A DNA stretch of 64,000 bases from positions 124,001-188,000 of the forward strand of contig NZ_VCPE01000003.1 in the NCBI RefSeq assembly GCF_005938105.1, in the 5' to 3' direction. The translations under genes were made by a program, and so were the position numbers. Each line of letters starts with the position of its first letter. The stretch's first letter is position 1. Source of the stretch: Brucella haematophila. Its GTDB lineage: Bacteria > Pseudomonadota > Alphaproteobacteria > Rhizobiales > Rhizobiaceae. Of this stretch, positions 1 through 64,000 are shown piece by piece. The notes beneath the pieces are model-generated. The model made no database searches and was not told the DNA's origin. It worked only from the letters and a program-made list of their open reading frames with translations.

Positions 1-414
1 CGGCCGTTTCTTCGACAGGCGTTTCAGGGTCGAAGCGATGGATGACGACTAAATCAATGTAGTCCGTGCCAAGCCGTTTCAGAGAAGCATCAACACTTGC
101 CAGAATATGCTTCCGCGATAGCCCCCGATTATTTGGCTTTTCATCCAATGGGAAGAAAGCCTTGGTGGCAATGACCGCATCGTCGCGAGAACCAAAATCC
201 TTCAGTGCGCGTCCCAGAATCCGCTCACTTTCACCAACCGAATATTGGCCGTATCAAAGAAGTTAATCCCCGCTTCCAATGCATCACGAATGAACGGACG
301 GGCTTCGTCCTCCCGTAAAACCCATGGCCTCCAGGACGGATCGCCATAGGTCATGCAACCAAGCGCAAGACGCGACACTTTCAATCCGCTATCACCGAGA
401 GAAACATAGTACAT
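1..414 (-). pseudogene. aldo/keto reductase, frameshifted and cut by window edge
   Basis: The first 58 codons from ATG 414 read as the N-terminus of an NADPH-dependent aldo/keto reductase (SLGDSGLKVSRLALGCMTYG, then FFDTANI at about residues 52-58). The frame then slips at about position 240. Further reductase sequence ([16 protein letters not shown], then [18 protein letters not shown] and [19 protein letters not shown]) continues in another frame to the window start. A four-base loss fits best, because the usual DTANIYS reads here as DTANI followed by a bare CG. The lost codon is the catalytic Tyr of the family, so the product should be inactive unless this is a sequencing error. The gene lies 86 nt after the short-chain dehydrogenase stop on the same strand, so the two probably formed one operon. 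The C-terminal half lies outside the window. Confidence 0.8.
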
Positions 415-500
415 TTGTCGTTCTCCAATTGAGACAACTTCTGCCGGGCAATTCGGGGCTCAGGTCGTTCACAACTGCCAACGCCACCGGCCGGTTCAGC

Positions 501-1301
501 TCACCGCACACCAGCAATCGTGTAGCCGCCATCCACGAGGATTGTCTGGCCAGTTACAAAGCGGGCTTCATCCGATGAAAGCCAGATTGCAAGATCGGCG
601 ACATCATCCGGCTGGCCAAGCCGTTCTGCCGGCGTGTGCGCGACGAACGGCGCAAATGCCGTCATATCGCCGTTGACACTGCCGTGAGCCATCGGGGTTT
701 CTATAATACCCGGATTGATATTGTTGATACGAATACCTTTGGATGCGTATTCGAGTACCAGTGCCGGGATCATCGCATCAAGCGCGCCCTTGCTGGCCGA
801 ATAGATTGATGACCCGCGGAGCGCTCCCTTCGTGAGCCAGGATGAAGTATTTACAATCGCCCCGCCAAAGCCTTGTTTCAAGAACGCCTCGATTTCATAC
901 TTCATCGAAAGCCAGATGCCTCTCAGATTGATGGCTATCACCGCATCGAAATCAGCGCTCCTCTGTTCGATAATTGGCGCGAAGTTGCCGAGGATTCCTG
1001 CGTTGTTAAACGCTGCGTCCAGCCTGCCGTATTGATCGAATGCCGTTGTGATCAGACGACGGACATCGTCTTCGTTCGATACGTCGGTGGGAGCAGCAAT
1101 TGCCTGACCACCGCCTTCGAAGATTTCATGCGCCACGGATTCAATCTCGGTTGTTCGGCGCCCCGCCAACATGACTTTTGCACCCTCGCGGGCATAGCCG
1201 ATAGCTGCCGCACGACCGATACCGGTACCGGCCCCCGACACAATAACGACCTTGTTCTGAAAGTGGCTTGAAGTTGCCGTTTGTCCTGAAAAATCTGACA
1301 T
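501..1301 (-). CDS. SDR-family NAD(P)-dependent oxidoreductase
   Basis: A classical short-chain dehydrogenase/reductase of 266 aa, the usual family length, expected to be a cytosolic tetramer. The Rossmann glycine motif GAGTGIG is at residues 23-29, NNAG at 99-102, and the catalytic triad is visible as Ser153/154, Tyr167 and Lys171 (YSASK). The C-terminal region ends with TGQTILVDGG, typical of the FabG/glucose-dehydrogenase-like branch. The ATG at 1301 has a GAGG Shine-Dalgarno about 5 nt upstream. It is first in a leftward unit with the damaged aldo/keto reductase and is divergent from a LysR regulator, which probably controls it. The substrate cannot be read from the sequence. Confidence 0.9.
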   Translation of the reverse strand: MSDFSGQTATSSHFQNKVVIVSGAGTGIGRAAAIGYAREGAKVMLAGRRTTEIESVAHEIFEGGGQAIAAPTDVSNEDDVRRLITTAFDQYGRLDAAFNNAGILGNFAPIIEQRSADFDAVIAINLRGIWLSMKYEIEAFLKQGFGGAIVNTSSWLTKGALRGSSIYSASKGALDAMIPALVLEYASKGIRINNINPGIIETPMAHGSVNGDMTAFAPFVAHTPAERLGQPDDVADLAIWLSSDEARFVTGQTILVDGGYTIAGVR

Positions 1302-1343
1302 ATCTACCTCGCAGGTGGCTCATTTCCTTCAGGCTAGATCAGT

Positions 1344-1386
1344 TCACTATTCAATTTAACCCACCTTCCATTTCATTCAATAGTGA
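1344..1386. promoter_or_regulatory. inverted repeat between SDR and LysR genes, candidate LysR operator
   Basis: TCACTATTCAAT (1344-1355) and ATTCAATAGTGA (1375-1386) are inverted copies, matching at 11 of 12 positions, with a 19-nt spacer. They lie in the 98-nt intergenic region between the divergent SDR and LysR genes. LysR-type regulators commonly bind such paired dyads in a divergent promoter. Binding is inferred. Confidence 0.6.
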
Positions 1387-1399
1387 GCTATATTCATCA

Positions 1400-2290
1400 A
1401 TGATGAGAACAAGTGATCTTGGTGAACTAGCGGCGTTCATCGCTATTGCGGAAGAAGGCAGGTTTCGCAAAGCAGCAGTTCGGCTGAATTTAACGCCGTC
1501 TGCCCTGTCACATTCCATCCGCTCACTTGAACAAAAGCTGGGGGTTCGTCTTTTTAACCGAACGACACGGACGATCGCGCTAACTGAAGCAGGACACCCC
1601 CTTCTGCGTCAGATCGGTCCGGCATTTGCCAGCATCGAAACAGCGGTGGAAACGCTCAATGATTTTCGCCAACAACCAGCCGGCAAGTTAAAGATCAGCA
1701 CTCCACGCACTGTCGCGTTGCGAGTGTTGGGACCTAAATTCCGCACCTATAGCGATCTTTACCCAGACGTTACCCTGGAGATCGCCGCACAAAACGGATT
1801 TGTCGATATCGTTCAGCAGGGCTTTGACGCCGGCATTCGGCTCGGCGAAAGTCTTGATCAGGACATGATCGCGGTGCGCATTACACCCGATTTGCGTACA
1901 GCCATTGTCGCTTCACCGGAATATTTCACACGATATTCACCACCAGAAACACCTCGCGATCTTCACCAGCACAATTGTATCGGTTTTCGCCAGATTGCGA
2001 ATGGTGGTCTTTATCGCTGGGAGTTTTCCAAACACGGACAAACACTCAATGTTGCCGTCAACGGAACACTGGTTCTGGACGATCCAGAACTTATGATCAC
2101 CGCGGCACTCGACGGCATCGGACTGGCCTATGGCACCGAGCAGCATGTCAGCGAACATATTGCTTCCGGAAAGCTGGTCCGTGTTCTTGAAGACTGGTGT
2201 CCGCCCTATCCCGGCTTCTATCTTTACTATCCGGGTCGCCGTCACGTCCCTGCGGCCCTCAGAGCATTGATCAATCTTCTGCGCTGTTGA
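1400..2290 (+). CDS. LysR-family transcriptional regulator
   Basis: A LysR-type regulator of about 295 aa. The N-terminal winged helix-turn-helix covers residues 5-65 (ELAAFIAIAEEGRFRKAA, then LNLTPSALSHSIRSLEQKLG and LFNRTTRTIALTEAG). The periplasmic-binding-protein-like effector domain follows from about residue 90, with the segment typical of this branch around FDAGIRLGESLDQDMIAVR. Two tandem ATGs (1400 and 1403) are possible starts; neither has a strong Shine-Dalgarno. Open frame continues upstream to 1268, but that part overlaps the divergent SDR promoter and lacks regulator homology. It is divergent from the SDR/aldo-keto pair and probably regulates it and itself. The effector is unknown. 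Confidence 0.9.
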   Translation: MMRTSDLGELAAFIAIAEEGRFRKAAVRLNLTPSALSHSIRSLEQKLGVRLFNRTTRTIALTEAGHPLLRQIGPAFASIETAVETLNDFRQQPAGKLKISTPRTVALRVLGPKFRTYSDLYPDVTLEIAAQNGFVDIVQQGFDAGIRLGESLDQDMIAVRITPDLRTAIVASPEYFTRYSPPETPRDLHQHNCIGFRQIANGGLYRWEFSKHGQTLNVAVNGTLVLDDPELMITAALDGIGLAYGTEQHVSEHIASGKLVRVLEDWCPPYPGFYLYYPGRRHVPAALRALINLLRC

Positions 2291-2539
2291 TGCGGTCTCG
2301 ATAGCAACCACATGGGTGCCTTAACATTGCTTGAATTCTGATCCGGGAAGGTTCCGGCACCTGCCTCCTGCAGACGAAAGTCATGGTCAAGCCCGGATCG
2401 ACACGACACCTCACCCTCGAAGCATTTCGCACGGTGGCAATGCAGGCTCCCATCCAACTTGAAATGCCTCATATGAGGAGTGAGCGATGTCTATGCGGCA
2501 CGCCCAAAGCAACCGAATTTATAGCAAAGTACTATCAAG

Positions 2540-2563
2540 GACCCGGAAGATGTCTTCCGGGTC
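2540..2563. terminator. hairpin downstream of the VOC gene
   Basis: GACCCGGAAGA (2540-2550) and TCTTCCGGGTC (2553-2563) form an 11-bp perfect stem around a 2-nt centre, so the innermost pairs must open to form a loop. It lies just after the stop of the leftward VOC gene and is the best candidate for its transcription end. There is no long T-tract. The remaining 2291-2574 region after the LysR gene holds no convincing gene. Confidence 0.5.
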
Positions 2564-2574
2564 TTGAATAGCAG

Positions 2575-2952
2575 TTAAATTAGTTGGCCGACATCGATGC
2601 GATTGCCATCCGGGTCCTCAAATACAAAGGCCCGCAAGCCATAATCCTTGTCTTGCAGGCCCTTTATGATCCGCACACGGTGCTCCTTGCACCGGACAAA
2701 TAGCGCGTCAATATTATCGACAAGAAGGTGAGCGACGTTGAAGTTCGCTGCCTTGTGGTTCGGCTGCCAAGTCAGATGCAACTCCCCGGAGTCTCGCTTC
2801 AAGATGACAAAGCCCACAGGGTTTCCATTTTCGAAAACCTTCGTAAAGCCCATTACCCCGACGTAAAAAGTCAACGCTCGTGACATGTCAGTGACTGGAA
2901 GCGTCGTGGCAATCCGTCCAAAACGGACACCATGATCTGCGATTTCATTCAT
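2575..2952 (-). CDS. VOC-family (glyoxalase/bleomycin-resistance fold) protein
   Basis: A 125-aa single-module vicinal-oxygen-chelate protein. The paired beta-alpha-beta modules show as RIATTLPVTDMSRALTFYVG with VMGFTKVFENGNPVGFVIL at the N-terminus and AHLLVDNIDAL followed by GLRAFVFEDPDGNRIDVGQ at the C-terminus; the EDPDGN motif is characteristic. The start was placed at ATG 2952 because GGAG lies at 2961-2964, 8 nt upstream; an upstream in-frame start would add 19 residues with no family similarity. Members include glyoxalases, dioxygenases and drug-binding proteins; the activity of this one cannot be assigned. It appears monocistronic. Confidence 0.8.
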   Translation of the reverse strand: MNEIADHGVRFGRIATTLPVTDMSRALTFYVGVMGFTKVFENGNPVGFVILKRDSGELHLTWQPNHKAANFNVAHLLVDNIDALFVRCKEHRVRIIKGLQDKDYGLRAFVFEDPDGNRIDVGQLI

Positions 2953-3252
2953 CGTCAAATCTCCATCTTGGAAAACGCTATTACCGATGGACGATGCCAA
3001 GAGGTGCAAAGCGCTTTCGTTGTTCGAAAAGGATGGACGGTGCCAGTAAGGTCAGCTTTTAAGACAAATCAGAACCACGTTCAATACGTTTGAAAAACTG
3101 TAACTAAAGACTGCTTTGATTGCCCCGTCAGCGTACTGCCGAATTGCAGAGGCAACACTCTCCCGGCAACCCAGTGGATCTATTTTACTTGTTGCGCGTG
3201 CAGCTTGTCGTCTATCCCAACACGCACAGCAGATATGCGAACCCCGACGACG
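2953..3252. other. intergenic region without recognised gene
   Basis: About 300 nt between the VOC start and the stop of the Fe-alcohol dehydrogenase gene. It must hold the VOC promoter and the end of the polyol operon. Short open frames here have no recognisable content. Confidence 0.5.
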
Positions 3253-4413
3253 TTACCAAGCTGCTTTATAAATTGCCAATGCGTCGGGTTCACTCATCTC
3301 TCTTGGATTGTTCACCAGCAGCCTCGTTTGCTTCATGGCGTCACGGGCCATCGCGTGCAGGTGAGCTTCCTCGATACCGACCTCTCGCAATCGGGATGGC
3401 AGGCCCAGTTTCACACAAAGTGTAGAAAGTCGTTCGATGAATGCATTGCAGCGTTCTTCTTCATCCCACTCGGCCCTGATATCTGGAAAGGCATCGGCTG
3501 CAATCTCTGCATAATCCGAACATGCATCCTGAGCGTTGAACTGCATGACGTGCGGCAGTACCAGTGCGTTTGAAAGCCCGTGGGGAACGTGAAAGGTTCC
3601 GCCTATCGGATAAGCAAGCGCGTGCACGGCTGCGACCGGAGAATTCGCAAATGCCTGACCAGCCAGCATTGATCCCAGCAGCATAGCACCTCTTGCTTCC
3701 CTGTCTGTCCCGTTGAATACAGCCTTTTCAATATTCGCTCCCAAAAGCTGCAAAGCCTGTCTGGCGAGCATCTTTGACAACGGATTATTGTTCGCATTTA
3801 GCGATGTATAAGCTTCGATTGCATGCACCATAGCGTCGATGCCTGTAGCGGCAGTGATATGCGGCGGCAGACCCAGAGTGAGGTCAGCATCGAGAATTGC
3901 CACATCAGGCAGAATGATCGGCGACGAAACCCCGCGCTTTTCATTGTCGCCAACGGTGATGATGGAAACCGGTGTCACTTCCGACCCAGTGCCAGATGTT
4001 GTGGGCACCAGAACCAGCGGCAATCTCGGTCCTTTGGCATTACCCACCCCCCAGATTGTATCGACATCTTCGCCCGAGCCGCAAAGAAGAGCCACCACCT
4101 TTGCAACATCCAGCGAAGAGCCGCCGCCAAACCCGACGACGCTTGTAACTTTCCTGGCTCTCGCTTCCTTTGTCGCGGCCAGAACGGTTGCGAGCGATGG
4201 ATCGGCCTCGACGCGATCGAAAACCAATGTTTCAACACCGGAATCTGCCAAGGATTGAAGTGCGGGGTCACATAGGCCAAGTTGAAGCAGACCAGGATCG
4301 GTTACGAACAAGACCCGTTCACCCAGCCTGTCTTGCACCAGTGCGCCCATTTCGGCAGAGGCACCAAGGCGAAAGATGATCTGGGCAGTGGTATTGAACG
4401 TGAAAGGTGTCAT
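3253..4413 (-). CDS. iron-containing alcohol dehydrogenase
   Basis: A group III metal-dependent alcohol dehydrogenase of 386 aa, the normal length. The NAD-binding motif GGGSSLD is at about residues 96-102, followed by VPTTSGTGSEVT. The four metal ligands are visible: Asp193 and His197 in GIDAMVHAIEAYTS, His264 in HALAYP, and His278 in HVPHGLSNA. ATG 4413 was chosen because AAGGA lies about 8 nt upstream; a GTG 21 nt earlier is possible. It follows the GlpP gene after 80 nt and closes the glycerol-type operon, so it may reduce or oxidise a short polyol, aldehyde or dihydroxyacetone-like compound. The substrate is inferred from context only. Confidence 0.9.
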   Translation of the reverse strand: MTPFTFNTTAQIIFRLGASAEMGALVQDRLGERVLFVTDPGLLQLGLCDPALQSLADSGVETLVFDRVEADPSLATVLAATKEARARKVTSVVGFGGGSSLDVAKVVALLCGSGEDVDTIWGVGNAKGPRLPLVLVPTTSGTGSEVTPVSIITVGDNEKRGVSSPIILPDVAILDADLTLGLPPHITAATGIDAMVHAIEAYTSLNANNNPLSKMLARQALQLLGANIEKAVFNGTDREARGAMLLGSMLAGQAFANSPVAAVHALAYPIGGTFHVPHGLSNALVLPHVMQFNAQDACSDYAEIAADAFPDIRAEWDEEERCNAFIERLSTLCVKLGLPSRLREVGIEEAHLHAMARDAMKQTRLLVNNPREMSEPDALAIYKAAW

Positions 4414-4493
4414 GCGATTTTCCTTGGCAGTCACGCCAAAATTCCCGATCTGAGCGTCAGGTGCGAATGTTGAAAACAGCCTTCAGGCACAGG

Positions 4494-5069
4494 CTATCGC
4501 TTGTAATCCCAAAGCGACTTATTGCTTGAAGAAACGGCAATGGCACCCTGTTTCATTGCTGTAGCCACATCGGCCTCATTGCAAATAAAGCCAGAAGCCA
4601 CGATAGGCGGGAGGCGGCGCTTGTCCTCCGCAGACAGGTACCCCAGCATCGGCGATGGCATGATCTGCACCAGATTAGGGGCGCTCTGCGAGATTGCCTT
4701 CAGGCTGCGGGGCCATGTGGAACGGTCGGTCACAAAGACCTTCTGCATGGTCAGGAGGCCGCATTGCGCGGCCTTCTGGATTGTCGGAACGCGGGTCGAC
4801 AGCAGAACCGAAATGCCTATCTCGGCCAGGAACTCAATAGCTCCCTTATCCTGCGACAGGCCTTCACAACTGTCGATGTTCAGAACGATCAGCTTGTTGC
4901 TTTTCTTCAGCGCATTCAGCACTTCAGCCACATGGCGCAGGGCAATATTGGCAACGATGCCAACTTCCGCCTTGCTGTCCAGAAATGCCTGAAGATTATC
5001 CACGCCGTAGAGCGTTGCCATGACAGGCGCCCGCAAAAGCCGCTCACCGATCGTTCTGTCCAAAGTCAT
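4494..5069 (-). CDS. glpP: GlpP-type glycerol-3-phosphate responsive antiterminator
   Basis: A 191-aa protein of the GlpP family, which in Bacillus binds glycerol-3-phosphate and lets RNA polymerase read through a leader terminator of glp genes. Family features are visible in order: IVLNIDSCEGLSQDKGA near residues 60-76, EIGISVLLSTR, a VFVTDRS segment, PNLVQIMPSPMLG, and the C-terminal block PPIVASGFICNEADV with GAIAVSSSNKSLWD. The start at ATG 5069 leaves a 4-nt gap after the flavoprotein stop, indicating translational coupling. It lies inside an operon with glpD and a polyol kinase, which agrees with a glycerol-3-phosphate signal. An antiterminator target has not been shown. Confidence 0.85.
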   Translation of the reverse strand: MTLDRTIGERLLRAPVMATLYGVDNLQAFLDSKAEVGIVANIALRHVAEVLNALKKSNKLIVLNIDSCEGLSQDKGAIEFLAEIGISVLLSTRVPTIQKAAQCGLLTMQKVFVTDRSTWPRSLKAISQSAPNLVQIMPSPMLGYLSAEDKRRLPPIVASGFICNEADVATAMKQGAIAVSSSNKSLWDYKR

Positions 5070-5073
5070 TCCA

Positions 5074-6624
5074 TCATTTTCCGTCTCTTGGCATGTCGAG
5101 CGATAGTCCGAGCTTGCCGGGGTTAAGCAGATTGTCTGGATCAAGCGCCTTCTTCACTGTTTCCAGCAGCGGGAATGCTGATCCCAGAGCATCCTTCATG
5201 TAAGGCGCACGAAGCAGTCCGACACCATGATGATGGCTCAAGGCCGCACCATACTTGATTAGAACGGCATTGGCAGCATCCCATGCAGCGCGATACCATT
5301 CTGCGCGCTTTTCCACGTCCACATCACCACGCAGCGAGAAATAAAGGCAGGCGCCATCGACATAGGCATGCGACTGGTGCGCCGATCCCGCCAGTGTACC
5401 CGGCACGGCATTGATGGCAGCCACGACTTCATCGTAGATCGCGGGCAGATCGCGCCAGCATCCAGTCATTTCAAGCGTATCGGCAACAAAGCCGGGGCTG
5501 CGTTTGAAGCCCTCGGCGCTCTTGCCGGTCAGATAACGCGTATCGAGCCATTTCTCGAAAATCGTATCACCATCAAGCTTGTCACCGAGTTCAGCGCAAA
5601 CCTTTTCGCTGATCGCCATCACGGCATCGACCATTTCCTGCACGCCTTCGTCCGCAATCAGCAGCACGTTGCTTTCCGGCAGACCGAACTGCACGCCGCT
5701 TTCCAGCTCATCGTAGAGACGAAGCGCTGCCGGATTGGCTCCGCCCTGCATGATGCGGCGGCAGGCTTCTAAGCCGATAGCAAAGCTCTTGAACCCATAG
5801 GCGATTGCTCGCGCGTAATCCGGCAGGCGATGCAGTTTCAGGCGTGCCTTTACGATAATGCCGAGCGTGCCTTCCGAGCCGATAAAGATCTGCTGCAAAT
5901 CGGGCCCGATTGCTGCGCGGGCATAGTTTCCAACAGTCACCAGCGAACCATCGGCCAGCACGACTTCCATGCCGTAGACCATATCCTCAATCTTGCCGTA
6001 GCGCGTCGAAAGCTGACCTGCACCGCGGCAGGCAATCCAGCCACCCACCGTGCTGATACCGAATGAAGACGGCCAATGCCCCATGGTCATGCCAAAGTCG
6101 CGCTGGATCATTTCCTCGAAAATATCGCCGAACATGCCAGCTTCAACTTCAACGATCTGGCTGTCCGCATCGAAGCTGACAAAACGGTTGAGATTGCAGA
6201 CATCGAGCACGATACCGCCGCGCAGTGGCAGCGCCGCGCCAGTAACATTGGAGCGCCCGGCAGAAACCGTGACGGGAACCTTGGCTTCATGCGCAAGGCG
6301 CATAACGGCCTGAACCTGCTCCACCGTCGACACGCGAACGAATACGCCGTCAACCGTTGCGGGGTTTCCGCCCGTTTCCGCTACCATCGTGCGCGCCCAC
6401 CAGTCACGTGTGTTCACGACGAAATCTTCGCGCGAGGTCAGAACTTCATCTGCAACGCCCTGCAGCTTCTCAACGAGAGCTGCGTCCACAGAAACGGCGT
6501 TCTGAGCCAGATCGGCCTTGGTGCCGATTTCGTTGATGCTGCCAGCATAGTGCGGCTGTGTCGGGGCGCCGACGACATAATTTCCGCGATTGTAACCGCG
6601 CTTGATGGCTTCCTTGCTGATCAT
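5074..6624 (-). CDS. FAD-binding oxidase, alkyldihydroxyacetonephosphate-synthase-like
   Basis: A 516-aa flavoprotein of the PCMH/vanillyl-alcohol-oxidase superfamily. The FAD domain covers about residues 80-260 (VPVTVSAGRSNVTGAALPLR, then GISTVGGWIACRGAGQLSTR and YGKIEDMV); the latter block closely matches alkyl-DHAP synthase. The C-terminal cap shows HHHGVGLLRAPY and ends LDPDNLLNPGKLGL. Bacterial relatives oxidise glycolate, lactate or glycerol phosphates; true alkyl-DHAP synthase activity is unlikely without ether-lipid genes. The start lies 2 nt after the glpD stop. Together with GlpD it could handle a phosphorylated or ether-linked glycerol compound, but that is inference. Confidence 0.85.
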   Translation of the reverse strand: MISKEAIKRGYNRGNYVVGAPTQPHYAGSINEIGTKADLAQNAVSVDAALVEKLQGVADEVLTSREDFVVNTRDWWARTMVAETGGNPATVDGVFVRVSTVEQVQAVMRLAHEAKVPVTVSAGRSNVTGAALPLRGGIVLDVCNLNRFVSFDADSQIVEVEAGMFGDIFEEMIQRDFGMTMGHWPSSFGISTVGGWIACRGAGQLSTRYGKIEDMVYGMEVVLADGSLVTVGNYARAAIGPDLQQIFIGSEGTLGIIVKARLKLHRLPDYARAIAYGFKSFAIGLEACRRIMQGGANPAALRLYDELESGVQFGLPESNVLLIADEGVQEMVDAVMAISEKVCAELGDKLDGDTIFEKWLDTRYLTGKSAEGFKRSPGFVADTLEMTGCWRDLPAIYDEVVAAINAVPGTLAGSAHQSHAYVDGACLYFSLRGDVDVEKRAEWYRAAWDAANAVLIKYGAALSHHHGVGLLRAPYMKDALGSAFPLLETVKKALDPDNLLNPGKLGLSLDMPRDGK

Positions 6625-6626
6625 GT

Positions 6627-8306
6627 TCAGTTCGCTCCTGTGAGAATGGATTTTTCTTTTTCGGTCGCGGCCACATAGGCGGCGACCTGACGGTCGATTT
6701 CGGCCTGGGGGAGACCAAGCTCCTCACCCAACAAGGCGCCAACCCTTGCCGCAGCACGAGCAGAGGCATCGCGCGCCATCAGGCGGGCGCGCATGCGACG
6801 CGACAGCACGTCGTCAATGGTTCGGGCTAGTTCGTGCCGCGCGGCATAGACGACTTCACCAGCGGTATATGGCAGTCCCTCGACCAGCGGCTCGGCCAGT
6901 TCAGGACGTGCGGCCATCAGATCACTGACGAAGCGCGATTCCGTACCGTAACGCTCGCCCAGATGCGCCTCCATGCCGCCGGAGGCCACGATTGCCTGCG
7001 CGTCATATCCGGCAGCACCCAACAGAAATGCCTTCTTCGTGGTGCAGCGACGACGATCGCCGAGAACTTTCGCCGCAGCATCCACTGTCTGTTCGGCCAT
7101 ATGCCGCGAAGTCGTGAGCTTGCCGCCCACAATCGTGACGAGGCCGTCAGGCGCGACATGCACGGAATGATCACGTTTGACATCCATAGTACTGCCTCCT
7201 GACGAAGCAGCCACCAATGGGCGACATCCGGCAATGCTGCCGACGACATCATCCGGCGTCAGGTCGATGTTGAGCGCACTGCATGCGCCCTCGATCAGAA
7301 AATCAAGCTCGCGACGCGTGCAATGCACATCATCGAGATCGCCCTGATAATCCTCGTCGGTTGTCCCGAGATAGGAGACGTTGCCCCAGCGCGTGATGGT
7401 TGCGCGGCGGCTGCGCCCGGGCACTGGCACCGTCACCGTGCAGTCGTTACGGATCTTCAACCAGGGGATCGCCACATGGACGCCTTTGGCGGGGCGCACA
7501 TGCAACGGCTTTTCGCCATCCTTGCCAAGCCCCATCCAGTCCCGCAACCATACGCCCGTCGCCATGATGACGGTCTTGGCGCGCACCCGGATTTCCTTGC
7601 CCTCGACGGTATGGACGATAGCGCCATCGACCCGGCCCGAACTGCGGGTAATCTCGGCCACCTTCGAATGATTGAGGACCGTGGCCCCGTAGAAGCCGGC
7701 AGAACGGGCCAATGCCAGCGTCAAGCGCGCATCATCGACGCGGGCATCGAAATACATGAGGCCGCCGCGCAGATATTCGTCCTTGAAGGTCGGGCAATGC
7801 GCCAGCACTTCCGCAGCAGTCAGTTTCTGATGCAGGATGCCTTCCCGCCAGCCGCCAGCCAGATCATATGTCCAGAGCAAGCCTTCGAACGCCTTGGCGA
7901 AGCGTGCATCGAACACACCGTCCCGTTCCAGGATGGGAAACAGGAAGGGCAGGCGCTGCACCAGATGACCGGCGTTGCGCCGCAGGCGCTGGCGTTCCAG
8001 CAGGGAATGGCGAACCAGGCCAAGATTGCCCTGTTCGATGTAACGCAAGCCACCATGCACCATCTTGGAGGACTTCGATGACGTGCCGGATGCAAAATCA
8101 TCCTTCTCGACCAGCGCAACACGAAAACCGCGCAAGCTTGCGTCGAAGGCGCAGTAAGCGCCAGTCACACCACCACCAACGATCAGAATATCGTAGGTTT
8201 CAGTGGCAAGACGGTCTTCCTGTTCCGAACGGTTCAGCCGCAGCGGCTCGGTGCGGATCATCCGGGCGCGATCCTTGTCCGCGCGCCGGGAGCGCAGATT
8301 CAGCAT
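6627..8306 (-). CDS. glpD: glycerol-3-phosphate dehydrogenase, FAD-dependent
   Basis: A 559-aa FAD-dependent glycerol-3-phosphate dehydrogenase that would pass electrons from glycerol-3-phosphate to quinone at the inner face of the cytoplasmic membrane, giving DHAP. The dinucleotide motif IVGGGVTG is at residues 42-49. The GlpD signature follows: VEKDDFASGTSSKSSKMVHG with GLRYIEQGNLGLVRHSLLER. The C-terminal DAO_C domain has the expected ELARTIDDVLSRRMRAR. It is about 50 aa longer than E. coli GlpD, mostly from an Arg-rich N-terminal extension. ATG 8306 has AGGAG 5-6 nt upstream. It sits 12 nt after the kinase stop, so kinase and dehydrogenase form a consecutive pathway. Confidence 0.92.
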   Translation of the reverse strand: MLNLRSRRADKDRARMIRTEPLRLNRSEQEDRLATETYDILIVGGGVTGAYCAFDASLRGFRVALVEKDDFASGTSSKSSKMVHGGLRYIEQGNLGLVRHSLLERQRLRRNAGHLVQRLPFLFPILERDGVFDARFAKAFEGLLWTYDLAGGWREGILHQKLTAAEVLAHCPTFKDEYLRGGLMYFDARVDDARLTLALARSAGFYGATVLNHSKVAEITRSSGRVDGAIVHTVEGKEIRVRAKTVIMATGVWLRDWMGLGKDGEKPLHVRPAKGVHVAIPWLKIRNDCTVTVPVPGRSRRATITRWGNVSYLGTTDEDYQGDLDDVHCTRRELDFLIEGACSALNIDLTPDDVVGSIAGCRPLVAASSGGSTMDVKRDHSVHVAPDGLVTIVGGKLTTSRHMAEQTVDAAAKVLGDRRRCTTKKAFLLGAAGYDAQAIVASGGMEAHLGERYGTESRFVSDLMAARPELAEPLVEGLPYTAGEVVYAARHELARTIDDVLSRRMRARLMARDASARAAARVGALLGEELGLPQAEIDRQVAAYVAATEKEKSILTGAN

Positions 8307-8318
8307 TTCAACTCCTGT

Positions 8319-9842
8319 TTAATGATAGTGACCCGACTGAACGCGTGCGACTTCCTCATCCGTGAGGGAGTGCCATCGCGCTCTACGGTCCTGTCTTTCC
8401 GCGTCGCTGGTCTTGGGGATAAATAGATTGCCCTCGGGCAGCGTGGCGCGAGCTTCCGATAGGTCGCTCCAGAGCAATCCATCGCTGCCTGCCAGAAATG
8501 CTGTGCCCCGTAGGCTCGCACGGTCCTGATCCGCCATGCGCCGCACTGGCACACCACTGAGATCAGCCTGCAACTGCAGCAAAGTATCGCTGGAGGAAAG
8601 CCCTCCGCCTGCCACGACTTCCCGTACAGAGACGCCAGCCACTGCAGCACTCGCCTCCGCACAGGAAACGACCGAGTTTGCAATGCCCTCCAGAATGGCA
8701 TGAGCAAGATGCGCTCGACTATGCGCCATCGAAAGCCCGGTGAGTGATGCGCGACCATCCGGAACGATGTTCGGCTGGCGCAATCCCGTGAGCGTCGGCA
8801 TGAAGAAAAGACCATCGGAAGACGGCACCGTTGCAGCCAGTTCGCTAATCTCTTTTGCATTGTCGAACCAGCGCATTTCATTGCAGAGCCAGTTGAGTGC
8901 TGAGCCTGTTGTAGCGGCATAGGTTTCGACCGCGAAATGCGAGATATTTTCGCTCCGCCAGGCTGTCATGGTGAAAGTTGCTTCATAAAGGCCGGGGTTT
9001 TTCGGCGTCTGCTTTCCGATCACAAGATCGACAAAGCTGCCCGTACCATGCACGCACATGGCCTGCCCCGCATCGTGACAGCCAAGACCGACAAGTCCGC
9101 CCAACTGATCGCCGCATGATGCCTTGATCGGCACACGGATACCCAGAATATCCTGTCGCGTATAACCGAAATCGTCCGCGTCCTGTTTCAGTTCGGGCAA
9201 AAGTTCCAGCGGAAAATCCTGCGCCTCGATCCAATCCGTGAAATAGCGGTTCTCACCGAGAATATAGGCCCCAGCAGAAGTCGCATTTGTCGGTGTGGTG
9301 ACGGCTTTGCGGTCTTCGGACAAGTGCCACAGCAGCCAGCTGTCTACTGTACCAAAAGCAAGGCGTTTTGCCTTCCATGCCTCGCGAACGACCGGCGTTT
9401 CCTGCATATGACGCGCAGCCCAGAGATAGATCGCTCTTCCGCCAACCGGGCGGCCAGCAAGTGGAACGAGTTTCGCATCCCATTTGGCCCCAAGCGGTTT
9501 TAACTCTTCAGCATAACGTGAATCCTGCCAGACCATAGCCGGAACCAGCGCCCGACCCGTTTCCGTATCCCAAAGAACGCCAGTTGCGCGTTGTGTGGCG
9601 ATTGCCATGGCAGCAATCTCCATCCCGGCATTTCGCGCCGCCGCAATCGTCTTGCCGCAAACTTCGATAGTCTTCTGCAAAAGAACATCGGCGTCCTGTT
9701 CCACCACATTGTGTCGCGGTGAGAATACGGCAAGTGTTGTGTAGTTGACGGCAGAGACCGAACCGTCGGCCGCGACAAGCGCGGCCCGGGTTCCGGACGT
9801 TCCTTCATCAATGGCCAGAATGGCCTGTCTGCGTCCGTTCAC
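8319..9842 (-). CDS. FGGY-family carbohydrate/polyol kinase (glycerol-kinase-like)
   Basis: A 507-aa sugar kinase with the two FGGY actin-like domains. The N-terminal phosphate-1 motif AIDEGTSGTRAAL is at residues 10-22. The central GDQLGGLVGLGC and HGTGSFVDL and the C-terminal EGIANSV with VVAGGGLSSSDTLLQLQADL segments are typical ATP-binding blocks. The start is a GTG at 9842, supported by GGAGG about 4-5 nt upstream. It phosphorylates a polyol or sugar for the next gene, glpD, which favours glycerol as substrate, but the sequence differs from classical GlpK, so erythritol, xylulose or another polyol is possible. It lies 14 nt after the permease gene. Confidence 0.85.
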   Translation of the reverse strand: MNGRRQAILAIDEGTSGTRAALVAADGSVSAVNYTTLAVFSPRHNVVEQDADVLLQKTIEVCGKTIAAARNAGMEIAAMAIATQRATGVLWDTETGRALVPAMVWQDSRYAEELKPLGAKWDAKLVPLAGRPVGGRAIYLWAARHMQETPVVREAWKAKRLAFGTVDSWLLWHLSEDRKAVTTPTNATSAGAYILGENRYFTDWIEAQDFPLELLPELKQDADDFGYTRQDILGIRVPIKASCGDQLGGLVGLGCHDAGQAMCVHGTGSFVDLVIGKQTPKNPGLYEATFTMTAWRSENISHFAVETYAATTGSALNWLCNEMRWFDNAKEISELAATVPSSDGLFFMPTLTGLRQPNIVPDGRASLTGLSMAHSRAHLAHAILEGIANSVVSCAEASAAVAGVSVREVVAGGGLSSSDTLLQLQADLSGVPVRRMADQDRASLRGTAFLAGSDGLLWSDLSEARATLPEGNLFIPKTSDAERQDRRARWHSLTDEEVARVQSGHYH

Positions 9843-9856
9843 ATTATCCTCCGTTG

Positions 9857-11272
9857 TTACCGGTCGCCTTCGAACTGCGGCGCGTTCGGCTCGTCATCCG
9901 GGCTGATCTTTGTGCGGGTCGGATCCCACTGGATGATCGAGCAGATGATGCAAGCAATCAGCGGTACCACCGACAGGATCAGGAAGGTCGTGCCGAGACC
10001 GTAGGTCTCACGGAAAATCGGGAAAACCAGCAAGCCGAGTGCAGCACCCATAGCGCCAAGCGCACCGATGATACCGTTGGCACCAGCACGCAGTTCGCTG
10101 CGGAACGACAGTGACGAAAGGCTCTTGCCGTTGGCACCCGGACCACCAGAGTGGAACAGGATGAACAGCGAAGGAACGATCACCGCAAGCCAGGTCGGCA
10201 TGGTGTCATGGAACAGCCCCATGATGACCAACATGACGAAAACTGCACCAAAGCCGATGGCAGAAGCCCGGCGCAGGCCGAGCACACGACCAATGACCGG
10301 CGAAGAGAAGCCGCCAATAATACCAAACACATTGAATACGAGCGTACCCAGCATCGCGTAGAGAAAGTCCTTGCCAAAGAGGGCCGCACTGATGAGGGGC
10401 AGGTACCAGCCCACTGCAAAATACTGGATTGACTGTCCGATCTGCACGGTCGCGGCAAGAATGGTGCGCGGCAGATAGATGCCGCGGAAAATCAGGGCAA
10501 CATTGGCGATACCGCGACGAGCCTGATTGAGAACCGGCAAACGGTCTTCCGGCAGAGCGGCAACGAAATCACGATGATAGATGCGGGTCATCGCACGGGC
10601 AGCGTCTTCCAGCTTTTCCTTGCGGGCAAGCCAGATCGGGCTCTCAACCATGAACATCGCTTGAAGAACCATGATGGCAAAGGCGAAAACGCCGGTTGCC
10701 GCAACGGAATAGCGCCAGATCGAGTCACCCACGTCCCAGCTATAGAACAGCATGGCCAGAAGCACATTGGTACAAACTGCGGTGTACCAGATGCCCTGCC
10801 AGGTATTGAGGCGGCTGCGCAGGCGTGCAGGCGTGAACTCGGCAAGCACTGCCATGGCAATTGCAAAGTCGATACCGTAGGCAGCACCAACGAAAAAACG
10901 TCCCATGAGGATGACTTCATAGGAATGGGCCGTCATCACCAGCACCGCTCCGATAAGAGCGAGGAGCTTTGCGAAGATCAGCGGGCGCATACGGCCCCAG
11001 CGGTCGGCGATCCAACCGCCGATTGGATTGAATGCAATCGACACCCATGAGGCAAAGGACGTCATCAGCGCGACCTGCGCGGCGTCCAGCCCCAAATCGC
11101 GGGTCATTGGTCCAAGCCCCGCGCTCAGCGCCGAATTGGCGAAGGCGTCCAGGAACAGGCCACCGAGCGCCAACCACCAGATAATACCGGCGCGGCCTCG
11201 AATACCGTCATTCGCATCAATGTAGGAAATAATATCCGGCACACCCCTAAGGGCTATTTTGCTTCCGTGCAT
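9857..11272 (-). CDS. MFS transporter, sugar/polyol-porter type
   Basis: A 471-aa major facilitator with about 12 hydrophobic segments. Loop 2-3 carries GGWIADRWGRMRPLIF, the classic G-x-x-x-D-R-x-G-R-R/K motif. VGAAYGIDFAIAMAVLAEFT followed by PARLRSRLNTWQG, and VESPIWLARKEKLEDAARAM between the two halves, resemble the sugar-porter family (PESPRWL motif). It is the first gene of the leftward operon, with GGGAGG about 9 nt before ATG 11272, so it probably imports the polyol used by the downstream kinase. The inner-membrane location follows from the fold. Substrate identity is inferred from the neighbours. Confidence 0.88.
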   Translation of the reverse strand: MHGSKIALRGVPDIISYIDANDGIRGRAGIIWWLALGGLFLDAFANSALSAGLGPMTRDLGLDAAQVALMTSFASWVSIAFNPIGGWIADRWGRMRPLIFAKLLALIGAVLVMTAHSYEVILMGRFFVGAAYGIDFAIAMAVLAEFTPARLRSRLNTWQGIWYTAVCTNVLLAMLFYSWDVGDSIWRYSVAATGVFAFAIMVLQAMFMVESPIWLARKEKLEDAARAMTRIYHRDFVAALPEDRLPVLNQARRGIANVALIFRGIYLPRTILAATVQIGQSIQYFAVGWYLPLISAALFGKDFLYAMLGTLVFNVFGIIGGFSSPVIGRVLGLRRASAIGFGAVFVMLVIMGLFHDTMPTWLAVIVPSLFILFHSGGPGANGKSLSSLSFRSELRAGANGIIGALGAMGAALGLLVFPIFRETYGLGTTFLILSVVPLIACIICSIIQWDPTRTKISPDDEPNAPQFEGDR

Positions 11273-11336
11273 TACGGCGTCCTCCCAACGTCGCTATGAC
11301 ATCTGCAAGAGGACTTATCCGGATTCCAGACGCAAT

Positions 11337-11362
11337 AAGACCAACCTTGCAGATGGTCTTAA
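11337..11362. promoter_or_regulatory. 8-bp inverted repeat upstream of the polyol operon
   Basis: TAAGACCA (11337-11344) and TGGTCTTA (11355-11362) are perfect inverted copies with a 10-nt spacer, 65-90 nt upstream of the MFS start, in a 281-nt region between that gene and the IclR gene. It could be an operator for the adjacent IclR regulator or an RNA hairpin in the leader. Because the operon encodes a GlpP antiterminator, a leader-RNA role is worth considering, although no T-tract follows the stem. Confidence 0.45.
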
Positions 11363-11553
11363 ATCTTCAGTCTGCATTTACGTTTATAGCCAATTTTTAA
11401 GAGGAGTCAATGCGCCAGTTCTATCACTGAACAACGATGGCTTTATCCAGCGCCTGCCCCAACTTTACACTGTGCTGAAACGCCAGAGATGCAAAGTGGC
11501 CTTGCTCGTTTGATTGCTGCTTCCGCCGTTGCAATCTTCCCTTCGTCTAAATC

Positions 11554-12330
11554 TCAACCCAACGCACCGAGAGCTTTTGAAATCGCCCCGGCGGTTTCAG
11601 ATACTGCTTTTACAAACAGCGCTTCCCGTTCCTCATCCGGCCCTTCAAATTCAAGCGAAGTTATACTCACACTCGCGACGGCTTCACCCGAACCGTTAAA
11701 TATGGGTGCTGCCACAGATAGATCGCCCCGGAAATGCAACGATCTGGTCACACAGTAATTATCATCGCGTGCTTTCTGTAATAACCGCCTGAACTCGCCA
11801 GGCTCAACAATGCTATGCTCGGTATGCTGCTGCATTTCCGTCGCATCGATGATCCGCTCCTGTTCCTCACCCGGTAAATGCGCGACCATAGTCAGACCGG
11901 AGGCCGTATAGAGCGCAGGCAGTTTTGCGCCTGCCCGAACATTGACGGACACGATCTTCTCACTCGCCAGACGCGAAACCAAGAGCACATCCGCCCCTAC
12001 GAGTTGGGCCAGATTAATTGTTTCCCCTGTTGCGTCGTGCAGTTTCTTCAAATGATCCTGCGAAAGAGCAATAAGTGGATCTGTATCCAGATATGTGAAA
12101 CCAAATTCCAGCAAGCGAGGCGAAAGCCTGTAGTTTCGGCTCGTCTCCTTCGTCAAATAGCCCAGACCATGAAGCGTATAGACAAAACGCTGAACTGCAC
12201 TGCGGTCCAACCCAGCATAGGCAGCTATTTCTGCAAGTGTCAGGGACTGCTTATCGCGATTGAACGCGCCTAAGACAAGGAAAGCCTTCTCCACGGATTT
12301 CACATACAGGTGGCTGTCTTGGATGCTCAT
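11554..12330 (-). CDS. IclR-family transcriptional regulator
   Basis: A 258-aa IclR-type regulator. The N-terminal winged helix-turn-helix occupies about residues 10-72 (SLTLAEIAAYAGLDRSAVQR then FVYTLHGLGYLTKE). The GAF-like effector domain fills the rest (LGFTYLD-type segment, LVSRLASEKIVSVNVRAGAK, then SITSLEF near the end). It is divergent from the peptide-type ABC operon, whose promoter carries two palindromes, and it also lies 281 nt upstream of the polyol operon on the same strand. The ABC operon is the more likely target. The effector is unknown. Confidence 0.9.
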   Translation of the reverse strand: MSIQDSHLYVKSVEKAFLVLGAFNRDKQSLTLAEIAAYAGLDRSAVQRFVYTLHGLGYLTKETSRNYRLSPRLLEFGFTYLDTDPLIALSQDHLKKLHDATGETINLAQLVGADVLLVSRLASEKIVSVNVRAGAKLPALYTASGLTMVAHLPGEEQERIIDATEMQQHTEHSIVEPGEFRRLLQKARDDNYCVTRSLHFRGDLSVAAPIFNGSGEAVASVSITSLEFEGPDEEREALFVKAVSETAGAISKALGALG

Positions 12331-12448
12331 ATCTCAGCACATTCCTCATTAAAGGCAATTGATCCGCCATTCATAAAGAATCGCAGCCAATAGGTTCGGG
12401 CGGGCAACAATCCAACAAATGCATGCGAGTTGTCAAAACTGGCTTGAC

Positions 12449-12484
12449 AATTACAATGTAATTCCGCAGATTACAATGCAATTA
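12449..12484. promoter_or_regulatory. tandem palindromes upstream of ABC operon, candidate IclR sites
   Basis: AATTACAATGTAATT (12449-12463) is a perfect 7+1+7 palindrome. A second, slightly degenerate copy, ATTACAATGCAATTA, lies at 12470-12484, about 20 bp (two helical turns) further on. A possible -35 hexamer TTGACA (12444-12449) abuts the first copy. The pair lies 48 nt upstream of the binding-protein start and is divergent from the IclR gene, which suggests cooperative regulator binding over the promoter. Confidence 0.6.
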
Positions 12485-12531
12485 TCAACCAAAAATGCCG
12501 CAGGGAACTCGGCGACGAAAATGGGAACCAC

Positions 12532-14139
12532 ATGACTGCTAAGAAAAGCCTTTTCAGTGCTGTATTGATATCTGCTGTTGCTGGCACGATTGGATTGGCG
12601 CATGCCGCCGAAGGGGAAACTCCGGCGCTTATCGCTGACACTCCGGCTGCCAAAGGCCCCATCGCTGATGTGGTATGGGCGCTCGGTAAAGAGCCCGCTT
12701 CTCTGGACCCTGCACAATCGAACGAATTCGTCATCAATCAGGTTCTGTCGAACCTCTGTGAAACGCTTTTTGTCATCAACCCTGACTTCAAGGTCGAGAA
12801 CTGGTTGGCGACCGGCGTTACGCAACCGGATGACAAGACCTACCTCTATAAGATCCGCAAGGATGCTAAATTCTGGGATGGATCGCCGGTCACGACGGCT
12901 GACGTTGCCTTTAGCCTCCAGCGCAATCTCGACCCGAATGTCAAATCTCGCTGGGCGCGCTATTACATTAATGTCGACAAGGTCGAGGCCGTTGACGACG
13001 AAACCGTCAAAGTGACGCTCAAGCAGCCTGACATCATGTTCAACTCCGCGATGGCGACTGCGGCCAGCGCAGTCATCAAGAAGAGCCATGCGGAAGCAAA
13101 CGGCAATGTCATCGGCACGCCGCAGGTTGCGCCGATGTGCAGCGGTCCGTTCAAACTGACAGCATGGAACACGGGATCTTCGATTATCCTTGAGAAGAAC
13201 AAGGATTATTGGAACCCGACCCATGCTGCCCTGGCCGACAAATTCGAGTTCAAGTTCGTTGTCGATACATCCGCTCAGGTCAATGGTCTGATCACCGGTC
13301 AATTGCAGGGCATGTATGGTCCAACCGGGACTGCTATTGGCGCTCTGAAGAAAGCGACGGCGGGTAAACTTTATTTCGGCAAGAGCTTCTCAAACTATCA
13401 GCTCATTCCGAACATGCGCCCCGATGCGACGTCCGTGGCCGCAAACGAAAAAATCCGTCAGGCCTTATCGCTGGCCATCAACCGCACGGCCATTGCCGCA
13501 AAGGTTTTCAACGGTGCGGCTATCCCGACCATTTCACCAGCGCCAAGCGCGGCGTTCTCCAATATGGCCTCGGCAAATCCTAACCTTGAAGTGCCTGCAA
13601 TCGACCTCGAAAAAGCAAAAGCTCTGGTTGCCGAGGCGGGACCAATCGAGAAGCCGCTGCTTCTCGCCTATGGCGCTCGCTCCGACTATGAAATGCTGGC
13701 TTCGCTGATCATGGATGCTGGTCGCAAGATCGGTGTGCCGATTGAGCTGAAAGCAGTGCCTTACGATCAGTATGTTGCAGCGTTCTTCGATGGCAAGCTG
13801 CGGCAGAACGATTTCATGATGATGACCAAGAACATCAACATGACCGACCCACTCGATTTCTTCTCCGTGTTCACCCCTTCCTTTGCGGCCCTCAATTTCG
13901 GGCACTACGACAATCCGGAAGTCGTCGACCGCATTGTCAAGGCCCGCAGCGAAACGGATGAAGCCAAGCGTTCAGCACTGATCAGCGAAGCCCAGAATAT
14001 CATTGTCCGTGAGAAAGCATGGATACCCCTCGTGGAATTCACCAATGCGCTCTACATGGATGGCTCGATCACAGGCGCACCCGCTTCCTACGTATTCCCC
14101 TATTACCCTTGGGCAGCCCAGGTGGGCGCGGCGAAATAA
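12532..14139 (+). CDS. peptide-type ABC transporter substrate-binding protein
   Basis: A 535-aa SBP_bac_5 (DppA/OppA-like) periplasmic binding protein. Residues 1-25 form a Sec signal peptide ending in LAHA. The family signature is visible in PASLDPAQSNEFVINQVLSN and the downstream KIRKDAKFWDGSPVTTADVA, followed by SLQRNLDP. It is the first gene of a five-gene importer operon that ends with a flavin monooxygenase, and it is divergent from an IclR regulator. This family binds di/oligopeptides, opines, nickel chelates or glycosides, so the ligand cannot be named; coupling to a monooxygenase suggests a small organic compound. The next gene starts 21 nt later. Confidence 0.9.
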   Translation: MTAKKSLFSAVLISAVAGTIGLAHAAEGETPALIADTPAAKGPIADVVWALGKEPASLDPAQSNEFVINQVLSNLCETLFVINPDFKVENWLATGVTQPDDKTYLYKIRKDAKFWDGSPVTTADVAFSLQRNLDPNVKSRWARYYINVDKVEAVDDETVKVTLKQPDIMFNSAMATAASAVIKKSHAEANGNVIGTPQVAPMCSGPFKLTAWNTGSSIILEKNKDYWNPTHAALADKFEFKFVVDTSAQVNGLITGQLQGMYGPTGTAIGALKKATAGKLYFGKSFSNYQLIPNMRPDATSVAANEKIRQALSLAINRTAIAAKVFNGAAIPTISPAPSAAFSNMASANPNLEVPAIDLEKAKALVAEAGPIEKPLLLAYGARSDYEMLASLIMDAGRKIGVPIELKAVPYDQYVAAFFDGKLRQNDFMMMTKNINMTDPLDFFSVFTPSFAALNFGHYDNPEVVDRIVKARSETDEAKRSALISEAQNIIVREKAWIPLVEFTNALYMDGSITGAPASYVFPYYPWAAQVGAAK

Positions 14140-14160
14140 GCGCCTCCGCAGGACACTCCA

Positions 14161-15108
14161 ATGCTAAGAGCAGCTTCCATTCGATTACTATCAGCAGCGG
14201 CAACGCTGCTGATAGCCTCCTTCATCATCTTCACCGCCTTGCATTACTCGCCGGGCTCGTCGGTAGCCTTCATTCTCGGTGGCAGCCAGAACACGGCGAC
14301 ACCGGAGCAAATCGCGTTCATAGAACAACAATATGGTTTGAATGATCCGCTTTTGACGCGCTATGGCAAGTGGCTTCTCCACGCGCTTTCGGGAGATTGG
14401 GGCCAGTCCTACTCAATGCGTGAGAATGTCTGGGCGGTTATTGCCAGCCGGTTGCCCACAACCTTTGGACTGATCGCTCTGGCATCGCTCTTCAGCATAA
14501 GCCTTGGCATGCTGATAGGCATCCTCTCGTCCATCGGCGGGCGGTTCGTCAGCATGGTGATGTCGATCATCACCACCATTGGTTTTGCCACTCCGGGCTT
14601 TGTTGCTTCCATCGTTCTGGTGACGTTTTTCGCTGTTCGTTTGAACTGGTTTCCGGCTCTCGGTTCCGGTGAAGGATTTGCCGACGGATTGTGGCACCTC
14701 GTTCTACCGTCGATCGCGCTCGGCTTGACCACCTGTTGCATTGTCGCGCGTATCACGCGAGTTTCCGTCAGCGATGAAATGAGGCGTGAACATGTACAGA
14801 CCGCAATCATACGCGGTGTGCCGTCCCATCTCGTGCTGATCCGGCATGTGCTACGTAATGCATTGATCCCGATTGTGACGATTGCCGGCATCAGCATGGC
14901 CACTATGGTTGCAGGAACGGTGGTCATTGAGTTCGCCTTTGGTTTGCATGGGGTCGGCACGCTGCTCATCGCCGCAGTCCAGCAAAAGGACGTTCCCATC
15001 GTTCAGGCCGTTTCCACACTTCTGGTTGGTACTTACCTGCTCGTAAATTTCGTTGTCGATCTTCTTTACATTGCCATTGATCCGAGGGTTCGCCTTGAAA
15101 ACCGCTGA
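14161..15108 (+). CDS. peptide-type ABC transporter permease (DppB-like)
   Basis: A 315-aa inner-membrane permease of the BPD_transp_1 family with about six membrane segments. The N-terminal TM segment (LLIASFIIFTALHYSPGS) is followed by the DppB-type EQIAFIEQQYGLNDPLLTRY region. The EAA-like cytoplasmic loop appears as EHVQTAIIRGVPSHLVLIRH, followed by VLRNALIPIV, which contacts the ATPase. It ends LYIAIDPRVRLENR, typical for the family. Its 3' end overlaps the start of the second permease gene, indicating translational coupling. Confidence 0.9.
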   Translation: MLRAASIRLLSAAATLLIASFIIFTALHYSPGSSVAFILGGSQNTATPEQIAFIEQQYGLNDPLLTRYGKWLLHALSGDWGQSYSMRENVWAVIASRLPTTFGLIALASLFSISLGMLIGILSSIGGRFVSMVMSIITTIGFATPGFVASIVLVTFFAVRLNWFPALGSGEGFADGLWHLVLPSIALGLTTCCIVARITRVSVSDEMRREHVQTAIIRGVPSHLVLIRHVLRNALIPIVTIAGISMATMVAGTVVIEFAFGLHGVGTLLIAAVQQKDVPIVQAVSTLLVGTYLLVNFVVDLLYIAIDPRVRLENR

Positions 15109-15970
15109 AGCCATAAACAACCACGTCGACACAGAGCAGCCCAATCTCGCTTTCAAAATCCTGTCGCAACTCGGCATCCTGGGGGTCATCGCGGTCGTGG
15201 TGCTGGCACTCGTCTGTCTGATTGCAATCTTTGCGCCATGGCTTGCACCACACGACCCGCTAGAAATCGATATTATCAACACCTACGGCGTTCCGAGTGA
15301 AGTCAACCTTCTCGGCACGGACGCACTCGGTCGGGACATTCTTTCGCGTTTGATCTGGGGAAGCCGCACGGCATTGCTCGGACCGCTCGCCATTGTCTTT
15401 CTATCGGGCACCGTTGCGATGATCATGTCGATGATCGCCGCCTGGAACCGTGGCTTCGTCGACATACTGATCAGCCGGGTCATTGATATTCAGTTCGCGT
15501 TCCCAGCTATTCTTTTGACCTTGCTCATCACAGCCACGTTTTCCAGCGGTTTCTGGCCTGCCGTTGTGGCGTTGAGTCTTGCATCTGTGCCCCATAAGGC
15601 AAGGCTCTTGCGCAGCACCCTGCTGCGGGAGCGGTCCCAGCCTTATATTGAAGCGCTGGAATCGCAGGGCATGTCGGGCCTTAGAATCTGCATCATGCAT
15701 CTGTTACCGGCAATCTGGCCCTTCTTCGCAACGCAGCTCATCCTCTCATTTGGATATGCAACCGTCGAACTCGCCGCCATTTCGTTCATCGGCCTTGGCA
15801 TTCAGGCACCTGCTGCCGATTGGGGTCTGATGGTCGCACAAGGACAGGCAGGGATCATCCAGGGCGAAATCCGGGAAGCTGCAACGGCTGGCCTCGCTAT
15901 CGTCGTGGTCGTAACCGCCGTCACCATTATTGGCGACAGGTTGTCGCAAATCCAGCGTGAGGCTCGGTAA
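15095..15970 (+). CDS. peptide-type ABC transporter permease (DppC-like)
   Basis: An approximately 291-aa second permease with the DppC hallmarks: N-terminal TM then FAPWLAPHDPLEIDI, LLGTDALGRDILSRLIWGSR, and a cytoplasmic EAA loop around YIEALESQGMSGLRICIMHL. The start was set at TTG 15095 because GAGGG lies at about 15084-15088; it overlaps the upstream permease by 14 nt. An in-frame TTG at 15053 would add 14 residues without a better ribosome site. The stop shares one base with the ATG of the first ATPase gene. Confidence 0.85.
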   Translation: MKTAEAINNHVDTEQPNLAFKILSQLGILGVIAVVVLALVCLIAIFAPWLAPHDPLEIDIINTYGVPSEVNLLGTDALGRDILSRLIWGSRTALLGPLAIVFLSGTVAMIMSMIAAWNRGFVDILISRVIDIQFAFPAILLTLLITATFSSGFWPAVVALSLASVPHKARLLRSTLLRERSQPYIEALESQGMSGLRICIMHLLPAIWPFFATQLILSFGYATVELAAISFIGLGIQAPAADWGLMVAQGQAGIIQGEIREAATAGLAIVVVVTAVTIIGDRLSQIQREAR

Positions 15971-16959
15971 TGCTGCTCGAAATCAACAATCTCAGCGTCG
16001 AGATCGCAACGCGGAACAGAATTCGTCCGGTTGTGGCCAACGTGTCGCTGACAATACGCGAAGGGGAATCCCTCGCGCTCGTCGGTGAATCCGGTTCGGG
16101 TAAGTCGATGACCACGAAGGCCATAACCCGTACCCTCCCCCATGGCGCCGTAGTCAAAGGCGAAATCAAATTCGCCGGCCGGTCTGTAACAGCTATGAAC
16201 TCGCGGGAATTGCGCGCGTACCGGCAGCACCATGTAGGCGTCATTTATCAGGACCCGCGGGCACATATCAATCCGGTCCGGCGCATCGAAGACTTTCTCC
16301 TGGAAGGGCTTCAGCTCTATGATCGCAGGCCATACAATGTGTTGAGAACAGTGGTTGCCGACCTTCTTCGGGAGGTGGGGATTGCAGATCCGGAACGCTG
16401 CCTGAAAAGCTATCCCCATCAGCTTTCAGGTGGGATGCTTCAACGCGTTGCGATCACCGCCGCGCTGGCAACCGAACCCAAGCTGCTTCTTGCGGACGAG
16501 CCAACCACAGCTCTCGACGTCACGACGCAGGCAGAAGTTTCGGCCCTGCTTATGGAATTGCAGAAGCGGCGCGGCCTTGCCATCCTGTTCATCACCCATG
16601 ACCTCGATCTGGCAGCCTCCATCTGCGACCGCACGGCAGTCATGTATTCCGGCGAGATCGTTGAAATTGGCACAAGCCGCGATCTCTATACGGCGCCGCG
16701 TCATCCCTATTCGGTCAAGCTTCTGGAATGCCGCCCAAGTCTGGAAGAGCGCGTCGAGCTCTTGCCGGTTTTGCCGGGAAGTCCAACACCTGCATATGAG
16801 GCACCTTCGGGTTGTTCATTCTCACCGCGTTGCGATCGCATGATGCAACCCTGCGTCGATGTGAAACCACGTCTTCAGCCAGTCGGTTCCAGCCACGTTT
16901 CCTGCCACCTTTATGACACCAAATATGGAGCGACCGATGCTGTCTGTCAGCGCCTCTAG
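15970..16959 (+). CDS. peptide-type ABC transporter ATP-binding protein (DppD-like)
   Basis: A 329-aa ATPase. Walker A GESGSGKS is at residues 39-46, the signature LSGGMLQRVAI at about 153-163, and Walker [14 protein letters not shown] at about 174-186. The oligopeptide/dipeptide C-terminal extension is present (LPVLPGSPTPAYEAPSGCSF and a following SPRCDRM), which separates it from sugar or amino-acid ATPases. It would form the ATPase heterodimer with the next gene, whose start lies inside its last codons. It powers import through the two permeases upstream. Confidence 0.9.
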   Translation: MLLEINNLSVEIATRNRIRPVVANVSLTIREGESLALVGESGSGKSMTTKAITRTLPHGAVVKGEIKFAGRSVTAMNSRELRAYRQHHVGVIYQDPRAHINPVRRIEDFLLEGLQLYDRRPYNVLRTVVADLLREVGIADPERCLKSYPHQLSGGMLQRVAITAALATEPKLLLADEPTTALDVTTQAEVSALLMELQKRRGLAILFITHDLDLAASICDRTAVMYSGEIVEIGTSRDLYTAPRHPYSVKLLECRPSLEERVELLPVLPGSPTPAYEAPSGCSFSPRCDRMMQPCVDVKPRLQPVGSSHVSCHLYDTKYGATDAVCQRL

Positions 16960-17749
16960 TCCTGCGCTTTCCGCCCGCTCGCTTCGGAAAGTCTTTCACG
17001 TCAAGGCCGGGCTTGGCCGACGTCCACGCGAAATCATCGCCGTGGACAATGTTTCCTTCAATATTCCACCGCAGCAAAATTTCGGCATCATTGGTGAGTC
17101 CGGGTCCGGAAAATCCACGATTGCCCGCATGATGCTTGGGCTCGAAGTGCCGACCGAGGGCGAAATTTCCTTTTTTGGGACGCCCTACATACGCCATCGG
17201 CGAACTGCTGAAAGACTGGCGCATGCACGGCAAATCCAGATGGTGTTTCAGGACCCTTACAGCTCGCTGGACCCGAGACAAACCATTGGTGGTGGTCTGA
17301 AGGAGCTGCTGCGTCTGCACGGCGCCGATGACCATGCTGCCCGACATGAAAGCCACCGTCTTCTCGAACAAGTGGGATTGAGTGGACGGTTTGCAGACGT
17401 CCGCCCGTTGCAGCTTTCGGGCGGACAGCGGCAGCGCGTCGCCATTGCGCGTGCACTCGCGGTCAAGCCGCGTTTCATTTTGCTCGATGAAGCCGTCGCC
17501 TCGCTGGACGTATCGATCCAGGCGCAAATTCTGAACATGCTCGCGGAAATCCAGAAGGAAATGGGAGTTCAGTACATCCTGATTTCCCACAATCTCGCTG
17601 TCGTCCGACAACTAACCGATCTTTGCATCGTGATGCATCGCGGCAAAGTGGTTGAAGAAGGACGGACCGAGCACGTTCTTTTGAACCCCCAGCACGAATA
17701 CACCATCCGGCTGAAGGAAAGCATCCCGACGCCTTCGTTTGAAATTTAA
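16937..17749 (+). CDS. peptide-type ABC transporter ATP-binding protein (DppF-like)
   Basis: A 270-aa ATPase. Walker A GESGSGKS is near residues 53-60, the Q-loop in QMVFQDPYSSLDPRQ, the signature LSGGQRQRVAIARAL, and Walker B FILLDEAVASLDVS. The Walker B line has DEAVASLD instead of the more common DEPTSALD, a normal variant of this branch. ATG 16937 was chosen because GGAG lies about 6 nt upstream; ATGs at 16913 and 16925 are in frame but less well supported. It overlaps the DppD-like gene by 23 nt. The C-terminal part lacks the full oligopeptide extension. Confidence 0.87.
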   Translation: MLSVSASSPALSARSLRKVFHVKAGLGRRPREIIAVDNVSFNIPPQQNFGIIGESGSGKSTIARMMLGLEVPTEGEISFFGTPYIRHRRTAERLAHARQIQMVFQDPYSSLDPRQTIGGGLKELLRLHGADDHAARHESHRLLEQVGLSGRFADVRPLQLSGGQRQRVAIARALAVKPRFILLDEAVASLDVSIQAQILNMLAEIQKEMGVQYILISHNLAVVRQLTDLCIVMHRGKVVEEGRTEHVLLNPQHEYTIRLKESIPTPSFEI

Positions 17750-17774
17750 AGACCAGATCAGAAGGAATTTGAAA

Positions 17775-18899
17775 ATGGCGGCTGTGAACAACGTGTTGAT
17801 CGTTGGCGGCGGCGTGGGCGGCTTGTGCCTGGCCATCGTCTTGAAAACGCAAGGGATTGGCGTCGAGGTCGTCGATCTCGATCCACATCCATCCGGCTCG
17901 GGCATTGGTATCGGGCCTACGGGTCTGCGATTGCTCGACCGCTACGGCATCGCTTCGCAAATCGTGGCGCGGGGCACTTCCAGCAATTCGATCTTCTATG
18001 GCGACGCGACCGGCAAGCCAATTGCCGATCTGGCTTATGTCGCCAAGTCCGGCAACGGACTGCCTTCAAATGTGACACTCTCCCGCGCCGCATTGGCCGA
18101 TGTTTTGATGAAGAACGCAACCAATGCTGGCATCTCCATTCTTGAAGGCGTGACCGTCGATGCTATCGAGCAAGGTGAGACCGCTGCAAAAGTTGGCTTG
18201 TCAGATGGTACAACACGTACCGTGGACCTAGTCGTCGGTGCCGATGGCGCTTATTCAAAAGTTCGCGAACTGACATTTGGCAAGGAGCTCAAGCCGGAAT
18301 TTGGCGGGCAGGGTGTATGGCGTTGGATTGTGCCCAACAATATCGGCTTGACCGAAGGCATGACCCTGAAGGGTACAACGACCAAATTCGGCATATTTCC
18401 CCTGCCCGGCAATGAAATCTACGCCTATCTGATGCTGAACCTCAAAGAGAATATCTGGGTGACGCCCGAAAGCACGCGCAACCTGATGACCGAGCTTCTT
18501 GAGGAATACACAGAACCGTTCGCACAAGCCATTCGACCGACGCTGATCGAAAGCACCGCCTATATCTATCGGCCACTCGAGACGTTGTTCGTTACCGAAC
18601 CATGGTATCGCGGGCGTTCCGTACTGATTGGCGATGCGGCACATACAATGACGCCGCATCTGGCAAGTGGCGGCGTCATGGCTGTCGAAGACGCCATCGT
18701 GCTGGCTGAAGAGCTCGCGGCAGAAGGCGCTCTCAGCGACGCGCTGGCTCGCTTCATGAAGCGCCGCTATGAACGGGCAAAGTTCATCTTTGACACATCT
18801 GTCCAGCTTTCTAAACTTGAGCAGCTCGGCAACGAGCGTTACCCAGACTACGCATCCATTCGTGGTAACGCACTCAAGGTGCTGGCCGAGCCTGTTTAA
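17775..18899 (+). CDS. FAD-dependent aromatic-type monooxygenase
   Basis: A 374-aa group A flavin monooxygenase (salicylate/p-hydroxybenzoate hydroxylase fold). The N-terminal FAD motif VLIVGGGVGGLCLA is at residues 8-21 and the second FAD motif GDAAHTMTPHLASGG at about 286-300. The middle motif around VDLVVGADGAYSKVRE is the expected DG motif that links FAD and NADPH binding. The start at ATG 17775 has GAAGGA 8 nt upstream. It is the last gene of the ABC operon (26 nt after the ATPase), so the imported compound is probably its substrate. Which compound is hydroxylated is unknown. Confidence 0.87.
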   Translation: MAAVNNVLIVGGGVGGLCLAIVLKTQGIGVEVVDLDPHPSGSGIGIGPTGLRLLDRYGIASQIVARGTSSNSIFYGDATGKPIADLAYVAKSGNGLPSNVTLSRAALADVLMKNATNAGISILEGVTVDAIEQGETAAKVGLSDGTTRTVDLVVGADGAYSKVRELTFGKELKPEFGGQGVWRWIVPNNIGLTEGMTLKGTTTKFGIFPLPGNEIYAYLMLNLKENIWVTPESTRNLMTELLEEYTEPFAQAIRPTLIESTAYIYRPLETLFVTEPWYRGRSVLIGDAAHTMTPHLASGGVMAVEDAIVLAEELAAEGALSDALARFMKRRYERAKFIFDTSVQLSKLEQLGNERYPDYASIRGNALKVLAEPV

Positions 18900-18907
18900 G
18901 CGCGATT

Positions 18908-18946
18908 GTGGTGAACGCAGTGTTTCAGGCAAGCTGCGTTCACCAC
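18908..18946 (+). terminator. 13-bp stem hairpin after the monooxygenase gene
   Basis: GTGGTGAACGCAG (18908-18920) and CTGCGTTCACCAC (18934-18946) are perfect inverted copies with a 13-nt loop, starting 9 nt after the monooxygenase stop. It is the probable end of the ABC/monooxygenase transcript, although no T-run follows, so Rho help or RNA protection is possible. Confidence 0.65.
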
Positions 18947-19064
18947 CTCGAGTTAACGCCTGAAAGGCACCAGATCGACCATTGGGAAAGAACTGCCACA
19001 ACGTGCACGCGACGGCATTGGATTGTCAGCCAGGAACGTGTTTCCGTTGAACGAATGGCACTGC

Positions 19065-19259
19065 TTACGGGCTCGTATGTTTGAGAGCTGTCGCCCATCT
19101 GGACTTTGCTTCATCTCCACCTGCAGTCCACGCGTCCAAGGCGAAGCAGACCGCCATAATGCTTGCCTTATCACCATAGATTGCGTGGTAATCCTCGATG
19201 ATTGAGCTGACTTCAACGGTAGGAAGTTCATATCTGTCTATGAATACCGAACTGCTCAT
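19065..19259 (-). CDS. small hypothetical protein
   Basis: A 64-codon open frame whose translation looks protein-like: an acidic start (SSSVFIDRYELPTVEVSSII) and a helix-prone alanine-rich end (ASIMAVCFALDAWTAGG, KSRWATAL). No family is recognised. It would start at ATG 19259, or at an in-frame TTG at 19277; neither has a clear ribosome site. It lies alone between the monooxygenase operon and an autotransporter, which makes it the only possible gene in 18.9-19.42 kb. It could also be chance. Confidence 0.4.
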   Translation of the reverse strand: MSSSVFIDRYELPTVEVSSIIEDYHAIYGDKASIMAVCFALDAWTAGGDEAKSRWATALKHTSP

Positions 19260-19335
19260 CCGGCGATTAAAACTCAATCCATAACAACGTTACTTGTTAC
19301 CCAAAACATCGGTTTGGAATGCCTTTGGCCGAAGA

Positions 19336-19372
19336 GCCGCTGCCAGTCGTTAAGGGTTCCACTGGCAGCGGC
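19336..19372 (-). terminator. 12-bp stem hairpin after the autotransporter gene
   Basis: GCCGCTGCCAGT (19336-19347) and ACTGGCAGCGGC (19361-19372) form a perfect GC-rich stem with a 13-nt loop, 50 nt beyond the stop of the leftward autotransporter. On that strand it is followed by TCTTC, a weak U-tract. It is a good candidate for the transcription terminator. Confidence 0.7.
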
Positions 19373-19422
19373 GATAGGCCGGTCATTTGAAAGCGGGGTT
19401 GACCGGACCTAACAATTGGCCG

Positions 19423-22400
19423 TTACCACTTGATACGGAAACCGGCCTGTCCTTTGACGGAATAGCTATCACCAAAGTTATTCAGGCTGGTGTTAACAAG
19501 CCCCTCGCCATAGATCGAATATTTGTCGTCATTCCAGTTATAGGTGCCACCAATGCCGAGCCCACCCCAGATGCGTTCGCCACTGCTGGCAAAGCTTGCA
19601 CCCGAAACATTGACTTTCGTACCTTCAAGAAACTCGTAGTACATATTCGCAATTCCGTAGATGTGTGCCCGATTGATAAGGCCGTTCGCATTTTGCCATG
19701 ACGTTTCATGATCAAGTGTGAGGCCAAGGCGACCTTGCAGGCTGTCACCATCATCAAGGCTCACGCGCGCACCAAAAACATCCCGGAAACTGTCGAAATC
19801 TACGTTCGAGTAGACCAGCTGCGCCTGCGGTGTGATGGACCACTTCTGGTCAATTGCGATGCGCTTTCCGCTTTCAACGGACAGCGAGTAGCCAAAACCG
19901 TCATTGCCTTCAGTCAAATCTCCGTTTGGATTGGCACTCAGATCGCTTTTATACCATGTCGCCTGTGCCTGACCGTCAATATAGAAGCCGTTTTCACCAT
20001 ACCAGGTCAGTGTACCGCCAAATCCATAACCATCCGTGCGGATTTCTCCGTCGCCATATCCGCCAGCACCATAACGCCAGTCCGTATCGGTCCTGCCGTG
20101 TACATAATGGGCTGTAATGCCTGCGATCAGCTTTCCGCTTTCATTGTCTGCCAGCAATCCATCAATACCGGCTTGCAGTTTAAAGACATTTTGATTGAAA
20201 TCCGTACCTGAAGTGGAGCGGCGAGGATCGATGCTGGTATGCGAACCTTCAATGCGCCCCCATATGCCGTTGGTGTCAATATAAGGCCCGGCTTCTTCGG
20301 GTGCTGCGTAAGGTGTCCCTACCGGATCTGCGCCCTGCGAAATTACCCTGTTGCCATTGCCAACCCAAAACCTGTTGCCAACACGCTGTTGCAGAGTGGG
20401 CAAACCGTTCAGACCAAGCAGCGCCTGAGGATAAGCTTCATAGCTTGGCACACCCGGCTGGTAGAGCGGAATGGTAGGAGGGACAGAGGTGGTCGGATCC
20501 GTTGGTTCGCCGGGATTGACTGGAACTGTAGGATCAACCGGCGTAGTGGGGTCGACCGGAGTTGTAGGATCGACCGGTGTTGTGGGATCAACGGGTGTTG
20601 TCGGTACCAAAGACGAACGCAAATACCAGTTACCGTCAGCTGGCGTGGCTACGCCACCCTGATAGAGACGATAGGCGTATGCGCCGCCTACAACAGCCTG
20701 ATCGCCATCATAGGTCGTATTGCCCAACAGCGAAAATTGGGCAGCTGAATCGCCTGCAACGGCGATGATCTTGATGCCCTCAACGGTTGGTGCCCCGGTT
20801 CCGCCGACATTCGTCACCTGAACGCTGGACGTCCCCGATGAATCGCCGCTGATGATCAACTGATCCGTTAATGAGCTATCGTCGCCGAGAACGGTGTTAA
20901 ACGCCACCGTACCGCCATTGCCGATATAATTACCGGTGACAGTCAGCGTGTTTCCGGCGCTATCGGAGCTCGAACCAAGTTTGATGACGCCATTGGTTTC
21001 ATTGGTCAGATTGCCCACGATGCTTGCGGCTACACTATTGCCAGTGCTCAGGGTCAACAGGCCGGCATTGCTGGTGTTGCCAGTGAGACTGCTGCCATTG
21101 CCAAGGATGGTGGTTCCGGCATTGGAAATTGCTGCGTCGCTCGCGACAGATGCCGTCCAGTTTATGCCGTCGGCCAGTGTCAGTGCACTGCCGGAAGCAA
21201 CAGAGATTGTCCCAACATCAGCGGTGTAGTTCACTGTAAATTCACCGGTCTGCGAAGCGGAGCCTACATTGATGGCCGAGCTGGTATTGCCAGTGACTGT
21301 GCCATTGACCGCACTACTGGTCCCCAGCAGATTCAGCGCTGCGCCAGTCAACTGGACATTGCCCTGAAGCACGCCGTAGTTGTCGATACCGTTGGAAATG
21401 GTGCCAAGGTTGTTAATGGAATAAGTTCCGCCGGTAATAGTGGCGCCAGCTTGGTTCAGAAAAGAAGTAACTACGCCCGATGTCGAAATATAGACGCCTT
21501 CGGTGTTTCCGGTAATTGTTCCGGAATTATCGATCGTTGTGTTGTTCGTGCGAACTATAACACCCCTGACACCCGTAATGGTACCGGTATTAATAAGCGC
21601 GCCACCCCTGCCGCCCGTATCATACTTAACACCCGCCGTACCGCTCGCCGACGTGGAACCTGTGATCGTTCCATTATTTGTTAAATTGCCGGTCGAACCG
21701 GTCTCAAATCGTACCGCGTCATTGTTGGAACTAATGATCGTTGCACCTGTTTCATTGGTGAACGTAAGATAGCCCGTACCGCCTAACCCTCTGCCTCTTG
21801 TTGAAATCAGACCAAAATTATTGCCGGTTACAGGGCCGCTGTCGACCGAGACACCATAATTCGCTGAAATAATGCTCCCAGTGCTCGACTGCAAAAATGT
21901 GCCCGTCGAACCAAAATAGACAGCGGTCAGGCCGGCATTGATGAGACCATTATTGATCACGCTGGAGTTCCCCCCAACGTAGATTCCGTCAGATGCCGAC
22001 ACCAGGCTGCCAGTGGTTTCGTTGGTAACCGTACCGGCACCGCGGATGATCACACTGGCGCAGAAACCTGCTCCGGTCCCGCAGGAGGTATTCGTGACAG
22101 TTCCGTAATTGGTGAACGTGGATGTGTTGGTGCCCGCAGCGCTGCCCAGGCTGATGCCGACAGATGGTCCAGAAATCGACCCGGAATTTGTCACCACCCA
22201 GTTTTGCGCACCATTGGCATTAACGCCCGTGGACGATGTAGCATTCACGACGGTCGTTGAAGGGGCGTCAAAATTAGATGATCCCGGGCTCAAGGTTTGA
22301 AGATTGATCGTTGATGTTGAGCTTGGAATAACGACTTGCGCTTCAGCAGAACCAGCACCGCCCATCATCGCCGCAACAGAAATCAGAGCCACATTCTTAT

Positions 22401-22464
22401 ACGAGTAGATGGTATTCAATAATTCTTCTTTGATATCAATGCGCTTGGATGAAATAGATTTCAT
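19423..22464 (-). CDS. autotransporter (type Va secretion) outer-membrane protein
   Basis: A 1013-aa autotransporter. An N-terminal signal peptide with an extended basic n-region ends near GGAGSAEAQ (about residue 43). The passenger (to about residue 620) is rich in N, G, S and T and shows beta-helix-type repeats with NNGTI/TNTGTIT-like turns. A proline-rich linker of PTTPVD repeats follows, then the beta-barrel domain (about 720-1013), which ends in GFRIKW with a terminal aromatic residue, the normal outer-membrane insertion signal. The passenger has no visible protease motif, so it is probably an adhesin or surface-exposed antigen. It appears monocistronic, with a 540-nt AT-rich region upstream. 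Confidence 0.9.
20523..20606 (-). repeat. 18-bp coding minisatellite (PTTPVD repeat)
   Basis: About four copies of an 18-bp unit encode PTTPVD, followed by a degenerate PTVPVN copy, forming the flexible proline-rich linker between passenger and beta-barrel of the autotransporter. Copies differ at synonymous positions. Such in-frame repeats can change number by slippage without breaking the frame, altering linker length between strains. Confidence 0.75.
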
Positions 22465-23006
22465 GAAATGCGGCTCCGGCCCTTGAGGAAATCACGTTCT
22501 GGGCCGAAATATTCACGATATTTCTATATTTGCAATAAGTGGCGCGCAAAATTTCAACCGCAGAATGCATTTGATGCTTTTCCATTGCACAAAAGCCACA
22601 ACAAGTTGCGTTATAACAATTCTATACTTAAGTTTAAAATATAGAAATTTGTACGAACTTGTATATACAACTGCCTCAAATTTGATCAGCGCGCTATTAT
22701 TTTCACATCCGCAAAGCAGGTTGATTAACCTGATAAGCAATCCTTCTCAGTATAGATCTTTGAAAACCGCCAAATTCAACCCTTGCCAGAATCTTGACTT
22801 GAAAGAATGATCCAGATCGTGACAACGTTGTCATCTGGCATCCTGATATATTCTCATTTTCACTATCCCCAAGCGAAAACAGCGACAAATTAGCCCCACT
22901 CCGCCAAAACCTAACCGAAGCGGATCTGTTGTGGCTTTATTGACTCTGATTCCAGGTCAAGTGCTAACCCACCAATCCGAGACGATTCGGTATGCACACC
23001 ACCCCA
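22465..23006. other. AT-rich intergenic region, autotransporter promoter
   Basis: 540 nt between the flavoprotein stop (23007) and the autotransporter start. It contains an AT-rich stretch at about 22590-22690 and a strong palindrome at 22812-22838, described separately. Short open frames here show no protein character. Confidence 0.6.
22812..22838. promoter_or_regulatory. TGACAACGTTGTCA palindrome, orphan operator or terminator
   Basis: A perfect 14-bp palindrome TGACAACGTTGTCA (22820-22833) is flanked by CCAGA (22812-22816) and TCTGG (22834-22838), extending the dyad. The central CG dyad with AACGTT resembles LacI-family operators, but no LacI gene is nearby. It lies between a flavoprotein gene and an autotransporter gene on the same strand, so a transcription-end role is also possible. 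Confidence 0.45.
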
Positions 23007-24599
23007 TCAGTTTCCGGCGAGCATCTTTGCAAGCATGAAGCCGGAGCCCGCGCCCGTGCCAGCGCCGGGCCAAGTGGCGGCTCCGCACATGTAAAGCGAG
23101 CGGATAGGCGTCTTGTAGCGCGAGTAGCCCGCAATGGGACGGAACAGAAAATTTTGATCGAGATGGTGTGAACCACTTAGATTATCACCACCGATAAGAT
23201 TGGCGTTCTCATACTCAAGGTCTTCAGGAGAGAAGACCGAACGAGCCCGGATCAAGCCGCCAATCCCGGGCGCATAGCGCTCGAGGATGGCAATAACCCG
23301 ATCAGCATAGGCATCCTTCACACTGCTCCAATCCCTGCCAGCAATCTCGCCGGTGGCATCTCCTTTGATCTCCGCCGGGAGGACACGCACCTGCACCCAA
23401 AGAACATGCTTGCCCTCGGGTGCGCGCGTTGGATCAATGGCCGTGGGCTGGCCAACGACAAGCGCCGGCTCTCCCGGCAGCAATCCATCCATCGCTTCGG
23501 CGTAGACGCGTGCCATCATGGCGAGGTCGGGAGCAACATGGACATAAACGAAACGCTTGAGTTCCGCGCCCGCCGTCCAGTTTGGCAATTCGTCCATAGC
23601 AAGATGGATCATCATCGTGCCAGGTCCGGCACGAAAGGCATCTGTCGCCTTATGAACCTTCTGCGGGATGGCGGACGGGGGCAGCATGTCACCGCCAAAA
23701 AGCACTTTGGGGTTGAGGTTGGCTATCACCGCCCGTTTGGCATTTAACGTGCGTCCGTCGGACAGAACCACGCCCGTCGCCTTTCCAGCCTTGTCGAGCC
23801 TGATCTCTTCCACACGCTGACCAAGAATGAGTTGTCCGCCCTTCTTCTGCAGAAGTCCCACCATCGCACGAATGATCGTATCGGCTCCGCCCTTGCCGAT
23901 GACCATACCGAATGCCTGATTGGCCATTGATTCAAGATAGGGAAACAGCGCACCGCCTGCAACGTCAGGCGCGAAGTCGAGATGCAGACCCCAGGCTGCC
24001 ATCATGGCTTTGAGTTTGGGGCTTTCGAAATTCGCATCGAGAAAATCACGTGGTGTCGCCAGCAGAAGCTGTCCAATGCGCCAGAGGTTATCCATACCGA
24101 GCGCCCGGTAAGCCTTCCAGACTGTCTTCACTGCGGCCAGTGACGGCATCGGCGAGCCCAGCAAGCCGAAAATATGCGGCGCATTGCGCTCGAAATCAGA
24201 CAGCATCTCTGCCCACGCCTTGGCATCGGCAGGTGACAGTTCTGCAATTTTGGCGTTCGTTACGGTTACGTCGCTGGAAACACCCAAGTGGGTGCCGTCG
24301 CGAAACACACTGGCAAAGCAATTTTGTGCGGGTACGAATTCGAGACCGTGAGCAGCGAGGTCTGCGGCGTAGCTTGCGTGAAAAGCTGATCCAGCGAACA
24401 TCGACAAGTTCATGGCGGCCCAGTCATGACGGAAACCCGGCTCCGTCAGTTCCACGGTCTTCACCGCCCCTCCGGGTGACGCTGCAGCCTCCACAACAGC
24501 AACGCGCCAACCTTTTGACGCCAGATGCACCGCTGCAGCAAGACCATTGTGCCCTGCACCTACGACGATAGCATCAAACTCCATGTCGTTTCCGCTCAT
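23007..24599 (-). CDS. FAD-dependent oxidoreductase, phytoene-dehydrogenase-like (paralogue 1)
   Basis: A 530-aa flavoprotein of the CrtI/phytoene-desaturase-like amine-oxidoreductase group. The N-terminal dinucleotide motif VVGAGHNGLAAAVHLASKG is at about residues 12-30, followed by EAAASPGGAVKT. The C-terminal FAD block LYMCGAATWPGAGTGAGSGF is near 505-524. No carotenoid genes are nearby, so a true carotenoid desaturase is unlikely; relatives of this group are often annotated NAD(P)/FAD-dependent oxidoreductase and probably dehydrogenate amines or lipids. ATG 24599 has GGGGGGA about 5 nt upstream. It is divergent from a second copy of the same family, suggesting a two-subunit or two-step system. 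Confidence 0.85.
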   Translation of the reverse strand: MSGNDMEFDAIVVGAGHNGLAAAVHLASKGWRVAVVEAAASPGGAVKTVELTEPGFRHDWAAMNLSMFAGSAFHASYAADLAAHGLEFVPAQNCFASVFRDGTHLGVSSDVTVTNAKIAELSPADAKAWAEMLSDFERNAPHIFGLLGSPMPSLAAVKTVWKAYRALGMDNLWRIGQLLLATPRDFLDANFESPKLKAMMAAWGLHLDFAPDVAGGALFPYLESMANQAFGMVIGKGGADTIIRAMVGLLQKKGGQLILGQRVEEIRLDKAGKATGVVLSDGRTLNAKRAVIANLNPKVLFGGDMLPPSAIPQKVHKATDAFRAGPGTMMIHLAMDELPNWTAGAELKRFVYVHVAPDLAMMARVYAEAMDGLLPGEPALVVGQPTAIDPTRAPEGKHVLWVQVRVLPAEIKGDATGEIAGRDWSSVKDAYADRVIAILERYAPGIGGLIRARSVFSPEDLEYENANLIGGDNLSGSHHLDQNFLFRPIAGYSRYKTPIRSLYMCGAATWPGAGTGAGSGFMLAKMLAGN

Positions 24600-24961
24600 T
24601 TAGTCCCCCCAATTATTTTCAAATGCATATAACTGCGAAAGTCGACGGCAGCAGTGCCTCTGACGTCTCAGGCCCTGAAGCAAGCGCTTCCCGCGTGTGT
24701 TAATGGCTCCGAAGACACGATACATCGGAAAGCTCAACTTTGAGCGCAGGCATTTCATTGCATTCACATATGATATCTTTTAAGCTTCAAGAAAATTCAT
24801 ATCAAGCTTTTTAAAGAAGCGCATGAGGGGAAGTCCATGTCAGAGAATCCTTTGTTGGACTTCAGGGAACAGGCCTGTCGATACTCGCACTACTGACGAT
24901 ATAATCGATAAAAAACCGACGTGGCGCTGGCCAATGGCCAATTTCAGGGGAGCGACGAAAC
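24600..24961. promoter_or_regulatory. divergent promoter region of the flavoprotein pair
   Basis: 362 nt between the two divergent oxidoreductase genes. At about 24766-24820 it is AT-rich and holds two HindIII-like AAGCTT motifs (24783-24788 and 24806-24811) in similar AT-rich surroundings. These are possible promoter or regulator sites, but no clear -35/-10 pair was identified. No gene is seen here. Confidence 0.45.
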
Positions 24962-26551
24962 ATGGTGACACATGACTATATCGTGGTCGGCAGCGGCATT
25001 AATGCACTAGTAGCCGCTGCCATGCTCGGCAAGAAAGGCAAGAAGGTTCTGCTGCTCGAGCGTAACGACCGGCTCGGCGGCTGCCTGCGCACCGAAGAGA
25101 TCACTGCGCCGGGCTTCCACCACGATGTCATGGCAACGACAATGGTGCTCTTCTTGACCTCGCCTGCCTATGGCGCACTTGGCAAAGACCTGGAGGCACG
25201 AGGCCTCGAATTCGCTCATGCCGACCTGCCCACCGGCGTCGTACTGGCCGACGGGCGACATGCAATCCTGTCCAAAGATCGCAAAGCCAACATCGCAGCC
25301 TTCGACGCGCTCGCCGAGGGCGACGGCAAGTCCTTTGCCCGCGAGATGGACCGGATGGGTGCCGACGCACCGTTCATGTTCTCGCTGCTTGGCGGATCGC
25401 TCTGGTCCGGCGGCATCTTCAAGACAGTTTTGAAGGAAGCGTGGAAGCGCGGCCCCCGCAATCTCGCCGCATGGTTCGGCGAGGCGCTTGTCAACGGTCG
25501 CCATCATCTCGAAACCACCTATCGGTCCGATGTGATGCGCGGGCTCTTTGCGCCCTGGGTGCTTCATTGCGGCCTCAATCCGGAAAGCACCTATTCAGCA
25601 GCCATGCTCCGGGTCATCGGGTTTGCCATCGAACTCGCTGGCTGCCCGATTGTCAAAGGCGGCGCCGACAATCTCGTCAAGGCCTTCGCACAACTCATCA
25701 AGGACCAAGACGGCACGATCCGCACCGGAACGGATGTGGAGACAATAGTCGAAGGCCACAACGGTCAGGCCACGGGTGTCCGGCTTGCCAGTGGCGAGGT
25801 TCTGCAGGCGAGCAAGGGTGTCATTGCCTCTGTCACACCCAACCAGCTTTACGGTCGCCTTCTGAAGAACTCCAGCATACCGCTGCCCTCAGCCGTTGCG
25901 GATGGGCTACAAAGCTATCGCTATGGCAAAGGCAACATGCAGGTCCACTATGCACTAAAGTCTCCGCCGCGCTGGAAGGGCGGCGAGGAGCTGTCGAAAG
26001 TGGCGCTTTTGCACCTCACACCCGGCCTCAATGGTGTCTCGCGCGCCGCTAATGAGTGTGACCGCGGCATGTTGCCAGCGGTGCCAACCATCTGCGTCGG
26101 CCAACCAACCGCGCTTGACCCATCCCGCGCACCCGAAGGTCAGGCAATCCTCTGGCTGCAATTGCCTGAAACCCCACGACACATCGAAGGAGATGCGGCG
26201 GGAGTACTCGTTACGCCCGCCGATGGGCGCTGGACTGACGAACTGCGCGAACAATATGCCGACCGTATCGAGCGCATTCTCGCCCAGCACATCGAGGGCT
26301 TTGCCGAGACCATCATCGCCCGCAAGACCTATTCGCCAGCCGATCTTGAAGCGATGAACATGAACCTCGTTGGTGGTGACCCCTATGGTGGTTTCTGCGG
26401 CGTCGATCAATTTTTCATCTGGCGTCCATTCAAGTCGTCGGTCAATCACCGGACCCACGTGCCGGGTCTTTATCATATTGGCGCGTCAACCCATCCGGGT
26501 CCGGGATTGGGGGGCGGTTCGGGCATGCTGCTCGCGTGCTCGCTGAAATAG
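24962..26551 (+). CDS. FAD-dependent oxidoreductase, phytoene-dehydrogenase-like (paralogue 2)
   Basis: A 529-aa paralogue of the divergent gene at 23007-24599. It has the FAD motif VVGSGINALVAAAMLGKKG at the N-terminus, ERNDRLGGCLRTEEITAPGF, a central DGTIRTGTDVETIVE block, and the C-terminal GLYHIGASTHPGPGLGGGSG. Motif order, length and the H-G-x-P-x-G end match its partner. ATG 24962 follows an AGGGGAG ribosome site. It is directly upstream of a peptide-type ABC operon on the same strand (335-nt gap). It probably oxidises or desaturates the compound imported by that system; this is inferred from context. Confidence 0.85.
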   Translation: MVTHDYIVVGSGINALVAAAMLGKKGKKVLLLERNDRLGGCLRTEEITAPGFHHDVMATTMVLFLTSPAYGALGKDLEARGLEFAHADLPTGVVLADGRHAILSKDRKANIAAFDALAEGDGKSFAREMDRMGADAPFMFSLLGGSLWSGGIFKTVLKEAWKRGPRNLAAWFGEALVNGRHHLETTYRSDVMRGLFAPWVLHCGLNPESTYSAAMLRVIGFAIELAGCPIVKGGADNLVKAFAQLIKDQDGTIRTGTDVETIVEGHNGQATGVRLASGEVLQASKGVIASVTPNQLYGRLLKNSSIPLPSAVADGLQSYRYGKGNMQVHYALKSPPRWKGGEELSKVALLHLTPGLNGVSRAANECDRGMLPAVPTICVGQPTALDPSRAPEGQAILWLQLPETPRHIEGDAAGVLVTPADGRWTDELREQYADRIERILAQHIEGFAETIIARKTYSPADLEAMNMNLVGGDPYGGFCGVDQFFIWRPFKSSVNHRTHVPGLYHIGASTHPGPGLGGGSGMLLACSLK

Positions 26552-26886
26552 GATGCGGTATGACTGACGACTAGTTGGGGCATGCACCTGCCACACTTGC
26601 GGCTTCATCACCAAACCTATGCAGAATCATATTTCTTTATCTGCATATTCGTGAAGCCGCGAATACCAGCGCACAGAGCCAACACTCTCGACGATTGACG
26701 GGCGAAGTGGATAGAGTAACAATATGCATAAGCATATGGTTCGCCTTAAAATTGCTGTCAGAGTATACAATTCGCTTGCCAGCCAATCGGCGCTATTTTA
26801 AGATTAAAGTATTCCGAACAATAAATACCTTGGCGAGTGGGGGAACACTCAAAAAAGCCAGGGATCAGGGGAACGCGGAGCAAATC
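26552..26886. promoter_or_regulatory. promoter region of second peptide-type ABC operon
   Basis: A 335-nt gap with an AT-rich stretch at about 26720-26825 and an SD-like GGAG at about 26876-26879 just before the binding-protein start. The open frame runs back through this region but without a plausible signal peptide, so it is treated as non-coding. No operator palindrome stood out. Confidence 0.5.
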
Positions 26887-28422
26887 ATGACTGAATTCAC
26901 CCGTCGCCAGACGCTGGGTATGGGCGCTGCTGCCTTTTTTTCAAGCATACTGGCAGGGCGCGTGCCAGTGCAGGCATCAGAAGCCGACACGCTCACCATC
27001 GCTTTCAATGTCAATCTCCCGTCCTTCGACCCGACCGTCGGTCCGTCGGCGGTCAATCCGACCATCCAGGCAATCTATCGCTCGATTTTCGACCAATATA
27101 TCGGCCAGGATCCCGATCTTAAATTTGTCCCGGGTCTGCTGACCGCATGGGGCTGGAACGACGACAAAACCAAGGTCTGGATGGATGTCCGCGAAGGCGT
27201 GACCTGGCATGACGGATCGCCGTTCACCCCGGAAGACGTGGTCTGGGCTCTGGAACGCGCCGCCAACGACAAGACCGGCAACCCGATCCAGTTCGTCTGG
27301 TCCACGGCTGGCAATTACAAGATCGAAGGCAACAAGATCACCGGCGACGTGCTGCGCTTCGAACCCACCTATTTCATGTGGATGGCTTTCCTCACCGGTT
27401 ACATCCTGCCCAAAGCCTATTACGAGAAGGTCGGCGCGGAAGGTTTCGAGAAGAAGCCCATTGGTACTGGCCCCTATATGGTTGATGCTTATGAAGGCAA
27501 CGCCTTCCTGCGGCTCAAGGCTAATCCCAACTATTGGGGCGGCAAGCCCGCTTTCGAGACAGTAATCTTCAAGTTCGTGCCCGATGGTACCAGCCGCGTC
27601 GCCGAGATCGAATCCGGTTCGTCCGATGTCACGCTGGAAATCCCCTATGAGGAATTCGACCGTCTGAAGGAAAAAGCAGGCCTTGCAGGCGTTGCGACCC
27701 CGATCTCCGATATTGGCATGATCTTCATCAACAATATCGAGGTTATGAACGACAAGAACGTGCGCTTGGCCGCCTGTCATGCGATTGACAAGGAAGCCAT
27801 CGTCAAGCGCCTGCTGCGCGGTTATGGCGTACCAATCGATACGCTCGAAGCGCCGGAATACTCGGCCTACGATCCATCGATCAAGGTTCCCTACGACCCT
27901 GCCCTTGCCAAAAAGCTGCTGGCCGACTCCGGCTATTCGACCGACAAGCCCGTGAAGTTCAAGATCCAGACCACGCGGGGCCTGAAGCCGAAAGACTACG
28001 AAATGGTTCAGGCCATCGTGGGCATGTGGCGTAAGGTCGGCATTGAAGCCGAGATCGAGGTCTACGAAATCGCCAAGCATTATGAGCTGCGCGCTGCCGA
28101 CCAACTTGCGCCCGCTGCCTTCTACAACTGGGGCAATGCAATCGGCGACCCGACCACCTCTACGGGATTTGCTATGTTTGGCCCCTCCCCGCATTCGGTG
28201 TGGAACACGGATGACCTCGACAACATGATCGCGCCGTTATGGGGCGAGAAAGACGAGGCCAAGCGCATCGCCGGCTGGAAAGCCGTCTGCAAGTATATTG
28301 CGGAGCAGGGTTACGTGCTGCCGTTGCTGCAATACGCACAGCCAATCATCTACAAATCGACGCTGAAGGCCATTCCGAACGTTTCGGGCGCACTGCAGCC
28401 GACCCTCATATCGAGGGCTTGA
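26887..28422 (+). CDS. peptide-type ABC transporter substrate-binding protein, Tat-type signal
   Basis: A 511-aa SBP_bac_5 binding protein. The start at ATG 26887 gives MTEFTRRQTLGMGAAAFFSS, an N-terminus with twin arginines (R6-R7) followed by a hydrophobic segment, which fits Tat export. This is unusual for the family; most members use Sec. The mature part shows PSFDPTVGPSAVNPTIQAIY and VREGVTWHDGSPFTPEDVVW, the DppA-type signatures. It heads a complete five-gene importer and follows the flavoprotein gene by 335 nt. A longer upstream start is possible only with a non-signal extension. Confidence 0.88.
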   Translation: MTEFTRRQTLGMGAAAFFSSILAGRVPVQASEADTLTIAFNVNLPSFDPTVGPSAVNPTIQAIYRSIFDQYIGQDPDLKFVPGLLTAWGWNDDKTKVWMDVREGVTWHDGSPFTPEDVVWALERAANDKTGNPIQFVWSTAGNYKIEGNKITGDVLRFEPTYFMWMAFLTGYILPKAYYEKVGAEGFEKKPIGTGPYMVDAYEGNAFLRLKANPNYWGGKPAFETVIFKFVPDGTSRVAEIESGSSDVTLEIPYEEFDRLKEKAGLAGVATPISDIGMIFINNIEVMNDKNVRLAACHAIDKEAIVKRLLRGYGVPIDTLEAPEYSAYDPSIKVPYDPALAKKLLADSGYSTDKPVKFKIQTTRGLKPKDYEMVQAIVGMWRKVGIEAEIEVYEIAKHYELRAADQLAPAAFYNWGNAIGDPTTSTGFAMFGPSPHSVWNTDDLDNMIAPLWGEKDEAKRIAGWKAVCKYIAEQGYVLPLLQYAQPIIYKSTLKAIPNVSGALQPTLISRA

Positions 28423-28472
28423 TTGCGCGTTGCTGGAGCACCCAGTGTTCCGGTCTTCCCTTGCTAGATTGT

Positions 28473-28495
28473 TGTCCGGCTTCTTCAGCCGGACA
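28473..28495 (+). terminator. intercistronic hairpin after binding-protein gene
   Basis: TGTCCGGCT (28473-28481) and AGCCGGACA (28487-28495) form a perfect 9-bp stem with a 5-nt loop, 50 nt after the binding-protein stop and 44 nt before the first permease. No T-run follows. In ABC operons such hairpins commonly stabilise the 3' end of the binding-protein mRNA or cause partial termination, giving excess binding protein. Confidence 0.6.
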
Positions 28496-28539
28496 CGCTC
28501 GCATAGCATCCTTGTCTGCCTGCGTGAGGCTTCATACCC

Positions 28540-29553
28540 ATGCAACTGCTTGCTCTTTCAATCCTGAACCGTCTGGTTCTCGCGGCGGTGACCCTGTTCG
28601 GGGTTGCGGTTGTGGTTTTTGTCCTCCTGCGCGTCGTTCCTGGCGACCCGATCGCTATGATGATTTCCCCGGGCGCTACCCCCGAACAGATCGCACAGCT
28701 TCGCGCGAACTATGGGCTGGATGGCAGTATCTTCAACCAGTTCAGTATCTGGCTAACGTCACTGCTTTCAGGTGATTTCGGTACATCCATCTCGCTGCGC
28801 CGCAATGTTTTGGAATTGCTTTCAGAACGCCTTCCGGCAACCCTTGAGCTGGCATTCGTCGCGCTTCTGTTCGCCATATTGCTCGGCACCGCCGTAGCTG
28901 TTGTCGGCACCCTCGTGCGCCGCACACCAGCCGAACCCGTCATAGATACCGTCAACGGCGTGGTGCTGGCTGTGCCGGACTTCGTCTGGGCACTGGCGCT
29001 TGTGCTGTTGCTGGGTGTGTTCTTCCCGGTATTGCCTTTATCCGGGCGCATCGACCCGAGCGTGCAGAGCGATTTCGCCACTCCTTTCTATCTTTTTGAA
29101 AGCTTGCTGCGCCTGCGTTTTGCCCAGTTCGCTGACATCGCCTCGCATATGACCATGCCAGTGCTGGCGCTTGGCTTACCGCTTGCGGCGATTATCGCCC
29201 GCGTGCTGAAGGAGGCGCTCCTCGAAGCCATGGTGCAGGACTATATCCTGCTCGCCAAGCTCAAGGGTATGTCATCGCTACGACTGGTGCTACAAGAAGC
29301 ACTGCGCAATGCCGTTGGTCCGACCATCGCGCTAACCGGGGTCCAGTTCACCTTCCTGATTGGCGGCACCGTCGTCGTCGAGCGCATTTTCGCTTATCCC
29401 GGTATCGGGAATATGGCCATCGACGCCGTCATCAATCGCGACCTGCCGCTCATTCAAGGCCTTGTTCTGGTCTTCGGTGCGCTGTTCATCATTATCAATA
29501 TCCTGGTGGACGCGCTCGTCGCCGCATTCAATCCGAGGCTGCGCCATGGCTAA
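28540..29553 (+). CDS. peptide-type ABC transporter permease (DppB-like)
   Basis: A 337-aa BPD_transp_1 permease. It has an N-terminal TM (LVLAAVTLFGVAVVVFVLL), the FRVVPGDPIAM-like loop (VVPGDPIAMMISPGATPEQI), and a cytoplasmic EAA-type loop ending ALRNAVGPTIALT. The C-terminus AFNPRLRHG matches the family end. It is longer than the first DppB-like permease because of an extra loop around PLSGRIDPSVQSDFATPFY. The stop overlaps the next permease by 8 nt. Confidence 0.9.
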   Translation: MQLLALSILNRLVLAAVTLFGVAVVVFVLLRVVPGDPIAMMISPGATPEQIAQLRANYGLDGSIFNQFSIWLTSLLSGDFGTSISLRRNVLELLSERLPATLELAFVALLFAILLGTAVAVVGTLVRRTPAEPVIDTVNGVVLAVPDFVWALALVLLLGVFFPVLPLSGRIDPSVQSDFATPFYLFESLLRLRFAQFADIASHMTMPVLALGLPLAAIIARVLKEALLEAMVQDYILLAKLKGMSSLRLVLQEALRNAVGPTIALTGVQFTFLIGGTVVVERIFAYPGIGNMAIDAVINRDLPLIQGLVLVFGALFIIINILVDALVAAFNPRLRHG

Positions 29554-30394
29554 GTCACTGCGCGCTGCGCTTTCCGAACCCAAGGTGATCCTCGGCGGCG
29601 GCTTTATCCTCTGTCTGATACTGGTCGCCATCTTCGCGCCCTGGCTCGCACCGAAGGATCCGCTCGAACAGGACCTGATGCTCGCCACCCTGCCCCCGGC
29701 AGGCTATGCGGGCGCCGAACCCGGCTTCTGGTTTGGCACCGACGATCTTGGCCGCGACGTGCTTTCACGCCTGATCCACGGCACGCGCATCGCCCTGCTC
29801 GTTGCCTTCGTCGCCGCAGGTCTTTCAGCACTGGTCGGCACTACACTCGGGCTACTCGCTGGTTGGTATCGCGGCTGGGTGGATGCCATCATCTCCCGCC
29901 TCGTCGATATTTGGATGGCCTTCCCGCCGGTCCTGCTATCAATCCTTCTGGTTGCGGTCTTCGGCGCGGGCGTTCATTCTGTAATCGCAGCCATCGTTAT
30001 CATCGACTGGACGCGGTTTTGTCGCGTCGTTCGTTCGGAAACCATGGCACAGGCGCAGATGGACTATGTGACGGCAGCGAAGGTTCTCGGCTTCTCTCGC
30101 TTCAAGATTCTGATCGGCCAGATCCTGCCCAATGTTGGCCCGGTCCTGATCGCACTCATAAGTCTGGAAATGGGCATTGCCGTAATCGTCGAAGCCATTC
30201 TCTCCTTCGTCGGCCTTTCAGTCTCCTCCGATACACCGACTTGGGGCGGTATGATCGCGCAGGGTCGACAGATCATCTATCAGGGCTGGTGGGTGCTGGT
30301 AGCACCTCTCATAATGCTCTTCCTCACCGTTCTTGCCTTCAACCAGCTTGGCGACGGCCTTCGCCGCGCCCTTGACCCGATGATGCGCCGATGA
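29546..30394 (+). CDS. peptide-type ABC transporter permease (DppC-like)
   Basis: A 282-aa DppC-type permease. The start ATG 29546 overlaps the upstream permease by 8 nt. Typical segments are LVAIFAPWLAPKDPLEQDLM, FGTDDLGRDVLSRLIHGTRI and the EAA loop AQMDYVTAAKVLGFSRFKIL. The 3' end overlaps the next ATPase start by 4 nt (ATGA). Upstream in-frame codons would run far into the preceding gene and were rejected. Confidence 0.9.
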   Translation: MAKSLRAALSEPKVILGGGFILCLILVAIFAPWLAPKDPLEQDLMLATLPPAGYAGAEPGFWFGTDDLGRDVLSRLIHGTRIALLVAFVAAGLSALVGTTLGLLAGWYRGWVDAIISRLVDIWMAFPPVLLSILLVAVFGAGVHSVIAAIVIIDWTRFCRVVRSETMAQAQMDYVTAAKVLGFSRFKILIGQILPNVGPVLIALISLEMGIAVIVEAILSFVGLSVSSDTPTWGGMIAQGRQIIYQGWWVLVAPLIMLFLTVLAFNQLGDGLRRALDPMMRR

Positions 30395-31251
30395 CCGCAC
30401 CCCTTCTCTCCATCAATAACCTCTCGGCAGTCTCGGATCGGGATGGCGGCGCGCCCGTTCTTCGCGACGTCGCATTGACGCTCGAGCGCGGCGAGGTCCG
30501 AGGCCTCGTCGGAGAAAGCGGCGCCGGTAAGTCGACCATCGCCAAAGCACTGCTTGGCATCCTGCCACGCACGGTCCGCATTACCGGTGGTGCCATTGAT
30601 TTTGAAGGCCGCGACCTGCTGACCATGCCCGCACCGCAATTGCGCCAGATCATGGGCAGCGAGATTTCGTTGATCCCCCAAGACCCGCAGACAGCGCTCA
30701 ATCCCGGCCGTCGCATCGAGGCACAACTAACCGATGGCTTGCGCCTCAAGCGCGGCCTATCGAGCAAGGCCGCCCGAGAACGTGCGCTCGCCTTGCTGGA
30801 AGAAGTGCATATCCGCGATCCCGAGCGCGTTCTGCGTGCTTATCCGCATGAACTGTCGGGCGGCATGCGCCAGCGCGTACTCATTGCCTCAGCCTTTGCG
30901 CTCGAACCCAAGCTCGTGATTGCGGACGAGCCAACGACCGCGCTCGACGTGACCGTGCAAAAGCAAATCCTGCGCCTTATTCGCGGTATGCAGCGCGCTC
31001 ATGGCACGGGGGTGATCTTCGTGACGCACGATCTCGGCGTCGTTGCCCAAATATGTGACAGCGTAACGCTGCTCTATTCCGGCAAGGTTATCGAGCAGGG
31101 CAGCACTGCGGACGTCCTGCAGCACCCCAAGCACATCTACACGAAAGCCCTGCTGGCAGCTGGCCCGCGCTACGACCGCCCCGATGCTGGCCTGGAGCCT
31201 GTGCCACAATCGGTGTTCGAGCAACTACGCGCCGAGATCGGAATAAATTGA
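30391..31251 (+). CDS. peptide-type ABC transporter ATP-binding protein (DppD-like)
   Basis: A 286-aa ATPase. Walker A GESGAGKS is near residues 45-52, the Q-loop at [14 protein letters not shown], the signature [16 protein letters not shown], and Walker [14 protein letters not shown]. It ends soon after the [12 protein letters not shown] segment, so it lacks most of the long oligopeptide C-terminal extension seen in the first DppD-like ATPase. The 4-nt overlap with the upstream permease and the 1-nt overlap with the next ATPase suggest tight coupling. It would pair with the next protein in an ATPase heterodimer. Confidence 0.9.
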
Positions 31252-32084
31252 TGAGCAATATGCTTCTCACAGCTCGCGGCGTAGAGGTCGCTTACGGCGC
31301 TGGCGGACTTTTCAGCAAGTCCGTTGGCCATAAAGTGCTGCATGGCATCGATATCGACATCGAACGTGGCGAGACGATTGGCATTGTCGGCGAGTCCGGG
31401 TCGGGGAAGACTACGCTAGGCCGGGCGCTGTTGCGTCTCGTCGATACCTCCGCTGGCGAAATCCGGTTCGACGGACAGGATATCACCCGCCTGCCCGACA
31501 ACAGAATGCGGCCTTTGCGTCGACGTATGCAGATGGTCTTTCAGGACCCGATGGCATCGCTCAATCCACGCCATTCCATTCGTCGTATCCTGGTGGAGCC
31601 AATGCTCCTGCACGGCTTGGCCAGTAACGCAGCTGAAGCCGAGGTTAAGGTACTCAGGATTCTCGACCGTTTCACCCTGCCCAAGGCTGTGCTCAGCCGC
31701 AACGCTCACGAACTGTCAGGCGGCCAACGTCAGCGTATAGGCATCGCCCGTGCCGCCCTTCTCGAACCGGACTTCGTTCTGGCCGACGAGATTGTCTCGG
31801 GTCTGGATGTCTCGACGCAAGCGCAGGTTCTCAACCTGTTGAAGGACCTGTCGCGGGACATGGGCTTGTCCATGGCCTTCATCAGTCACGACCTCAGCGT
31901 CATTCGCGCGATCTGCGACCGCGTCTATGTGCTTCGTTCCGGCAAGGTAGTCGAGGCGGGGGCCTGCGAACGGGTCTTCGCCAACCCGAAATCGGCCTAT
32001 ACGCGCGCGTTGCTCGATGCAATTCCGCTGCCGGAAATCGACCCAGATTGGCTCGAAGCGGAGGCATTGCCCCCACCCCCGTAA
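31251..32084 (+). CDS. peptide-type ABC transporter ATP-binding protein (DppF-like)
   Basis: A 277-aa ATPase with Walker A GESGSGKT near residues 48-55, a Q-loop in MQMVFQDPMASLNPRHSIRR, the signature ELSGGQRQRIGIARAAL and Walker B FVLADEIVSGLDVS. The DEIVSGLD variant is common in glutathione/peptide F-type subunits. The start ATG 31251 shares its A with the TGA of the preceding gene. It ends 130 nt before a convergent class V PLP gene. It completes an SBP-permease-permease-ATPase-ATPase operon. Confidence 0.9.
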   Translation: MSNMLLTARGVEVAYGAGGLFSKSVGHKVLHGIDIDIERGETIGIVGESGSGKTTLGRALLRLVDTSAGEIRFDGQDITRLPDNRMRPLRRRMQMVFQDPMASLNPRHSIRRILVEPMLLHGLASNAAEAEVKVLRILDRFTLPKAVLSRNAHELSGGQRQRIGIARAALLEPDFVLADEIVSGLDVSTQAQVLNLLKDLSRDMGLSMAFISHDLSVIRAICDRVYVLRSGKVVEAGACERVFANPKSAYTRALLDAIPLPEIDPDWLEAEALPPPP

Positions 32085-32214
32085 TGCTTGAGCAGCCGCG
32101 CGAATAGCTTTGTCCCCCCCTGCAAGCCCTGCCGTGGTCGTGACGGAACCGTTTGGGATACGGGTCATGACCGACGCGGATCCTATGCGCCAGATTATTG
32201 ACAGCGAATTGCCT

Positions 32215-33471
32215 TCAATCCCGAATTGATGTCAGTACCCGGTCGAAGTGAGCGATCTCTTCAATCGTATTGTAGTGCACCAGGGTTACGCGGAGAGCGC
32301 CGCTGTCCATGCTGAGCCCCAGCCTCGCCATCAGCCGCGGCGCAAACAGGTGACCGTCGCGGATCATGATACCTGCATCTGCCATGGCCTGAGCGACGTC
32401 GGCAGGCTGCTTGCCCGGCACGTTGAAGCAGAAAGTTGGCACACGTTCGGCAATGCGTGCCTCGTCTGACACCCCATAGATGATGGCACCATGCGACTTC
32501 AGCACCTTCAGAACAGAACGCGACAGCGTCGTCTCATAGGTCCTGATAGCCGTCATGCCAGCAACTAAATCGTCGCGACGTGACTGCACCGACGATGCCT
32601 CGAAATTACGGCCAAGCGCTTCCAGATAGTCAACCGCTGCCCCCATACCCACAGCATTTTCATAGGTGAAGGTGCCCACTTCGATCTTGTGTGGTGGCAC
32701 GTCGGGGATGAAATCTTCCTTGAAAGTCGGCAGGGCTCTAAGCAACTCAAACCGGCCCCAGAGAAAACCCATATGCGGTGAGAAATTCTTGTAGCCGGAA
32801 CAGACAAGATAGTCGCAATCCCAAGCCTGCACATCAATCAGACCATGTGGTCCATAATGGACGGCATCAAGGAAGACTTCCGCACCGGCAGCATGCGCCA
32901 ATTCCGCGACGGTACAGACATCGACAAGCGACCCGATAGAATGCGAGGCCACCGTGACAGCTACCAGGCGTGTGCGATTGTTCAGCAGTGGCTTCAAATC
33001 ATCGACATGCAGGTTGCCGTCCTCGCGCATCCTCCACCAGACGCATTTCACGCCCTGACTCTCAAGCGCAAGCCAAGTCGAGATATTGGCGTCATGATCC
33101 ATATCGGTAATGATAATCTCGTTGCGCTGATCAATCATTTTGGCGATGCCCAGACTGACAAGCCGGATGAACGAAGTAGCGTTCATGCCAAAGGAAATCT
33201 CCGCCGGATCATAGGCATTGACGAGAGTGGCAACGCTCTGGCGCGCCTCAGCTATCGCCTGATCCACCGCGCGGCTCGATGCATATCGGCCTCCCCGTTG
33301 CACCATGCGATGCAGCATGTGGTTGCTGACGGCGTCGATAACGCCTTGAGGCACTTGTGCGCCTGCTCCATTGTCGAAGAAAACCGGATTGCCCGGCAGG
33401 GATAAAGCCGGAAAATGGGCGCGCGCGCGGTCCACCGGAAACGCTCCGGCGCTTTCAAAAGCTGTAGGCAT
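32215..33471 (-). CDS. class V PLP-dependent enzyme (cysteine-desulfurase/epimerase-like)
   Basis: A 418-aa fold-type I PLP enzyme. The N-terminal [13 protein letters not shown] is the usual YLDNAA-type motif. The PLP-contacting Asp202 in [12 protein letters not shown] and the Schiff-base Lys228 in [18 protein letters not shown] are visible. The nearest groups are SufS-like desulfurases and isopenicillin-N-epimerase-like proteins, but a Cys-loop for desulfurase cannot be recognised with certainty. It is the last gene of a leftward operon with an amino-acid ABC importer, 39 nt after its ATPase, so an amino-acid substrate is likely. The reaction (epimerisation, lyase or desulfuration) is open. 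Confidence 0.85.
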
Positions 33472-33510
33472 CGAGATACTCCCAAACGAATGTTGGTGTC
33501 GCTTTCGCGG

Positions 33511-34275
33511 CTAGTGCATGATCTGCTGGAGAAAGGCTGCAGCTCGCTCGCTCTTAGGCGCCGTGAAAAAATCCTGCGGCTTGGCTTCCTCGCAGATCGC
33601 ACCGTGATCCATGAAGATCACCCGGTCAGCAACGCGACGTGCAAAGCCCATTTCGTGGGTCACAACCAGCATGGTCATGCCGTCTTCGGCGAGCGCGATC
33701 ATGGTATCCAGCACTTCGCCCACAGTTTCCGGATCAAGCGCGGAGGTCGGCTCGTCAAACAACATCACCTTGGGCTGCATGCAGAGCGACCGCGAAATTG
33801 CCGCACGCTGCTGCTGCCCACCCGAAAGCTGCGAAGGATAGCGGTCCGCCAGATGGCCTATGCGCACACGCTCGAGATATTTGCGGGCAAGCTCCTCGGC
33901 TTCCTTTTGCTGAATCTTCTTCACTGTCATCGGCGCGATGGTGCAGTTTTCCAGGATCGTCAGATGCGGAAAGAGGTTGAAATGCTGGAACACCATGCCA
34001 ACCTCGCGACGGATTGCATCGAGCTGCGGGCCTTTGCCGTTAAGCTCTATGCCGTCGACGACGATCGAGCCGCTTTCGTGCTTTTCAAGCTGATTGATGC
34101 AGCGGATGGTTGTCGATTTTCCCGAGCCTGACGGCCCGCAAATGACAATGCGCTCGCCCCTCGCGACGGAAAGGTTCACATCGCGAAGCGCGTGATAATT
34201 ACCGTACCACTTGTTGATGCCACTCATGATGATAGCTGGTCGGTCGGTCGTGTAGGCTGAGAACTTTTCGGTCAT
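33511..34275 (-). CDS. polar amino-acid ABC transporter ATP-binding protein
   Basis: A 254-aa GlnQ/HisP-type ATPase. Walker A GPSGSGKS lies near residues 48-55, the Q-loop is [20 protein letters not shown], the signature is [16 protein letters not shown] and Walker [21 protein letters not shown]. The DPETVGEVL continuation is diagnostic for polar amino-acid importers. It lies 22 nt after the permease and 39 nt before the class V PLP gene. It energises uptake through the single permease. Confidence 0.92.
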
Positions 34276-34298
34276 CGGGGAAGCCAGTCTTGTCGCGT

Positions 34299-34976
34299 TC
34301 AGCGCGCAGTCTTTGCAGTAGCACTGCGCTTTTCGAGATAGCCGACCAGACGAACCATCGGCCAGAGGAAAGCGAAATAGATGATCGCGGCGCCAATCAA
34401 AGGCGTTGGGTTGGCCATCAGCGCTTGTGTGTCGTTGGCCTGCTTAAGCAGGTCAGGCATGGCAACAACCGAAGCGAGCGCCGTGTCCTTGAAGGTCGAG
34501 ATGCAATTGGAGGTCAGCGGGGGCACCATGACCTTGAGCGCCTGCGGCAGGATGATCTTGCGCATTGCCTGCCAGAAAGGCAGACCAAGTGAAACCGCCG
34601 CCTCGAACTGTCCCTTTGGCACATTCTCAATACCGGCGGGGCAAACTTCGGCAGTAAAGGCCGCCAAGACCATCGATAGCGCCAGCGTCGCCGAGGTGAA
34701 GGACGAAAACGAAATGCCGACGAAAGGCAGTGCGTAATAGATCAGGATCAGGACCACCAGAACTGGCAGAGCCCGAAAGATATCGATATAGCCGATGGCG
34801 ATATATTGAAACGGTTTGGGCGCATAGAGGCGCACAAAGCAGAGTAGCAGGCCGAAAAGGCTACCGAAGAAAATCGCGGTTATGCCCAGCAGCAGCGTGT
34901 TACCCAGCCCGAGCAGCAGGATCGGAAAGGACCGGACGAGAATGTCCCAATTGAAAAACGTTTCGATCAGACCCAT
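34299..34976 (-). CDS. polar amino-acid ABC transporter permease
   Basis: A 225-aa HisM/GlnP-type permease. The start was set at ATG 34976 ([20 protein letters not shown]). The typical [20 protein letters not shown] block and the EAA-type loop [20 protein letters not shown], with [19 protein letters not shown] after it, are present. The longer open frame upstream overlaps the binding-protein gene and encodes no TM segment. Only one permease gene is present, so a homodimer is expected. Confidence 0.9.
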
Positions 34977-35047
34977 GGCACCAATCCGGAAATCCTGAGG
35001 TGGTTTGAGAGGCGGCTGCGCCAGACAACCGACGCAGCCACTCTTGT

Positions 35048-35836
35048 TTATTGCGCGGATGGAACCGGCATCGGCTTGACGGTCGAGGTGCCAGCATCCG
35101 GTTCGACACCGAACCACTTCTTGTGAATGGCGGCGAGAGTGCCGTCTTCCTTCATTTTGGAAATCTCGTCATTGACCTTCGGCAGGATTTCAAGGTCCTT
35201 CTTGGCCATCATGGCAAAGCGTTCACCCGTCGGAATGCGGACGAGAACCTTCAGGGCTGGCATTTTCTGGATCGCGTACTGGAAACCGGCCAGTTCACCA
35301 GCGCCACCCACAATTCGGCCAGTCTGCACGTCGAGCAGCAGATCCTGTTGAGCCGCATAGCTTTTGACATCAGCGATGCCAAGCTTTTCGGCATTTTCCT
35401 TTGCCCAGCTCTCACCGGTGGTGCCAGCGACAACGCCGATCACCTTGCCCTTGAGGTCTTCCAATGTCTTGACCGAGGAATCAGCCTTGCCAACGATTGT
35501 GCCGTCGCTGTCATAATAGGGCTGCGTGAAGGACTGCGTCTTCAGGCGTTCGTTCGTGACCGAAATCGACGAAATGGCAAAATCGACGCGACCTGAACTG
35601 GTCGCGGCAAACAGTGCCTGAAAGCCGAGAGGCTGGAATTCAACATCCATGCCGAGGCGCTTTGCGGCTTCGGTAGCAACATCGACTTCAAAGCCCTCGA
35701 AGACGCCCTTCTCGTTCTTGAATTCCCATGGAGGGTTGGCGGCATAGGAGCCGACGACAATCTTGCCGTCCGCGAATGCGGACGAAACCATCAACGACAG
35801 AGCTGCAGCTGTCAGGATAACGACTTTCTTAAACAT
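35048..35836 (-). CDS. polar amino-acid ABC transporter substrate-binding protein
   Basis: A 262-aa SBP_bac_3 binding protein. Residues 1-22 form a signal peptide (MFKKVVILTAAALSLMVSSA). The mature N-terminus KIVVGSYAANPPWEF with FEGFEVDVATEAAKRLGMDV is the family signature, and VDFAISSISVTNERLKTQSF and LKGKVIGVVAGTTGESW follow as expected. It is flanked by the kynureninase-like PLP gene (63 nt upstream) and the permease (71 nt downstream) in one operon. Aromatic or other amino acids are possible ligands; nothing in the pocket could be assigned. Confidence 0.92.
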   Translation of the reverse strand: MFKKVVILTAAALSLMVSSAFADGKIVVGSYAANPPWEFKNEKGVFEGFEVDVATEAAKRLGMDVEFQPLGFQALFAATSSGRVDFAISSISVTNERLKTQSFTQPYYDSDGTIVGKADSSVKTLEDLKGKVIGVVAGTTGESWAKENAEKLGIADVKSYAAQQDLLLDVQTGRIVGGAGELAGFQYAIQKMPALKVLVRIPTGERFAMMAKKDLEILPKVNDEISKMKEDGTLAAIHKKWFGVEPDAGTSTVKPMPVPSAQ

Positions 35837-35899
35837 GGTTCCTCTCTGGACTTCTTGTCTCTGATTATGATCGATAGTTATCTGTGCCTGTCACCTGCA

Positions 35900-37030
35900 T
35901 CAGGCAGCTTGTTTGGGTACGATGCGTTCCAGCGCAGTAAAGAGGTGGTCGACCGCATCGGCTGACGTAACCCAACCAGGCGAAAGCCGCATCGTGCTGC
36001 CCCGCGCATCGCAATAGATCTTCTGCTCGCGCAGCGCCGATATCACCGCCGCCGGAACAACATCGGCTGGCAGAGTCAGCATTACGCTGCCGCCGCGCCG
36101 AGCGTCATCGGTCGGCGAGACGAGCTTCCAACCGAGATTCTGTGCACGTGCGATGATGGCATGGGCGCTGGCAAGATTGTTCGCCCGGATGTTATCGACA
36201 CCCTGTTCCATCGCCCATTGAATACCGGGCAGAGACGCGACGGAAGCCAGGATCGCTGGTGTACCGTGATCCAGGCGTCGCGCATCGTCCGCATAGGAAA
36301 ACCCGTCGAGATCCCAGGAAAACGGGTTCTCCTGGCTGAACCAACCGCGAAGCTCTGGCCGCAGATCAGCCAGCAATGACGGCCTGACCTGTACGATCCC
36401 TGCACCCGAAGCGCCGCATAGCCATTTCAACGAGGTGGAAACGACGAAATCCGGCTCAACTGTCTTGACCGAGAATGGCAGAACGCCGACGCCTTGTGTG
36501 ATATCGACACCGACCAGTGTCCCCATCGCCCGACCATGAACACAAAGAGCTTCAACATCCGCCTTATGTGATGTGGTCGACGAAACGAATGTCAGCAATG
36601 CCACACCCACATCATCCTGCCAGCGTGCGATGAAATCCTCGTCGCGCACCCAAGCCTCGCCGGGACGCATAGGCACCGTGTCCAGTGTAAAACCAAAGCG
36701 CTGCGCGATACCGGCCAGCATAAAATGCAGGCTGGGGAAACAATCGGCGGCAACAAGCAGCCGCTTACCACGCAATCGCTCTTCCGGCAGTCCGCCGATG
36801 ATACTGTAAAGCGCCGTCGTCACATTCTCGGCCGTGGTCAGCGAGCCTTCCGGCGCATCGATCACACCGCGCCAAGCATCAATGAAAGTCCGACGGGCCG
36901 CAAGCGCGGCAGGCCATTGGCCATCATCCTCCGCAGACCAAACGGCGGAGAAAGCGGACAGAGCTTCCCCCATCTTTTCCGCCTTGCCGGGGAAAGTGCC
37001 GATCGAATGATAGAGGAAATAGTCAGACAT
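35900..37030 (-). CDS. class V PLP-dependent enzyme, kynureninase-like
   Basis: A 376-aa fold-type I PLP enzyme. The Schiff-base Lys202 is in VVSTSLKWLCGASGAG and the pyridine-binding Asp176 in VGVDITQGVGVLPFS. The downstream GWFSQENPFSWDLDGFSYAD, followed by a DHGTP block, resembles kynureninase (Gly-Trp followed by a phenylalanine-rich loop). ATG 37030 was chosen because GAGG lies 7 nt upstream; an earlier ATG lies within that site. It heads the leftward operon with the amino-acid importer and the second class V enzyme. A 12-bp TGATCA-centred palindrome lies 16 nt upstream. A Trp/kynurenine role is only a hypothesis because no other kynurenine genes are present. Confidence 0.82.
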   Translation of the reverse strand: MSDYFLYHSIGTFPGKAEKMGEALSAFSAVWSAEDDGQWPAALAARRTFIDAWRGVIDAPEGSLTTAENVTTALYSIIGGLPEERLRGKRLLVAADCFPSLHFMLAGIAQRFGFTLDTVPMRPGEAWVRDEDFIARWQDDVGVALLTFVSSTTSHKADVEALCVHGRAMGTLVGVDITQGVGVLPFSVKTVEPDFVVSTSLKWLCGASGAGIVQVRPSLLADLRPELRGWFSQENPFSWDLDGFSYADDARRLDHGTPAILASVASLPGIQWAMEQGVDNIRANNLASAHAIIARAQNLGWKLVSPTDDARRGGSVMLTLPADVVPAAVISALREQKIYCDARGSTMRLSPGWVTSADAVDHLFTALERIVPKQAA

Positions 37031-37045
37031 TTCAGACCTCAAATA

Positions 37046-37057
37046 TTTTGATCAAAA
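37046..37057. promoter_or_regulatory. TTTTGATCAAAA palindrome upstream of kynureninase-like operon
   Basis: A perfect 12-bp palindrome 16 nt upstream of the kynureninase-like start. Its core TTTGATCAAA recurs at 37985-37994 in front of the aminotransferase and GntR genes. Shared use of the motif at both ends of the GntR gene suggests it is the GntR operator. Confidence 0.65.
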
Positions 37058-37211
37058 GATCACAGTATTCGGGCGACGTCAATGCGGTGACCTGTGCGGA
37101 TCGCACAATTGTATTCTGCGCTCCATCGAAAATCTATTAAATTATTGATTTATATGCGATTACGGAAATCTCTGGGCGCCAAATCGCACGCTACGATGCA
37201 AAAGCTGGGCG

Positions 37212-37904
37212 TTATTCCACGATCAGCGTTCGAAAAAGATCCTGTGTATCCCGTATATCCGACACCATTGCCTCACGAGCACGGCCTGCATCACGCGATT
37301 TCATCGCCGCGACAATACGACGGTGATTCCGTGTATAAGCCTTGTCGCCTTCTGCCTTCATGCGCGGCTGCACATAGGCCGACAACATACGCATATACGG
37401 ACCATACCGCAACCATAGCGTGTCTATCAGCTGCATGAGGACTTCAGAATGGGATGCCTTGTAGATAAGATAATGAAATTCGCGATTGCGATCGAGCATT
37501 GCGTAAACCTGCTCCTCGCCAGCACAAGCTTCATGCAGAACGATATTGGCTTCCAGCGCTTCGATTTCCTCAGCAGTAATTGCTTGCGCTGCCAATTCAG
37601 TTGCAAGACCTTCCACCGTAGCTCGCGCCTGACAGAGGTCGTCAAGCCTGGCGACGCTGACCGGCGGGACCCGCGCCGAACCATTGCGTGCCACTTCAAG
37701 AGCCTTCTCCGCCGCAAGCCGCCGCAATGCTTCGCGCACGGGCATATGGCTTGTATCGAATGTCTGCGACAGCGACGCAATGGTCAGCACCTGACCCGGA
37801 TCGAAACGACCGATCAATAGCGCCTCACGCAACTGCAGGTAGACGGCGTCCTGTACGGTCACTCGGCCGGAAACGGGACCAAATCCTTCGTCGAGTGACA
37901 ACAA
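37212..37904 (-). CDS. GntR-family regulator, FCD type
   Basis: A 230-aa GntR regulator. The N-terminal winged helix occupies about residues 15-80 (YLQLREALLIGRFDPGQVLT, SLSQTFDTSHMPVREALRRL, VARNGSARVPPVSVARLDDL). The all-helical FCD/FadR-C effector domain follows, with the metal-ligand-type residues of EFHYLIYKASHSEVLMQLID. The start is TTG 37904, supported by a strong AAGGAG 6 nt upstream. It lies between the kynureninase-like operon and the divergent aminotransferase; matching palindromes are found in both promoters, so it probably regulates both. Confidence 0.88.
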   Translation of the reverse strand: MLSLDEGFGPVSGRVTVQDAVYLQLREALLIGRFDPGQVLTIASLSQTFDTSHMPVREALRRLAAEKALEVARNGSARVPPVSVARLDDLCQARATVEGLATELAAQAITAEEIEALEANIVLHEACAGEEQVYAMLDRNREFHYLIYKASHSEVLMQLIDTLWLRYGPYMRMLSAYVQPRMKAEGDKAYTRNHRRIVAAMKSRDAGRAREAMVSDIRDTQDLFRTLIVE

Positions 37905-37984
37905 CCAGACTCCTTTGTTGGATTGCGAAAAATACTATGCCGAACTTTTACATGCCGCAGAGGCGAAAACAAGCCGATATATCA

Positions 37985-37994
37985 TTTGATCAAA
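37985..37994. promoter_or_regulatory. TTTGATCAAA palindrome in the GntR/aminotransferase promoter
   Basis: A 10-bp perfect palindrome 80-90 nt downstream of the divergent GntR start and 82 nt upstream of the aminotransferase start. It matches the core of the 12-bp palindrome at 37046-37057. It is probably an operator shared with the other transcription unit. Confidence 0.6.
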
Positions 37995-38075
37995 CGCTCA
38001 AAACTCGATAAGAAGTCTGCACAACGGCCCGGAATCCCAACCCGGATCAAGATAGACCAGCACAGGAATGACCAG

Positions 38076-39245
38076 ATGGCACGTTTTGCGCGGCGGATTA
38101 CGCAAACCTCTCCCAAGAGTTTCGGCATGTTCCAGAAGGCTGCCGCGCTGGCTTCCTCCGGCGTTGACCTCATTCATCTTGAACTCGGTCGCCCCTTCCA
38201 TGACACGCCTGCGCACATCAAAGACGCCGCAATCAAGGCTTTGCGCGACGGTCACGTGCATTACAGCGACATGCGCGGTGAAAAAGAGCTGCGCAACGCC
38301 CTGCAGAAGAAGCTCGCGGAATATAACAAGATCGACGTGACCAACGATGAAATTCTCATGGTCAACGGCCTCACCCAGGCATCTTTCGTTGCTTTCATGG
38401 CTCTTCTCGACGAGGGCGACGAGGCAATCCTGCTGGAACCATATTATCCCCAGCACATTAACAAAATCGAGATGACCGGTGCTCGCGTGGTGCTGGCACC
38501 GCTCGACCCCAAAACGAATTTCGGCATCAGCCGGGAGCTGATCGAGCCGTTGATTACAGCGCGCACGCGGATGATCGTGCTGGTTAACCCCTCGAACCCG
38601 ACGGGCCGTGTCTATAGCCGCGCCGAACTGGAAATCCTGGCCGATCTGGCCATTAAACATGATCTCGTCATCGTGTCGGACGAGGTCTACGAACAGATCC
38701 TGTTTGATGGTTCTGAACACATCTCCATCGCAGCACTTCCGGGCATGAAAGAGCGCACCATCTCAATGTTCGCCTTCACCAAGGCCTATGCGATGGACGG
38801 CTGGCGGCTGGGCTATGTCGTCGCCGACGCATCCTTTATGCCAGCCTTCCTTAAGCTAACGGCCAATGAGATTACCCACGTCAACACCTTTATTCAGTAT
38901 GGCGCTCTGGCTGCCATCACAGGTCCGGCTGCTATTCTTGACGACATGGTCGCCGATGACCGCCGCAAGCGCGACCTCGTTGTTAGCCGCCTCAACCAGA
39001 TGCCGGGTGTGACCTGTGAAAGCCCGGAAGGCACCATCTACGCCTTTCCAGACATCAGCGGAACGGGCCTCACCTCCCAACAGGCCGCCGACATGATCCT
39101 TGAAGAGGCGGGCGTTGTAGTGGAAGCCGGTGGCTTTTACGGCAAATCAGGCGACAGTCACTTGCGGGTGTGCTTCGGCTCGGAAAGCTACGAACGGCTA
39201 GAACAGGCAATGGACCGGCTTAGCGCATTCTTCAACGGGCTCTGA
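38076..39245 (+). CDS. class I/II aminotransferase
   Basis: A 389-aa aspartate-aminotransferase-fold enzyme. The start ATG 38076 has AGGAA 8 nt upstream; a longer upstream frame would add about 51 non-homologous residues. The key blocks are NPSNPTG (171-177), the PLP Asp202 in SDEVYE, and the Schiff-base Lys236 in FTKAYAMDGWRLGY. The C-terminal VCFGSESYERLEQAM carries the expected carboxylate-binding Arg region. It is divergent from the GntR gene and lies beside the two class V PLP enzymes, so it probably transaminates an intermediate of the same pathway. Its last 48 nt overlap the convergent ATPase gene. Confidence 0.9.
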   Translation: MARFARRITQTSPKSFGMFQKAAALASSGVDLIHLELGRPFHDTPAHIKDAAIKALRDGHVHYSDMRGEKELRNALQKKLAEYNKIDVTNDEILMVNGLTQASFVAFMALLDEGDEAILLEPYYPQHINKIEMTGARVVLAPLDPKTNFGISRELIEPLITARTRMIVLVNPSNPTGRVYSRAELEILADLAIKHDLVIVSDEVYEQILFDGSEHISIAALPGMKERTISMFAFTKAYAMDGWRLGYVVADASFMPAFLKLTANEITHVNTFIQYGALAAITGPAAILDDMVADDRRKRDLVVSRLNQMPGVTCESPEGTIYAFPDISGTGLTSQQAADMILEEAGVVVEAGGFYGKSGDSHLRVCFGSESYERLEQAMDRLSAFFNGL

Positions 39246-40337
39246 CGGGGCTTTGGTAGCGACGCATTGCGTTTCAATTCGCTTTCCGGTGCTACGATCA
39301 AACAGGTGCCAGGCATCTGGCGCGATATCAAGCCTGACAGGCTCGCCGTCCCGGCGGATGTCCTCGGCAGACAGGATGACAGCCAGTTCATGCGCGCCGA
39401 GCGCGCAATAGGCCACACGTGCGTTTCCCAGTTCCTCGATAAAATCAACTGTTGCAGGTGTACCGTGGAATTCTTCGCTTGCAAGACTGATTTTTTCTGG
39501 CCGCACGCCGATGGTGAGTGGCATCCCTTGCGGTAAGGCGGGGGTAAAGAGCAAGGGCTCACAGCCTTCCTCGTCGAGCGTCACGCGACCTTGCGGTCCG
39601 ACGGTAGCGGGCAACAAGTTCATTGCCGGAGCGCCGAGAAATCCAGCGACAAAGGCTGATGCAGGCTTTTTATAAATTTCGCCTGGAGCTCCGATTTGCT
39701 CAACCCGACCGCCATTCATCACGATCAGTATATCGGCGAGTGTCATCGCTTCAACCTGATCATGAGTGACGAAAATCGATGTGGCTTTCAGCCGCTTGTG
39801 CAAGCGCTTGATCTCAATACGCATCTGCACGCGCAATAATGCATCAAGATTGCTCAAGGGTTCATCGAACAGGAAAACATCCGGTTCGCGCACAATGGCA
39901 CGACCCATGGCAACACGCTGGCGCTGGCCGCCGGACAATTGCGCCGGACGTCGGTCCAGATAGTCGGTCAGATTGAGAATAGCGGCTGTTTCCCCCACCC
40001 GTCGTTCGATTTCGCCTTTTGGTACTTTGGCGATGCGAAGTGGATAACCAATATTCTGACGCACAGTCATATGCGGATAGAGCGCATAGTTTTGAAACAC
40101 CATAGCGCAACCGCGATCCGCCGGGTCAATCTCGTTCATGACGGTGCCACCGATACGTATAGAACCTGACGAGATATCCTCAAGCCCCGCTATCGTGCGA
40201 AGCAACGTTGATTTTCCGCATCCCGATGGACCGACAATCACCGCGAACTGACCATGTGGGACCTGCATTTCAATGCCATGCAGTACTGGTTTACCGTCAT
40301 AGGTCTTGCGCAAATCCGAAATAACAATATCAGTCAT
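39198..40337 (-). CDS. carbohydrate-type ABC transporter ATP-binding protein (UgpC/MalK-like)
   Basis: A 379-aa ATPase. Walker A GPSGCGKS is at residues 36-43, the Q-loop is AMVFQNYALYPHMTVRQNIG, the signature is QLSGGQRQRVAMGRAI and Walker B is VFLFDEPLSNLDALLRVQMR. A long C-terminal TOBE/regulatory domain with MNLLPATVGPQGRVTLDEEG, then TIGVRPEKISL, places it with UgpC/MalK. The 3' end overlaps the convergent aminotransferase gene by 48 nt. It is the last gene of the phosphodiesterase-containing operon, overlapping the phosphatase gene by 4 nt. Confidence 0.92.
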   Translation of the reverse strand: MTDIVISDLRKTYDGKPVLHGIEMQVPHGQFAVIVGPSGCGKSTLLRTIAGLEDISSGSIRIGGTVMNEIDPADRGCAMVFQNYALYPHMTVRQNIGYPLRIAKVPKGEIERRVGETAAILNLTDYLDRRPAQLSGGQRQRVAMGRAIVREPDVFLFDEPLSNLDALLRVQMRIEIKRLHKRLKATSIFVTHDQVEAMTLADILIVMNGGRVEQIGAPGEIYKKPASAFVAGFLGAPAMNLLPATVGPQGRVTLDEEGCEPLLFTPALPQGMPLTIGVRPEKISLASEEFHGTPATVDFIEELGNARVAYCALGAHELAVILSAEDIRRDGEPVRLDIAPDAWHLFDRSTGKRIETQCVATKAPSEPVEECAKPVHCLF

Positions 40338-41077
40338 GATAGGTCTCCATGCATGAGGCGGCGGCGCAGTAATGCGGCAGTCGCAGCGCTTAAGCCATTC
40401 TTCGCCAGATAATCTGCAGCAGAGCCGTAGTGCTGATCGATATAAGTGATCGTGTCAGCCATGGTATGTGGATCTGCAGCCAGAAGCGGGCGGAAGCTCT
40501 CCAGATCTGTTCCGTGTAGTGCAGCGTGCGCGAGAATATCATCGATCATTGGCGCGATCATCGGGCCGGTCAGCGCATAGTCTTCCACGATAATATCTGC
40601 ATTCACCCCTGCCAATGCCAGCAGCAATGCTGCTATGATACCTGTGCGATCTTTACCGGCCGTGCAGTGGAAAAGCACAATACCCTCCGGCGCTTCGGCA
40701 ATCATGGTCAGTACGCGAACAATTTCGACCGGACGGTGGTTCAGAGCCTTGATGTAAAGATCGTAAAGGACATCCCCCTTTTCGCCAGGCTCGGGTATGA
40801 GTGCTTCGAACAATGAAACATTGTGATAGGTGACCGCCGGATGCGCATGAAACGGGTCAGGTTGTGATTCCAATTCCCGATCATGGCGCAGGTCAATCAC
40901 CGTCGTCACACCTTCATCGACCAACAACGCCATGCCCTCAGCGTCGAGCCGATGCAGGCCATCAGCTCGCAACACTCGACGCCATTGGGTTTCGCCATCC
41001 AGACCGGTGTAGCCGCCGAGATCGCGAATATTGAAGGTGCCCACAACCGGGATATGGCGGGTATGTTTCATGTGCAT
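40334..41077 (-). CDS. protein tyrosine/serine-phosphatase-fold enzyme
   Basis: A 247-aa phosphatase of the Y_phosphatase3 (PTP/DSP) type. The active-site loop HCTAGKDRTG is at residues 137-146, with catalytic Cys138 and Arg144, and NIRDLGGY at 16-23 is the family N-terminal motif. The start ATG 41077 overlaps the permease stop (TGATG) and the 3' end overlaps the ATPase start by 4 nt, so the gene is embedded in the ABC operon. This fold includes tyrosine, phosphoinositide and small-molecule phosphatases. Given the transporter and phosphodiesterase partners, a metabolite phosphate is a likely substrate. That is inference. Confidence 0.85.
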   Translation of the reverse strand: MHMKHTRHIPVVGTFNIRDLGGYTGLDGETQWRRVLRADGLHRLDAEGMALLVDEGVTTVIDLRHDRELESQPDPFHAHPAVTYHNVSLFEALIPEPGEKGDVLYDLYIKALNHRPVEIVRVLTMIAEAPEGIVLFHCTAGKDRTGIIAALLLALAGVNADIIVEDYALTGPMIAPMIDDILAHAALHGTDLESFRPLLAADPHTMADTITYIDQHYGSAADYLAKNGLSAATAALLRRRLMHGDLS

Positions 41078-41955
41078 CAACGAATTCCTGATTTCATAAA
41101 AGATTGGACGACCTGCCGTTGCAGAACGATATAGATAAGCAGAATGGGAAGGCTGGCCATGGTGGAGGCCGCCATGAGTGGACCCCATTGATTGCCTTCG
41201 CTTGTCATGAACATTTGTATGCCAATCTGCACCACGCTGTTTTCAGCTTTGCGTGATAGAAGCAGCGGCCAGAAATATTCGTTCCAGGTCGAAATAAAGA
41301 TCAAAATCGCCAGTGAGGCGATGGTGCCACGCAGATTTGGCGCGACGACTTCCCAAAGAATGCGCCAGCTTCGCGCGCCATCCACACGCGCTGCCTCGAA
41401 CACTTCCTTGGGAAAACCGCGCATGGATTGGGTGAGCAGAAGAATCGCCAGTGCAGAGGCAAAATGCGGCAAGATCAACGCGACCACGCTGTTGAGAAGC
41501 CCCATTCGCGCAACCAGGAGATAGTTCGGAATCATCACGACTTGAAACGGCACAAGCCAGGTCAGCGCGATGATCGTGTAAACAAATTTGTCGAAACGAA
41601 ACCGGAAGCGTGCAAATGCGTAGGCGGCGAGCAAGCCGGTAATGAGCTGGATCACAGTGACGACAGCAGAGACGAGAAGCGTATTGCCAAGCATGCGCAT
41701 GATCGGAATGGTGTTGAGCGCATAGGCATAGTTATCCAGTGACACAGCGCTCGGCCACAGGCTCGCCTCGAAGAGCGCATTGGCCGGGCGCAACGATGTA
41801 ACGACCATCCAGTAAACGGGAAAAAGGCAGGTCAGCGACAGGAGAACCATCGTTGCATGGCCGAAGCCTGTTTGCACAAACGATTGGGCCTTGTTCCTGC
41901 GGCGTAAGCGCGCCCTTCCCGTCGCCTTAGTCTGTAAGACTGCATCAATTGTCAT
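41077..41955 (-). CDS. carbohydrate-type ABC transporter permease (UgpE/MalG-like)
   Basis: A 292-aa permease with six predicted TM segments. The start at ATG 41955 overlaps the upstream permease by 11 nt; the longer open frame is antisense-like and was rejected. It has FPVYWMVVTSLRPANALF and the EAA-type loop RGFPKEVFEAARVDGARSWR, followed by ILWEVVAPNLRG. The C-terminus ends VQSFMKSGIR. The Gly at EAARVDGA fits the CUT1 sugar-transporter family. Confidence 0.9.
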   Translation of the reverse strand: MTIDAVLQTKATGRARLRRRNKAQSFVQTGFGHATMVLLSLTCLFPVYWMVVTSLRPANALFEASLWPSAVSLDNYAYALNTIPIMRMLGNTLLVSAVVTVIQLITGLLAAYAFARFRFRFDKFVYTIIALTWLVPFQVVMIPNYLLVARMGLLNSVVALILPHFASALAILLLTQSMRGFPKEVFEAARVDGARSWRILWEVVAPNLRGTIASLAILIFISTWNEYFWPLLLSRKAENSVVQIGIQMFMTSEGNQWGPLMAASTMASLPILLIYIVLQRQVVQSFMKSGIR

Positions 41956-42877
41956 GGAACGAATACCTGTCGATGAGACGGAAAAGGACAAAAGCAACAA
42001 CGCTGAAGCCCAGGAACAGAATGACCGCGGCAGCAGAACTCCAGCCAACCGACATCGACGAGAACCCGAAATCCCACAGCAGATAATAGATATTGGAGGT
42101 CGCACCCAAGGGACCACCACCTGTGAGAACATTGATGTAGGTAAAGCTCCATTGCGCACCGAGCAGGATGGTCATCATGACCAGAAACAATACAGACGAC
42201 CGCAAAAGCGGCAGACGCACGTCACGGATTATTTCCCACTGGTTTGCACCGTCCATTCGCGCAGCCTCAATCAATGACGGATTGATATTCGCGTTAGCCG
42301 CAGAGAGGATCAAAGTGGAAAAACCGATCAGTTTCCATCCTGTGATGCCGATCACCGTCCAGATCGCGAGCGATGGATCAGTCAAAAATTTGACCGGCCC
42401 CAAGCCCAGTATTTGCAGAACCGTGTTGACGAGGCCATAGCCGGGATCGAGTAGCCATCGCCACAAGGCAGCGGCTACAACAGGGGCGATAATCATCGGA
42501 ACAAAGATGATAGCGCGATAGACGGTACGCGCCCGGGCCGGCAAATCATGAGTGTAGATGGCGAGCGCCAGCGGTATCAGTACAGAAAGCGGTAGCAATC
42601 CCAGCACATAAATGCCGGTGTTGCTCAGTGCCTGCCAGAATTTCGGCAGGGAAAAAATGCGCAGATAGTTGTCCCATCCGACAAAGACCTGCGGCGCGGT
42701 TGGCAACATATTCCAGCGATAGAAGGAAAGCCGGAATGCGTCCACCAGAGGCCAATAGACCCAGATGGTGAGCGTGAGCAGCGCCGGTATCAGGTAGAGC
42801 CAAGGAGCAAGCGGGGAGCGGGAAGCTTTTCGCAGTCCTACCGTGCGGACGGGAGTTGAGGAAGAAAGCAGCGCCAT
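41945..42877 (-). CDS. carbohydrate-type ABC transporter permease (UgpA/MalF-like)
   Basis: A 310-aa CUT1-type permease. It begins with a soluble stretch, then LYLIPALLTLTIWVYWPLVD and FRLSFYRWNMLP, typical of UgpA. The EAA loop is NPSLIEAARMDGANQWEIIR, followed by DVRLPLLRSS. It comes 51 nt after the binding-protein gene, with a hairpin between them. It is the partner of the next permease, giving a heterodimeric membrane pore. Confidence 0.9.
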   Translation of the reverse strand: MALLSSSTPVRTVGLRKASRSPLAPWLYLIPALLTLTIWVYWPLVDAFRLSFYRWNMLPTAPQVFVGWDNYLRIFSLPKFWQALSNTGIYVLGLLPLSVLIPLALAIYTHDLPARARTVYRAIIFVPMIIAPVVAAALWRWLLDPGYGLVNTVLQILGLGPVKFLTDPSLAIWTVIGITGWKLIGFSTLILSAANANINPSLIEAARMDGANQWEIIRDVRLPLLRSSVLFLVMMTILLGAQWSFTYINVLTGGGPLGATSNIYYLLWDFGFSSMSVGWSSAAAVILFLGFSVVAFVLFRLIDRYSFHDN

Positions 42878-42896
42878 TGTCGGCCTTTCAAAAAGG

Positions 42897-42921
42897 CGGC
42901 CCGCCTTGAAACGACGGGCCG
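42897..42921 (-). terminator. hairpin plus T-tract between binding protein and permease genes
   Basis: On the minus strand CGGCCCG (42921-42915) and CGGGCCG (42903-42897) form a 7-bp GC stem with an 11-nt loop, followed by CCTTTTTG. This is a Rho-independent-terminator-like element between the binding-protein and first permease genes, so partial termination here would raise binding-protein expression relative to the membrane parts. Confidence 0.7.
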
Positions 42922-42928
42922 ACGAGAA

Positions 42929-44218
42929 TTAAGGCATAAGAGCCTGCGCGTTCGTCTGAGCATCCACTAGCGTTTGCTGTACATCGCCGGTTCCAAAGAT
43001 CGATGCTTCAACGCCGTCCATCATGGTATTGATGATTTGTACATAGTTCGGGCCAGGCATAGGATCCCATGGCTCCAGGCGCGAAAGCTGGTCGAGATTA
43101 GGCGCCACAAGAGGATGGGCCTTGACCCACTCCCCCAGATATTGTGGGTCGTTGACAATATCAGGCCGAAGCGGCAGGTAACCAATCTCCGAGGTCACGA
43201 TGGTGTAGCCGTGTTTGGAAGTGAGAAACTTCGTCAGCTCCCAGGCGGCGCGCTGCTTGAGCGGATCATCGGTATGAATGGTGAGCGCACTACCCGAATT
43301 GTTGGGCCTGGTCGGCTTGTCGCCGAATTGCGGCATGGGAGCGGCTCGAAGCTCGAACTTATCCTTGGCCCCAGCGATAAGCGCGCCTTGAATGGCGCTT
43401 GTCATAAGATACATGCCAACCTTGCCAGCGGCCATGTTCTCCAGCTGGCTGTTAAAATCCAGATTCTCGTAGACGCCCACGTCATGCAGATCGCGCAGCA
43501 TTTTCACCGCTTCAACGGCTTCCGGTTCGGCAAATTTCAGCGTCTTTCGGTCTCGGGAGATTACCTCGCCACCGTTTGAGCGCACTACACCCTGCAGCAA
43601 CCAGTCATAGTTGGCCGGCCCGGTGATGCCCGCAGCGAAACCCATATTGCCAGCGTTCTTGATGGCGAGCGCATCCTGCTTCAGCTCATCCCAATTGCGC
43701 GGTGGCTTTTCCGGATCGAGACCAGCCTTACGGAACAGATCGGCATTGTAGAACAAGACAGGCGTCGAGAATGTATATGGGACGCCGTAAGACTTGCCCT
43801 CGATAACGGCAAGTTTCAGCCCATTCGGGCTCATACCCTCGAAATGGCTGGCCAATTCCTGCGCGGGAACAATATGTTCCAACGCCTTCGCGCCATAATT
43901 CTCCCGTGCATAGTCGAGCGACATGAAGCCGGTCTGGGCAAGATCGACCGGCAGGCCGGCAGCCAGATCGGCCTGAATGCGGCTTGTATCGGCAGCGGAA
44001 TATGGCACGCCCTGCACCGTGACGTTCGGGTTCGCCGCCATGAATTCAGCGATCATTTTTTTGGTCGCTTCCGCACCATTACCGGCGGAAGCGAGATTGT
44101 AATTATAGAATGTGATCGTAACAGGCTTGTCCACTTGCGCCGACATCGTCTCCGCAATCGCGGGCCAGGTCAGCCCCACCGCAAGCGCGCCGAAAACTAT
44201 CTTCTTAAGCATGGTCAT
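42929..44218 (-). CDS. carbohydrate-type ABC transporter substrate-binding protein (UgpB-like)
   Basis: A 429-aa SBP_bac_1 protein. The signal peptide MTMLKKIVFGALAVGLTWPA is followed by IAETMSAQ. The mature part begins VTITFYNYNLASAGNGAEAT and has AAGLPVDLAQTGFMSLDYAR, a UgpB-like region. ATG 44218 was chosen; ATG 44242 overlaps the upstream stop as ATGA and would lengthen the signal n-region, and ATG 44212 is also possible. With the phosphodiesterase and phosphatase in the operon, a glycerophosphodiester or other phosphorylated sugar-alcohol is the likely ligand. Confidence 0.88.
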   Translation of the reverse strand: MTMLKKIVFGALAVGLTWPAIAETMSAQVDKPVTITFYNYNLASAGNGAEATKKMIAEFMAANPNVTVQGVPYSAADTSRIQADLAAGLPVDLAQTGFMSLDYARENYGAKALEHIVPAQELASHFEGMSPNGLKLAVIEGKSYGVPYTFSTPVLFYNADLFRKAGLDPEKPPRNWDELKQDALAIKNAGNMGFAAGITGPANYDWLLQGVVRSNGGEVISRDRKTLKFAEPEAVEAVKMLRDLHDVGVYENLDFNSQLENMAAGKVGMYLMTSAIQGALIAGAKDKFELRAAPMPQFGDKPTRPNNSGSALTIHTDDPLKQRAAWELTKFLTSKHGYTIVTSEIGYLPLRPDIVNDPQYLGEWVKAHPLVAPNLDQLSRLEPWDPMPGPNYVQIINTMMDGVEASIFGTGDVQQTLVDAQTNAQALMP

Positions 44219-44238
44219 AGCTTCTTTCGCGTTGGAAA

Positions 44239-45108
44239 TCATTCGGCAGCTAGTGCGTCGGCTTCGTAGCGGCGGATCACTTCTGCCATCCCGGCAAAGG
44301 TGAAGCTATGCAACTCCCGCCGTGTGGATGGCTGTGGTGCGAAAGTAATGCTGAGTCCTGAAGAACGAAGCGTGCCGATAGCAAAGGAAGAGCCTTCCAG
44401 CATGCGAAGTCCTTCATGCAGCCACAAAACGTCAGTGGCGGCATGCTGGCCGACGCCTACGACGACCGGAATGCCATACCAGTTGCTCACGCGATCGTAA
44501 TGAATATGTCCTGACAAAATGCCGATAACGTTATGCCCTTCAACAGCCTGACGCAGCGCCTCGGTATCAGCATAGCTGAGCGCTTCCCATTCCATGTCAG
44601 TATCGTCAGTATCAAGCGCTGGCGCGTGATGCATGACCAAAAGCTTGGGCAGGTCTGCGTGGCGATCAAGTTCTGCCTTGAGCCAGTCGAGTTGGCCGTC
44701 TTCGAAGAAGCCGCCGATCTTCCCAGGCACACTTGTGTCAAGCACGATGACGTGAACGCCCTCCAGAACCTTCGCGTGATCATAAGGTGCATTAATATTG
44801 TCGACCCGTCCGAGCATGGTTGGATAGAAGCCATCACGACGGTCGTGATTGCCAAGGGCGTAGACGACCGGCATGTCGAGTTCGGCTTCCGCCATGAGGC
44901 GCTTCAATTGTTCATAGCTGCCAGCGTCGCCGCGATTGGTCAGGTCCCCGCTGACGACCATGAAACGAGGCTGCGGCTTGAGCGTTTTGATTTCAGCCAG
45001 AATGCGCGCCAGCGTCGTCGTCGTGTCGGAATAAAGATGATCGTCTTCAACAGCCGGGTTACCGATATGAAGATCGGTGAGATGGATAAAGGTTACGGGC
45101 TCTGACAT
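44239..45108 (-). CDS. metallophosphoesterase, GpdQ/Icc type
   Basis: A 289-aa calcineurin-like phosphodiesterase. All metal-binding blocks are present: TDLHIG (residues 11-16), GDLTNRG (54-60), GNHDRR (86-91), VMHHAP and GHIHYD. The spacing matches cAMP-phosphodiesterase Icc and glycerophosphodiesterase GpdQ. It is the first gene of an operon with a Ugp-like ABC importer and a phosphatase, suggesting that it hydrolyses an imported phosphodiester. The protein lacks a signal peptide, so it acts in the cytosol. It is divergent from a TetR regulator. Confidence 0.9.
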   Translation of the reverse strand: MSEPVTFIHLTDLHIGNPAVEDDHLYSDTTTTLARILAEIKTLKPQPRFMVVSGDLTNRGDAGSYEQLKRLMAEAELDMPVVYALGNHDRRDGFYPTMLGRVDNINAPYDHAKVLEGVHVIVLDTSVPGKIGGFFEDGQLDWLKAELDRHADLPKLLVMHHAPALDTDDTDMEWEALSYADTEALRQAVEGHNVIGILSGHIHYDRVSNWYGIPVVVGVGQHAATDVLWLHEGLRMLEGSSFAIGTLRSSGLSITFAPQPSTRRELHSFTFAGMAEVIRRYEADALAAE

Positions 45109-45228
45109 GGATGGCTCCTGAATCGATTGTGTCGACAGTGGTTTGCGGGTTCATTGCGAATTGTGGCGCTGCCAAATTTTTGGACTTGCGCCCAGTCATC
45201 GACATCGATAGCGTTGGCACATGACAAA

Positions 45229-45246
45229 TGAATGAAGGTTCATTCA
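45229..45246. promoter_or_regulatory. TetR-type operator, TGAATGAAggTTCATTCA
   Basis: An 18-bp interrupted palindrome with two perfect 8-bp arms (TGAATGAA, GG, TTCATTCA), only 4 nt before the TetR start codon and 120 nt upstream of the phosphodiesterase start. The form and location are those of a TetR autoregulatory operator. Confidence 0.75.
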
Positions 45247-45250
45247 GTTT

Positions 45251-45826
45251 ATGGATATGAGTCTCGACAAACGCAAACGGATCATTGCCGCGGCATCACG
45301 ATTGATCGTCCGCGATGGCCTGCAATGTTCCATGGCGGCTATTGCTATTGAAGCTCGCGTCGCAACCGGGTCGCTCTACAACTATTTCGCCTCCAAGGAT
45401 GAGTTGGTTCGCGAGATTTATGCAGATATTGCCCAGGTTATGTATGAGAAGCTCGCGCCAGAGACGGCGGCTGACCTCCCGCACGAGAAGCGCGTCCGCC
45501 AATATCTGGAACGCTATGTCGATTTTATTTGGGAAGATGCAGAGCGGGCGGCTTTGTTCGACTATCTAAACAATAATCCGGTCCTGACGCTGAAACAAAC
45601 TGCTGATTTGTTTCGGGAATTCCTCGCATATACCGATGCGCTCATTCTCGCCGCACAGGAGGCCGGTGCGGTTCGTTCAGGATCGCCAAAGCTTCTTGCA
45701 AGTTTTGCGCGCGGTGCAATCCGTCATACACTGAAACGAAGAAGACCCAATCCTGCCCCCCTCGAGTTGAGCGAAAGGCAGTTGATTATCGATATGTGCT
45801 GGAGCGCTTTGGCGGGCAGAAAATAG
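45251..45826 (+). CDS. TetR-family transcriptional regulator
   Basis: A 191-aa TetR-type repressor. The N-terminal HTH domain lies at about residues 8-55 (KRIIAAASRLIVRDGLQCSM, then ARVATGSLYNYFASKDELVR). The remainder is a helical ligand-binding domain with no recognised signature. ATG 45251 lies directly after the palindrome; ATG 45257 is an alternative. It is divergent from the phosphodiesterase/ABC operon and probably controls it, with the ligand likely being the transported compound or a phosphate-containing product. Confidence 0.88.
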   Translation: MDMSLDKRKRIIAAASRLIVRDGLQCSMAAIAIEARVATGSLYNYFASKDELVREIYADIAQVMYEKLAPETAADLPHEKRVRQYLERYVDFIWEDAERAALFDYLNNNPVLTLKQTADLFREFLAYTDALILAAQEAGAVRSGSPKLLASFARGAIRHTLKRRRPNPAPLELSERQLIIDMCWSALAGRK

Positions 45827-45934
45827 CCTTAAGCATTAAAGATGTGGCTGGTAGATGCTGTCACATTGTTTGAATTAAGACGCGATTGACGCTGTTCCGG
45901 CCCTCAGGCGAGTTGACGGGCTACAGCAATCAAT

Positions 45935-46235
45935 TCAGCGATAGCCTTGCGCGATGGATCCAAACCCTTGCCGTGTCTTTTCGCGTTTTCGAAACGGCAG
46001 ATGAGAATTCTCGACAGGTAGTTAAGCCTCTTGTGAGACTTGTGCTCGACATGTGGTATGATCTGGCGCTTTGAGTGCCGTGCTTCATCAATAGGCTGAT
46101 TAACAGGCGTTCGGTAGCCTTAGTGTTTCGGCGGTTCTGCATCATTTCATCCAGGACCTATGCGTCCTGATCAACATTGGCATGCGGTCAATGTCCTTGC
46201 GGATAACCCGCGTGGGCGACACACTCGACGTCACG
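45935..46235 (-). mobile_element. IS6-family transposase relic
   Basis: On the minus strand, pieces of an IS6-family DDE transposase can be followed across broken frames. VDQDA, a stop, then VLDEMMQNRRNTKATERLLI matches the AVDQDGYVLDE...RR...KAA core. After an internal deletion, PHVEHKSHKRLN continues, and in another frame ENSHLPFRKREKTRQGFGSI matches the conserved C-terminal RAENSHQPxRxRE block. Premature stops, frameshifts and a deletion show it is dead. No terminal inverted repeats or complete element were found. It marks an old insertion between the TetR gene and the L,D-transpeptidase. Confidence 0.75.
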
Positions 46236-46631
46236 TCCGGACCCCAGGGGTAACTGTGTGGGCGGTTCATTTTACGCTAGAAGAATCGAGAACGGTCTTC
46301 TGTTGATATGATACACTGCCGCAAACTCGTATCCCCTTCCCAGCATGAAGCAGAGCGGCTGTCGACTGCTTGCACCTGATTGCAGCCAGACACCAAGTCA
46401 CTTCAAAAGGGACTTTTCGATCCATAATGCATCGCATCAATTCTGCTCGCGCTCTAACCTCTAATACTGACTTCGGGTCGATTTCATAGCGGCGTCGATG
46501 GCGGAGATTTACGCTGTACTAACTGTTAGAGGTGATCGGAACGAAGAGCACCCAATCGACACTGGATCATATAAGATGAACATCAAACATGACCGGGAGC
46601 CACCACCCGTCAATGCGATGGCGATCTGCGT
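46236..46631. other. intergenic region without recognised gene
   Basis: About 400 nt between the transposase relic and the L,D-transpeptidase stop. Short open frames have no recognisable content. The region may be further decayed insertion material or the remains of a lost gene. Confidence 0.4.
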
Positions 46632-47846
46632 TTACTCCGTGAACACGACCATGACGCCGGGTTTGACGATTTTCGCGAGTTCTTCCGCATCCCAGTTTGT
46701 AAGACGCACACAGCCATGGCTCGATGTTTTGCCGATGCGTGAAGGGTCAGGGATGCCATGAATACCGTAAGTGGGTTTGGAAAGCGCAATCCATACCGTA
46801 CCGACGGGACCGTTTGGACCAGGCGGAATGGTCAGAACACCTTCATTGGCTCCCTGTTTGAAGTTTATCCTGGGATTGTATGTATAATTGGGATTGATCG
46901 CTATACGTTTGACCTGAACCGTGCCTGAAGGGGAAGGAGTGTCAGAAGAGCCGATTGTGGACGGGTAGGCTACCTTCAGCTTTCCATCTGCGCCATAGCC
47001 CCGAACCTGTTTGCGACCTTTATCTGCTATGATATGGGCAATCGGCGTGCGTTTGGCTTTGCCGAGATTGGGAACTTTGATGATCGAGTCAGGTTGATTG
47101 AAGTTAACCCCTGGGTTGATCTCTTTAAGGAACCCTTCATCGATTTGAAACCGCTCGCCAAGCATTTCTGTGACTGAGGTATAAGCCATTGCTGGCAATT
47201 GGGCTTTCAAAGCGTAGTCAGCGGGGATTTCTGCAACAAACTGCCTGCCAACGTCTTCATTGGTGATGAGGTAATCCTTGAAAGCTGGTCCGCCGGTATT
47301 TTCCAGTTCAGCCTGAACAGCGGTCGGATCGGCTGGATTGATAAATCTGCCCGTGATTTCGCCAAAAGCCGCAGCAGCCTTGTCGACATTGCTGCCTGAA
47401 CGCCCATCGATAGCCCCAGGCGACGCGCCAGCCCTGTCCAACATGATCTGATAGGCTGCAATCTGTTCTTTGGAACCAACGCCCCTTGGCATTTCTATCG
47501 CGGGTGCCATGTCGTCGGCAGTTGGCACATAGGTCGAAGAAATTTCCTGACGAGCCGGTTGTGTGCGGTTGATGCTGCCGGTGGCCATCTGGTCCAGTTC
47601 GGCTTCGATAGGTGCGGCGGACCCCACTGACGCGGACAGCCGGATATCTTTTACCCGCAAAAGCAGTCCATTGATCGGTAGCTCAATGGTTGAAAACGGC
47701 AAGGAATGGCGTCGGTGCTGTTCGAAAGATTGTCGCACTATCCCATATTCAAAAAATTGCGTCGCTGCGTTGCCCGAACCGACTAGCACGCCGGAAATTA
47801 CAACAATACTCAATGTGAATTTGGATAAAACTGCGAATTGCGACAT
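46632..47846 (-). CDS. L,D-transpeptidase (YkuD family)
   Basis: A 404-aa periplasmic L,D-transpeptidase that would cross-link peptidoglycan (3-3) or attach proteins to it. Residues 1-27 are a signal peptide ending in GSGNA. A peptidoglycan-binding-like segment (EQIAAYQIMLDRAGASPGAI) is at about 127-200. The C-terminal YkuD catalytic domain has YGIHGIPDPSRIGKTSS and the motif SHGCVRLTNWDAEEL, with catalytic Cys at about residue 379 and the conserved His two residues before it. The family is usual in Rhizobiales, which rely on L,D-cross-links. It appears monocistronic. Confidence 0.92.
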   Translation of the reverse strand: MSQFAVLSKFTLSIVVISGVLVGSGNAATQFFEYGIVRQSFEQHRRHSLPFSTIELPINGLLLRVKDIRLSASVGSAAPIEAELDQMATGSINRTQPARQEISSTYVPTADDMAPAIEMPRGVGSKEQIAAYQIMLDRAGASPGAIDGRSGSNVDKAAAAFGEITGRFINPADPTAVQAELENTGGPAFKDYLITNEDVGRQFVAEIPADYALKAQLPAMAYTSVTEMLGERFQIDEGFLKEINPGVNFNQPDSIIKVPNLGKAKRTPIAHIIADKGRKQVRGYGADGKLKVAYPSTIGSSDTPSPSGTVQVKRIAINPNYTYNPRINFKQGANEGVLTIPPGPNGPVGTVWIALSKPTYGIHGIPDPSRIGKTSSHGCVRLTNWDAEELAKIVKPGVMVVFTE

Positions 47847-48101
47847 ACCGTAAGCCTGATTGGAACCCGATAAGTATTCGCCGGATTATGGTTAAATATT
47901 CGTTGCGGACGTCTTCTTAGACAAGAAATTGGATTGAGCACAAACCAAGAACTCTCGCTCGGCCTTGCTGCGATCATGCTGGGACTTACGCCGTTACCCC
48001 ATCTTATTGGCATGTCAGCGATGCGAAACTAGCGCTTCTGTCCGAGATCACGCGGACCGATATGCTGTTTGTAACAAACAGAGAATTTTGAGGAGAGAGA
48101 A

Positions 48102-48140
48102 ATGAACCTGATCCGCTCGTACAGCAATTGGTGCTGTTAG
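48102..48140 (+). CDS. orphan 12-aa leader-peptide-like ORF ending in Trp-Cys-Cys
   Basis: A 12-codon frame MNLIRSYSNWCC follows an unusually strong ribosome site (GAGGAGAGAGA, 1-10 nt before ATG 48102) and ends in two cysteine codons. A small inverted repeat TGTTTGtaaCAAACA lies just upstream (48065-48079). The form resembles attenuator leader peptides that sense a charged tRNA, here Cys, but no downstream gene on this strand follows within the window: the convergent repC gene starts at 48244. It may be a relic of a lost attenuated operon. Another unassigned open frame of about 46-52 codons starts at TTG 47934 on the same strand, upstream of it. Confidence 0.45.
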   Translation: MNLIRSYSNWCC

Positions 48141-48243
48141 CTCTCAAGTAGTGCCATTCACTCAGCCGGCATGCGTTTCAGTCATCGGTTGGAAATCTTT
48201 GCGACCTTTGGATGAAGCGTTGAAAAAGATGTCGGCATGCCAA

Positions 48244-49467
48244 CTAGCTTGATGTGCATTCAGATTTCTTCGTTTTGAGCAAAGGTAAAAGCATCTGAGC
48301 AACAGAGAACTCGCCCGCCCTCGCCTTCTGCGTTAGAGCGCGCAAATAGCCTCCAGCAGAACTGATTTCACTTATGCGCTGGAGAATGCCTGCGATAGTT
48401 GCCGACACGCTTTCGATACCTATGACCTGACAAGCTTCATGATAGGCTGATTGGCTGATACCGAGAAAAGTAGAAACGACCCTCGAGGCTTCGATTAGAT
48501 CGCGCCATGAAACGATTTTGTTTGGTGCGTAATCAGCGATGTCCGGGCATGCTCTAAGAACTGTATCGATAGAAAGCGGGGGGGGTTGTTTGGTGTCGCT
48601 GGGCTTGATCGTGGTCTCTGATGAGAGTGCAAGGGGCTCCTTCAAAATCGTCGTTTTTATATTTTGAGTTTCAAAAAGGGATTCAGACTGGGATTCAATA
48701 AGATGCCGCTCAGAATGAGCGTGATTGGCGCTCATATCTTGAGTATTATCATTATGGATCAAAGTGTTATCTATTTCTGCACGTAATTCAGTTAAGTTTT
48801 CGAGAATGGTCGTTAGTTCTGGTGCGGAAGCACGACGCGGAATAGCGTCTACGATCGCACGAAAGAGCCTATGCGCTGTCGTCCAGAAGTCAGATAACGG
48901 CATTTCAGCAAGCGCGGCATCGATCATCTGAGCAAGGTCCCTGCGTTGCAATGTAATCTGTTCGCGCGTGCGTTTAAGTAGCACCGCGTCGGCCTGAACC
49001 TGTTTGGCTGCTTGGGCGATATCATCTGAGCGTTCGAGAAGTGGAGCGAATGAAAAGCCGAAGGCTTCTTCTACCTGCCCTGCTTCGTCTTTATAAGCAT
49101 AGCGTTTGCCATTAGGGCTATCGCGGCGCGCAATGAGCCCACTTTCGATGAGCACTGCGATATGGCGGCGCAGAGTGGATTCGGGCATTCCATGCGCGCG
49201 CAATGAGAGCTGTCGATTGGATGGGAAAACAACAAGACCGTTCTTGGCACTGATTTCGTTATCGGGAAGAAACGATAATAGCGAACTCATCACGGCCAGG
49301 CAGCGGTCGTTGATCCCGAACACTGACTTGGCGATGCAAAGCTCTTTATAGATCGCCCAACGGTTGACCGACTTTCCATCCGATTGTGTTGATGATGAAA
49401 GCTTGAATTGGCCAAGCGTCATCTTTCGCCCACGAAATGTGGACGTTATTGACTCCAGAATTTGCAT
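48244..49467 (-). CDS. repC: plasmid/chromid replication initiator RepC
   Basis: A 407-aa RepC replication initiator, the usual size (400-430 aa). The N-terminal helix-turn-helix region is around MTLGQFKLSS, KELCIAKSVFGINDRCLAVM and STLRRHIAVLIESGLIARRD. The middle part (about residues 170-290) is rich in N/S/Q and low-complexity, and overlaps the AT-rich part of the gene. The C-terminal helix-rich domain (ACPDIADYAPNKIVSWRDLI and ISEISSAGGYLRALTQKARA) is conserved in the family. The start at ATG 49467 keeps the GRKMTLGQFK stretch seen at this place in other RepC proteins. It is the third gene of repABC and is separated from repB by 211 nt encoding an antisense RNA. Confidence 0.95.
   Translation of the reverse strand: MQILESITSTFRGRKMTLGQFKLSSSTQSDGKSVNRWAIYKELCIAKSVFGINDRCLAVMSSLLSFLPDNEISAKNGLVVFPSNRQLSLRAHGMPESTLRRHIAVLIESGLIARRDSPNGKRYAYKDEAGQVEEAFGFSFAPLLERSDDIAQAAKQVQADAVLLKRTREQITLQRRDLAQMIDAALAEMPLSDFWTTAHRLFRAIVDAIPRRASAPELTTILENLTELRAEIDNTLIHNDNTQDMSANHAHSERHLIESQSESLFETQNIKTTILKEPLALSSETTIKPSDTKQPPPLSIDTVLRACPDIADYAPNKIVSWRDLIEASRVVSTFLGISQSAYHEACQVIGIESVSATIAGILQRISEISSAGGYLRALTQKARAGEFSVAQMLLPLLKTKKSECTSS
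48640..48810. other. AT-rich tract inside repC, candidate oriV
   Basis: This part of repC is clearly more AT-rich than the surroundings (stretches such as TTTTTATATTTTGAGTTTC and GAGTATTATCATTATGG). In studied repABC replicons the origin lies in an AT-rich segment within repC and is bound by RepC. The location is by analogy; no iterons or DnaA boxes were identified here. Confidence 0.5.
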
Positions 49468-49526
49468 TTCCTCTTACCTTTTTTCAGGCAAAAGAAATCC
49501 ACCCGCCATAAAGACGCTTATGACTC

Positions 49527-49555
49527 TTGACACTGATTCATGGAAATGCGATTCT
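49527..49555 (+). promoter_or_regulatory. promoter of the repABC antisense RNA
   Basis: TTGACA (49527-49532) is a perfect -35 box; 17 nt later GATTCT (49550-49555) is a weak -10. It reads rightward, against the repABC operon, and would start transcription at about 49562. The terminator lies about 50 nt further on, giving a transcript of the usual ctRNA length. Confidence 0.7.
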
Positions 49556-49561
49556 CTGAGT

Positions 49562-49614
49562 GCTTAAATCTGAGGAAGGCTTCCATGCGGCAACGTGTTG
49601 GGGGCCTTTTTCTT
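49562..49614 (+). ncRNA. counter-transcribed RNA (incA-type) between repB and repC
   Basis: A predicted antisense RNA of about 53 nt, lying in the repB-repC gap on the opposite strand to the operon. It is bounded by a promoter at 49527-49555 and a Rho-independent terminator at 49576-49616. In known repABC replicons a 50-60-nt ctRNA here blocks repC expression through the leader structure and sets copy number and incompatibility. The transcript ends are estimates. Confidence 0.75.
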
Positions 49615-49616
49615 TT
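49576..49616 (+). terminator. Rho-independent terminator of the antisense RNA
   Basis: AAGGCTTCC (49576-49584) pairs with GGGGGCCTT (49600-49608), a 9-bp stem including two G-U pairs, with a 15-nt loop, followed by a T-rich run (TTTTTCTTTT). The T-run exists only on the rightward strand, matching the antisense RNA. Confidence 0.85.
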
Positions 49617-49678
49617 GCGGTTCGTTCTCCTGGTTTACGTATCCGTATGTTGTGGCTCTGAAGCCGGAGCTTCATCAG

Positions 49679-50719
49679 CTATTTGGATGTCTCGCTGGCC
49701 TTATACTCTGCATAGAGTTCTTCAAGACGCGACTGGATAAAGTTGGCAAATTGCGGAGCCGCTTTGTCATTGAAGGTGAACTGTACATTCTTACCAGCTC
49801 GTTTGATTGTTACGGGTTGAATACCCTCACCAAGAACAGGTGAGTGACCGGCATCCCGTTGAGGCTTATCTTTGGATGTCGATGCTTTGAGCTTATCGAA
49901 TACGAATTGAAATCGATCATCTGAAGACAAGGTGGCAAAGTCGACGCTTTGGATGGCGTCATTTGCAATGGCTTCGCTGACAACTGTCAAAAGGCCAACA
50001 AACTCTTCCCAGCGTGTGCGCCCGATGGACGGTGCACGGCCAATCTTGCGGACGATTTCTTCGGGTATAGACTTGATGATCGTAATCATCTTCGACAGGA
50101 CGGCTTTATCAATGCCTGTCGACTGATAAAGCGTCTCACGAGAATAGCCCTGCCCTTCCAAAGTGTAGGCAAAAAATGCCTTTTCGATGAAAGAGAGGTT
50201 GGATCGTGTGTTGTTTTCCTGCCCCTGGTGAATGACCAGCTCTTCATCCGTGAGCTGCTTGACGACTGCTCTGACCTTGATGCCAAGAGCTTTGATGGCA
50301 GCGACACGTCTGTGGCCATAGGCTATTTGAAATCGATCAGAATTGTCTGGATGAGGACGCACGAGAATTGGCACAAGCTGTCCGCTCTCGCGGATTTGCT
50401 CGATGAGCTTTGTCTGGTCTTCGTCGTCAAATCCCAGTCGGTCAGAGACGAATGAACTGTCGATCAGATTGGGATCAAGCTCGATAATCGTCTGACCATT
50501 GGAAAGCTGACGCTCGATTTCATCAGCGCGAGCAGAGCGTTCATTGATCTTTTCGAGAGATTGCGAAATCGCGCCGAGCGCTGCCGGGCGATTTGCACGG
50601 TCTCGTTCCATACCGGCAAGCGGCCGCGCCTGTTCGACGGACGAGCTTGCAGAATGGTTCTCTGCTTTTTGCGAGGGCTCTGATTGATCGGAAAAGTCGA
50701 AAATGTTCTTTCGTGCCAT
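49679..50719 (-). CDS. repB: partition protein RepB (ParB family)
   Basis: A 346-aa ParB-like centromere-binding protein. The N-terminal arm is followed by the ParB/Srx nuclease-fold motif around SGQLVPILVRPHP, DRFQIAYGHRRVAAIKALG, and the DNA-binding HTH region near YSRETLYQSTGIDKAVLSKM. The C-terminal dimerisation part ends ELYAEYKASETSK. It would bind parS sites and stimulate the RepA ATPase to segregate the replicon. The start ATG is 2 nt after the repA stop, so the two genes are coupled. A weak parS-like sequence (49976-49991) lies inside. Confidence 0.95.
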   Translation of the reverse strand: MARKNIFDFSDQSEPSQKAENHSASSSVEQARPLAGMERDRANRPAALGAISQSLEKINERSARADEIERQLSNGQTIIELDPNLIDSSFVSDRLGFDDEDQTKLIEQIRESGQLVPILVRPHPDNSDRFQIAYGHRRVAAIKALGIKVRAVVKQLTDEELVIHQGQENNTRSNLSFIEKAFFAYTLEGQGYSRETLYQSTGIDKAVLSKMITIIKSIPEEIVRKIGRAPSIGRTRWEEFVGLLTVVSEAIANDAIQSVDFATLSSDDRFQFVFDKLKASTSKDKPQRDAGHSPVLGEGIQPVTIKRAGKNVQFTFNDKAAPQFANFIQSRLEELYAEYKASETSK

Positions 50720-50721
50720 GA

Positions 50722-51927
50722 TTAGCTACGCCCCCAAGTCTGGCGAATGAGGTCTTCAATCTCGGCGTTGACAGATGTCAACGATTCCAATGCGCGGTCA
50801 TAAGTGCCGCGCGAGAAGGCAGAGCGATCAACCTCGTAAAGTGTCTGCTTCGTCAGACCTGCATCGGAAATGGCGGTCGACTTCAGCATTGGCGTTTCCA
50901 GCACACGATTGCCAAATATTGAGCGCATGAAACCAGCCATCTGGTTCTGCGGCGCATCGTTTGGTTCATAGCGGGTGATCAGGTAGCGCATCCAGTCATA
51001 TTGTGTATTGCCACCTGCTCGCTCAACCACCGCCAGCAGGTCCGATGTCATGTGCAGGAACTGGTTCATCGACATGACATCGAGCATCTGTGGGTGAACA
51101 GTGATCAACACGGATGTGGCGGCGCATAAAGCAGACAGTGTCAGAAAGCCCATCTGCGGAGGGCAGTCGATCACAACCACATCATAGAGATCTTCAACGA
51201 CTGCGAGACAGCTTCCGATGCGCGAGAAGAACATTGCTTCGTTCTTCTGCTCTGCCAGAACCTTTGGCGTTTCATGTTCAAATTCCATCAGCTCGAGATT
51301 GCCCGGAATGACATGCAGACCGGGTGTGTAGGTAGATCTGACAATATCGGTAATCTCGCGCCGTTCCGCATCATAGCGAATGGCGCCATAGAGCGTATCA
51401 TTGACCCGCACGTCGAGTTCAGGCTGATGGCCGAACATCGCAGACAGAGAGGCCTGGGGGTCGAGATCAATTGCCAGAACGCGATAACCACGCAGCGCCA
51501 GATATTGGGCGAGGTGGGCTGACGTGGTGGTTTTTGCTGAGCCGCCTTTAAAGTTCATCACCGAAATGATCTGCAACTTCTCGCCATTGCGGCGATGACG
51601 GATATATTTACCGTGGGTTTTGGGCGAGTTGTCGTCCAGCAATTGCCGTATGGCATGAATGTCTTGAATGGAGTACATCCGCCGACCATTGCTTTGCGGA
51701 GCAGGTCCGTGCCCTTCCGAAACGATCTGACGGAGGTACCCTTCCGCGACGCCGATGAAGGATGCCGCTTCAGCAGGTGTAAAGGAGCGGATCGACTTCT
51801 GCGCTGTTGGCGGAAAAATGCGCATTTGATGCGCCTGAAGTCGCTTCGACAGCTCTTCAGCGTCGGCTTCAATCAAGGACTGAAGGCTGCTATGAGGTTG
51901 TGGAGATGCTGTCGGGTTTTGATGCAT
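50722..51927 (-). CDS. repA: partition ATPase RepA (ParA family)
   Basis: A 401-aa ParA-type ATPase. The N-terminal DNA-binding domain (about residues 45-100: SFTPAEAASFIGVAEGYLRQ) is followed by the deviant Walker A FKGGSAKTT at 126-134 and the Walker B region VVIDCPPQMGFLTLSAL. It moves RepB-parS complexes and, with RepB, represses the operon at the promoter. A 12-bp inverted repeat lies 14-52 nt upstream of its ATG and a parS site lies within its 3' end. It is the first gene of repABC. Confidence 0.95.
   Translation of the reverse strand: MHQNPTASPQPHSSLQSLIEADAEELSKRLQAHQMRIFPPTAQKSIRSFTPAEAASFIGVAEGYLRQIVSEGHGPAPQSNGRRMYSIQDIHAIRQLLDDNSPKTHGKYIRHRRNGEKLQIISVMNFKGGSAKTTTSAHLAQYLALRGYRVLAIDLDPQASLSAMFGHQPELDVRVNDTLYGAIRYDAERREITDIVRSTYTPGLHVIPGNLELMEFEHETPKVLAEQKNEAMFFSRIGSCLAVVEDLYDVVVIDCPPQMGFLTLSALCAATSVLITVHPQMLDVMSMNQFLHMTSDLLAVVERAGGNTQYDWMRYLITRYEPNDAPQNQMAGFMRSIFGNRVLETPMLKSTAISDAGLTKQTLYEVDRSAFSRGTYDRALESLTSVNAEIEDLIRQTWGRS
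50767..50782. promoter_or_regulatory. parS site inside repA
   Basis: GTTGACAGATGTCAAC is a 16-bp dyad matching the repABC parS consensus GTT-nnC-nGC-nGnn-AAC at all but one fixed position. It lies in the 3' end of repA, 48 nt from the repB start. RepB would bind it for partition. Confidence 0.8.
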
Positions 51928-51940
51928 TGGTTCGTCCTTA

Positions 51941-51979
51941 TCAGCGCATATTCAGTAAAACATAACAAATATGCGCTGA
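51941..51979. promoter_or_regulatory. repA operator, 12-bp inverted repeat
   Basis: TCAGCGCATATT (51941-51952) and AATATGCGCTGA (51968-51979) are perfect inverted copies with a 15-nt spacer. They lie 14-52 nt upstream of the repA ATG, where ParA-type proteins with an N-terminal HTH autoregulate. It fits a RepA or RepA/RepB binding site over the promoter. Confidence 0.75.
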
Positions 51980-52126
51980 CGAAGATGCCCCGATTCTGTC
52001 TTCACCGCAATTTGTTTTTAGTTAATGAATAGTTAACGTCAAGCAAAGCAAAGAACGAGCCTGACAGAAATTATAGCGTTTCAAAATTAGCAGCTTCCAA
52101 GATACTCTAGGAAAGCTTTTCTGTTT

Positions 52127-52142
52127 ATTGACATCTGTCAAC
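52127..52142. promoter_or_regulatory. parS site upstream of repA
   Basis: ATTGACATCTGTCAAC is the reverse complement of the parS site in repA with one end mismatch (ATT instead of GTT). It lies 200 nt upstream of repA, between repA and the GreA-like gene. Confidence 0.75.
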
Positions 52143-52229
52143 ATCGCGCGAATGCGCTGACCTGTTTGTATTACGCAGATTGGAGCCGACTAACATGCCG
52201 AAGGGCGGGCCAGATGAGGCTGCGCTCCG

Positions 52230-52712
52230 TCAGGAAATGGCCAGAACCTCAATCTCCTGATCTCCGAGTGAAGCCATATCACCAACTGCTTTGCCCATAA
52301 GCAATCGTGCCAGCGGCGAAACGAATGATATGGTGCCGCGTTTCGGGTCTGCTTCATCCTCGCCGACAATGCGATAGGATTGAGCAGGACGACCGTCTCT
52401 ACTAAAGGATATAACGCAGCCGAAACCAATATTGGTTGGAGATAGAGGCGCAGGCGTTAGCTGAGCGGAATGAAGACGCGCAGCATAATAGCGAAGATCG
52501 CGTAGAGGGTGCGCTGTTTGACGCCGCCGCTCGGAAATGTCCTCGATGGCACTTGCCGCTTCAAATGCTACCCGCGCTTTCGCAAGCTCTTGCTGCAGAA
52601 GTCGCAACCCCTCCTCCGTTACCAGATTGGGGTGGAGAGAAATTTCGCGATCCGGCAGGATTGTTTCCGAAGCTGCTTCCGCGCTCTCTTCCTTGGCGAA
52701 CGCAACGCTCAT
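52230..52712 (-). CDS. GreA/GreB-family transcription elongation factor-like protein
   Basis: A 160-aa protein with the Gre-type layout: an N-terminal helical hairpin (TEEGLRLLQQELAKARVAFE and EDISERRRQTAHPLRDLRYY) and a C-terminal FKBP-like domain (SYRIVGEDEADPKRGTISFV, PLARLLMGKAVGD). The acidic tip GDLKEN/GDxxEN that classical GreA uses for cleavage is absent; the hairpin instead reads HPLRDLRYYAARL, so its activity may differ. The start has AAGGAG just upstream. It lies between repA and a serine recombinase, likely a fellow traveller on the chromid. Confidence 0.8.
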   Translation of the reverse strand: MSVAFAKEESAEAASETILPDREISLHPNLVTEEGLRLLQQELAKARVAFEAASAIEDISERRRQTAHPLRDLRYYAARLHSAQLTPAPLSPTNIGFGCVISFSRDGRPAQSYRIVGEDEADPKRGTISFVSPLARLLMGKAVGDMASLGDQEIEVLAIS

Positions 52713-52804
52713 AGCAAAGCTCCTTTTTTTGGCTCGCGCAATTCTATCCGATTCTCAAGGGGGTGGGGTCTGTTATCAAATGATGCCGAGATAATTTAGA
52801 ATGG

Positions 52805-52827
52805 CGGGAAGACGCCACTTCTTCCCG
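52805..52827 (-). terminator. hairpin downstream of the recombinase gene
   Basis: CGGGAAGA (52805-52812) and TCTTCCCG (52820-52827) form an 8-bp stem with a 7-nt loop, beyond the recombinase stop (53046) and before the GreA-like gene start. No strong T-run; a weak terminator is possible. The surrounding 52713-53045 region holds no recognised gene apart from the parS site at its end. Confidence 0.5.
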
Positions 52828-53034
52828 GTGACGTTAAACGGCGTCAAGAGTGATCACTGATCGATCTATAAGGCAGGGGATTACGGGTCCGTTTGTCATT
52901 CATCAAGTTCAGTCGGCGCGACGAACAATTCGGATGTCGCGATTTTGTAAGCACAAAGACTGGGACAAGCGTGGGCTTATAGCGAGAGATGCTAACTCGC
53001 ACGTTAAGGCGCGTCTCATTGTTTCGGAAAGCTC

Positions 53035-53050
53035 GTTGACAGCTGTCAAT
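53035..53050. promoter_or_regulatory. parS site at the recombinase stop
   Basis: GTTGACAGCTGTCAAT matches the repABC parS consensus with only the last base changed (T for C) and overlaps the stop codon of the recombinase gene. It is the best match of the three in the core GC. Confidence 0.78.
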
Positions 53051-53960
53051 TTCGAATGAAGCCGAAACGGCGAGCGTCTTCCAAGAGGTTTCTGATCGAA
53101 GCGGCCTGCCATTTACCACCGCCGCGCGGGGGCTTCGCGCCCATTGCATCAAGTTTCGCAGCAATGGCTCGTAAAGAGAGAGTTGGATCAGCGATGGCGA
53201 TCGCAGCAACGCGCTTGATGAAATAGTCATCGGGTATCCGGCGCTTTGCCTGGGTGAGTAGCTTTGGCTCAGCGAGGCCTTCTTGCACAAGTTTGCGGAT
53301 GGCTCGTCTCAATCTTTCGACCGTCCAGTTCTGCCCTCTGAGATTAAGCGTCAGCACTATATTCTCCCAGCTGTGTTGGGGGCGAAGCTGCGAAACGGTC
53401 GGTAGCCATGTGGGTGCTGTAGCAACGAGCTGTTCCATATAGGCGCGGTTACGCGCTGCTACGATGTTGCTGATGGCCTCTGGACGGCGCTCACGCAATC
53501 CCGGATTGCCAGCGAGCTTGCCACGGGCTCTTGCCAGCTTCATGCCAGCCCTTGTTCGCTCCACCTTGAGGGCATGCTCGAGGTTAACGACCACATCCAG
53601 AATCTGCAGTGCGGATGCTTGCCCGGAAGTGTCGAGTGGGTCGTCAAGTGAAAGCAAGTGAATGCCACGGTCCGTGAGATCTCTGATGAGCACGGCCAAG
53701 TGGCTGACAGAACGGACCACCCGGTCGAGCTTCAGGACGACGAGTGTGTCTCCGGTCACGAGATGGCTCAAAAGCTTTTCGAGTGCTGGCCGCGATTGAA
53801 ATTTTTCAGCAGCGTGCTCCTGATAGATCCTGATACAGCCCGCGTTCTGTAGTCGGGATAATTGGGTCGCGTTGAACGGATCTTCCATTGATGGTCGTGC
53901 ATATCCGATCCGAGCTTGGGGGAGGGGAGGGAGATCAAACTCATCAGCAAACTTGGACAT
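53046..53960 (-). CDS. serine recombinase (resolvase/invertase family)
   Basis: A 304-aa serine recombinase. The N-terminal catalytic domain shows RIGYARPSMEDPFNATQLSR with nucleophile Ser24, LVVLKLDRVVRSVSHLA (the usual LDRLGRS motif with V for G) and KVERTRAGMKLARARGK at the end of the domain. A C-terminal extension with two helix-turn-helix-like stretches (SLRAIAAKLDAMGAKPPRGG and an earlier VERLRRAIRKLVQEG) replaces the usual short resolvase tail. It lies beside repABC and ends on a parS site, so it may resolve replicon dimers. No recombination site was identified. Confidence 0.87.
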   Translation of the reverse strand: MSKFADEFDLPPLPQARIGYARPSMEDPFNATQLSRLQNAGCIRIYQEHAAEKFQSRPALEKLLSHLVTGDTLVVLKLDRVVRSVSHLAVLIRDLTDRGIHLLSLDDPLDTSGQASALQILDVVVNLEHALKVERTRAGMKLARARGKLAGNPGLRERRPEAISNIVAARNRAYMEQLVATAPTWLPTVSQLRPQHSWENIVLTLNLRGQNWTVERLRRAIRKLVQEGLAEPKLLTQAKRRIPDDYFIKRVAAIAIADPTLSLRAIAAKLDAMGAKPPRGGGKWQAASIRNLLEDARRFGFIRN

Positions 53961-54824
53961 CGCTACTATCCGACTCCGCGCAGTTTTGTACCAATTGAGG
54001 CTACATCATAAAAGGTTACTTTGTATACGGTTTTCAATAATGGCTTTCGAGCCATACAGCGCGGATATGATGAGTTTTATTTGCTTCCCCACTTGGATCG
54101 GCCTGCCATTCATTCTGAGCCAATCTGAAGAGAAAGGACAGTTGCGTGGTCAACATGACGTTCAATCAGGTGCCTGCAAAGTGCCACTGATGCGCTGGTG
54201 AAAAGCGAGGAACGAAAATCGTAGATATGCCCTCATTAGGGGTCTCTTTGAGCTTCTAGCTAGGTGCAATTAATTTATTGAAAATGTGAACTAAATTTTC
54301 CCAAATGAAACCTAAGGCGAGCTTCAGTTTAGCTCGGGCGATTGTTTATCTTTCGGTGTTTTGGGAGAGAAGATACAATTCGAATTGGCCGAGCGAAGAA
54401 GCTTCAAGACCGTTTCCGACAAATAGAATCATATTTGATTTGCAGTCAAAAATCTACAGTCGGACTTGCATGATGGTTCTTAGCGTTACGAGCCTGCATC
54501 TTCGACGCGCGATATCTTCGAACAGGTTTCACAATATCATGATCCCCGTTTGGTTAACTCCGTACGGGGGTACGCGTATTCCGCTACCAAGAAAGGCGTA
54601 CCACTGACGTTGGGAGTCTTCGATTAGGTTAGCCAACATTGCACATTGAACATGTTTCTCTGCCGGTACGCGTAAATTACAAGATGGATATTGAAAGCAG
54701 ATTTTTCTGAGCTCCGGCTTCTCCTGTTCCAGAAGACATGTGGGCTCTAGAATTCAAGTCGGACTGAACACACAGGCGTCCTGCATTCTTGCGCACGTTC
54801 ACCGGCTTATTGGTAGGGGGACGT
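53961..54824. other. long intergenic region before the second autotransporter
   Basis: About 860 nt between the recombinase start and the autotransporter. Base composition is patchy, with AT-rich parts at about 54260-54340. Several short open frames exist, but none has protein-like content. A compact palindrome CGTACgggGTACG lies near 54566. It contains the promoter of the autotransporter and perhaps unassigned small RNA. Confidence 0.5.
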
Positions 54825-57800
54825 GTGTTGGTTGCGTATCTCATTAGATCAAATAGAGAGTTGGCCTCCTCTAACGGCGAGCAAAGACGCAGGTCTGTTT
54901 TCGCGGGTCCATTCTTCAACCGGGCTATGGTGCGCCTCCTGTCAGTCGGGGCTTGTATCATCGTGATGACACCTGCCAACGCACAGACCGTATGTACAGC
55001 GTCGCCATGCACGGGTTCTACGACTATCGACGCGAACTCCGCCGATTATTTTTCCGATACATCCCGCCCTAACTGGTCATTTCAGGATACGAGCACGCTC
55101 AACGCGACTGCGACCAATGCGATCAGTGGCGGCATGCAGGTCTTTTATGACTCCAGCGCTCTGAACGGCACGGCGATAAATGCGATCAGCGGAGGGTCGC
55201 AATATTTCAATGGCAACAGCAGTCTCAACGCCTCGGCAACATTTGTGGTTGGGGGCGGTGTGCAGAGCTTCTATGACACCAGCGCGCTGAATGCATCGGC
55301 TGCAAATGCGGTTAATGGCGGCGAGCAGTATTTCAACGCCAGTAGCTCACTCAACGTAACAGCCGCTGGAGGTCTCAGCGGCGGGCAACAGTACTTTTAT
55401 AATACGAGCACATTGAATGTGGATTCCGTCAGCGGATTAAACGGTGGCACGCAGATTTTCTACGACACCAGCGCACTGAACGCCTCGGAAGCAAATGCCG
55501 TCGCAGGCGGGTCGCAATATTTCAACGGTAGTAGTCGCCTCAATGCAACGTCGTCCAACGCGGTCAGCGGCGGATCGCAGAGCTTCTATGCCAACAGCGT
55601 TATGACGTTGACAGCAGTCAACGCCGTTAGCGGCGGTGCGCAGTACTTCAATGGCGACAGCATATTGAACGCCGAAGCTAGCGGCGCGATCGGCGGCGGC
55701 ACGCAATATTTCTATAATTCCAGTGTCCTGAATGCTTCGACCGCAAACGCTGTCAATGGTGGCACGCAGGATTTCCATGACAGTAGCATTTTCAATGTTT
55801 CTGCAGCCAGCGGCCTTAGTGGCGGCACGCAGACTTTTCACGGCAACAGCACGCTCAATGTGTTGGCAAATGATGCACTGACGGCAAATGCGGGCGTTAA
55901 CTTTGATAATCAGGCGGGTGGCATTGGCGGGACGATAAAGCTCAATGGATTCAGTACAATCGTCGGAGCCATCAATAGTGTTGGCGCCGGGGCTGGTGTT
56001 ATGGAAAATGGTGCCGCGACGAGCAGTGTTCTGACCGTTGACGGCTCATCTGTCGGCCCGTCGATGTTCTCCGGTATAATCCAGGATGGCGGCAGCGGTC
56101 GGCTGTCGCTGGCGCTTAATAGCGGCACGTTGACACTCAGTGGAGTGAATAGTTTCACAGGCGGCACCACGATAACGGGCGGTGTCTTGCAGGTGTCGAA
56201 CGATGATAATCTCGGCGATCCATCAGGGGGGGTGATTTTCAATGGTGGGACACTGGCAACGACCGCAAGTTTTCAGACCGCCCGGTCAATTTCATTGGCG
56301 CAGGCAGGCATACTGGATGTCGCAGATAATACCGATCTCGTCGTGAGCGGTGTCATCTCAGGGCCGGGCGATCTTGTGAAAACGGGTACAGGTGTGCTCC
56401 AACTCACAAACGCTGCCAATAGCTATCGCAACACAATTGTTGGGGCCGGTCGTCTCATCGGCAATTCTGAAACTATCGCAGGCAACATTGCAAATGCAGG
56501 TGTCGTCGTTTTCGAACAGACAGCAGATGGTAGCTTTGCTGGCAATATTGCGGGCGCTGGTGGAGCGGCAGGCACGATAATCAAGGACGGGGTTGGCAGC
56601 CTTATCCTCAATGGCACATCGGGTCTCAACTGGATTGTGCAACAAGGTAATCTGACTTCCGGCGCTGAGCGCTTCTCAGGCGACGTCTCAATTGCGAGCG
56701 CTGCCTCATTGACATTCGATCAATCGACCGGCGCGCAGTTCGATGGTGCAGTGACCGGCGCGGGGACCTTCCTCAAAACTGGAACCGGAACGCTCGCTTA
56801 TAATGGTGAAAGCGCATCATTCTCAGGAGTGACTGACATTGCCGCTGGCGGCTTGATTGTTGGATCGGACATTAGCCATAGCAATGCCGTGCTCGGAGGC
56901 TCGTTTATTGTAGGAGACGGGGCTCTGATCGGCGGGCACGGTACCATCGGTTCGGGCGTTGGATCAACGGTCGCGGTTCTAACCGGAGGAACACTTTCGG
57001 CTGGAAATTCGATTGGCACATTGATGATCAATGGCGACCTGACGCTTGAAAGCGGTTCGACCTATGCTGTCGAAATTGCAGGCGCTGGTGCGAGTGATCT
57101 CACGCGCGTTTCCGGATCAACAACGATTTTGGGCGGAGCCGTCAGTGTAACCGCCCTTGATCCCGCAACGAGTTATCGGAATGGGCAAACCTATACGATC
57201 CTTACATCGGATGGCGGTATAAGCGGCACATTTCAGGATACGGTTTCAAAATCCGCCTTTATAATCGCAAATGAGGCCTATGACCTCAACAGCGTGAAGT
57301 TGACGATTGCTGTTAAAGATGGCGGGGATACCGATCCTACGTCGGGCACGCCACCCGCAATCTTCGAAACTGTTTCGCAAACGAAAAACCAGGTAGCGAC
57401 GGCAAGGGCGCTGGATACGCTCCAGCAGTCGGGACAGTCCCTTGAGCTTTACAACAAACTGTTGATGCTGAGCCCCGATGAGGCGCGCTCCGCCTTCAAT
57501 CTTCTGTCTGGCGAGGCCTATGCGTCGACGAAAGCGGCACTCATTGAAGGCAGCTCGGCTATTCGTGATGCTATGAATAGTCGTTTGCGAACGACCGAGG
57601 GCTTTGAGCTACCGTCATCGATGACCGTCCTTTCCTATGGGCCAGAGAAGAGCTCCAATGCTGCCGCACCCGGCGCTTTTGCCACAATCACTCCAGCGCC
57701 TGCCGCGCAAGGGTATGATGTCTGGATTCAGGGCTATGGCAATTGGGCTTCAATCGATGGAAACGGTAACGCAGCCCGGCTCGACTACAATACTGGTGGC

Positions 57801-58550
57801 TTCGTAGCGGGCGTAGATGGCACTGTGTTCGATAACTGGCGCCTTGGATTATTAGCCGGCTATAGTAGAACAACGTTCAATGTGGATGGCCGCGCATCAT
57901 CCGGACAAAGCGACAATTATACACTCGGAGCCTATGCCGGAACGTCCTGGAAGCTGAATAATGGCAATGCCGTCGCGTTGCGGACGGGGCTTGCTTATAC
58001 CTGGCATGAGATCGAGCTGGACCGATCAGCCTATTTTCCGGGCTTCTCAGATAGCTTGAACAGCGATTATCATGCCGGTACGTTTCAGGCCTTTGGTGAG
58101 CTTGCCTATCAGTGGGGCAGGGATGATGCGCCGCTGGAAGCGTTTGCCAATCTGGCTTATGTCCACCTTCACACGGATGGCTTCAATGAAGCAGGACGGA
58201 CAGCCGCGCGGCTTTCCGTCAATAGCGATACGATGGACACGGCATTCACCACCATCGGCTTGCGCGCTTCAAGGCGCTTTATGCTGGGCAATGTATCTGC
58301 AATTGCGCATGGGTCCATAGGTTGGCGTCATGCCTATGGTGATATCGACACAAGTTCCACAAACAGCTTCCTTGGTTCTTCTGCCTTTACAGTTTATGGC
58401 GCGCCTATCGCCAAGGATGCAGCTCTTGTCGAGGCAGGTCTGAACTTCAATCTCTCTCCGCGCTCAACACTTGGCATTAATTACACGGGCCAAATCGGTT
58501 CCCATGCCTATCAGCAGGGTGTGAATGCCGTGTTCAGGGTGAGGTTTTGA
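54825..58550 (+). CDS. repeat-rich autotransporter (type Va)
   Basis: An autotransporter of about 1241 aa. A long N-terminal region with a Sec signal ending MTPANAQ (about residue 54) precedes the passenger. The passenger begins with twelve 21-residue repeats (about residues 100-353) built around GG-x-Q-x-F and a SxLN motif, then autotransporter-associated strand repeats (LTLSGVNSFTGGTTITGGVL). A C-terminal beta-barrel (about 960-1241) ends NAVFRVRF with a terminal Phe. GTG 54825 was chosen because AGGGGG lies just before it; TTG 54828 and ATG 54927 are alternatives. Likely surface adhesin or biofilm factor; no catalytic site is seen. A hybrid kinase and response regulator lie downstream. Confidence 0.9.
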   Translation: MLVAYLIRSNRELASSNGEQRRRSVFAGPFFNRAMVRLLSVGACIIVMTPANAQTVCTASPCTGSTTIDANSADYFSDTSRPNWSFQDTSTLNATATNAISGGMQVFYDSSALNGTAINAISGGSQYFNGNSSLNASATFVVGGGVQSFYDTSALNASAANAVNGGEQYFNASSSLNVTAAGGLSGGQQYFYNTSTLNVDSVSGLNGGTQIFYDTSALNASEANAVAGGSQYFNGSSRLNATSSNAVSGGSQSFYANSVMTLTAVNAVSGGAQYFNGDSILNAEASGAIGGGTQYFYNSSVLNASTANAVNGGTQDFHDSSIFNVSAASGLSGGTQTFHGNSTLNVLANDALTANAGVNFDNQAGGIGGTIKLNGFSTIVGAINSVGAGAGVMENGAATSSVLTVDGSSVGPSMFSGIIQDGGSGRLSLALNSGTLTLSGVNSFTGGTTITGGVLQVSNDDNLGDPSGGVIFNGGTLATTASFQTARSISLAQAGILDVADNTDLVVSGVISGPGDLVKTGTGVLQLTNAANSYRNTIVGAGRLIGNSETIAGNIANAGVVVFEQTADGSFAGNIAGAGGAAGTIIKDGVGSLILNGTSGLNWIVQQGNLTSGAERFSGDVSIASAASLTFDQSTGAQFDGAVTGAGTFLKTGTGTLAYNGESASFSGVTDIAAGGLIVGSDISHSNAVLGGSFIVGDGALIGGHGTIGSGVGSTVAVLTGGTLSAGNSIGTLMINGDLTLESGSTYAVEIAGAGASDLTRVSGSTTILGGAVSVTALDPATSYRNGQTYTILTSDGGISGTFQDTVSKSAFIIANEAYDLNSVKLTIAVKDGGDTDPTSGTPPAIFETVSQTKNQVATARALDTLQQSGQSLELYNKLLMLSPDEARSAFNLLSGEAYASTKAALIEGSSAIRDAMNSRLRTTEGFELPSSMTVLSYGPEKSSNAAAPGAFATITPAPAAQGYDVWIQGYGNWASIDGNGNAARLDYNTGGFVAGVDGTVFDNWRLGLLAGYSRTTFNVDGRASSGQSDNYTLGAYAGTSWKLNNGNAVALRTGLAYTWHEIELDRSAYFPGFSDSLNSDYHAGTFQAFGELAYQWGRDDAPLEAFANLAYVHLHTDGFNEAGRTAARLSVNSDTMDTAFTTIGLRASRRFMLGNVSAIAHGSIGWRHAYGDIDTSSTNSFLGSSAFTVYGAPIAKDAALVEAGLNFNLSPRSTLGINYTGQIGSHAYQQGVNAVFRVRF
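55128..55883 (+). repeat. twelve tandem 63-bp coding repeats
   Basis: Twelve consecutive 21-residue units, each beginning GG-x-Q and containing an aromatic pair (YF or FY), an S/T-x-LN segment and a NAV/NAI/GLS end, span exactly 756 bp. A thirteenth, degenerate unit without GG precedes them. Each unit probably forms one turn of a beta-helix. Unit length is uniform while bases differ, so selection rather than recent duplication keeps the pattern. Confidence 0.85.
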
Positions 58551-60297
58551 CCGCAGCAGAACGTGCGATGGCAATGGCGTCGCGCAATTCATCGACTTCG
58601 ATGGGCTTGTGCAGAAGAAGGGCCCCGCTGGCATTGACGTCTCTCAATCGTGCGGGAGACGTATCGCCAGTGATGATAATGGCTGGCACCGTGTTCCCAA
58701 CAGCGTTCGACAATGATTGAATAGCGTCGAGACCGGTAATGCCGTCACCCAGCCGATAGTCGGCAATGATCAGGTCCACCGGAGCGTCGCCAATCTCAAG
58801 GGCTGCCTTGTATGATGCCTGTGCCTCCGCGGCTGATCGCCCAAGGTAAAGCTGATGTCCGTCTAGGGTAAGCAATCGCGCCATGGCATCGAGAACATCC
58901 TTCTCGTCATCAACGACCATAATGCCCAGCGATGTTTCCACGGCGAGCGGCACATGCATGTCCAAGTTCGCAAGGTCCTTGTCACGCGTTTTGGGCACGG
59001 TGATCGAGAACATGGAGCCCGAACCCGGAACAGAAACGAGTTTTAAAGGGTGGTTCAGAAGCATGGCTGCACGCCGAACAATGGCGAGCCCCAGTCCCAG
59101 ACCTTGCGACCGGTCACGCGCCGGATTTTGTAGCTGAACGAATTCCTCGAAAATCTTTGCCTGTTGATCGGCCGGAATACCGGGGCCTGTATCGAAGACC
59201 TGAATTTCAACCGTATCGCCACGTCTGCGACAGCCGAGAAGAATGCGGCCTTGTTTCGTGTATCGGAAAGCATTGGACAAAAGATTGTTCAGGATGCGTT
59301 TGAGCATCATCGGATCACTGTCGACACAAAGATTGCTTTCAACGACATGCCATTGAAGACCGCGTTGCTCGGCCTCAAGCGCAAATTCGTCGTGCAGGTC
59401 GTGAAACAAGGCGGATAGGGCCACCGGCTCGTTGACCACCGTTACAATGCCCGCGTCCAGCTTCGAAATATCGAGCAACTCGTTCAACAGTCCGCTCAGA
59501 TCGTTGACGACGGATTTCGCTTTTGCGGCCAGATCGCGCGCATCGCCGGAAGCGACATTGCCGCGCTGCCCCAAAACGCCAAGCGTGGAAATGAGCAGGC
59601 TCAGCGCATGGATCGGCTGACGAAGGTCATGGCTTGCTGCCGCGAGAAAGCGTGTCTTGGCGCGATCGGCCCGCTGCGCGCGGTCCGTTTCTTCCTGTAA
59701 TCCCCCGACGAGATTCTCGTTTTCCAGTCGCAAGCGAATGGTCTCGTGCAGCATGCGATAGGTGATCCGGCAATAATAGAGATTGATGGCGACCAGCGCG
59801 GTCAACAGAAACAGAAAGGCGCTGGAAATCTCGCTTTCGGTCGTGATGCAGCGCACGGCTATCGGAATAACGGTCGCGATGATCGAACCGACCAGCGCTG
59901 GTGGAAATGCCGAGAGTGAGGGGACTGTGCCGCAGACAAGGCCGGTCAATACGATGACGGTGAAGGACAGAACGATTGGCGCTTCAGGCAGAAACCCCGC
60001 CCAGCCAAGCCCGCCCCATAAAAGACCGGATATCCATGAAAAGCTCGCGGCAAGCCAGGCCCAGCGTTGTATCGAGTGCGGATCCATTTGCCGGCTGAAG
60101 AATTGCCTGGATGCGAAGACACGGATGGCCGTCAGCGAGTAAAGTGCAACGAGCCACCCGATGATCCAGTTCATGGGTACGGCATTTTTCAGAACATAGA
60201 TCGCGCCAAGAGAAATGACGACGTTCGAAATAATGACGCCATAGGAATTGCGGTAGAGAAGTTCGGTGAGAGCCTGACGTATCCTGTCTTCCTGCAT
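58534..60297 (-). CDS. hybrid sensor histidine kinase with C-terminal receiver
   Basis: A 587-aa hybrid kinase. Residues 10-185 hold about six TM segments and no large periplasmic domain. A coiled-coil-like linker leads to the HisKA box AAASHDLRQPIHAL with phospho-His about 223. The HATPase part shows ILNNLLSNAFRYTKQG, FDTGPGIPADQQAK and GLGLGLAIVRRAA. The C-terminal receiver has the acidic pair in MVVDDEKDV and phospho-Asp in IADYRLGDG. ATG 60297 has a very strong GGGGGGAAG upstream. It converges with the autotransporter (17-nt overlap) and is divergent from a response regulator, its probable partner. Confidence 0.9.
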   Translation of the reverse strand: MQEDRIRQALTELLYRNSYGVIISNVVISLGAIYVLKNAVPMNWIIGWLVALYSLTAIRVFASRQFFSRQMDPHSIQRWAWLAASFSWISGLLWGGLGWAGFLPEAPIVLSFTVIVLTGLVCGTVPSLSAFPPALVGSIIATVIPIAVRCITTESEISSAFLFLLTALVAINLYYCRITYRMLHETIRLRLENENLVGGLQEETDRAQRADRAKTRFLAAASHDLRQPIHALSLLISTLGVLGQRGNVASGDARDLAAKAKSVVNDLSGLLNELLDISKLDAGIVTVVNEPVALSALFHDLHDEFALEAEQRGLQWHVVESNLCVDSDPMMLKRILNNLLSNAFRYTKQGRILLGCRRRGDTVEIQVFDTGPGIPADQQAKIFEEFVQLQNPARDRSQGLGLGLAIVRRAAMLLNHPLKLVSVPGSGSMFSITVPKTRDKDLANLDMHVPLAVETSLGIMVVDDEKDVLDAMARLLTLDGHQLYLGRSAAEAQASYKAALEIGDAPVDLIIADYRLGDGITGLDAIQSLSNAVGNTVPAIIITGDTSPARLRDVNASGALLLHKPIEVDELRDAIAIARSAAVKTSP

Positions 60298-60453
60298 CAG
60301 ACTTCCCCCCGATGTGTTGCCCCGCGTGGTGCATTGTCCACCGTTGCACATTGATATACTTAAATACTTTATTGATCAGTAACTTGATGCCAATAAGTTG
60401 TGATTAGAACGATTTGCGTCAGTAAACCCCAATATAAGGTAAACCACAGCCGG

Positions 60454-61113
60454 ATGACCCGTCCCCTGACCGCCATTCTTGCCGATGACCACGCTATCGT
60501 GCGTCAGGGGCTGAAGCTTCTGATCTCCTTGATGGACAATGTGTCTGTCATCGCGGAGGCGGGGGATGGAGCGACCGTCATGGAGCATGTGCGCAATGTC
60601 GGGGCGGATTTGCTTGTTCTCGATCTTGGTATGCCGGGCGTTGCGGGCATTCAGTTCATCTCGGATATAAGAACTGTCGCGCCTCGGCTGAAAATTCTGG
60701 TTCTCACAGCAAATATCGAACCCAGAACGATTCGCGCCACTATGGAAGCGGGTGCCAGCGCTTATTTGACCAAGGATGGCGATCCGGAAGAAATCGGTGC
60801 GGCCATTGAAGCTGTCAGAAATGGCCAAACCTATCTGGCGCAGGCCATTCGGTTTGCTGTCACAGGGTCTCCGCGGAACAGCGGCTTTCCACCGCCGTCG
60901 GATATATTGTCGCCGATACCGTTGACACGCCGCGAACGTCAAATTCTGGCGCTGGTCGCGCAGGGCTTGACGGCAAGGGATGTTGCCACACGACTGGGGA
61001 TCAGCCCCTTGACCGCACGCAAACACCGTGAAAACCTGATGCGGAAGCTCAATCTCCACAGTTCTGCTGAGTTGACGGCTTATGCCGTTCGCTTGGGCCT
61101 GCCGACTGTGTGA
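60454..61113 (+). CDS. LuxR/NarL-type response regulator
   Basis: A 219-aa regulator. The receiver domain has the acidic pair in ILADDHAIVRQG and phospho-Asp57 in LLVLDLGMPGVAG, and the Lys of the switch near YLTKDGDP. The C-terminal NarL-type HTH is LTRREREILALVAQGLTARD with VATRLGISPLTARKHRENLM. ATG 60454 was chosen; an upstream in-frame GTG (60400) lies in the intergenic region. It is divergent from the hybrid kinase, forming a two-component system that may regulate the nearby autotransporter. The stop is 13 nt from the convergent sbcC stop. Confidence 0.88.
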   Translation: MTRPLTAILADDHAIVRQGLKLLISLMDNVSVIAEAGDGATVMEHVRNVGADLLVLDLGMPGVAGIQFISDIRTVAPRLKILVLTANIEPRTIRATMEAGASAYLTKDGDPEEIGAAIEAVRNGQTYLAQAIRFAVTGSPRNSGFPPPSDILSPIPLTRRERQILALVAQGLTARDVATRLGISPLTARKHRENLMRKLNLHSSAELTAYAVRLGLPTV

Positions 61114-61126
61114 GCAGGCGCACCGA

Positions 61127-64000
61127 TCAAATCATCCCGCGTTGCTCGACACGGCTCCCGGAAAGGTCCTTCCGGATGTAAAAGCCATTCGGGATGGCCT
61201 CTTGCACCAACGGAACATGCGAAATCAGCCCCACCGCACGGTTTTGGCTGACCAGCGTGTTCAGCGCTTGCAGGACCTGATCGAGTGTGCCGGTGCCGTT
61301 CTCGGTGTCCAGACTGCCAAAGCCTTCATCGATGAAGATGGTATCGAGACGGACCTTGCCGTTGGCACTTTCGACGACATCCGCAAGGCCAAGTGCCAGC
61401 GCGAGAGCGGCAATAAAGCTCTCGCCACCGGAGAGCGTGGCTGTTGGCCGAGGTTTCCCGGTGTAAGTGTCATGCACTTGAATGCCGAGACCACGTCGAC
61501 CGCGCCCCGAACCTTCGAGCGCGCGTTCCAGCGTATAGCGTCCGGCCGACATCGGGTTAAGGCGTTGATTGGCGGCGATCAGCACCTGATCGAACATTGC
61601 ACCTATGGCAAAAGTCTCGAGATCGAGATTATGGGAGTTTTTGGAATCAAACAGTGCAGCCAGTTCGCGCAATGGCCCGCTTTCTGCTTCCGCTTTTTCC
61701 AGCCGGCTGATCGTATCGGCAAGTTCGGCCAGCAACTTGTTCAACTGATCACGGCGCGCTGCCGCAGTTGCCAGATCCTCCTGCGCTTTTTGAAGCGTTA
61801 TATCCGCCTCCTGCAATGCCATCTCGAAGGGCGGCAGGGCAGGGCGATCAAGCGTTGTGACGGCCTCCTTGGCCTTACGCGCCGTCTCTTCAGCCACGAA
61901 CAAGGTACGGCGGTAATTCTCAACGCTCTCCCGGTCCTGATCGATCATAGCGAAAGCGGGTTTGAGCGCGAGATATTCTTCATGGGTCAGCGTTGCAGCT
62001 TCCAAGCGTGAAGCGAACTCGTCTTGCGCACGGCTCCGCCGAAGACGCTGTTCTTCCATCCGCTCTAGCGCGCTTTCCTGTTCCTTCATGGAAGATAACG
62101 CGGTTTCGCGAGCTGTCGTAGCAGTTTCGCGAGCTGTCTTTCGTGCAGTTTCCCGTCTTGTGAGAACATCAGCACGACTTGTGATAAGCTCGGCAAGACG
62201 GGTAGCCTCGCGATGTTCTTCCGGGATATCGGATAGCATTTCTTCAAGGCGCACTCGCGCAGTTGCCAGTTCCGTTTCCGCCGTCTGAAGTGCAGAGCGA
62301 TGTTGATCGCGGATTTTTTCATCCGCAACTATTCGCTCTTCTGTCTCTTCCAATTGCCCTTCGGCACGAGCGATGTCCAGAACAGGGCCAAGCGCTTCGA
62401 TATCATGTTTTATCGTGGCAAGTTCTGCCCGCAGTTCCACCAATGGGCGCTCGGAAGGATTCAGTTCAGCCAAGCGCTTCTGCCGTTCAACCAGGATACT
62501 TTGCGCTGACACAAGAGTTGCATGCGTACTGCGCTCGGCTGATTGCCGCTGTTCCCAAAGTTCCTTCGTCTGACGAAAAGCGGCATCCAGCCCTGCGTGA
62601 TGCGGGCTGCCGGTTGCAGGTATCGGATGATCACTGGCGCCACAAACCGGGCAAGGCTCTCCGGGAACGAGTTTGCTCGCCAGATGCAGAGCTTGTGCGC
62701 TGGAAAGTTGCCGCTCCGCTTCGATAAAGGCGCTTTTCGCTTCGCTTGCGGATTCCTGCTCTCCGAGATGACGCGCAGATAGTGTATCGACCAGCGCCTT
62801 TGACGATGCGACGTCGGCGTGAACTTTCTCAACGACCTCAGCTTGCGTAATTGCATGTTCGAGTTGAGTGCGTTTTGTGAGCAGTTCCTGTCGCTTGCTC
62901 GCAGTCAGGCGAGCTGCTTTCAACCCATCTTGCTGCCTTTGCTTGCGAGCGAGGAGAGCGGTAATTGCATCCAGGCTCTTTTGCAGAGACGCTTGGCTTT
63001 TTCCGCGTTGATCGGTTGCCTGTGCAATGGCTTGCGATATGGCGATGGAGCGCTCAAGTGTTTGCTGGTGACGCTGCATCGTTTCAATTTCACGTCGAAA
63101 TTGGTCAATTTCGCTGGCCTTGGCCTCCTCATTCTCATGTACAGCCCGGGCGCGTATTTCAGCTGCGGTTGCAGCGGCAAGTTTTTGAACCGATACACTA
63201 AGGGCAGTTTCTGCTGCAGCCAGCTCTGTTGTTGTCTCCAATACATGCCGTTCGACATCGAGCAACAGACGAGCACGCTCGGCGGATTGCAGCTTTTTGG
63301 CGATAGCGTCAATCTCGGAAGCCTGTTGCTGTAGAGCAGTTACCTCATTCGAGGCCTTGATGGCTGTCTCAAACAGACGATCCAGTGCTTTCGCGGCCTC
63401 AAGCGCTGCATACGCTTTCTTCTGGGCCTCTCGTTGGTTTATTTCAACTTTCGCAAGATCTGAGTAAGAGGTTTCACTTTCTTCGATGCCCGACTTGAGA
63501 GCGTCGAGGCTTTCAAAGCCTTCTGCATTCAGCCGACGCGCAAATACTTCCCGTTCCGTGCGAAACTGTCGCTCGACGGCTTCGGCATCCGCTTTCATCC
63601 GCGCTGCCAGCCGGCGGTATAGGGAAACATCGAACAGATCGCGCAAGATGCCAAGACGCGCCTTGGTATCGGCGGCGAGAAAAGCTTCAAACCGCCCCTG
63701 CGGTAAAAGCACTATCTGCCGGAACTGGTCGGCACCATAGCCAAGCAAATCCTCAATGGCTTTTCCAACTGGGCCGACTTTCTTTTCTTCAATCACTTTG
63801 CCCGGACGCTCCGGGGTGATGTCATCGAGCGCCATGCCTGTTGCATCGAACAGCCAGGCTTCATGCGGATCTCTGGTTTCGCCATTCCCGCGTTGCTTTG
63901 GTCGGGACTGCTCAGGTCGGCGGCGGACGACGTAACGGCGGTCCGCAATATCGAACACAAACTCGACTTCGGTCGGACGGTTTGCGTCAGCATTATCGGA
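61127..64000 (-). CDS. sbcC: DNA repair exonuclease subunit SbcC, 5' end beyond window
   Basis: At least 957 aa of an SbcC/Rad50-type ATPase are visible; the N-terminal part with Walker A lies beyond the right edge. Long coiled coils (roughly visible residues 130-430 and 480-740) flank a zinc hook with CPVC in LVPGEPCPVCGASDHP. The C-terminal ATPase part has the ABC signature TLSGGESFIAALALALGLAD and Walker B RLDTIFIDEGFGSLD. With SbcD (expected just beyond the window edge) it would cut hairpin and palindromic DNA. The frame is open to the last base. Confidence 0.95.
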   Translation of the reverse strand, partial: SDNADANRPTEVEFVFDIADRRYVVRRRPEQSRPKQRGNGETRDPHEAWLFDATGMALDDITPERPGKVIEEKKVGPVGKAIEDLLGYGADQFRQIVLLPQGRFEAFLAADTKARLGILRDLFDVSLYRRLAARMKADAEAVERQFRTEREVFARRLNAEGFESLDALKSGIEESETSYSDLAKVEINQREAQKKAYAALEAAKALDRLFETAIKASNEVTALQQQASEIDAIAKKLQSAERARLLLDVERHVLETTTELAAAETALSVSVQKLAAATAAEIRARAVHENEEAKASEIDQFRREIETMQRHQQTLERSIAISQAIAQATDQRGKSQASLQKSLDAITALLARKQRQQDGLKAARLTASKRQELLTKRTQLEHAITQAEVVEKVHADVASSKALVDTLSARHLGEQESASEAKSAFIEAERQLSSAQALHLASKLVPGEPCPVCGASDHPIPATGSPHHAGLDAAFRQTKELWEQRQSAERSTHATLVSAQSILVERQKRLAELNPSERPLVELRAELATIKHDIEALGPVLDIARAEGQLEETEERIVADEKIRDQHRSALQTAETELATARVRLEEMLSDIPEEHREATRLAELITSRADVLTRRETARKTARETATTARETALSSMKEQESALERMEEQRLRRSRAQDEFASRLEAATLTHEEYLALKPAFAMIDQDRESVENYRRTLFVAEETARKAKEAVTTLDRPALPPFEMALQEADITLQKAQEDLATAAARRDQLNKLLAELADTISRLEKAEAESGPLRELAALFDSKNSHNLDLETFAIGAMFDQVLIAANQRLNPMSAGRYTLERALEGSGRGRRGLGIQVHDTYTGKPRPTATLSGGESFIAALALALGLADVVESANGKVRLDTIFIDEGFGSLDTENGTGTLDQVLQALNTLVSQNRAVGLISHVPLVQEAIPNGFYIRKDLSGSRVEQRGMI

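What the first reader, a model, noticed from the sequence alone, without database searches (positions are those of the whole stretch)
50767..53050. Three parS-type centromere sites around repA and a serine recombinase
Sixteen-bp dyads GTTGACAGATGTCAAC (50767), its near reverse complement (52127) and GTTGACAGCTGTCAAT (53035) occur within 2.3 kb. They match the known repABC parS consensus and sit in repA, upstream of repA and on the stop codon of a recombinase. Having a site fused to a recombinase stop is unusual and could couple partition with dimer resolution. A fourth, weaker copy (49976) has three mismatches.
Basis: partly seen in the sequence, partly recalled or inferred. Interest (0 to 1): 0.8.

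Follow-up and report, generated by a model that had tools for sequence, protein, structure and literature searches.

The report
Multi-site plasmid centromere beside a recombinase
The short palindromes are very probably the DNA handles by which a large Ochrobactrum-type replicon is pulled into daughter cells; one handle overlaps the end of a recombinase gene of a kind that usually travels with this replicon type, but the overlap looks incidental and the recombinase looks partly worn down.

Summary
In detail: the three palindromes are at the stated places, the weak one in repB (49976) is there, and one was missed, inside an autotransporter gene (55607). In the five genomes found to carry this replicon, every exact core match (16 of 16 places) lies in this repABC locus. 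A 16-mer identical to a sister locus's site and one base from the 53035 site is bound by RepB of plasmid pAMI4 (PMC9040568), so parS is the best reading.

The recombinase is no chance neighbour: its serine-recombinase family has rep genes within about 10 kb in 24 of 29 loci, against 0 of 20 control resolvases. It is 56% identical to the recombinase near repABC on p42d, probably the published RinQ.

The "fusion" is not a conserved coupling device. None of 27 other family members has a parS-like dyad near its end, and two sister replicons keep the parS without a family recombinase at E <= 1e-40. In this lineage 24 of 59 family-invariant catalytic-half positions are changed, against at most 3 in any of 28 relatives, so active dimer resolution is doubtful.

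Verdict: a real multi-parS repABC centromere (known kind) with an unusual, possibly demoted recombinase.

The parts
48244..49467 (-). repC, replication initiator of the repABC operon
   Evidence: NCBIfam NF040974 RepABC_RepC 442 bits; Pfam RP-C
49465..49532 (-). S-element at the repC leader
   Evidence: Rfam RF00490, 59.7 bits
49573..49618 (+). antisense ctRNA between repB and repC
   Evidence: Rfam RF00489, 57.7 bits
49679..50719 (-). repB, ParB-type centromere-binding protein
   Evidence: TIGR03454 362 bits; residues 166-215 invariant at 47 of 50 positions in five orthologues
49976..49991 (.). weak parS-like site inside repB (3 mismatches)
   Evidence: a counterpart at the same repB position is seen in L009, L011 and L012 but was not listed for L010; G142 and G136 also have a copy of their own palindrome inside repB (L159, L160)
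50722..51927 (-). repA, ParA-type partition ATPase
   Evidence: TIGR03453 651 bits
50767..50782 (.). parS in the 3' part of repA, GTTGACAGATGTCAAC
   Evidence: 16 of 16 identical in five orthologous loci
51941..51979 (.). inverted repeat TCAGCGCATATT / AATATGCGCTGA just upstream of repA; candidate RepA operator (inferred)
52022..52036 (.). CtrA-box-like TTAA-N7-TTAA upstream of repA
   Evidence: only match in the window; 0.31 expected, 25 of 100 shuffles have at least one; conserved in five loci
52127..52142 (.). parS upstream of repA; a single half-operator ATGCGCTGAC lies beside it at 52152-52161
52230..52712 (-). GreA-like transcription elongation factor gene
   Evidence: NF004973 241 bits
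53035..53050 (.). parS over the recombinase stop codon (TGA at 53046-53048, minus strand)
   Evidence: same overlap in L009 and L012; same site without a recombinase in L011 and L010
53046..53960 (-). serine recombinase, 304 aa, of the repABC-linked family; altered catalytic half
   Evidence: Pfam PF00239; 56% identity to the p42d recombinase
53984..54034 (.). conserved block just upstream of the recombinase start; candidate recombination or operator site (inferred)
   Evidence: alignment of 12 upstream regions; not seen in the alignment of 23 more distant members
54789..58550 (+). autotransporter with 21-residue passenger repeats (start codon uncertain)
   Evidence: Pfam PF03797 226 bits; repeats
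55607..55622 (.). parS-like site inside the autotransporter ORF, GTTGACAGCAGTCAAC
   Evidence: identical in L009 and L012, with further changes in L011 and in L194 of G141

Best explanation
This is the partition and replication locus of a large repABC replicon. Its RepB protein recognises one 16-bp palindrome, present here as a set: a weak copy in repB, one at the 3' end of repA, one upstream of repA, one at the stop of the neighbouring recombinase and one inside the next gene, an autotransporter. RepB would load on these sites, spread and form one partition complex of about 5.6 kb or more, which RepA separates at division; the two repA-proximal copies probably also tune operon expression. The recombinase belongs to a serine-recombinase family (RinQ-like) that accompanies repABC operons and presumably acts, or once acted, in plasmid dimer or cointegrate resolution. 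The overlap of parS with its stop codon is a compact by-product: parS holds TGA in one frame on each strand, and the site is kept where the recombinase is absent. Shown: sites, clustering, conservation, family linkage, loss of family-invariant residues. Inferred: RepB binding, spreading, RepA movement, recombinase activity.
For: Genome-wide specificity: exact cores occur in 3, 3, 3, 3 and 4 places in the five genomes found to carry this replicon, all 16 at this locus. The pAMI4 parS GTTGACAGCTGTCAAC, shown by EMSA to bind its RepB, is identical to the L010 site at 729 and one base from the 53035 site (PMC9040568, abstract, Results and Discussion read). The repA site is 16 of 16 identical in five loci, although repA third positions agree only 60-71% in nine of ten pairs. 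The site at 53035 gives a 20 of 20 identical match to L011, with no other blastn match between it and the next aligned blocks on either side. In the autotransporter, repeat 9 of 12 departs from the usual SxLN (SVMTLT) exactly where the palindrome sits. Family linkage is 24 of 29 against 0 of 20 (Fisher p = 2e-9), and three of the genome's five repABC loci have a family member within 5 kb of a rep gene. GC skew changes sign at about 40 kb, some 8 kb from repC.
Against: No binding was measured. The autotransporter site is only modestly more conserved than its gene: 1.5% of 16-mers are as conserved in three genes, 3.8% in four. The repB site is degenerate in the window and not seen in L010. Four of the five sites lie in or touch coding DNA, so some conservation is protein constraint. 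The linkage samples are not phylogenetically independent, and the controls were picked by me from the listed weaker matches.
Confidence: 0.8

Rival explanations
1. The parS at the recombinase stop is a functional coupling device: RepB on that site gates recombinase expression or delivers the resolvase to the partition complex, so that dimers are resolved before segregation.
For: The overlap is kept in three of three replicons that carry the recombinase (window, L009, L012), between proteins down to 72% identical. The family is linked to repABC. The recombinase lies between two parS-like sites, 53035 and 55607, so it would sit inside a RepB complex.
Against: 0 of 27 other family members have a parS-like dyad within 150 bp of the end. 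Two sister replicons keep the site, with no family recombinase in the genome at E <= 1e-40. The catalytic half is altered.
Confidence: 0.15
2. The recombinase is a demoted enzyme: it has lost or reduced strand-exchange activity but is kept as a DNA-binding regulator or architectural protein at the locus.
For: Of 59 columns in the first half that are identical in 28 of 28 relatives, 24 are changed in the window protein (21 in L009, 19 in L012); in a leave-one-out control no relative differs at more than 3. By alignment to gamma-delta resolvase Q14, S39 and R119 become P, A and H. dN is higher in the catalytic than in the C-terminal half in 3 of 3 pairs of this lineage, against 0 of 21 control pairs. 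Bit score to gamma-delta resolvase 1gdt is 47.5 against 85.2 for the p42d protein. Whole-gene dN/dS of 0.10-0.14 shows it is still constrained.
Against: The residues aligned to gamma-delta R8, S10, R45, D67, R68, R71, E124 and R125 are all present (their roles are recalled). The C-terminal half has also diverged: 8 of 39 invariant columns, above all relatives (most 6 of 45), so the loss is not confined to the catalytic half. By dN/dS the controls are mixed: of 18 defined pairs the catalytic half is lower in 13, equal in 1 and higher in 4. For the closest pair the dN difference is small (0.053 against 0.047). The upstream block is kept, and L012 keeps S39.
Confidence: 0.35
3. The palindromes are binding sites of another dimeric regulator and only happen to cluster near repABC.
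For: They overlap coding and upstream DNA, and TTGACA resembles a -35 box (recalled).
Against: Identity or near-identity with a RepB-bound parS, absence of exact copies elsewhere in five genomes, and a matching layout with a different palindrome in the next relatives G142 and G136.
Confidence: 0.04

Closest known systems
repABC replicons of Rhizobiales with several parS sites (PMC9040568; abstract, Results and Discussion read)
   Same: Complete repABC operon with ctRNA; 16-bp parS near repA; parS copies inside coding sequences are reported there too (cas genes in Rhodobacterales)
   Different: Here the set spans repB, the 3' end of repA, the upstream region, a recombinase stop codon and an autotransporter repeat; no parS on a recombinase stop was described in the sections read
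Paracoccus aminophilus pAMI4 parS / 3parS
   Same: parS GTTGACAGCTGTCAAC is identical to the L010 site and one base from the 53035 site
   Different: The pAMI4 extra sites lie in a non-coding locus 11.5 kb downstream of repC; here they lie on the repA side and in genes
RinQ, site-specific recombinase of Rhizobium etli p42d (Quintero 2002; paper not held, known only through citing passages in PMC10194956)
   Same: Serine recombinase of the invertase/resolvase type near repABC; the p42d recombinase at 4408-5325 is 56% identical over 298 residues; that it is RinQ is inferred from position and family
   Different: The window protein has an altered catalytic half and its gene ends in a parS
Recombinase next to repABC in pNGR234a (y4cG by recall)
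   Same: 57% identity, same family, repABC within 10 kb
   Different: Catalytic motifs of the usual family type; its 3' end was not among those tested for a parS

Membership tests
repABC partition/replication locus | repA, repB and repC in one operon order | tested here: met
   TIGR03453, TIGR03454 and NF040974 above cut-off in order on the minus strand
repABC partition/replication locus | ctRNA antisense gene between repB and repC | tested here: met
   RF00489 at 49573-49618 and RF00490 at 49465-49532
repABC partition/replication locus | 16-bp parS palindrome fitting GTTNNCNGCNGNNAAC | tested here: inconclusive
   One of five sites fits exactly (55607); 50767 and 53035 have one mismatch, 52127 and 49976 are not matched at one mismatch; the core is specific to the locus
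repABC partition/replication locus | RepB binds the palindromes; incompatibility and stabilisation in cis | not testable with these tools
   Needs gel shift and plasmid stability assays
repABC-linked serine recombinase (RinQ-like) | Resolvase N-terminal domain plus the family's long C-terminal part | tested here: met
   PF00239; full-length alignment with 28 relatives
repABC-linked serine recombinase (RinQ-like) | Location beside repABC | tested here: met
   Gene 1.1 kb from repA; 24 of 29 other members, 0 of 20 controls
repABC-linked serine recombinase (RinQ-like) | Family-invariant catalytic-half motifs (GSGASR, GMFS, LER) | tested here: not met
   Altered in window, L009 and L012; core catalytic residues kept
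repABC-linked serine recombinase (RinQ-like) | Site-specific recombination or dimer resolution activity | not testable with these tools
   Needs a recombination assay
   Found only in this orthologue group (3 of 3); 0 of 27 others

The most novel reading that the evidence does not exclude
A repABC-linked serine recombinase in this lineage has been demoted from an enzyme to a constrained DNA-binding component of the RepB centromere, held between two parS sites, one of which supplies its own stop codon.
Probability: 0.12. Interest if true: 0.65.

Novelty: new variant of a known kind. Interest (0 to 1): 0.4.

Why it matters
If right, it gives a clean natural comparison for how centromere sites are kept through gene turnover: five sister replicons keep the same sites while the recombinase, its flanks and, in one pair, most of repC change. 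It also points to a widespread repABC companion recombinase whose role in dimer resolution or incompatibility can be tested, with one lineage in which the enzyme looks compromised. The parS overlap itself is probably a curiosity.

Tried and rejected

Rejected: the overlap as a family-wide design and as dependent on the recombinase.

Rejected: extreme RepA conservation as special to this replicon. RepA of another repABC replicon type in five of these genomes (L014, L016, L018, L023, L097) is also 98.2-99.7% identical, although over less synonymous change. PMC2783167 (passages read) also finds RepA the most conserved of the three proteins.

Led nowhere: no recombination site could be proven. A conserved block upstream of the gene was seen in the closer group, but the alignment of 23 more distant members gave no clear shared block. 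The RinQ paper is not held. Structure prediction was not run, because a fold would not decide activity. PMC11767727 and PMC13342612 (passages) gave nothing used here.

Rows dropped and limits: three broken or partial family members (L123, L124, L125) were left out of the alignment. In one search columns before about 40 cannot count as invariant, because L122 starts there. In one search two of the 29 loci gave no 3' end to test (L123, L124), and the filter (7 of 8 pairs) also misses the L012 site (6 of 8). In one search three of 21 control pairs have undefined dN/dS; the dN statement uses all 21, from 7 sequences, so pairs are not independent. The 29 family loci are all listed matches with E <= 1.2e-29 besides the window's own; the 20 controls are part of the weaker matches listed there.
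Full report
What was checked. A fifth copy, GTTGACAGCAGTCAAC at 55607, lies in the autotransporter ORF. At up to three mismatches the window holds 15 strand-matches against 0.80 expected, and no shuffle of 100 reaches that. The stricter core TTGACANMTGTCAA is decisive. In the 5.5 Mb genome all 3 exact places are here; of 5 further places at one mismatch 2 are here and 3 elsewhere.

What the locus is. On the minus strand run a gre-like gene, repA, repB, the ctRNA region and repC, the protein genes all above a family cut-off. GC skew in 2-kb bins is negative up to 40 kb (but for 34-36 kb) and positive from 40 to 62 kb, as expected near an origin. The genome has five repABC loci with RepB above the cut-off. 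Palindromes seen beside three of the other four differ from the window's (GTTCTCAGCTGAGAAC on C14; GTTAGCCGCGGCTAAC on C26; GTTGTCG..CGACAAC on C13); none was detected beside the fourth, on C3. That fits compatible partition systems in one cell.

Relatives. A RepB search of named genomes gave 48 loci; four are orthologues at 86-95% identity, the rest are below 45%. In 35 genomes of the genus, five including this one carry the orthologue. L009, L010, L011 and L012 are these four relatives, which match G145, G141, G148 and G124 by identity and, where compared, by position. All five keep the palindrome core at the 3' end of repA and upstream of repA, and at the corresponding place upstream of the gre-like gene (in L010 that gene is matched only over residues 93-158 at 53%). 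All five also keep it, with one or two changes, inside the autotransporter (in G141 this lies on another contig, L194). In the five genomes together the exact core occurs in 16 places, all at this locus. One-mismatch places also occur elsewhere: 3 in the window's genome and several in each of the others. In the two next relatives, with RepB at 43-44% identity, a different palindrome repeats upstream of repA (4 and 2 copies) and once inside repB, the same layout with another letter set. The RepB region 166-215, where the DNA-binding helices are expected (recalled), is invariant at 47 of 50 positions across the five, against 86 of 131 in the C-terminal part.

Link to proven parS. Czarnecki et al. 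(PMC9040568; abstract, Results and Discussion read) show that RepB of pAMI4 binds GTTGACAGCTGTCAAC. L010 carries exactly this 16-mer; the 53035 site differs by one base. The same paper reports parS sites within coding sequences in Rhodobacterales and upstream of repA in Rhizobiales. So a multi-copy, partly intragenic parS set is of a known kind.

Regulatory surroundings. Between the upstream parS and repA lie a TTAA-N7-TTAA box (52022-52036; 0.31 expected in the window, so not striking by number alone) and an inverted repeat just before repA, both nearly invariant in five loci. A single copy of the repeat half lies beside the parS at 52127. The reading as CtrA box and RepA operator is inference.

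The recombinase. It is a 304-residue serine recombinase. Its family was sampled in 121 genomes of the bacterial family. Of 29 family loci fetched besides the window's, 24 have repB or repC in the fetched stretch, up to about 10 kb on each side. The five without are L102, L103, L104, L108 and L123; L103 and L123 are whole short contigs (10.4 and 6.8 kb) and in L102 the gene lies 3.8 kb from a contig start. Of 20 control loci, picked from the weaker matches in the same list, none has rep genes nearby (Fisher p = 2e-9; loci are not phylogenetically independent). Among plasmid records, 578 hold a family member at E <= 1e-60. Of seven sampled from the 60 listed, five have rep genes within 10 kb, two do not, and pNGR234a, chosen on purpose, makes 6 of 8. 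The p42d recombinase, 56% identical, lies about 4.4 kb beyond repC across the start of the record. [quoted passage not shown] that this is the same gene is inferred. The original paper was not available.

The overlap with the stop codon. In the window, L009 and L012 the palindrome lies over the end of AAT and the stop TGA. In 27 other family members tested no TT..AA dyad lies within 150 bp of the 3' end; three have a GC-rich dyad there (the L012 site scores 6 of 8 pairs and is also missed by that filter). In L011 the palindrome gives a 20 of 20 match without the recombinase, and in L010 the 50 bases before it do not encode the recombinase end. Neither genome holds a family member at E <= 1e-40. 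The site therefore does not depend on the recombinase. Since parS contains TGA, an ORF running into it in the right frame ends there.

State of the enzyme. In an alignment with 28 relatives (some near-identical to each other) 98 columns are identical in all 28, 59 in the first 150 columns and 39 after. The window protein is changed at 24 of the 59 and 8 of the 39; L009 at 21 and 6; L012 at 19 and 7; 22 of the window's 32 changes are shared by both. In a leave-one-out control no relative differs at more than 3 columns in the first part; in the second part the most is 6 of 45 (L108). The changes include the GSGASR loop, the GMFS segment, with a two-residue gap in the window only, and LER to LEH. 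Aligned to gamma-delta resolvase, Q14, S39 and R119 are replaced in the window, while R8, S10, R45, D67, R68, R71, E124 and R125 are kept (residue roles recalled). Scores to that structure fall to 47.5 bits from 85.2 for the p42d protein. dN in the catalytic half exceeds dN in the C-terminal half in 3 of 3 pairs of this lineage and in 0 of 21 control pairs; by dN/dS the controls are less uniform (lower in 13, equal in 1, higher in 4 of 18 defined pairs). Whole-gene dN/dS in this lineage is 0.10-0.14. So the gene is kept, but it has been released from part of its usual constraint, more in the catalytic half than in the rest. Whether it still recombines cannot be told here. A block upstream of the gene is conserved in the closer group and may be its recombination or operator site; it was not found in the more distant group.

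Literature on the overlap. Searches for repABC with parS, resolvase and centromere, serine recombinase, multimer resolution and resolvase listed no title on a parS at a recombinase stop; only listings and the passages and sections named here were read, so this is weak evidence of absence.

Verdict. A genuine, conserved multi-parS centromere of a repABC replicon, ordinary in kind; a recombinase family truly linked to repABC; no support for the overlap as a coupling device; and an unexpected sign that this recombinase is partly demoted.

Noticed in passing
window 50722-51927: RepA is 98.8-99.8% identical among the five replicons (ten pairs) while synonymous change is large (dN/dS 0.001-0.005 in the six pairs scored); RepB and RepC change far more.
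   Followed up: partly
L009 11252-12469 and window 48244-49467: Against L009 the DNA aligns at 88% through the locus and about 420 bases into repC, yet RepC as a whole is only 53% identical: a likely exchange of most of repC.
   Followed up: no
G000:C54:141614 and counterparts in four other genomes: A near-parS TTGACATATGTCAT occurs once in each of the five genomes on another contig; possibly an unrelated regulator site.
   Followed up: no
L013 8754-15505: A Brucella rhizosphaerae contig carries a repABC set followed by a second repAB set with another palindrome.
   Followed up: no
L156, L185, L187: An RHE_PE00001 family protein gene lies close to the recombinase, on the other strand, in 3 of the 7 plasmid stretches that carry annotation (L184 has none).
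   Followed up: no
window 55090-55850: The autotransporter passenger holds 12 repeats of 21 residues (found by a GGxQ pattern); repeat 9 alone has MT where the others have LN or FN, and the palindrome lies there.
   Followed up: yes
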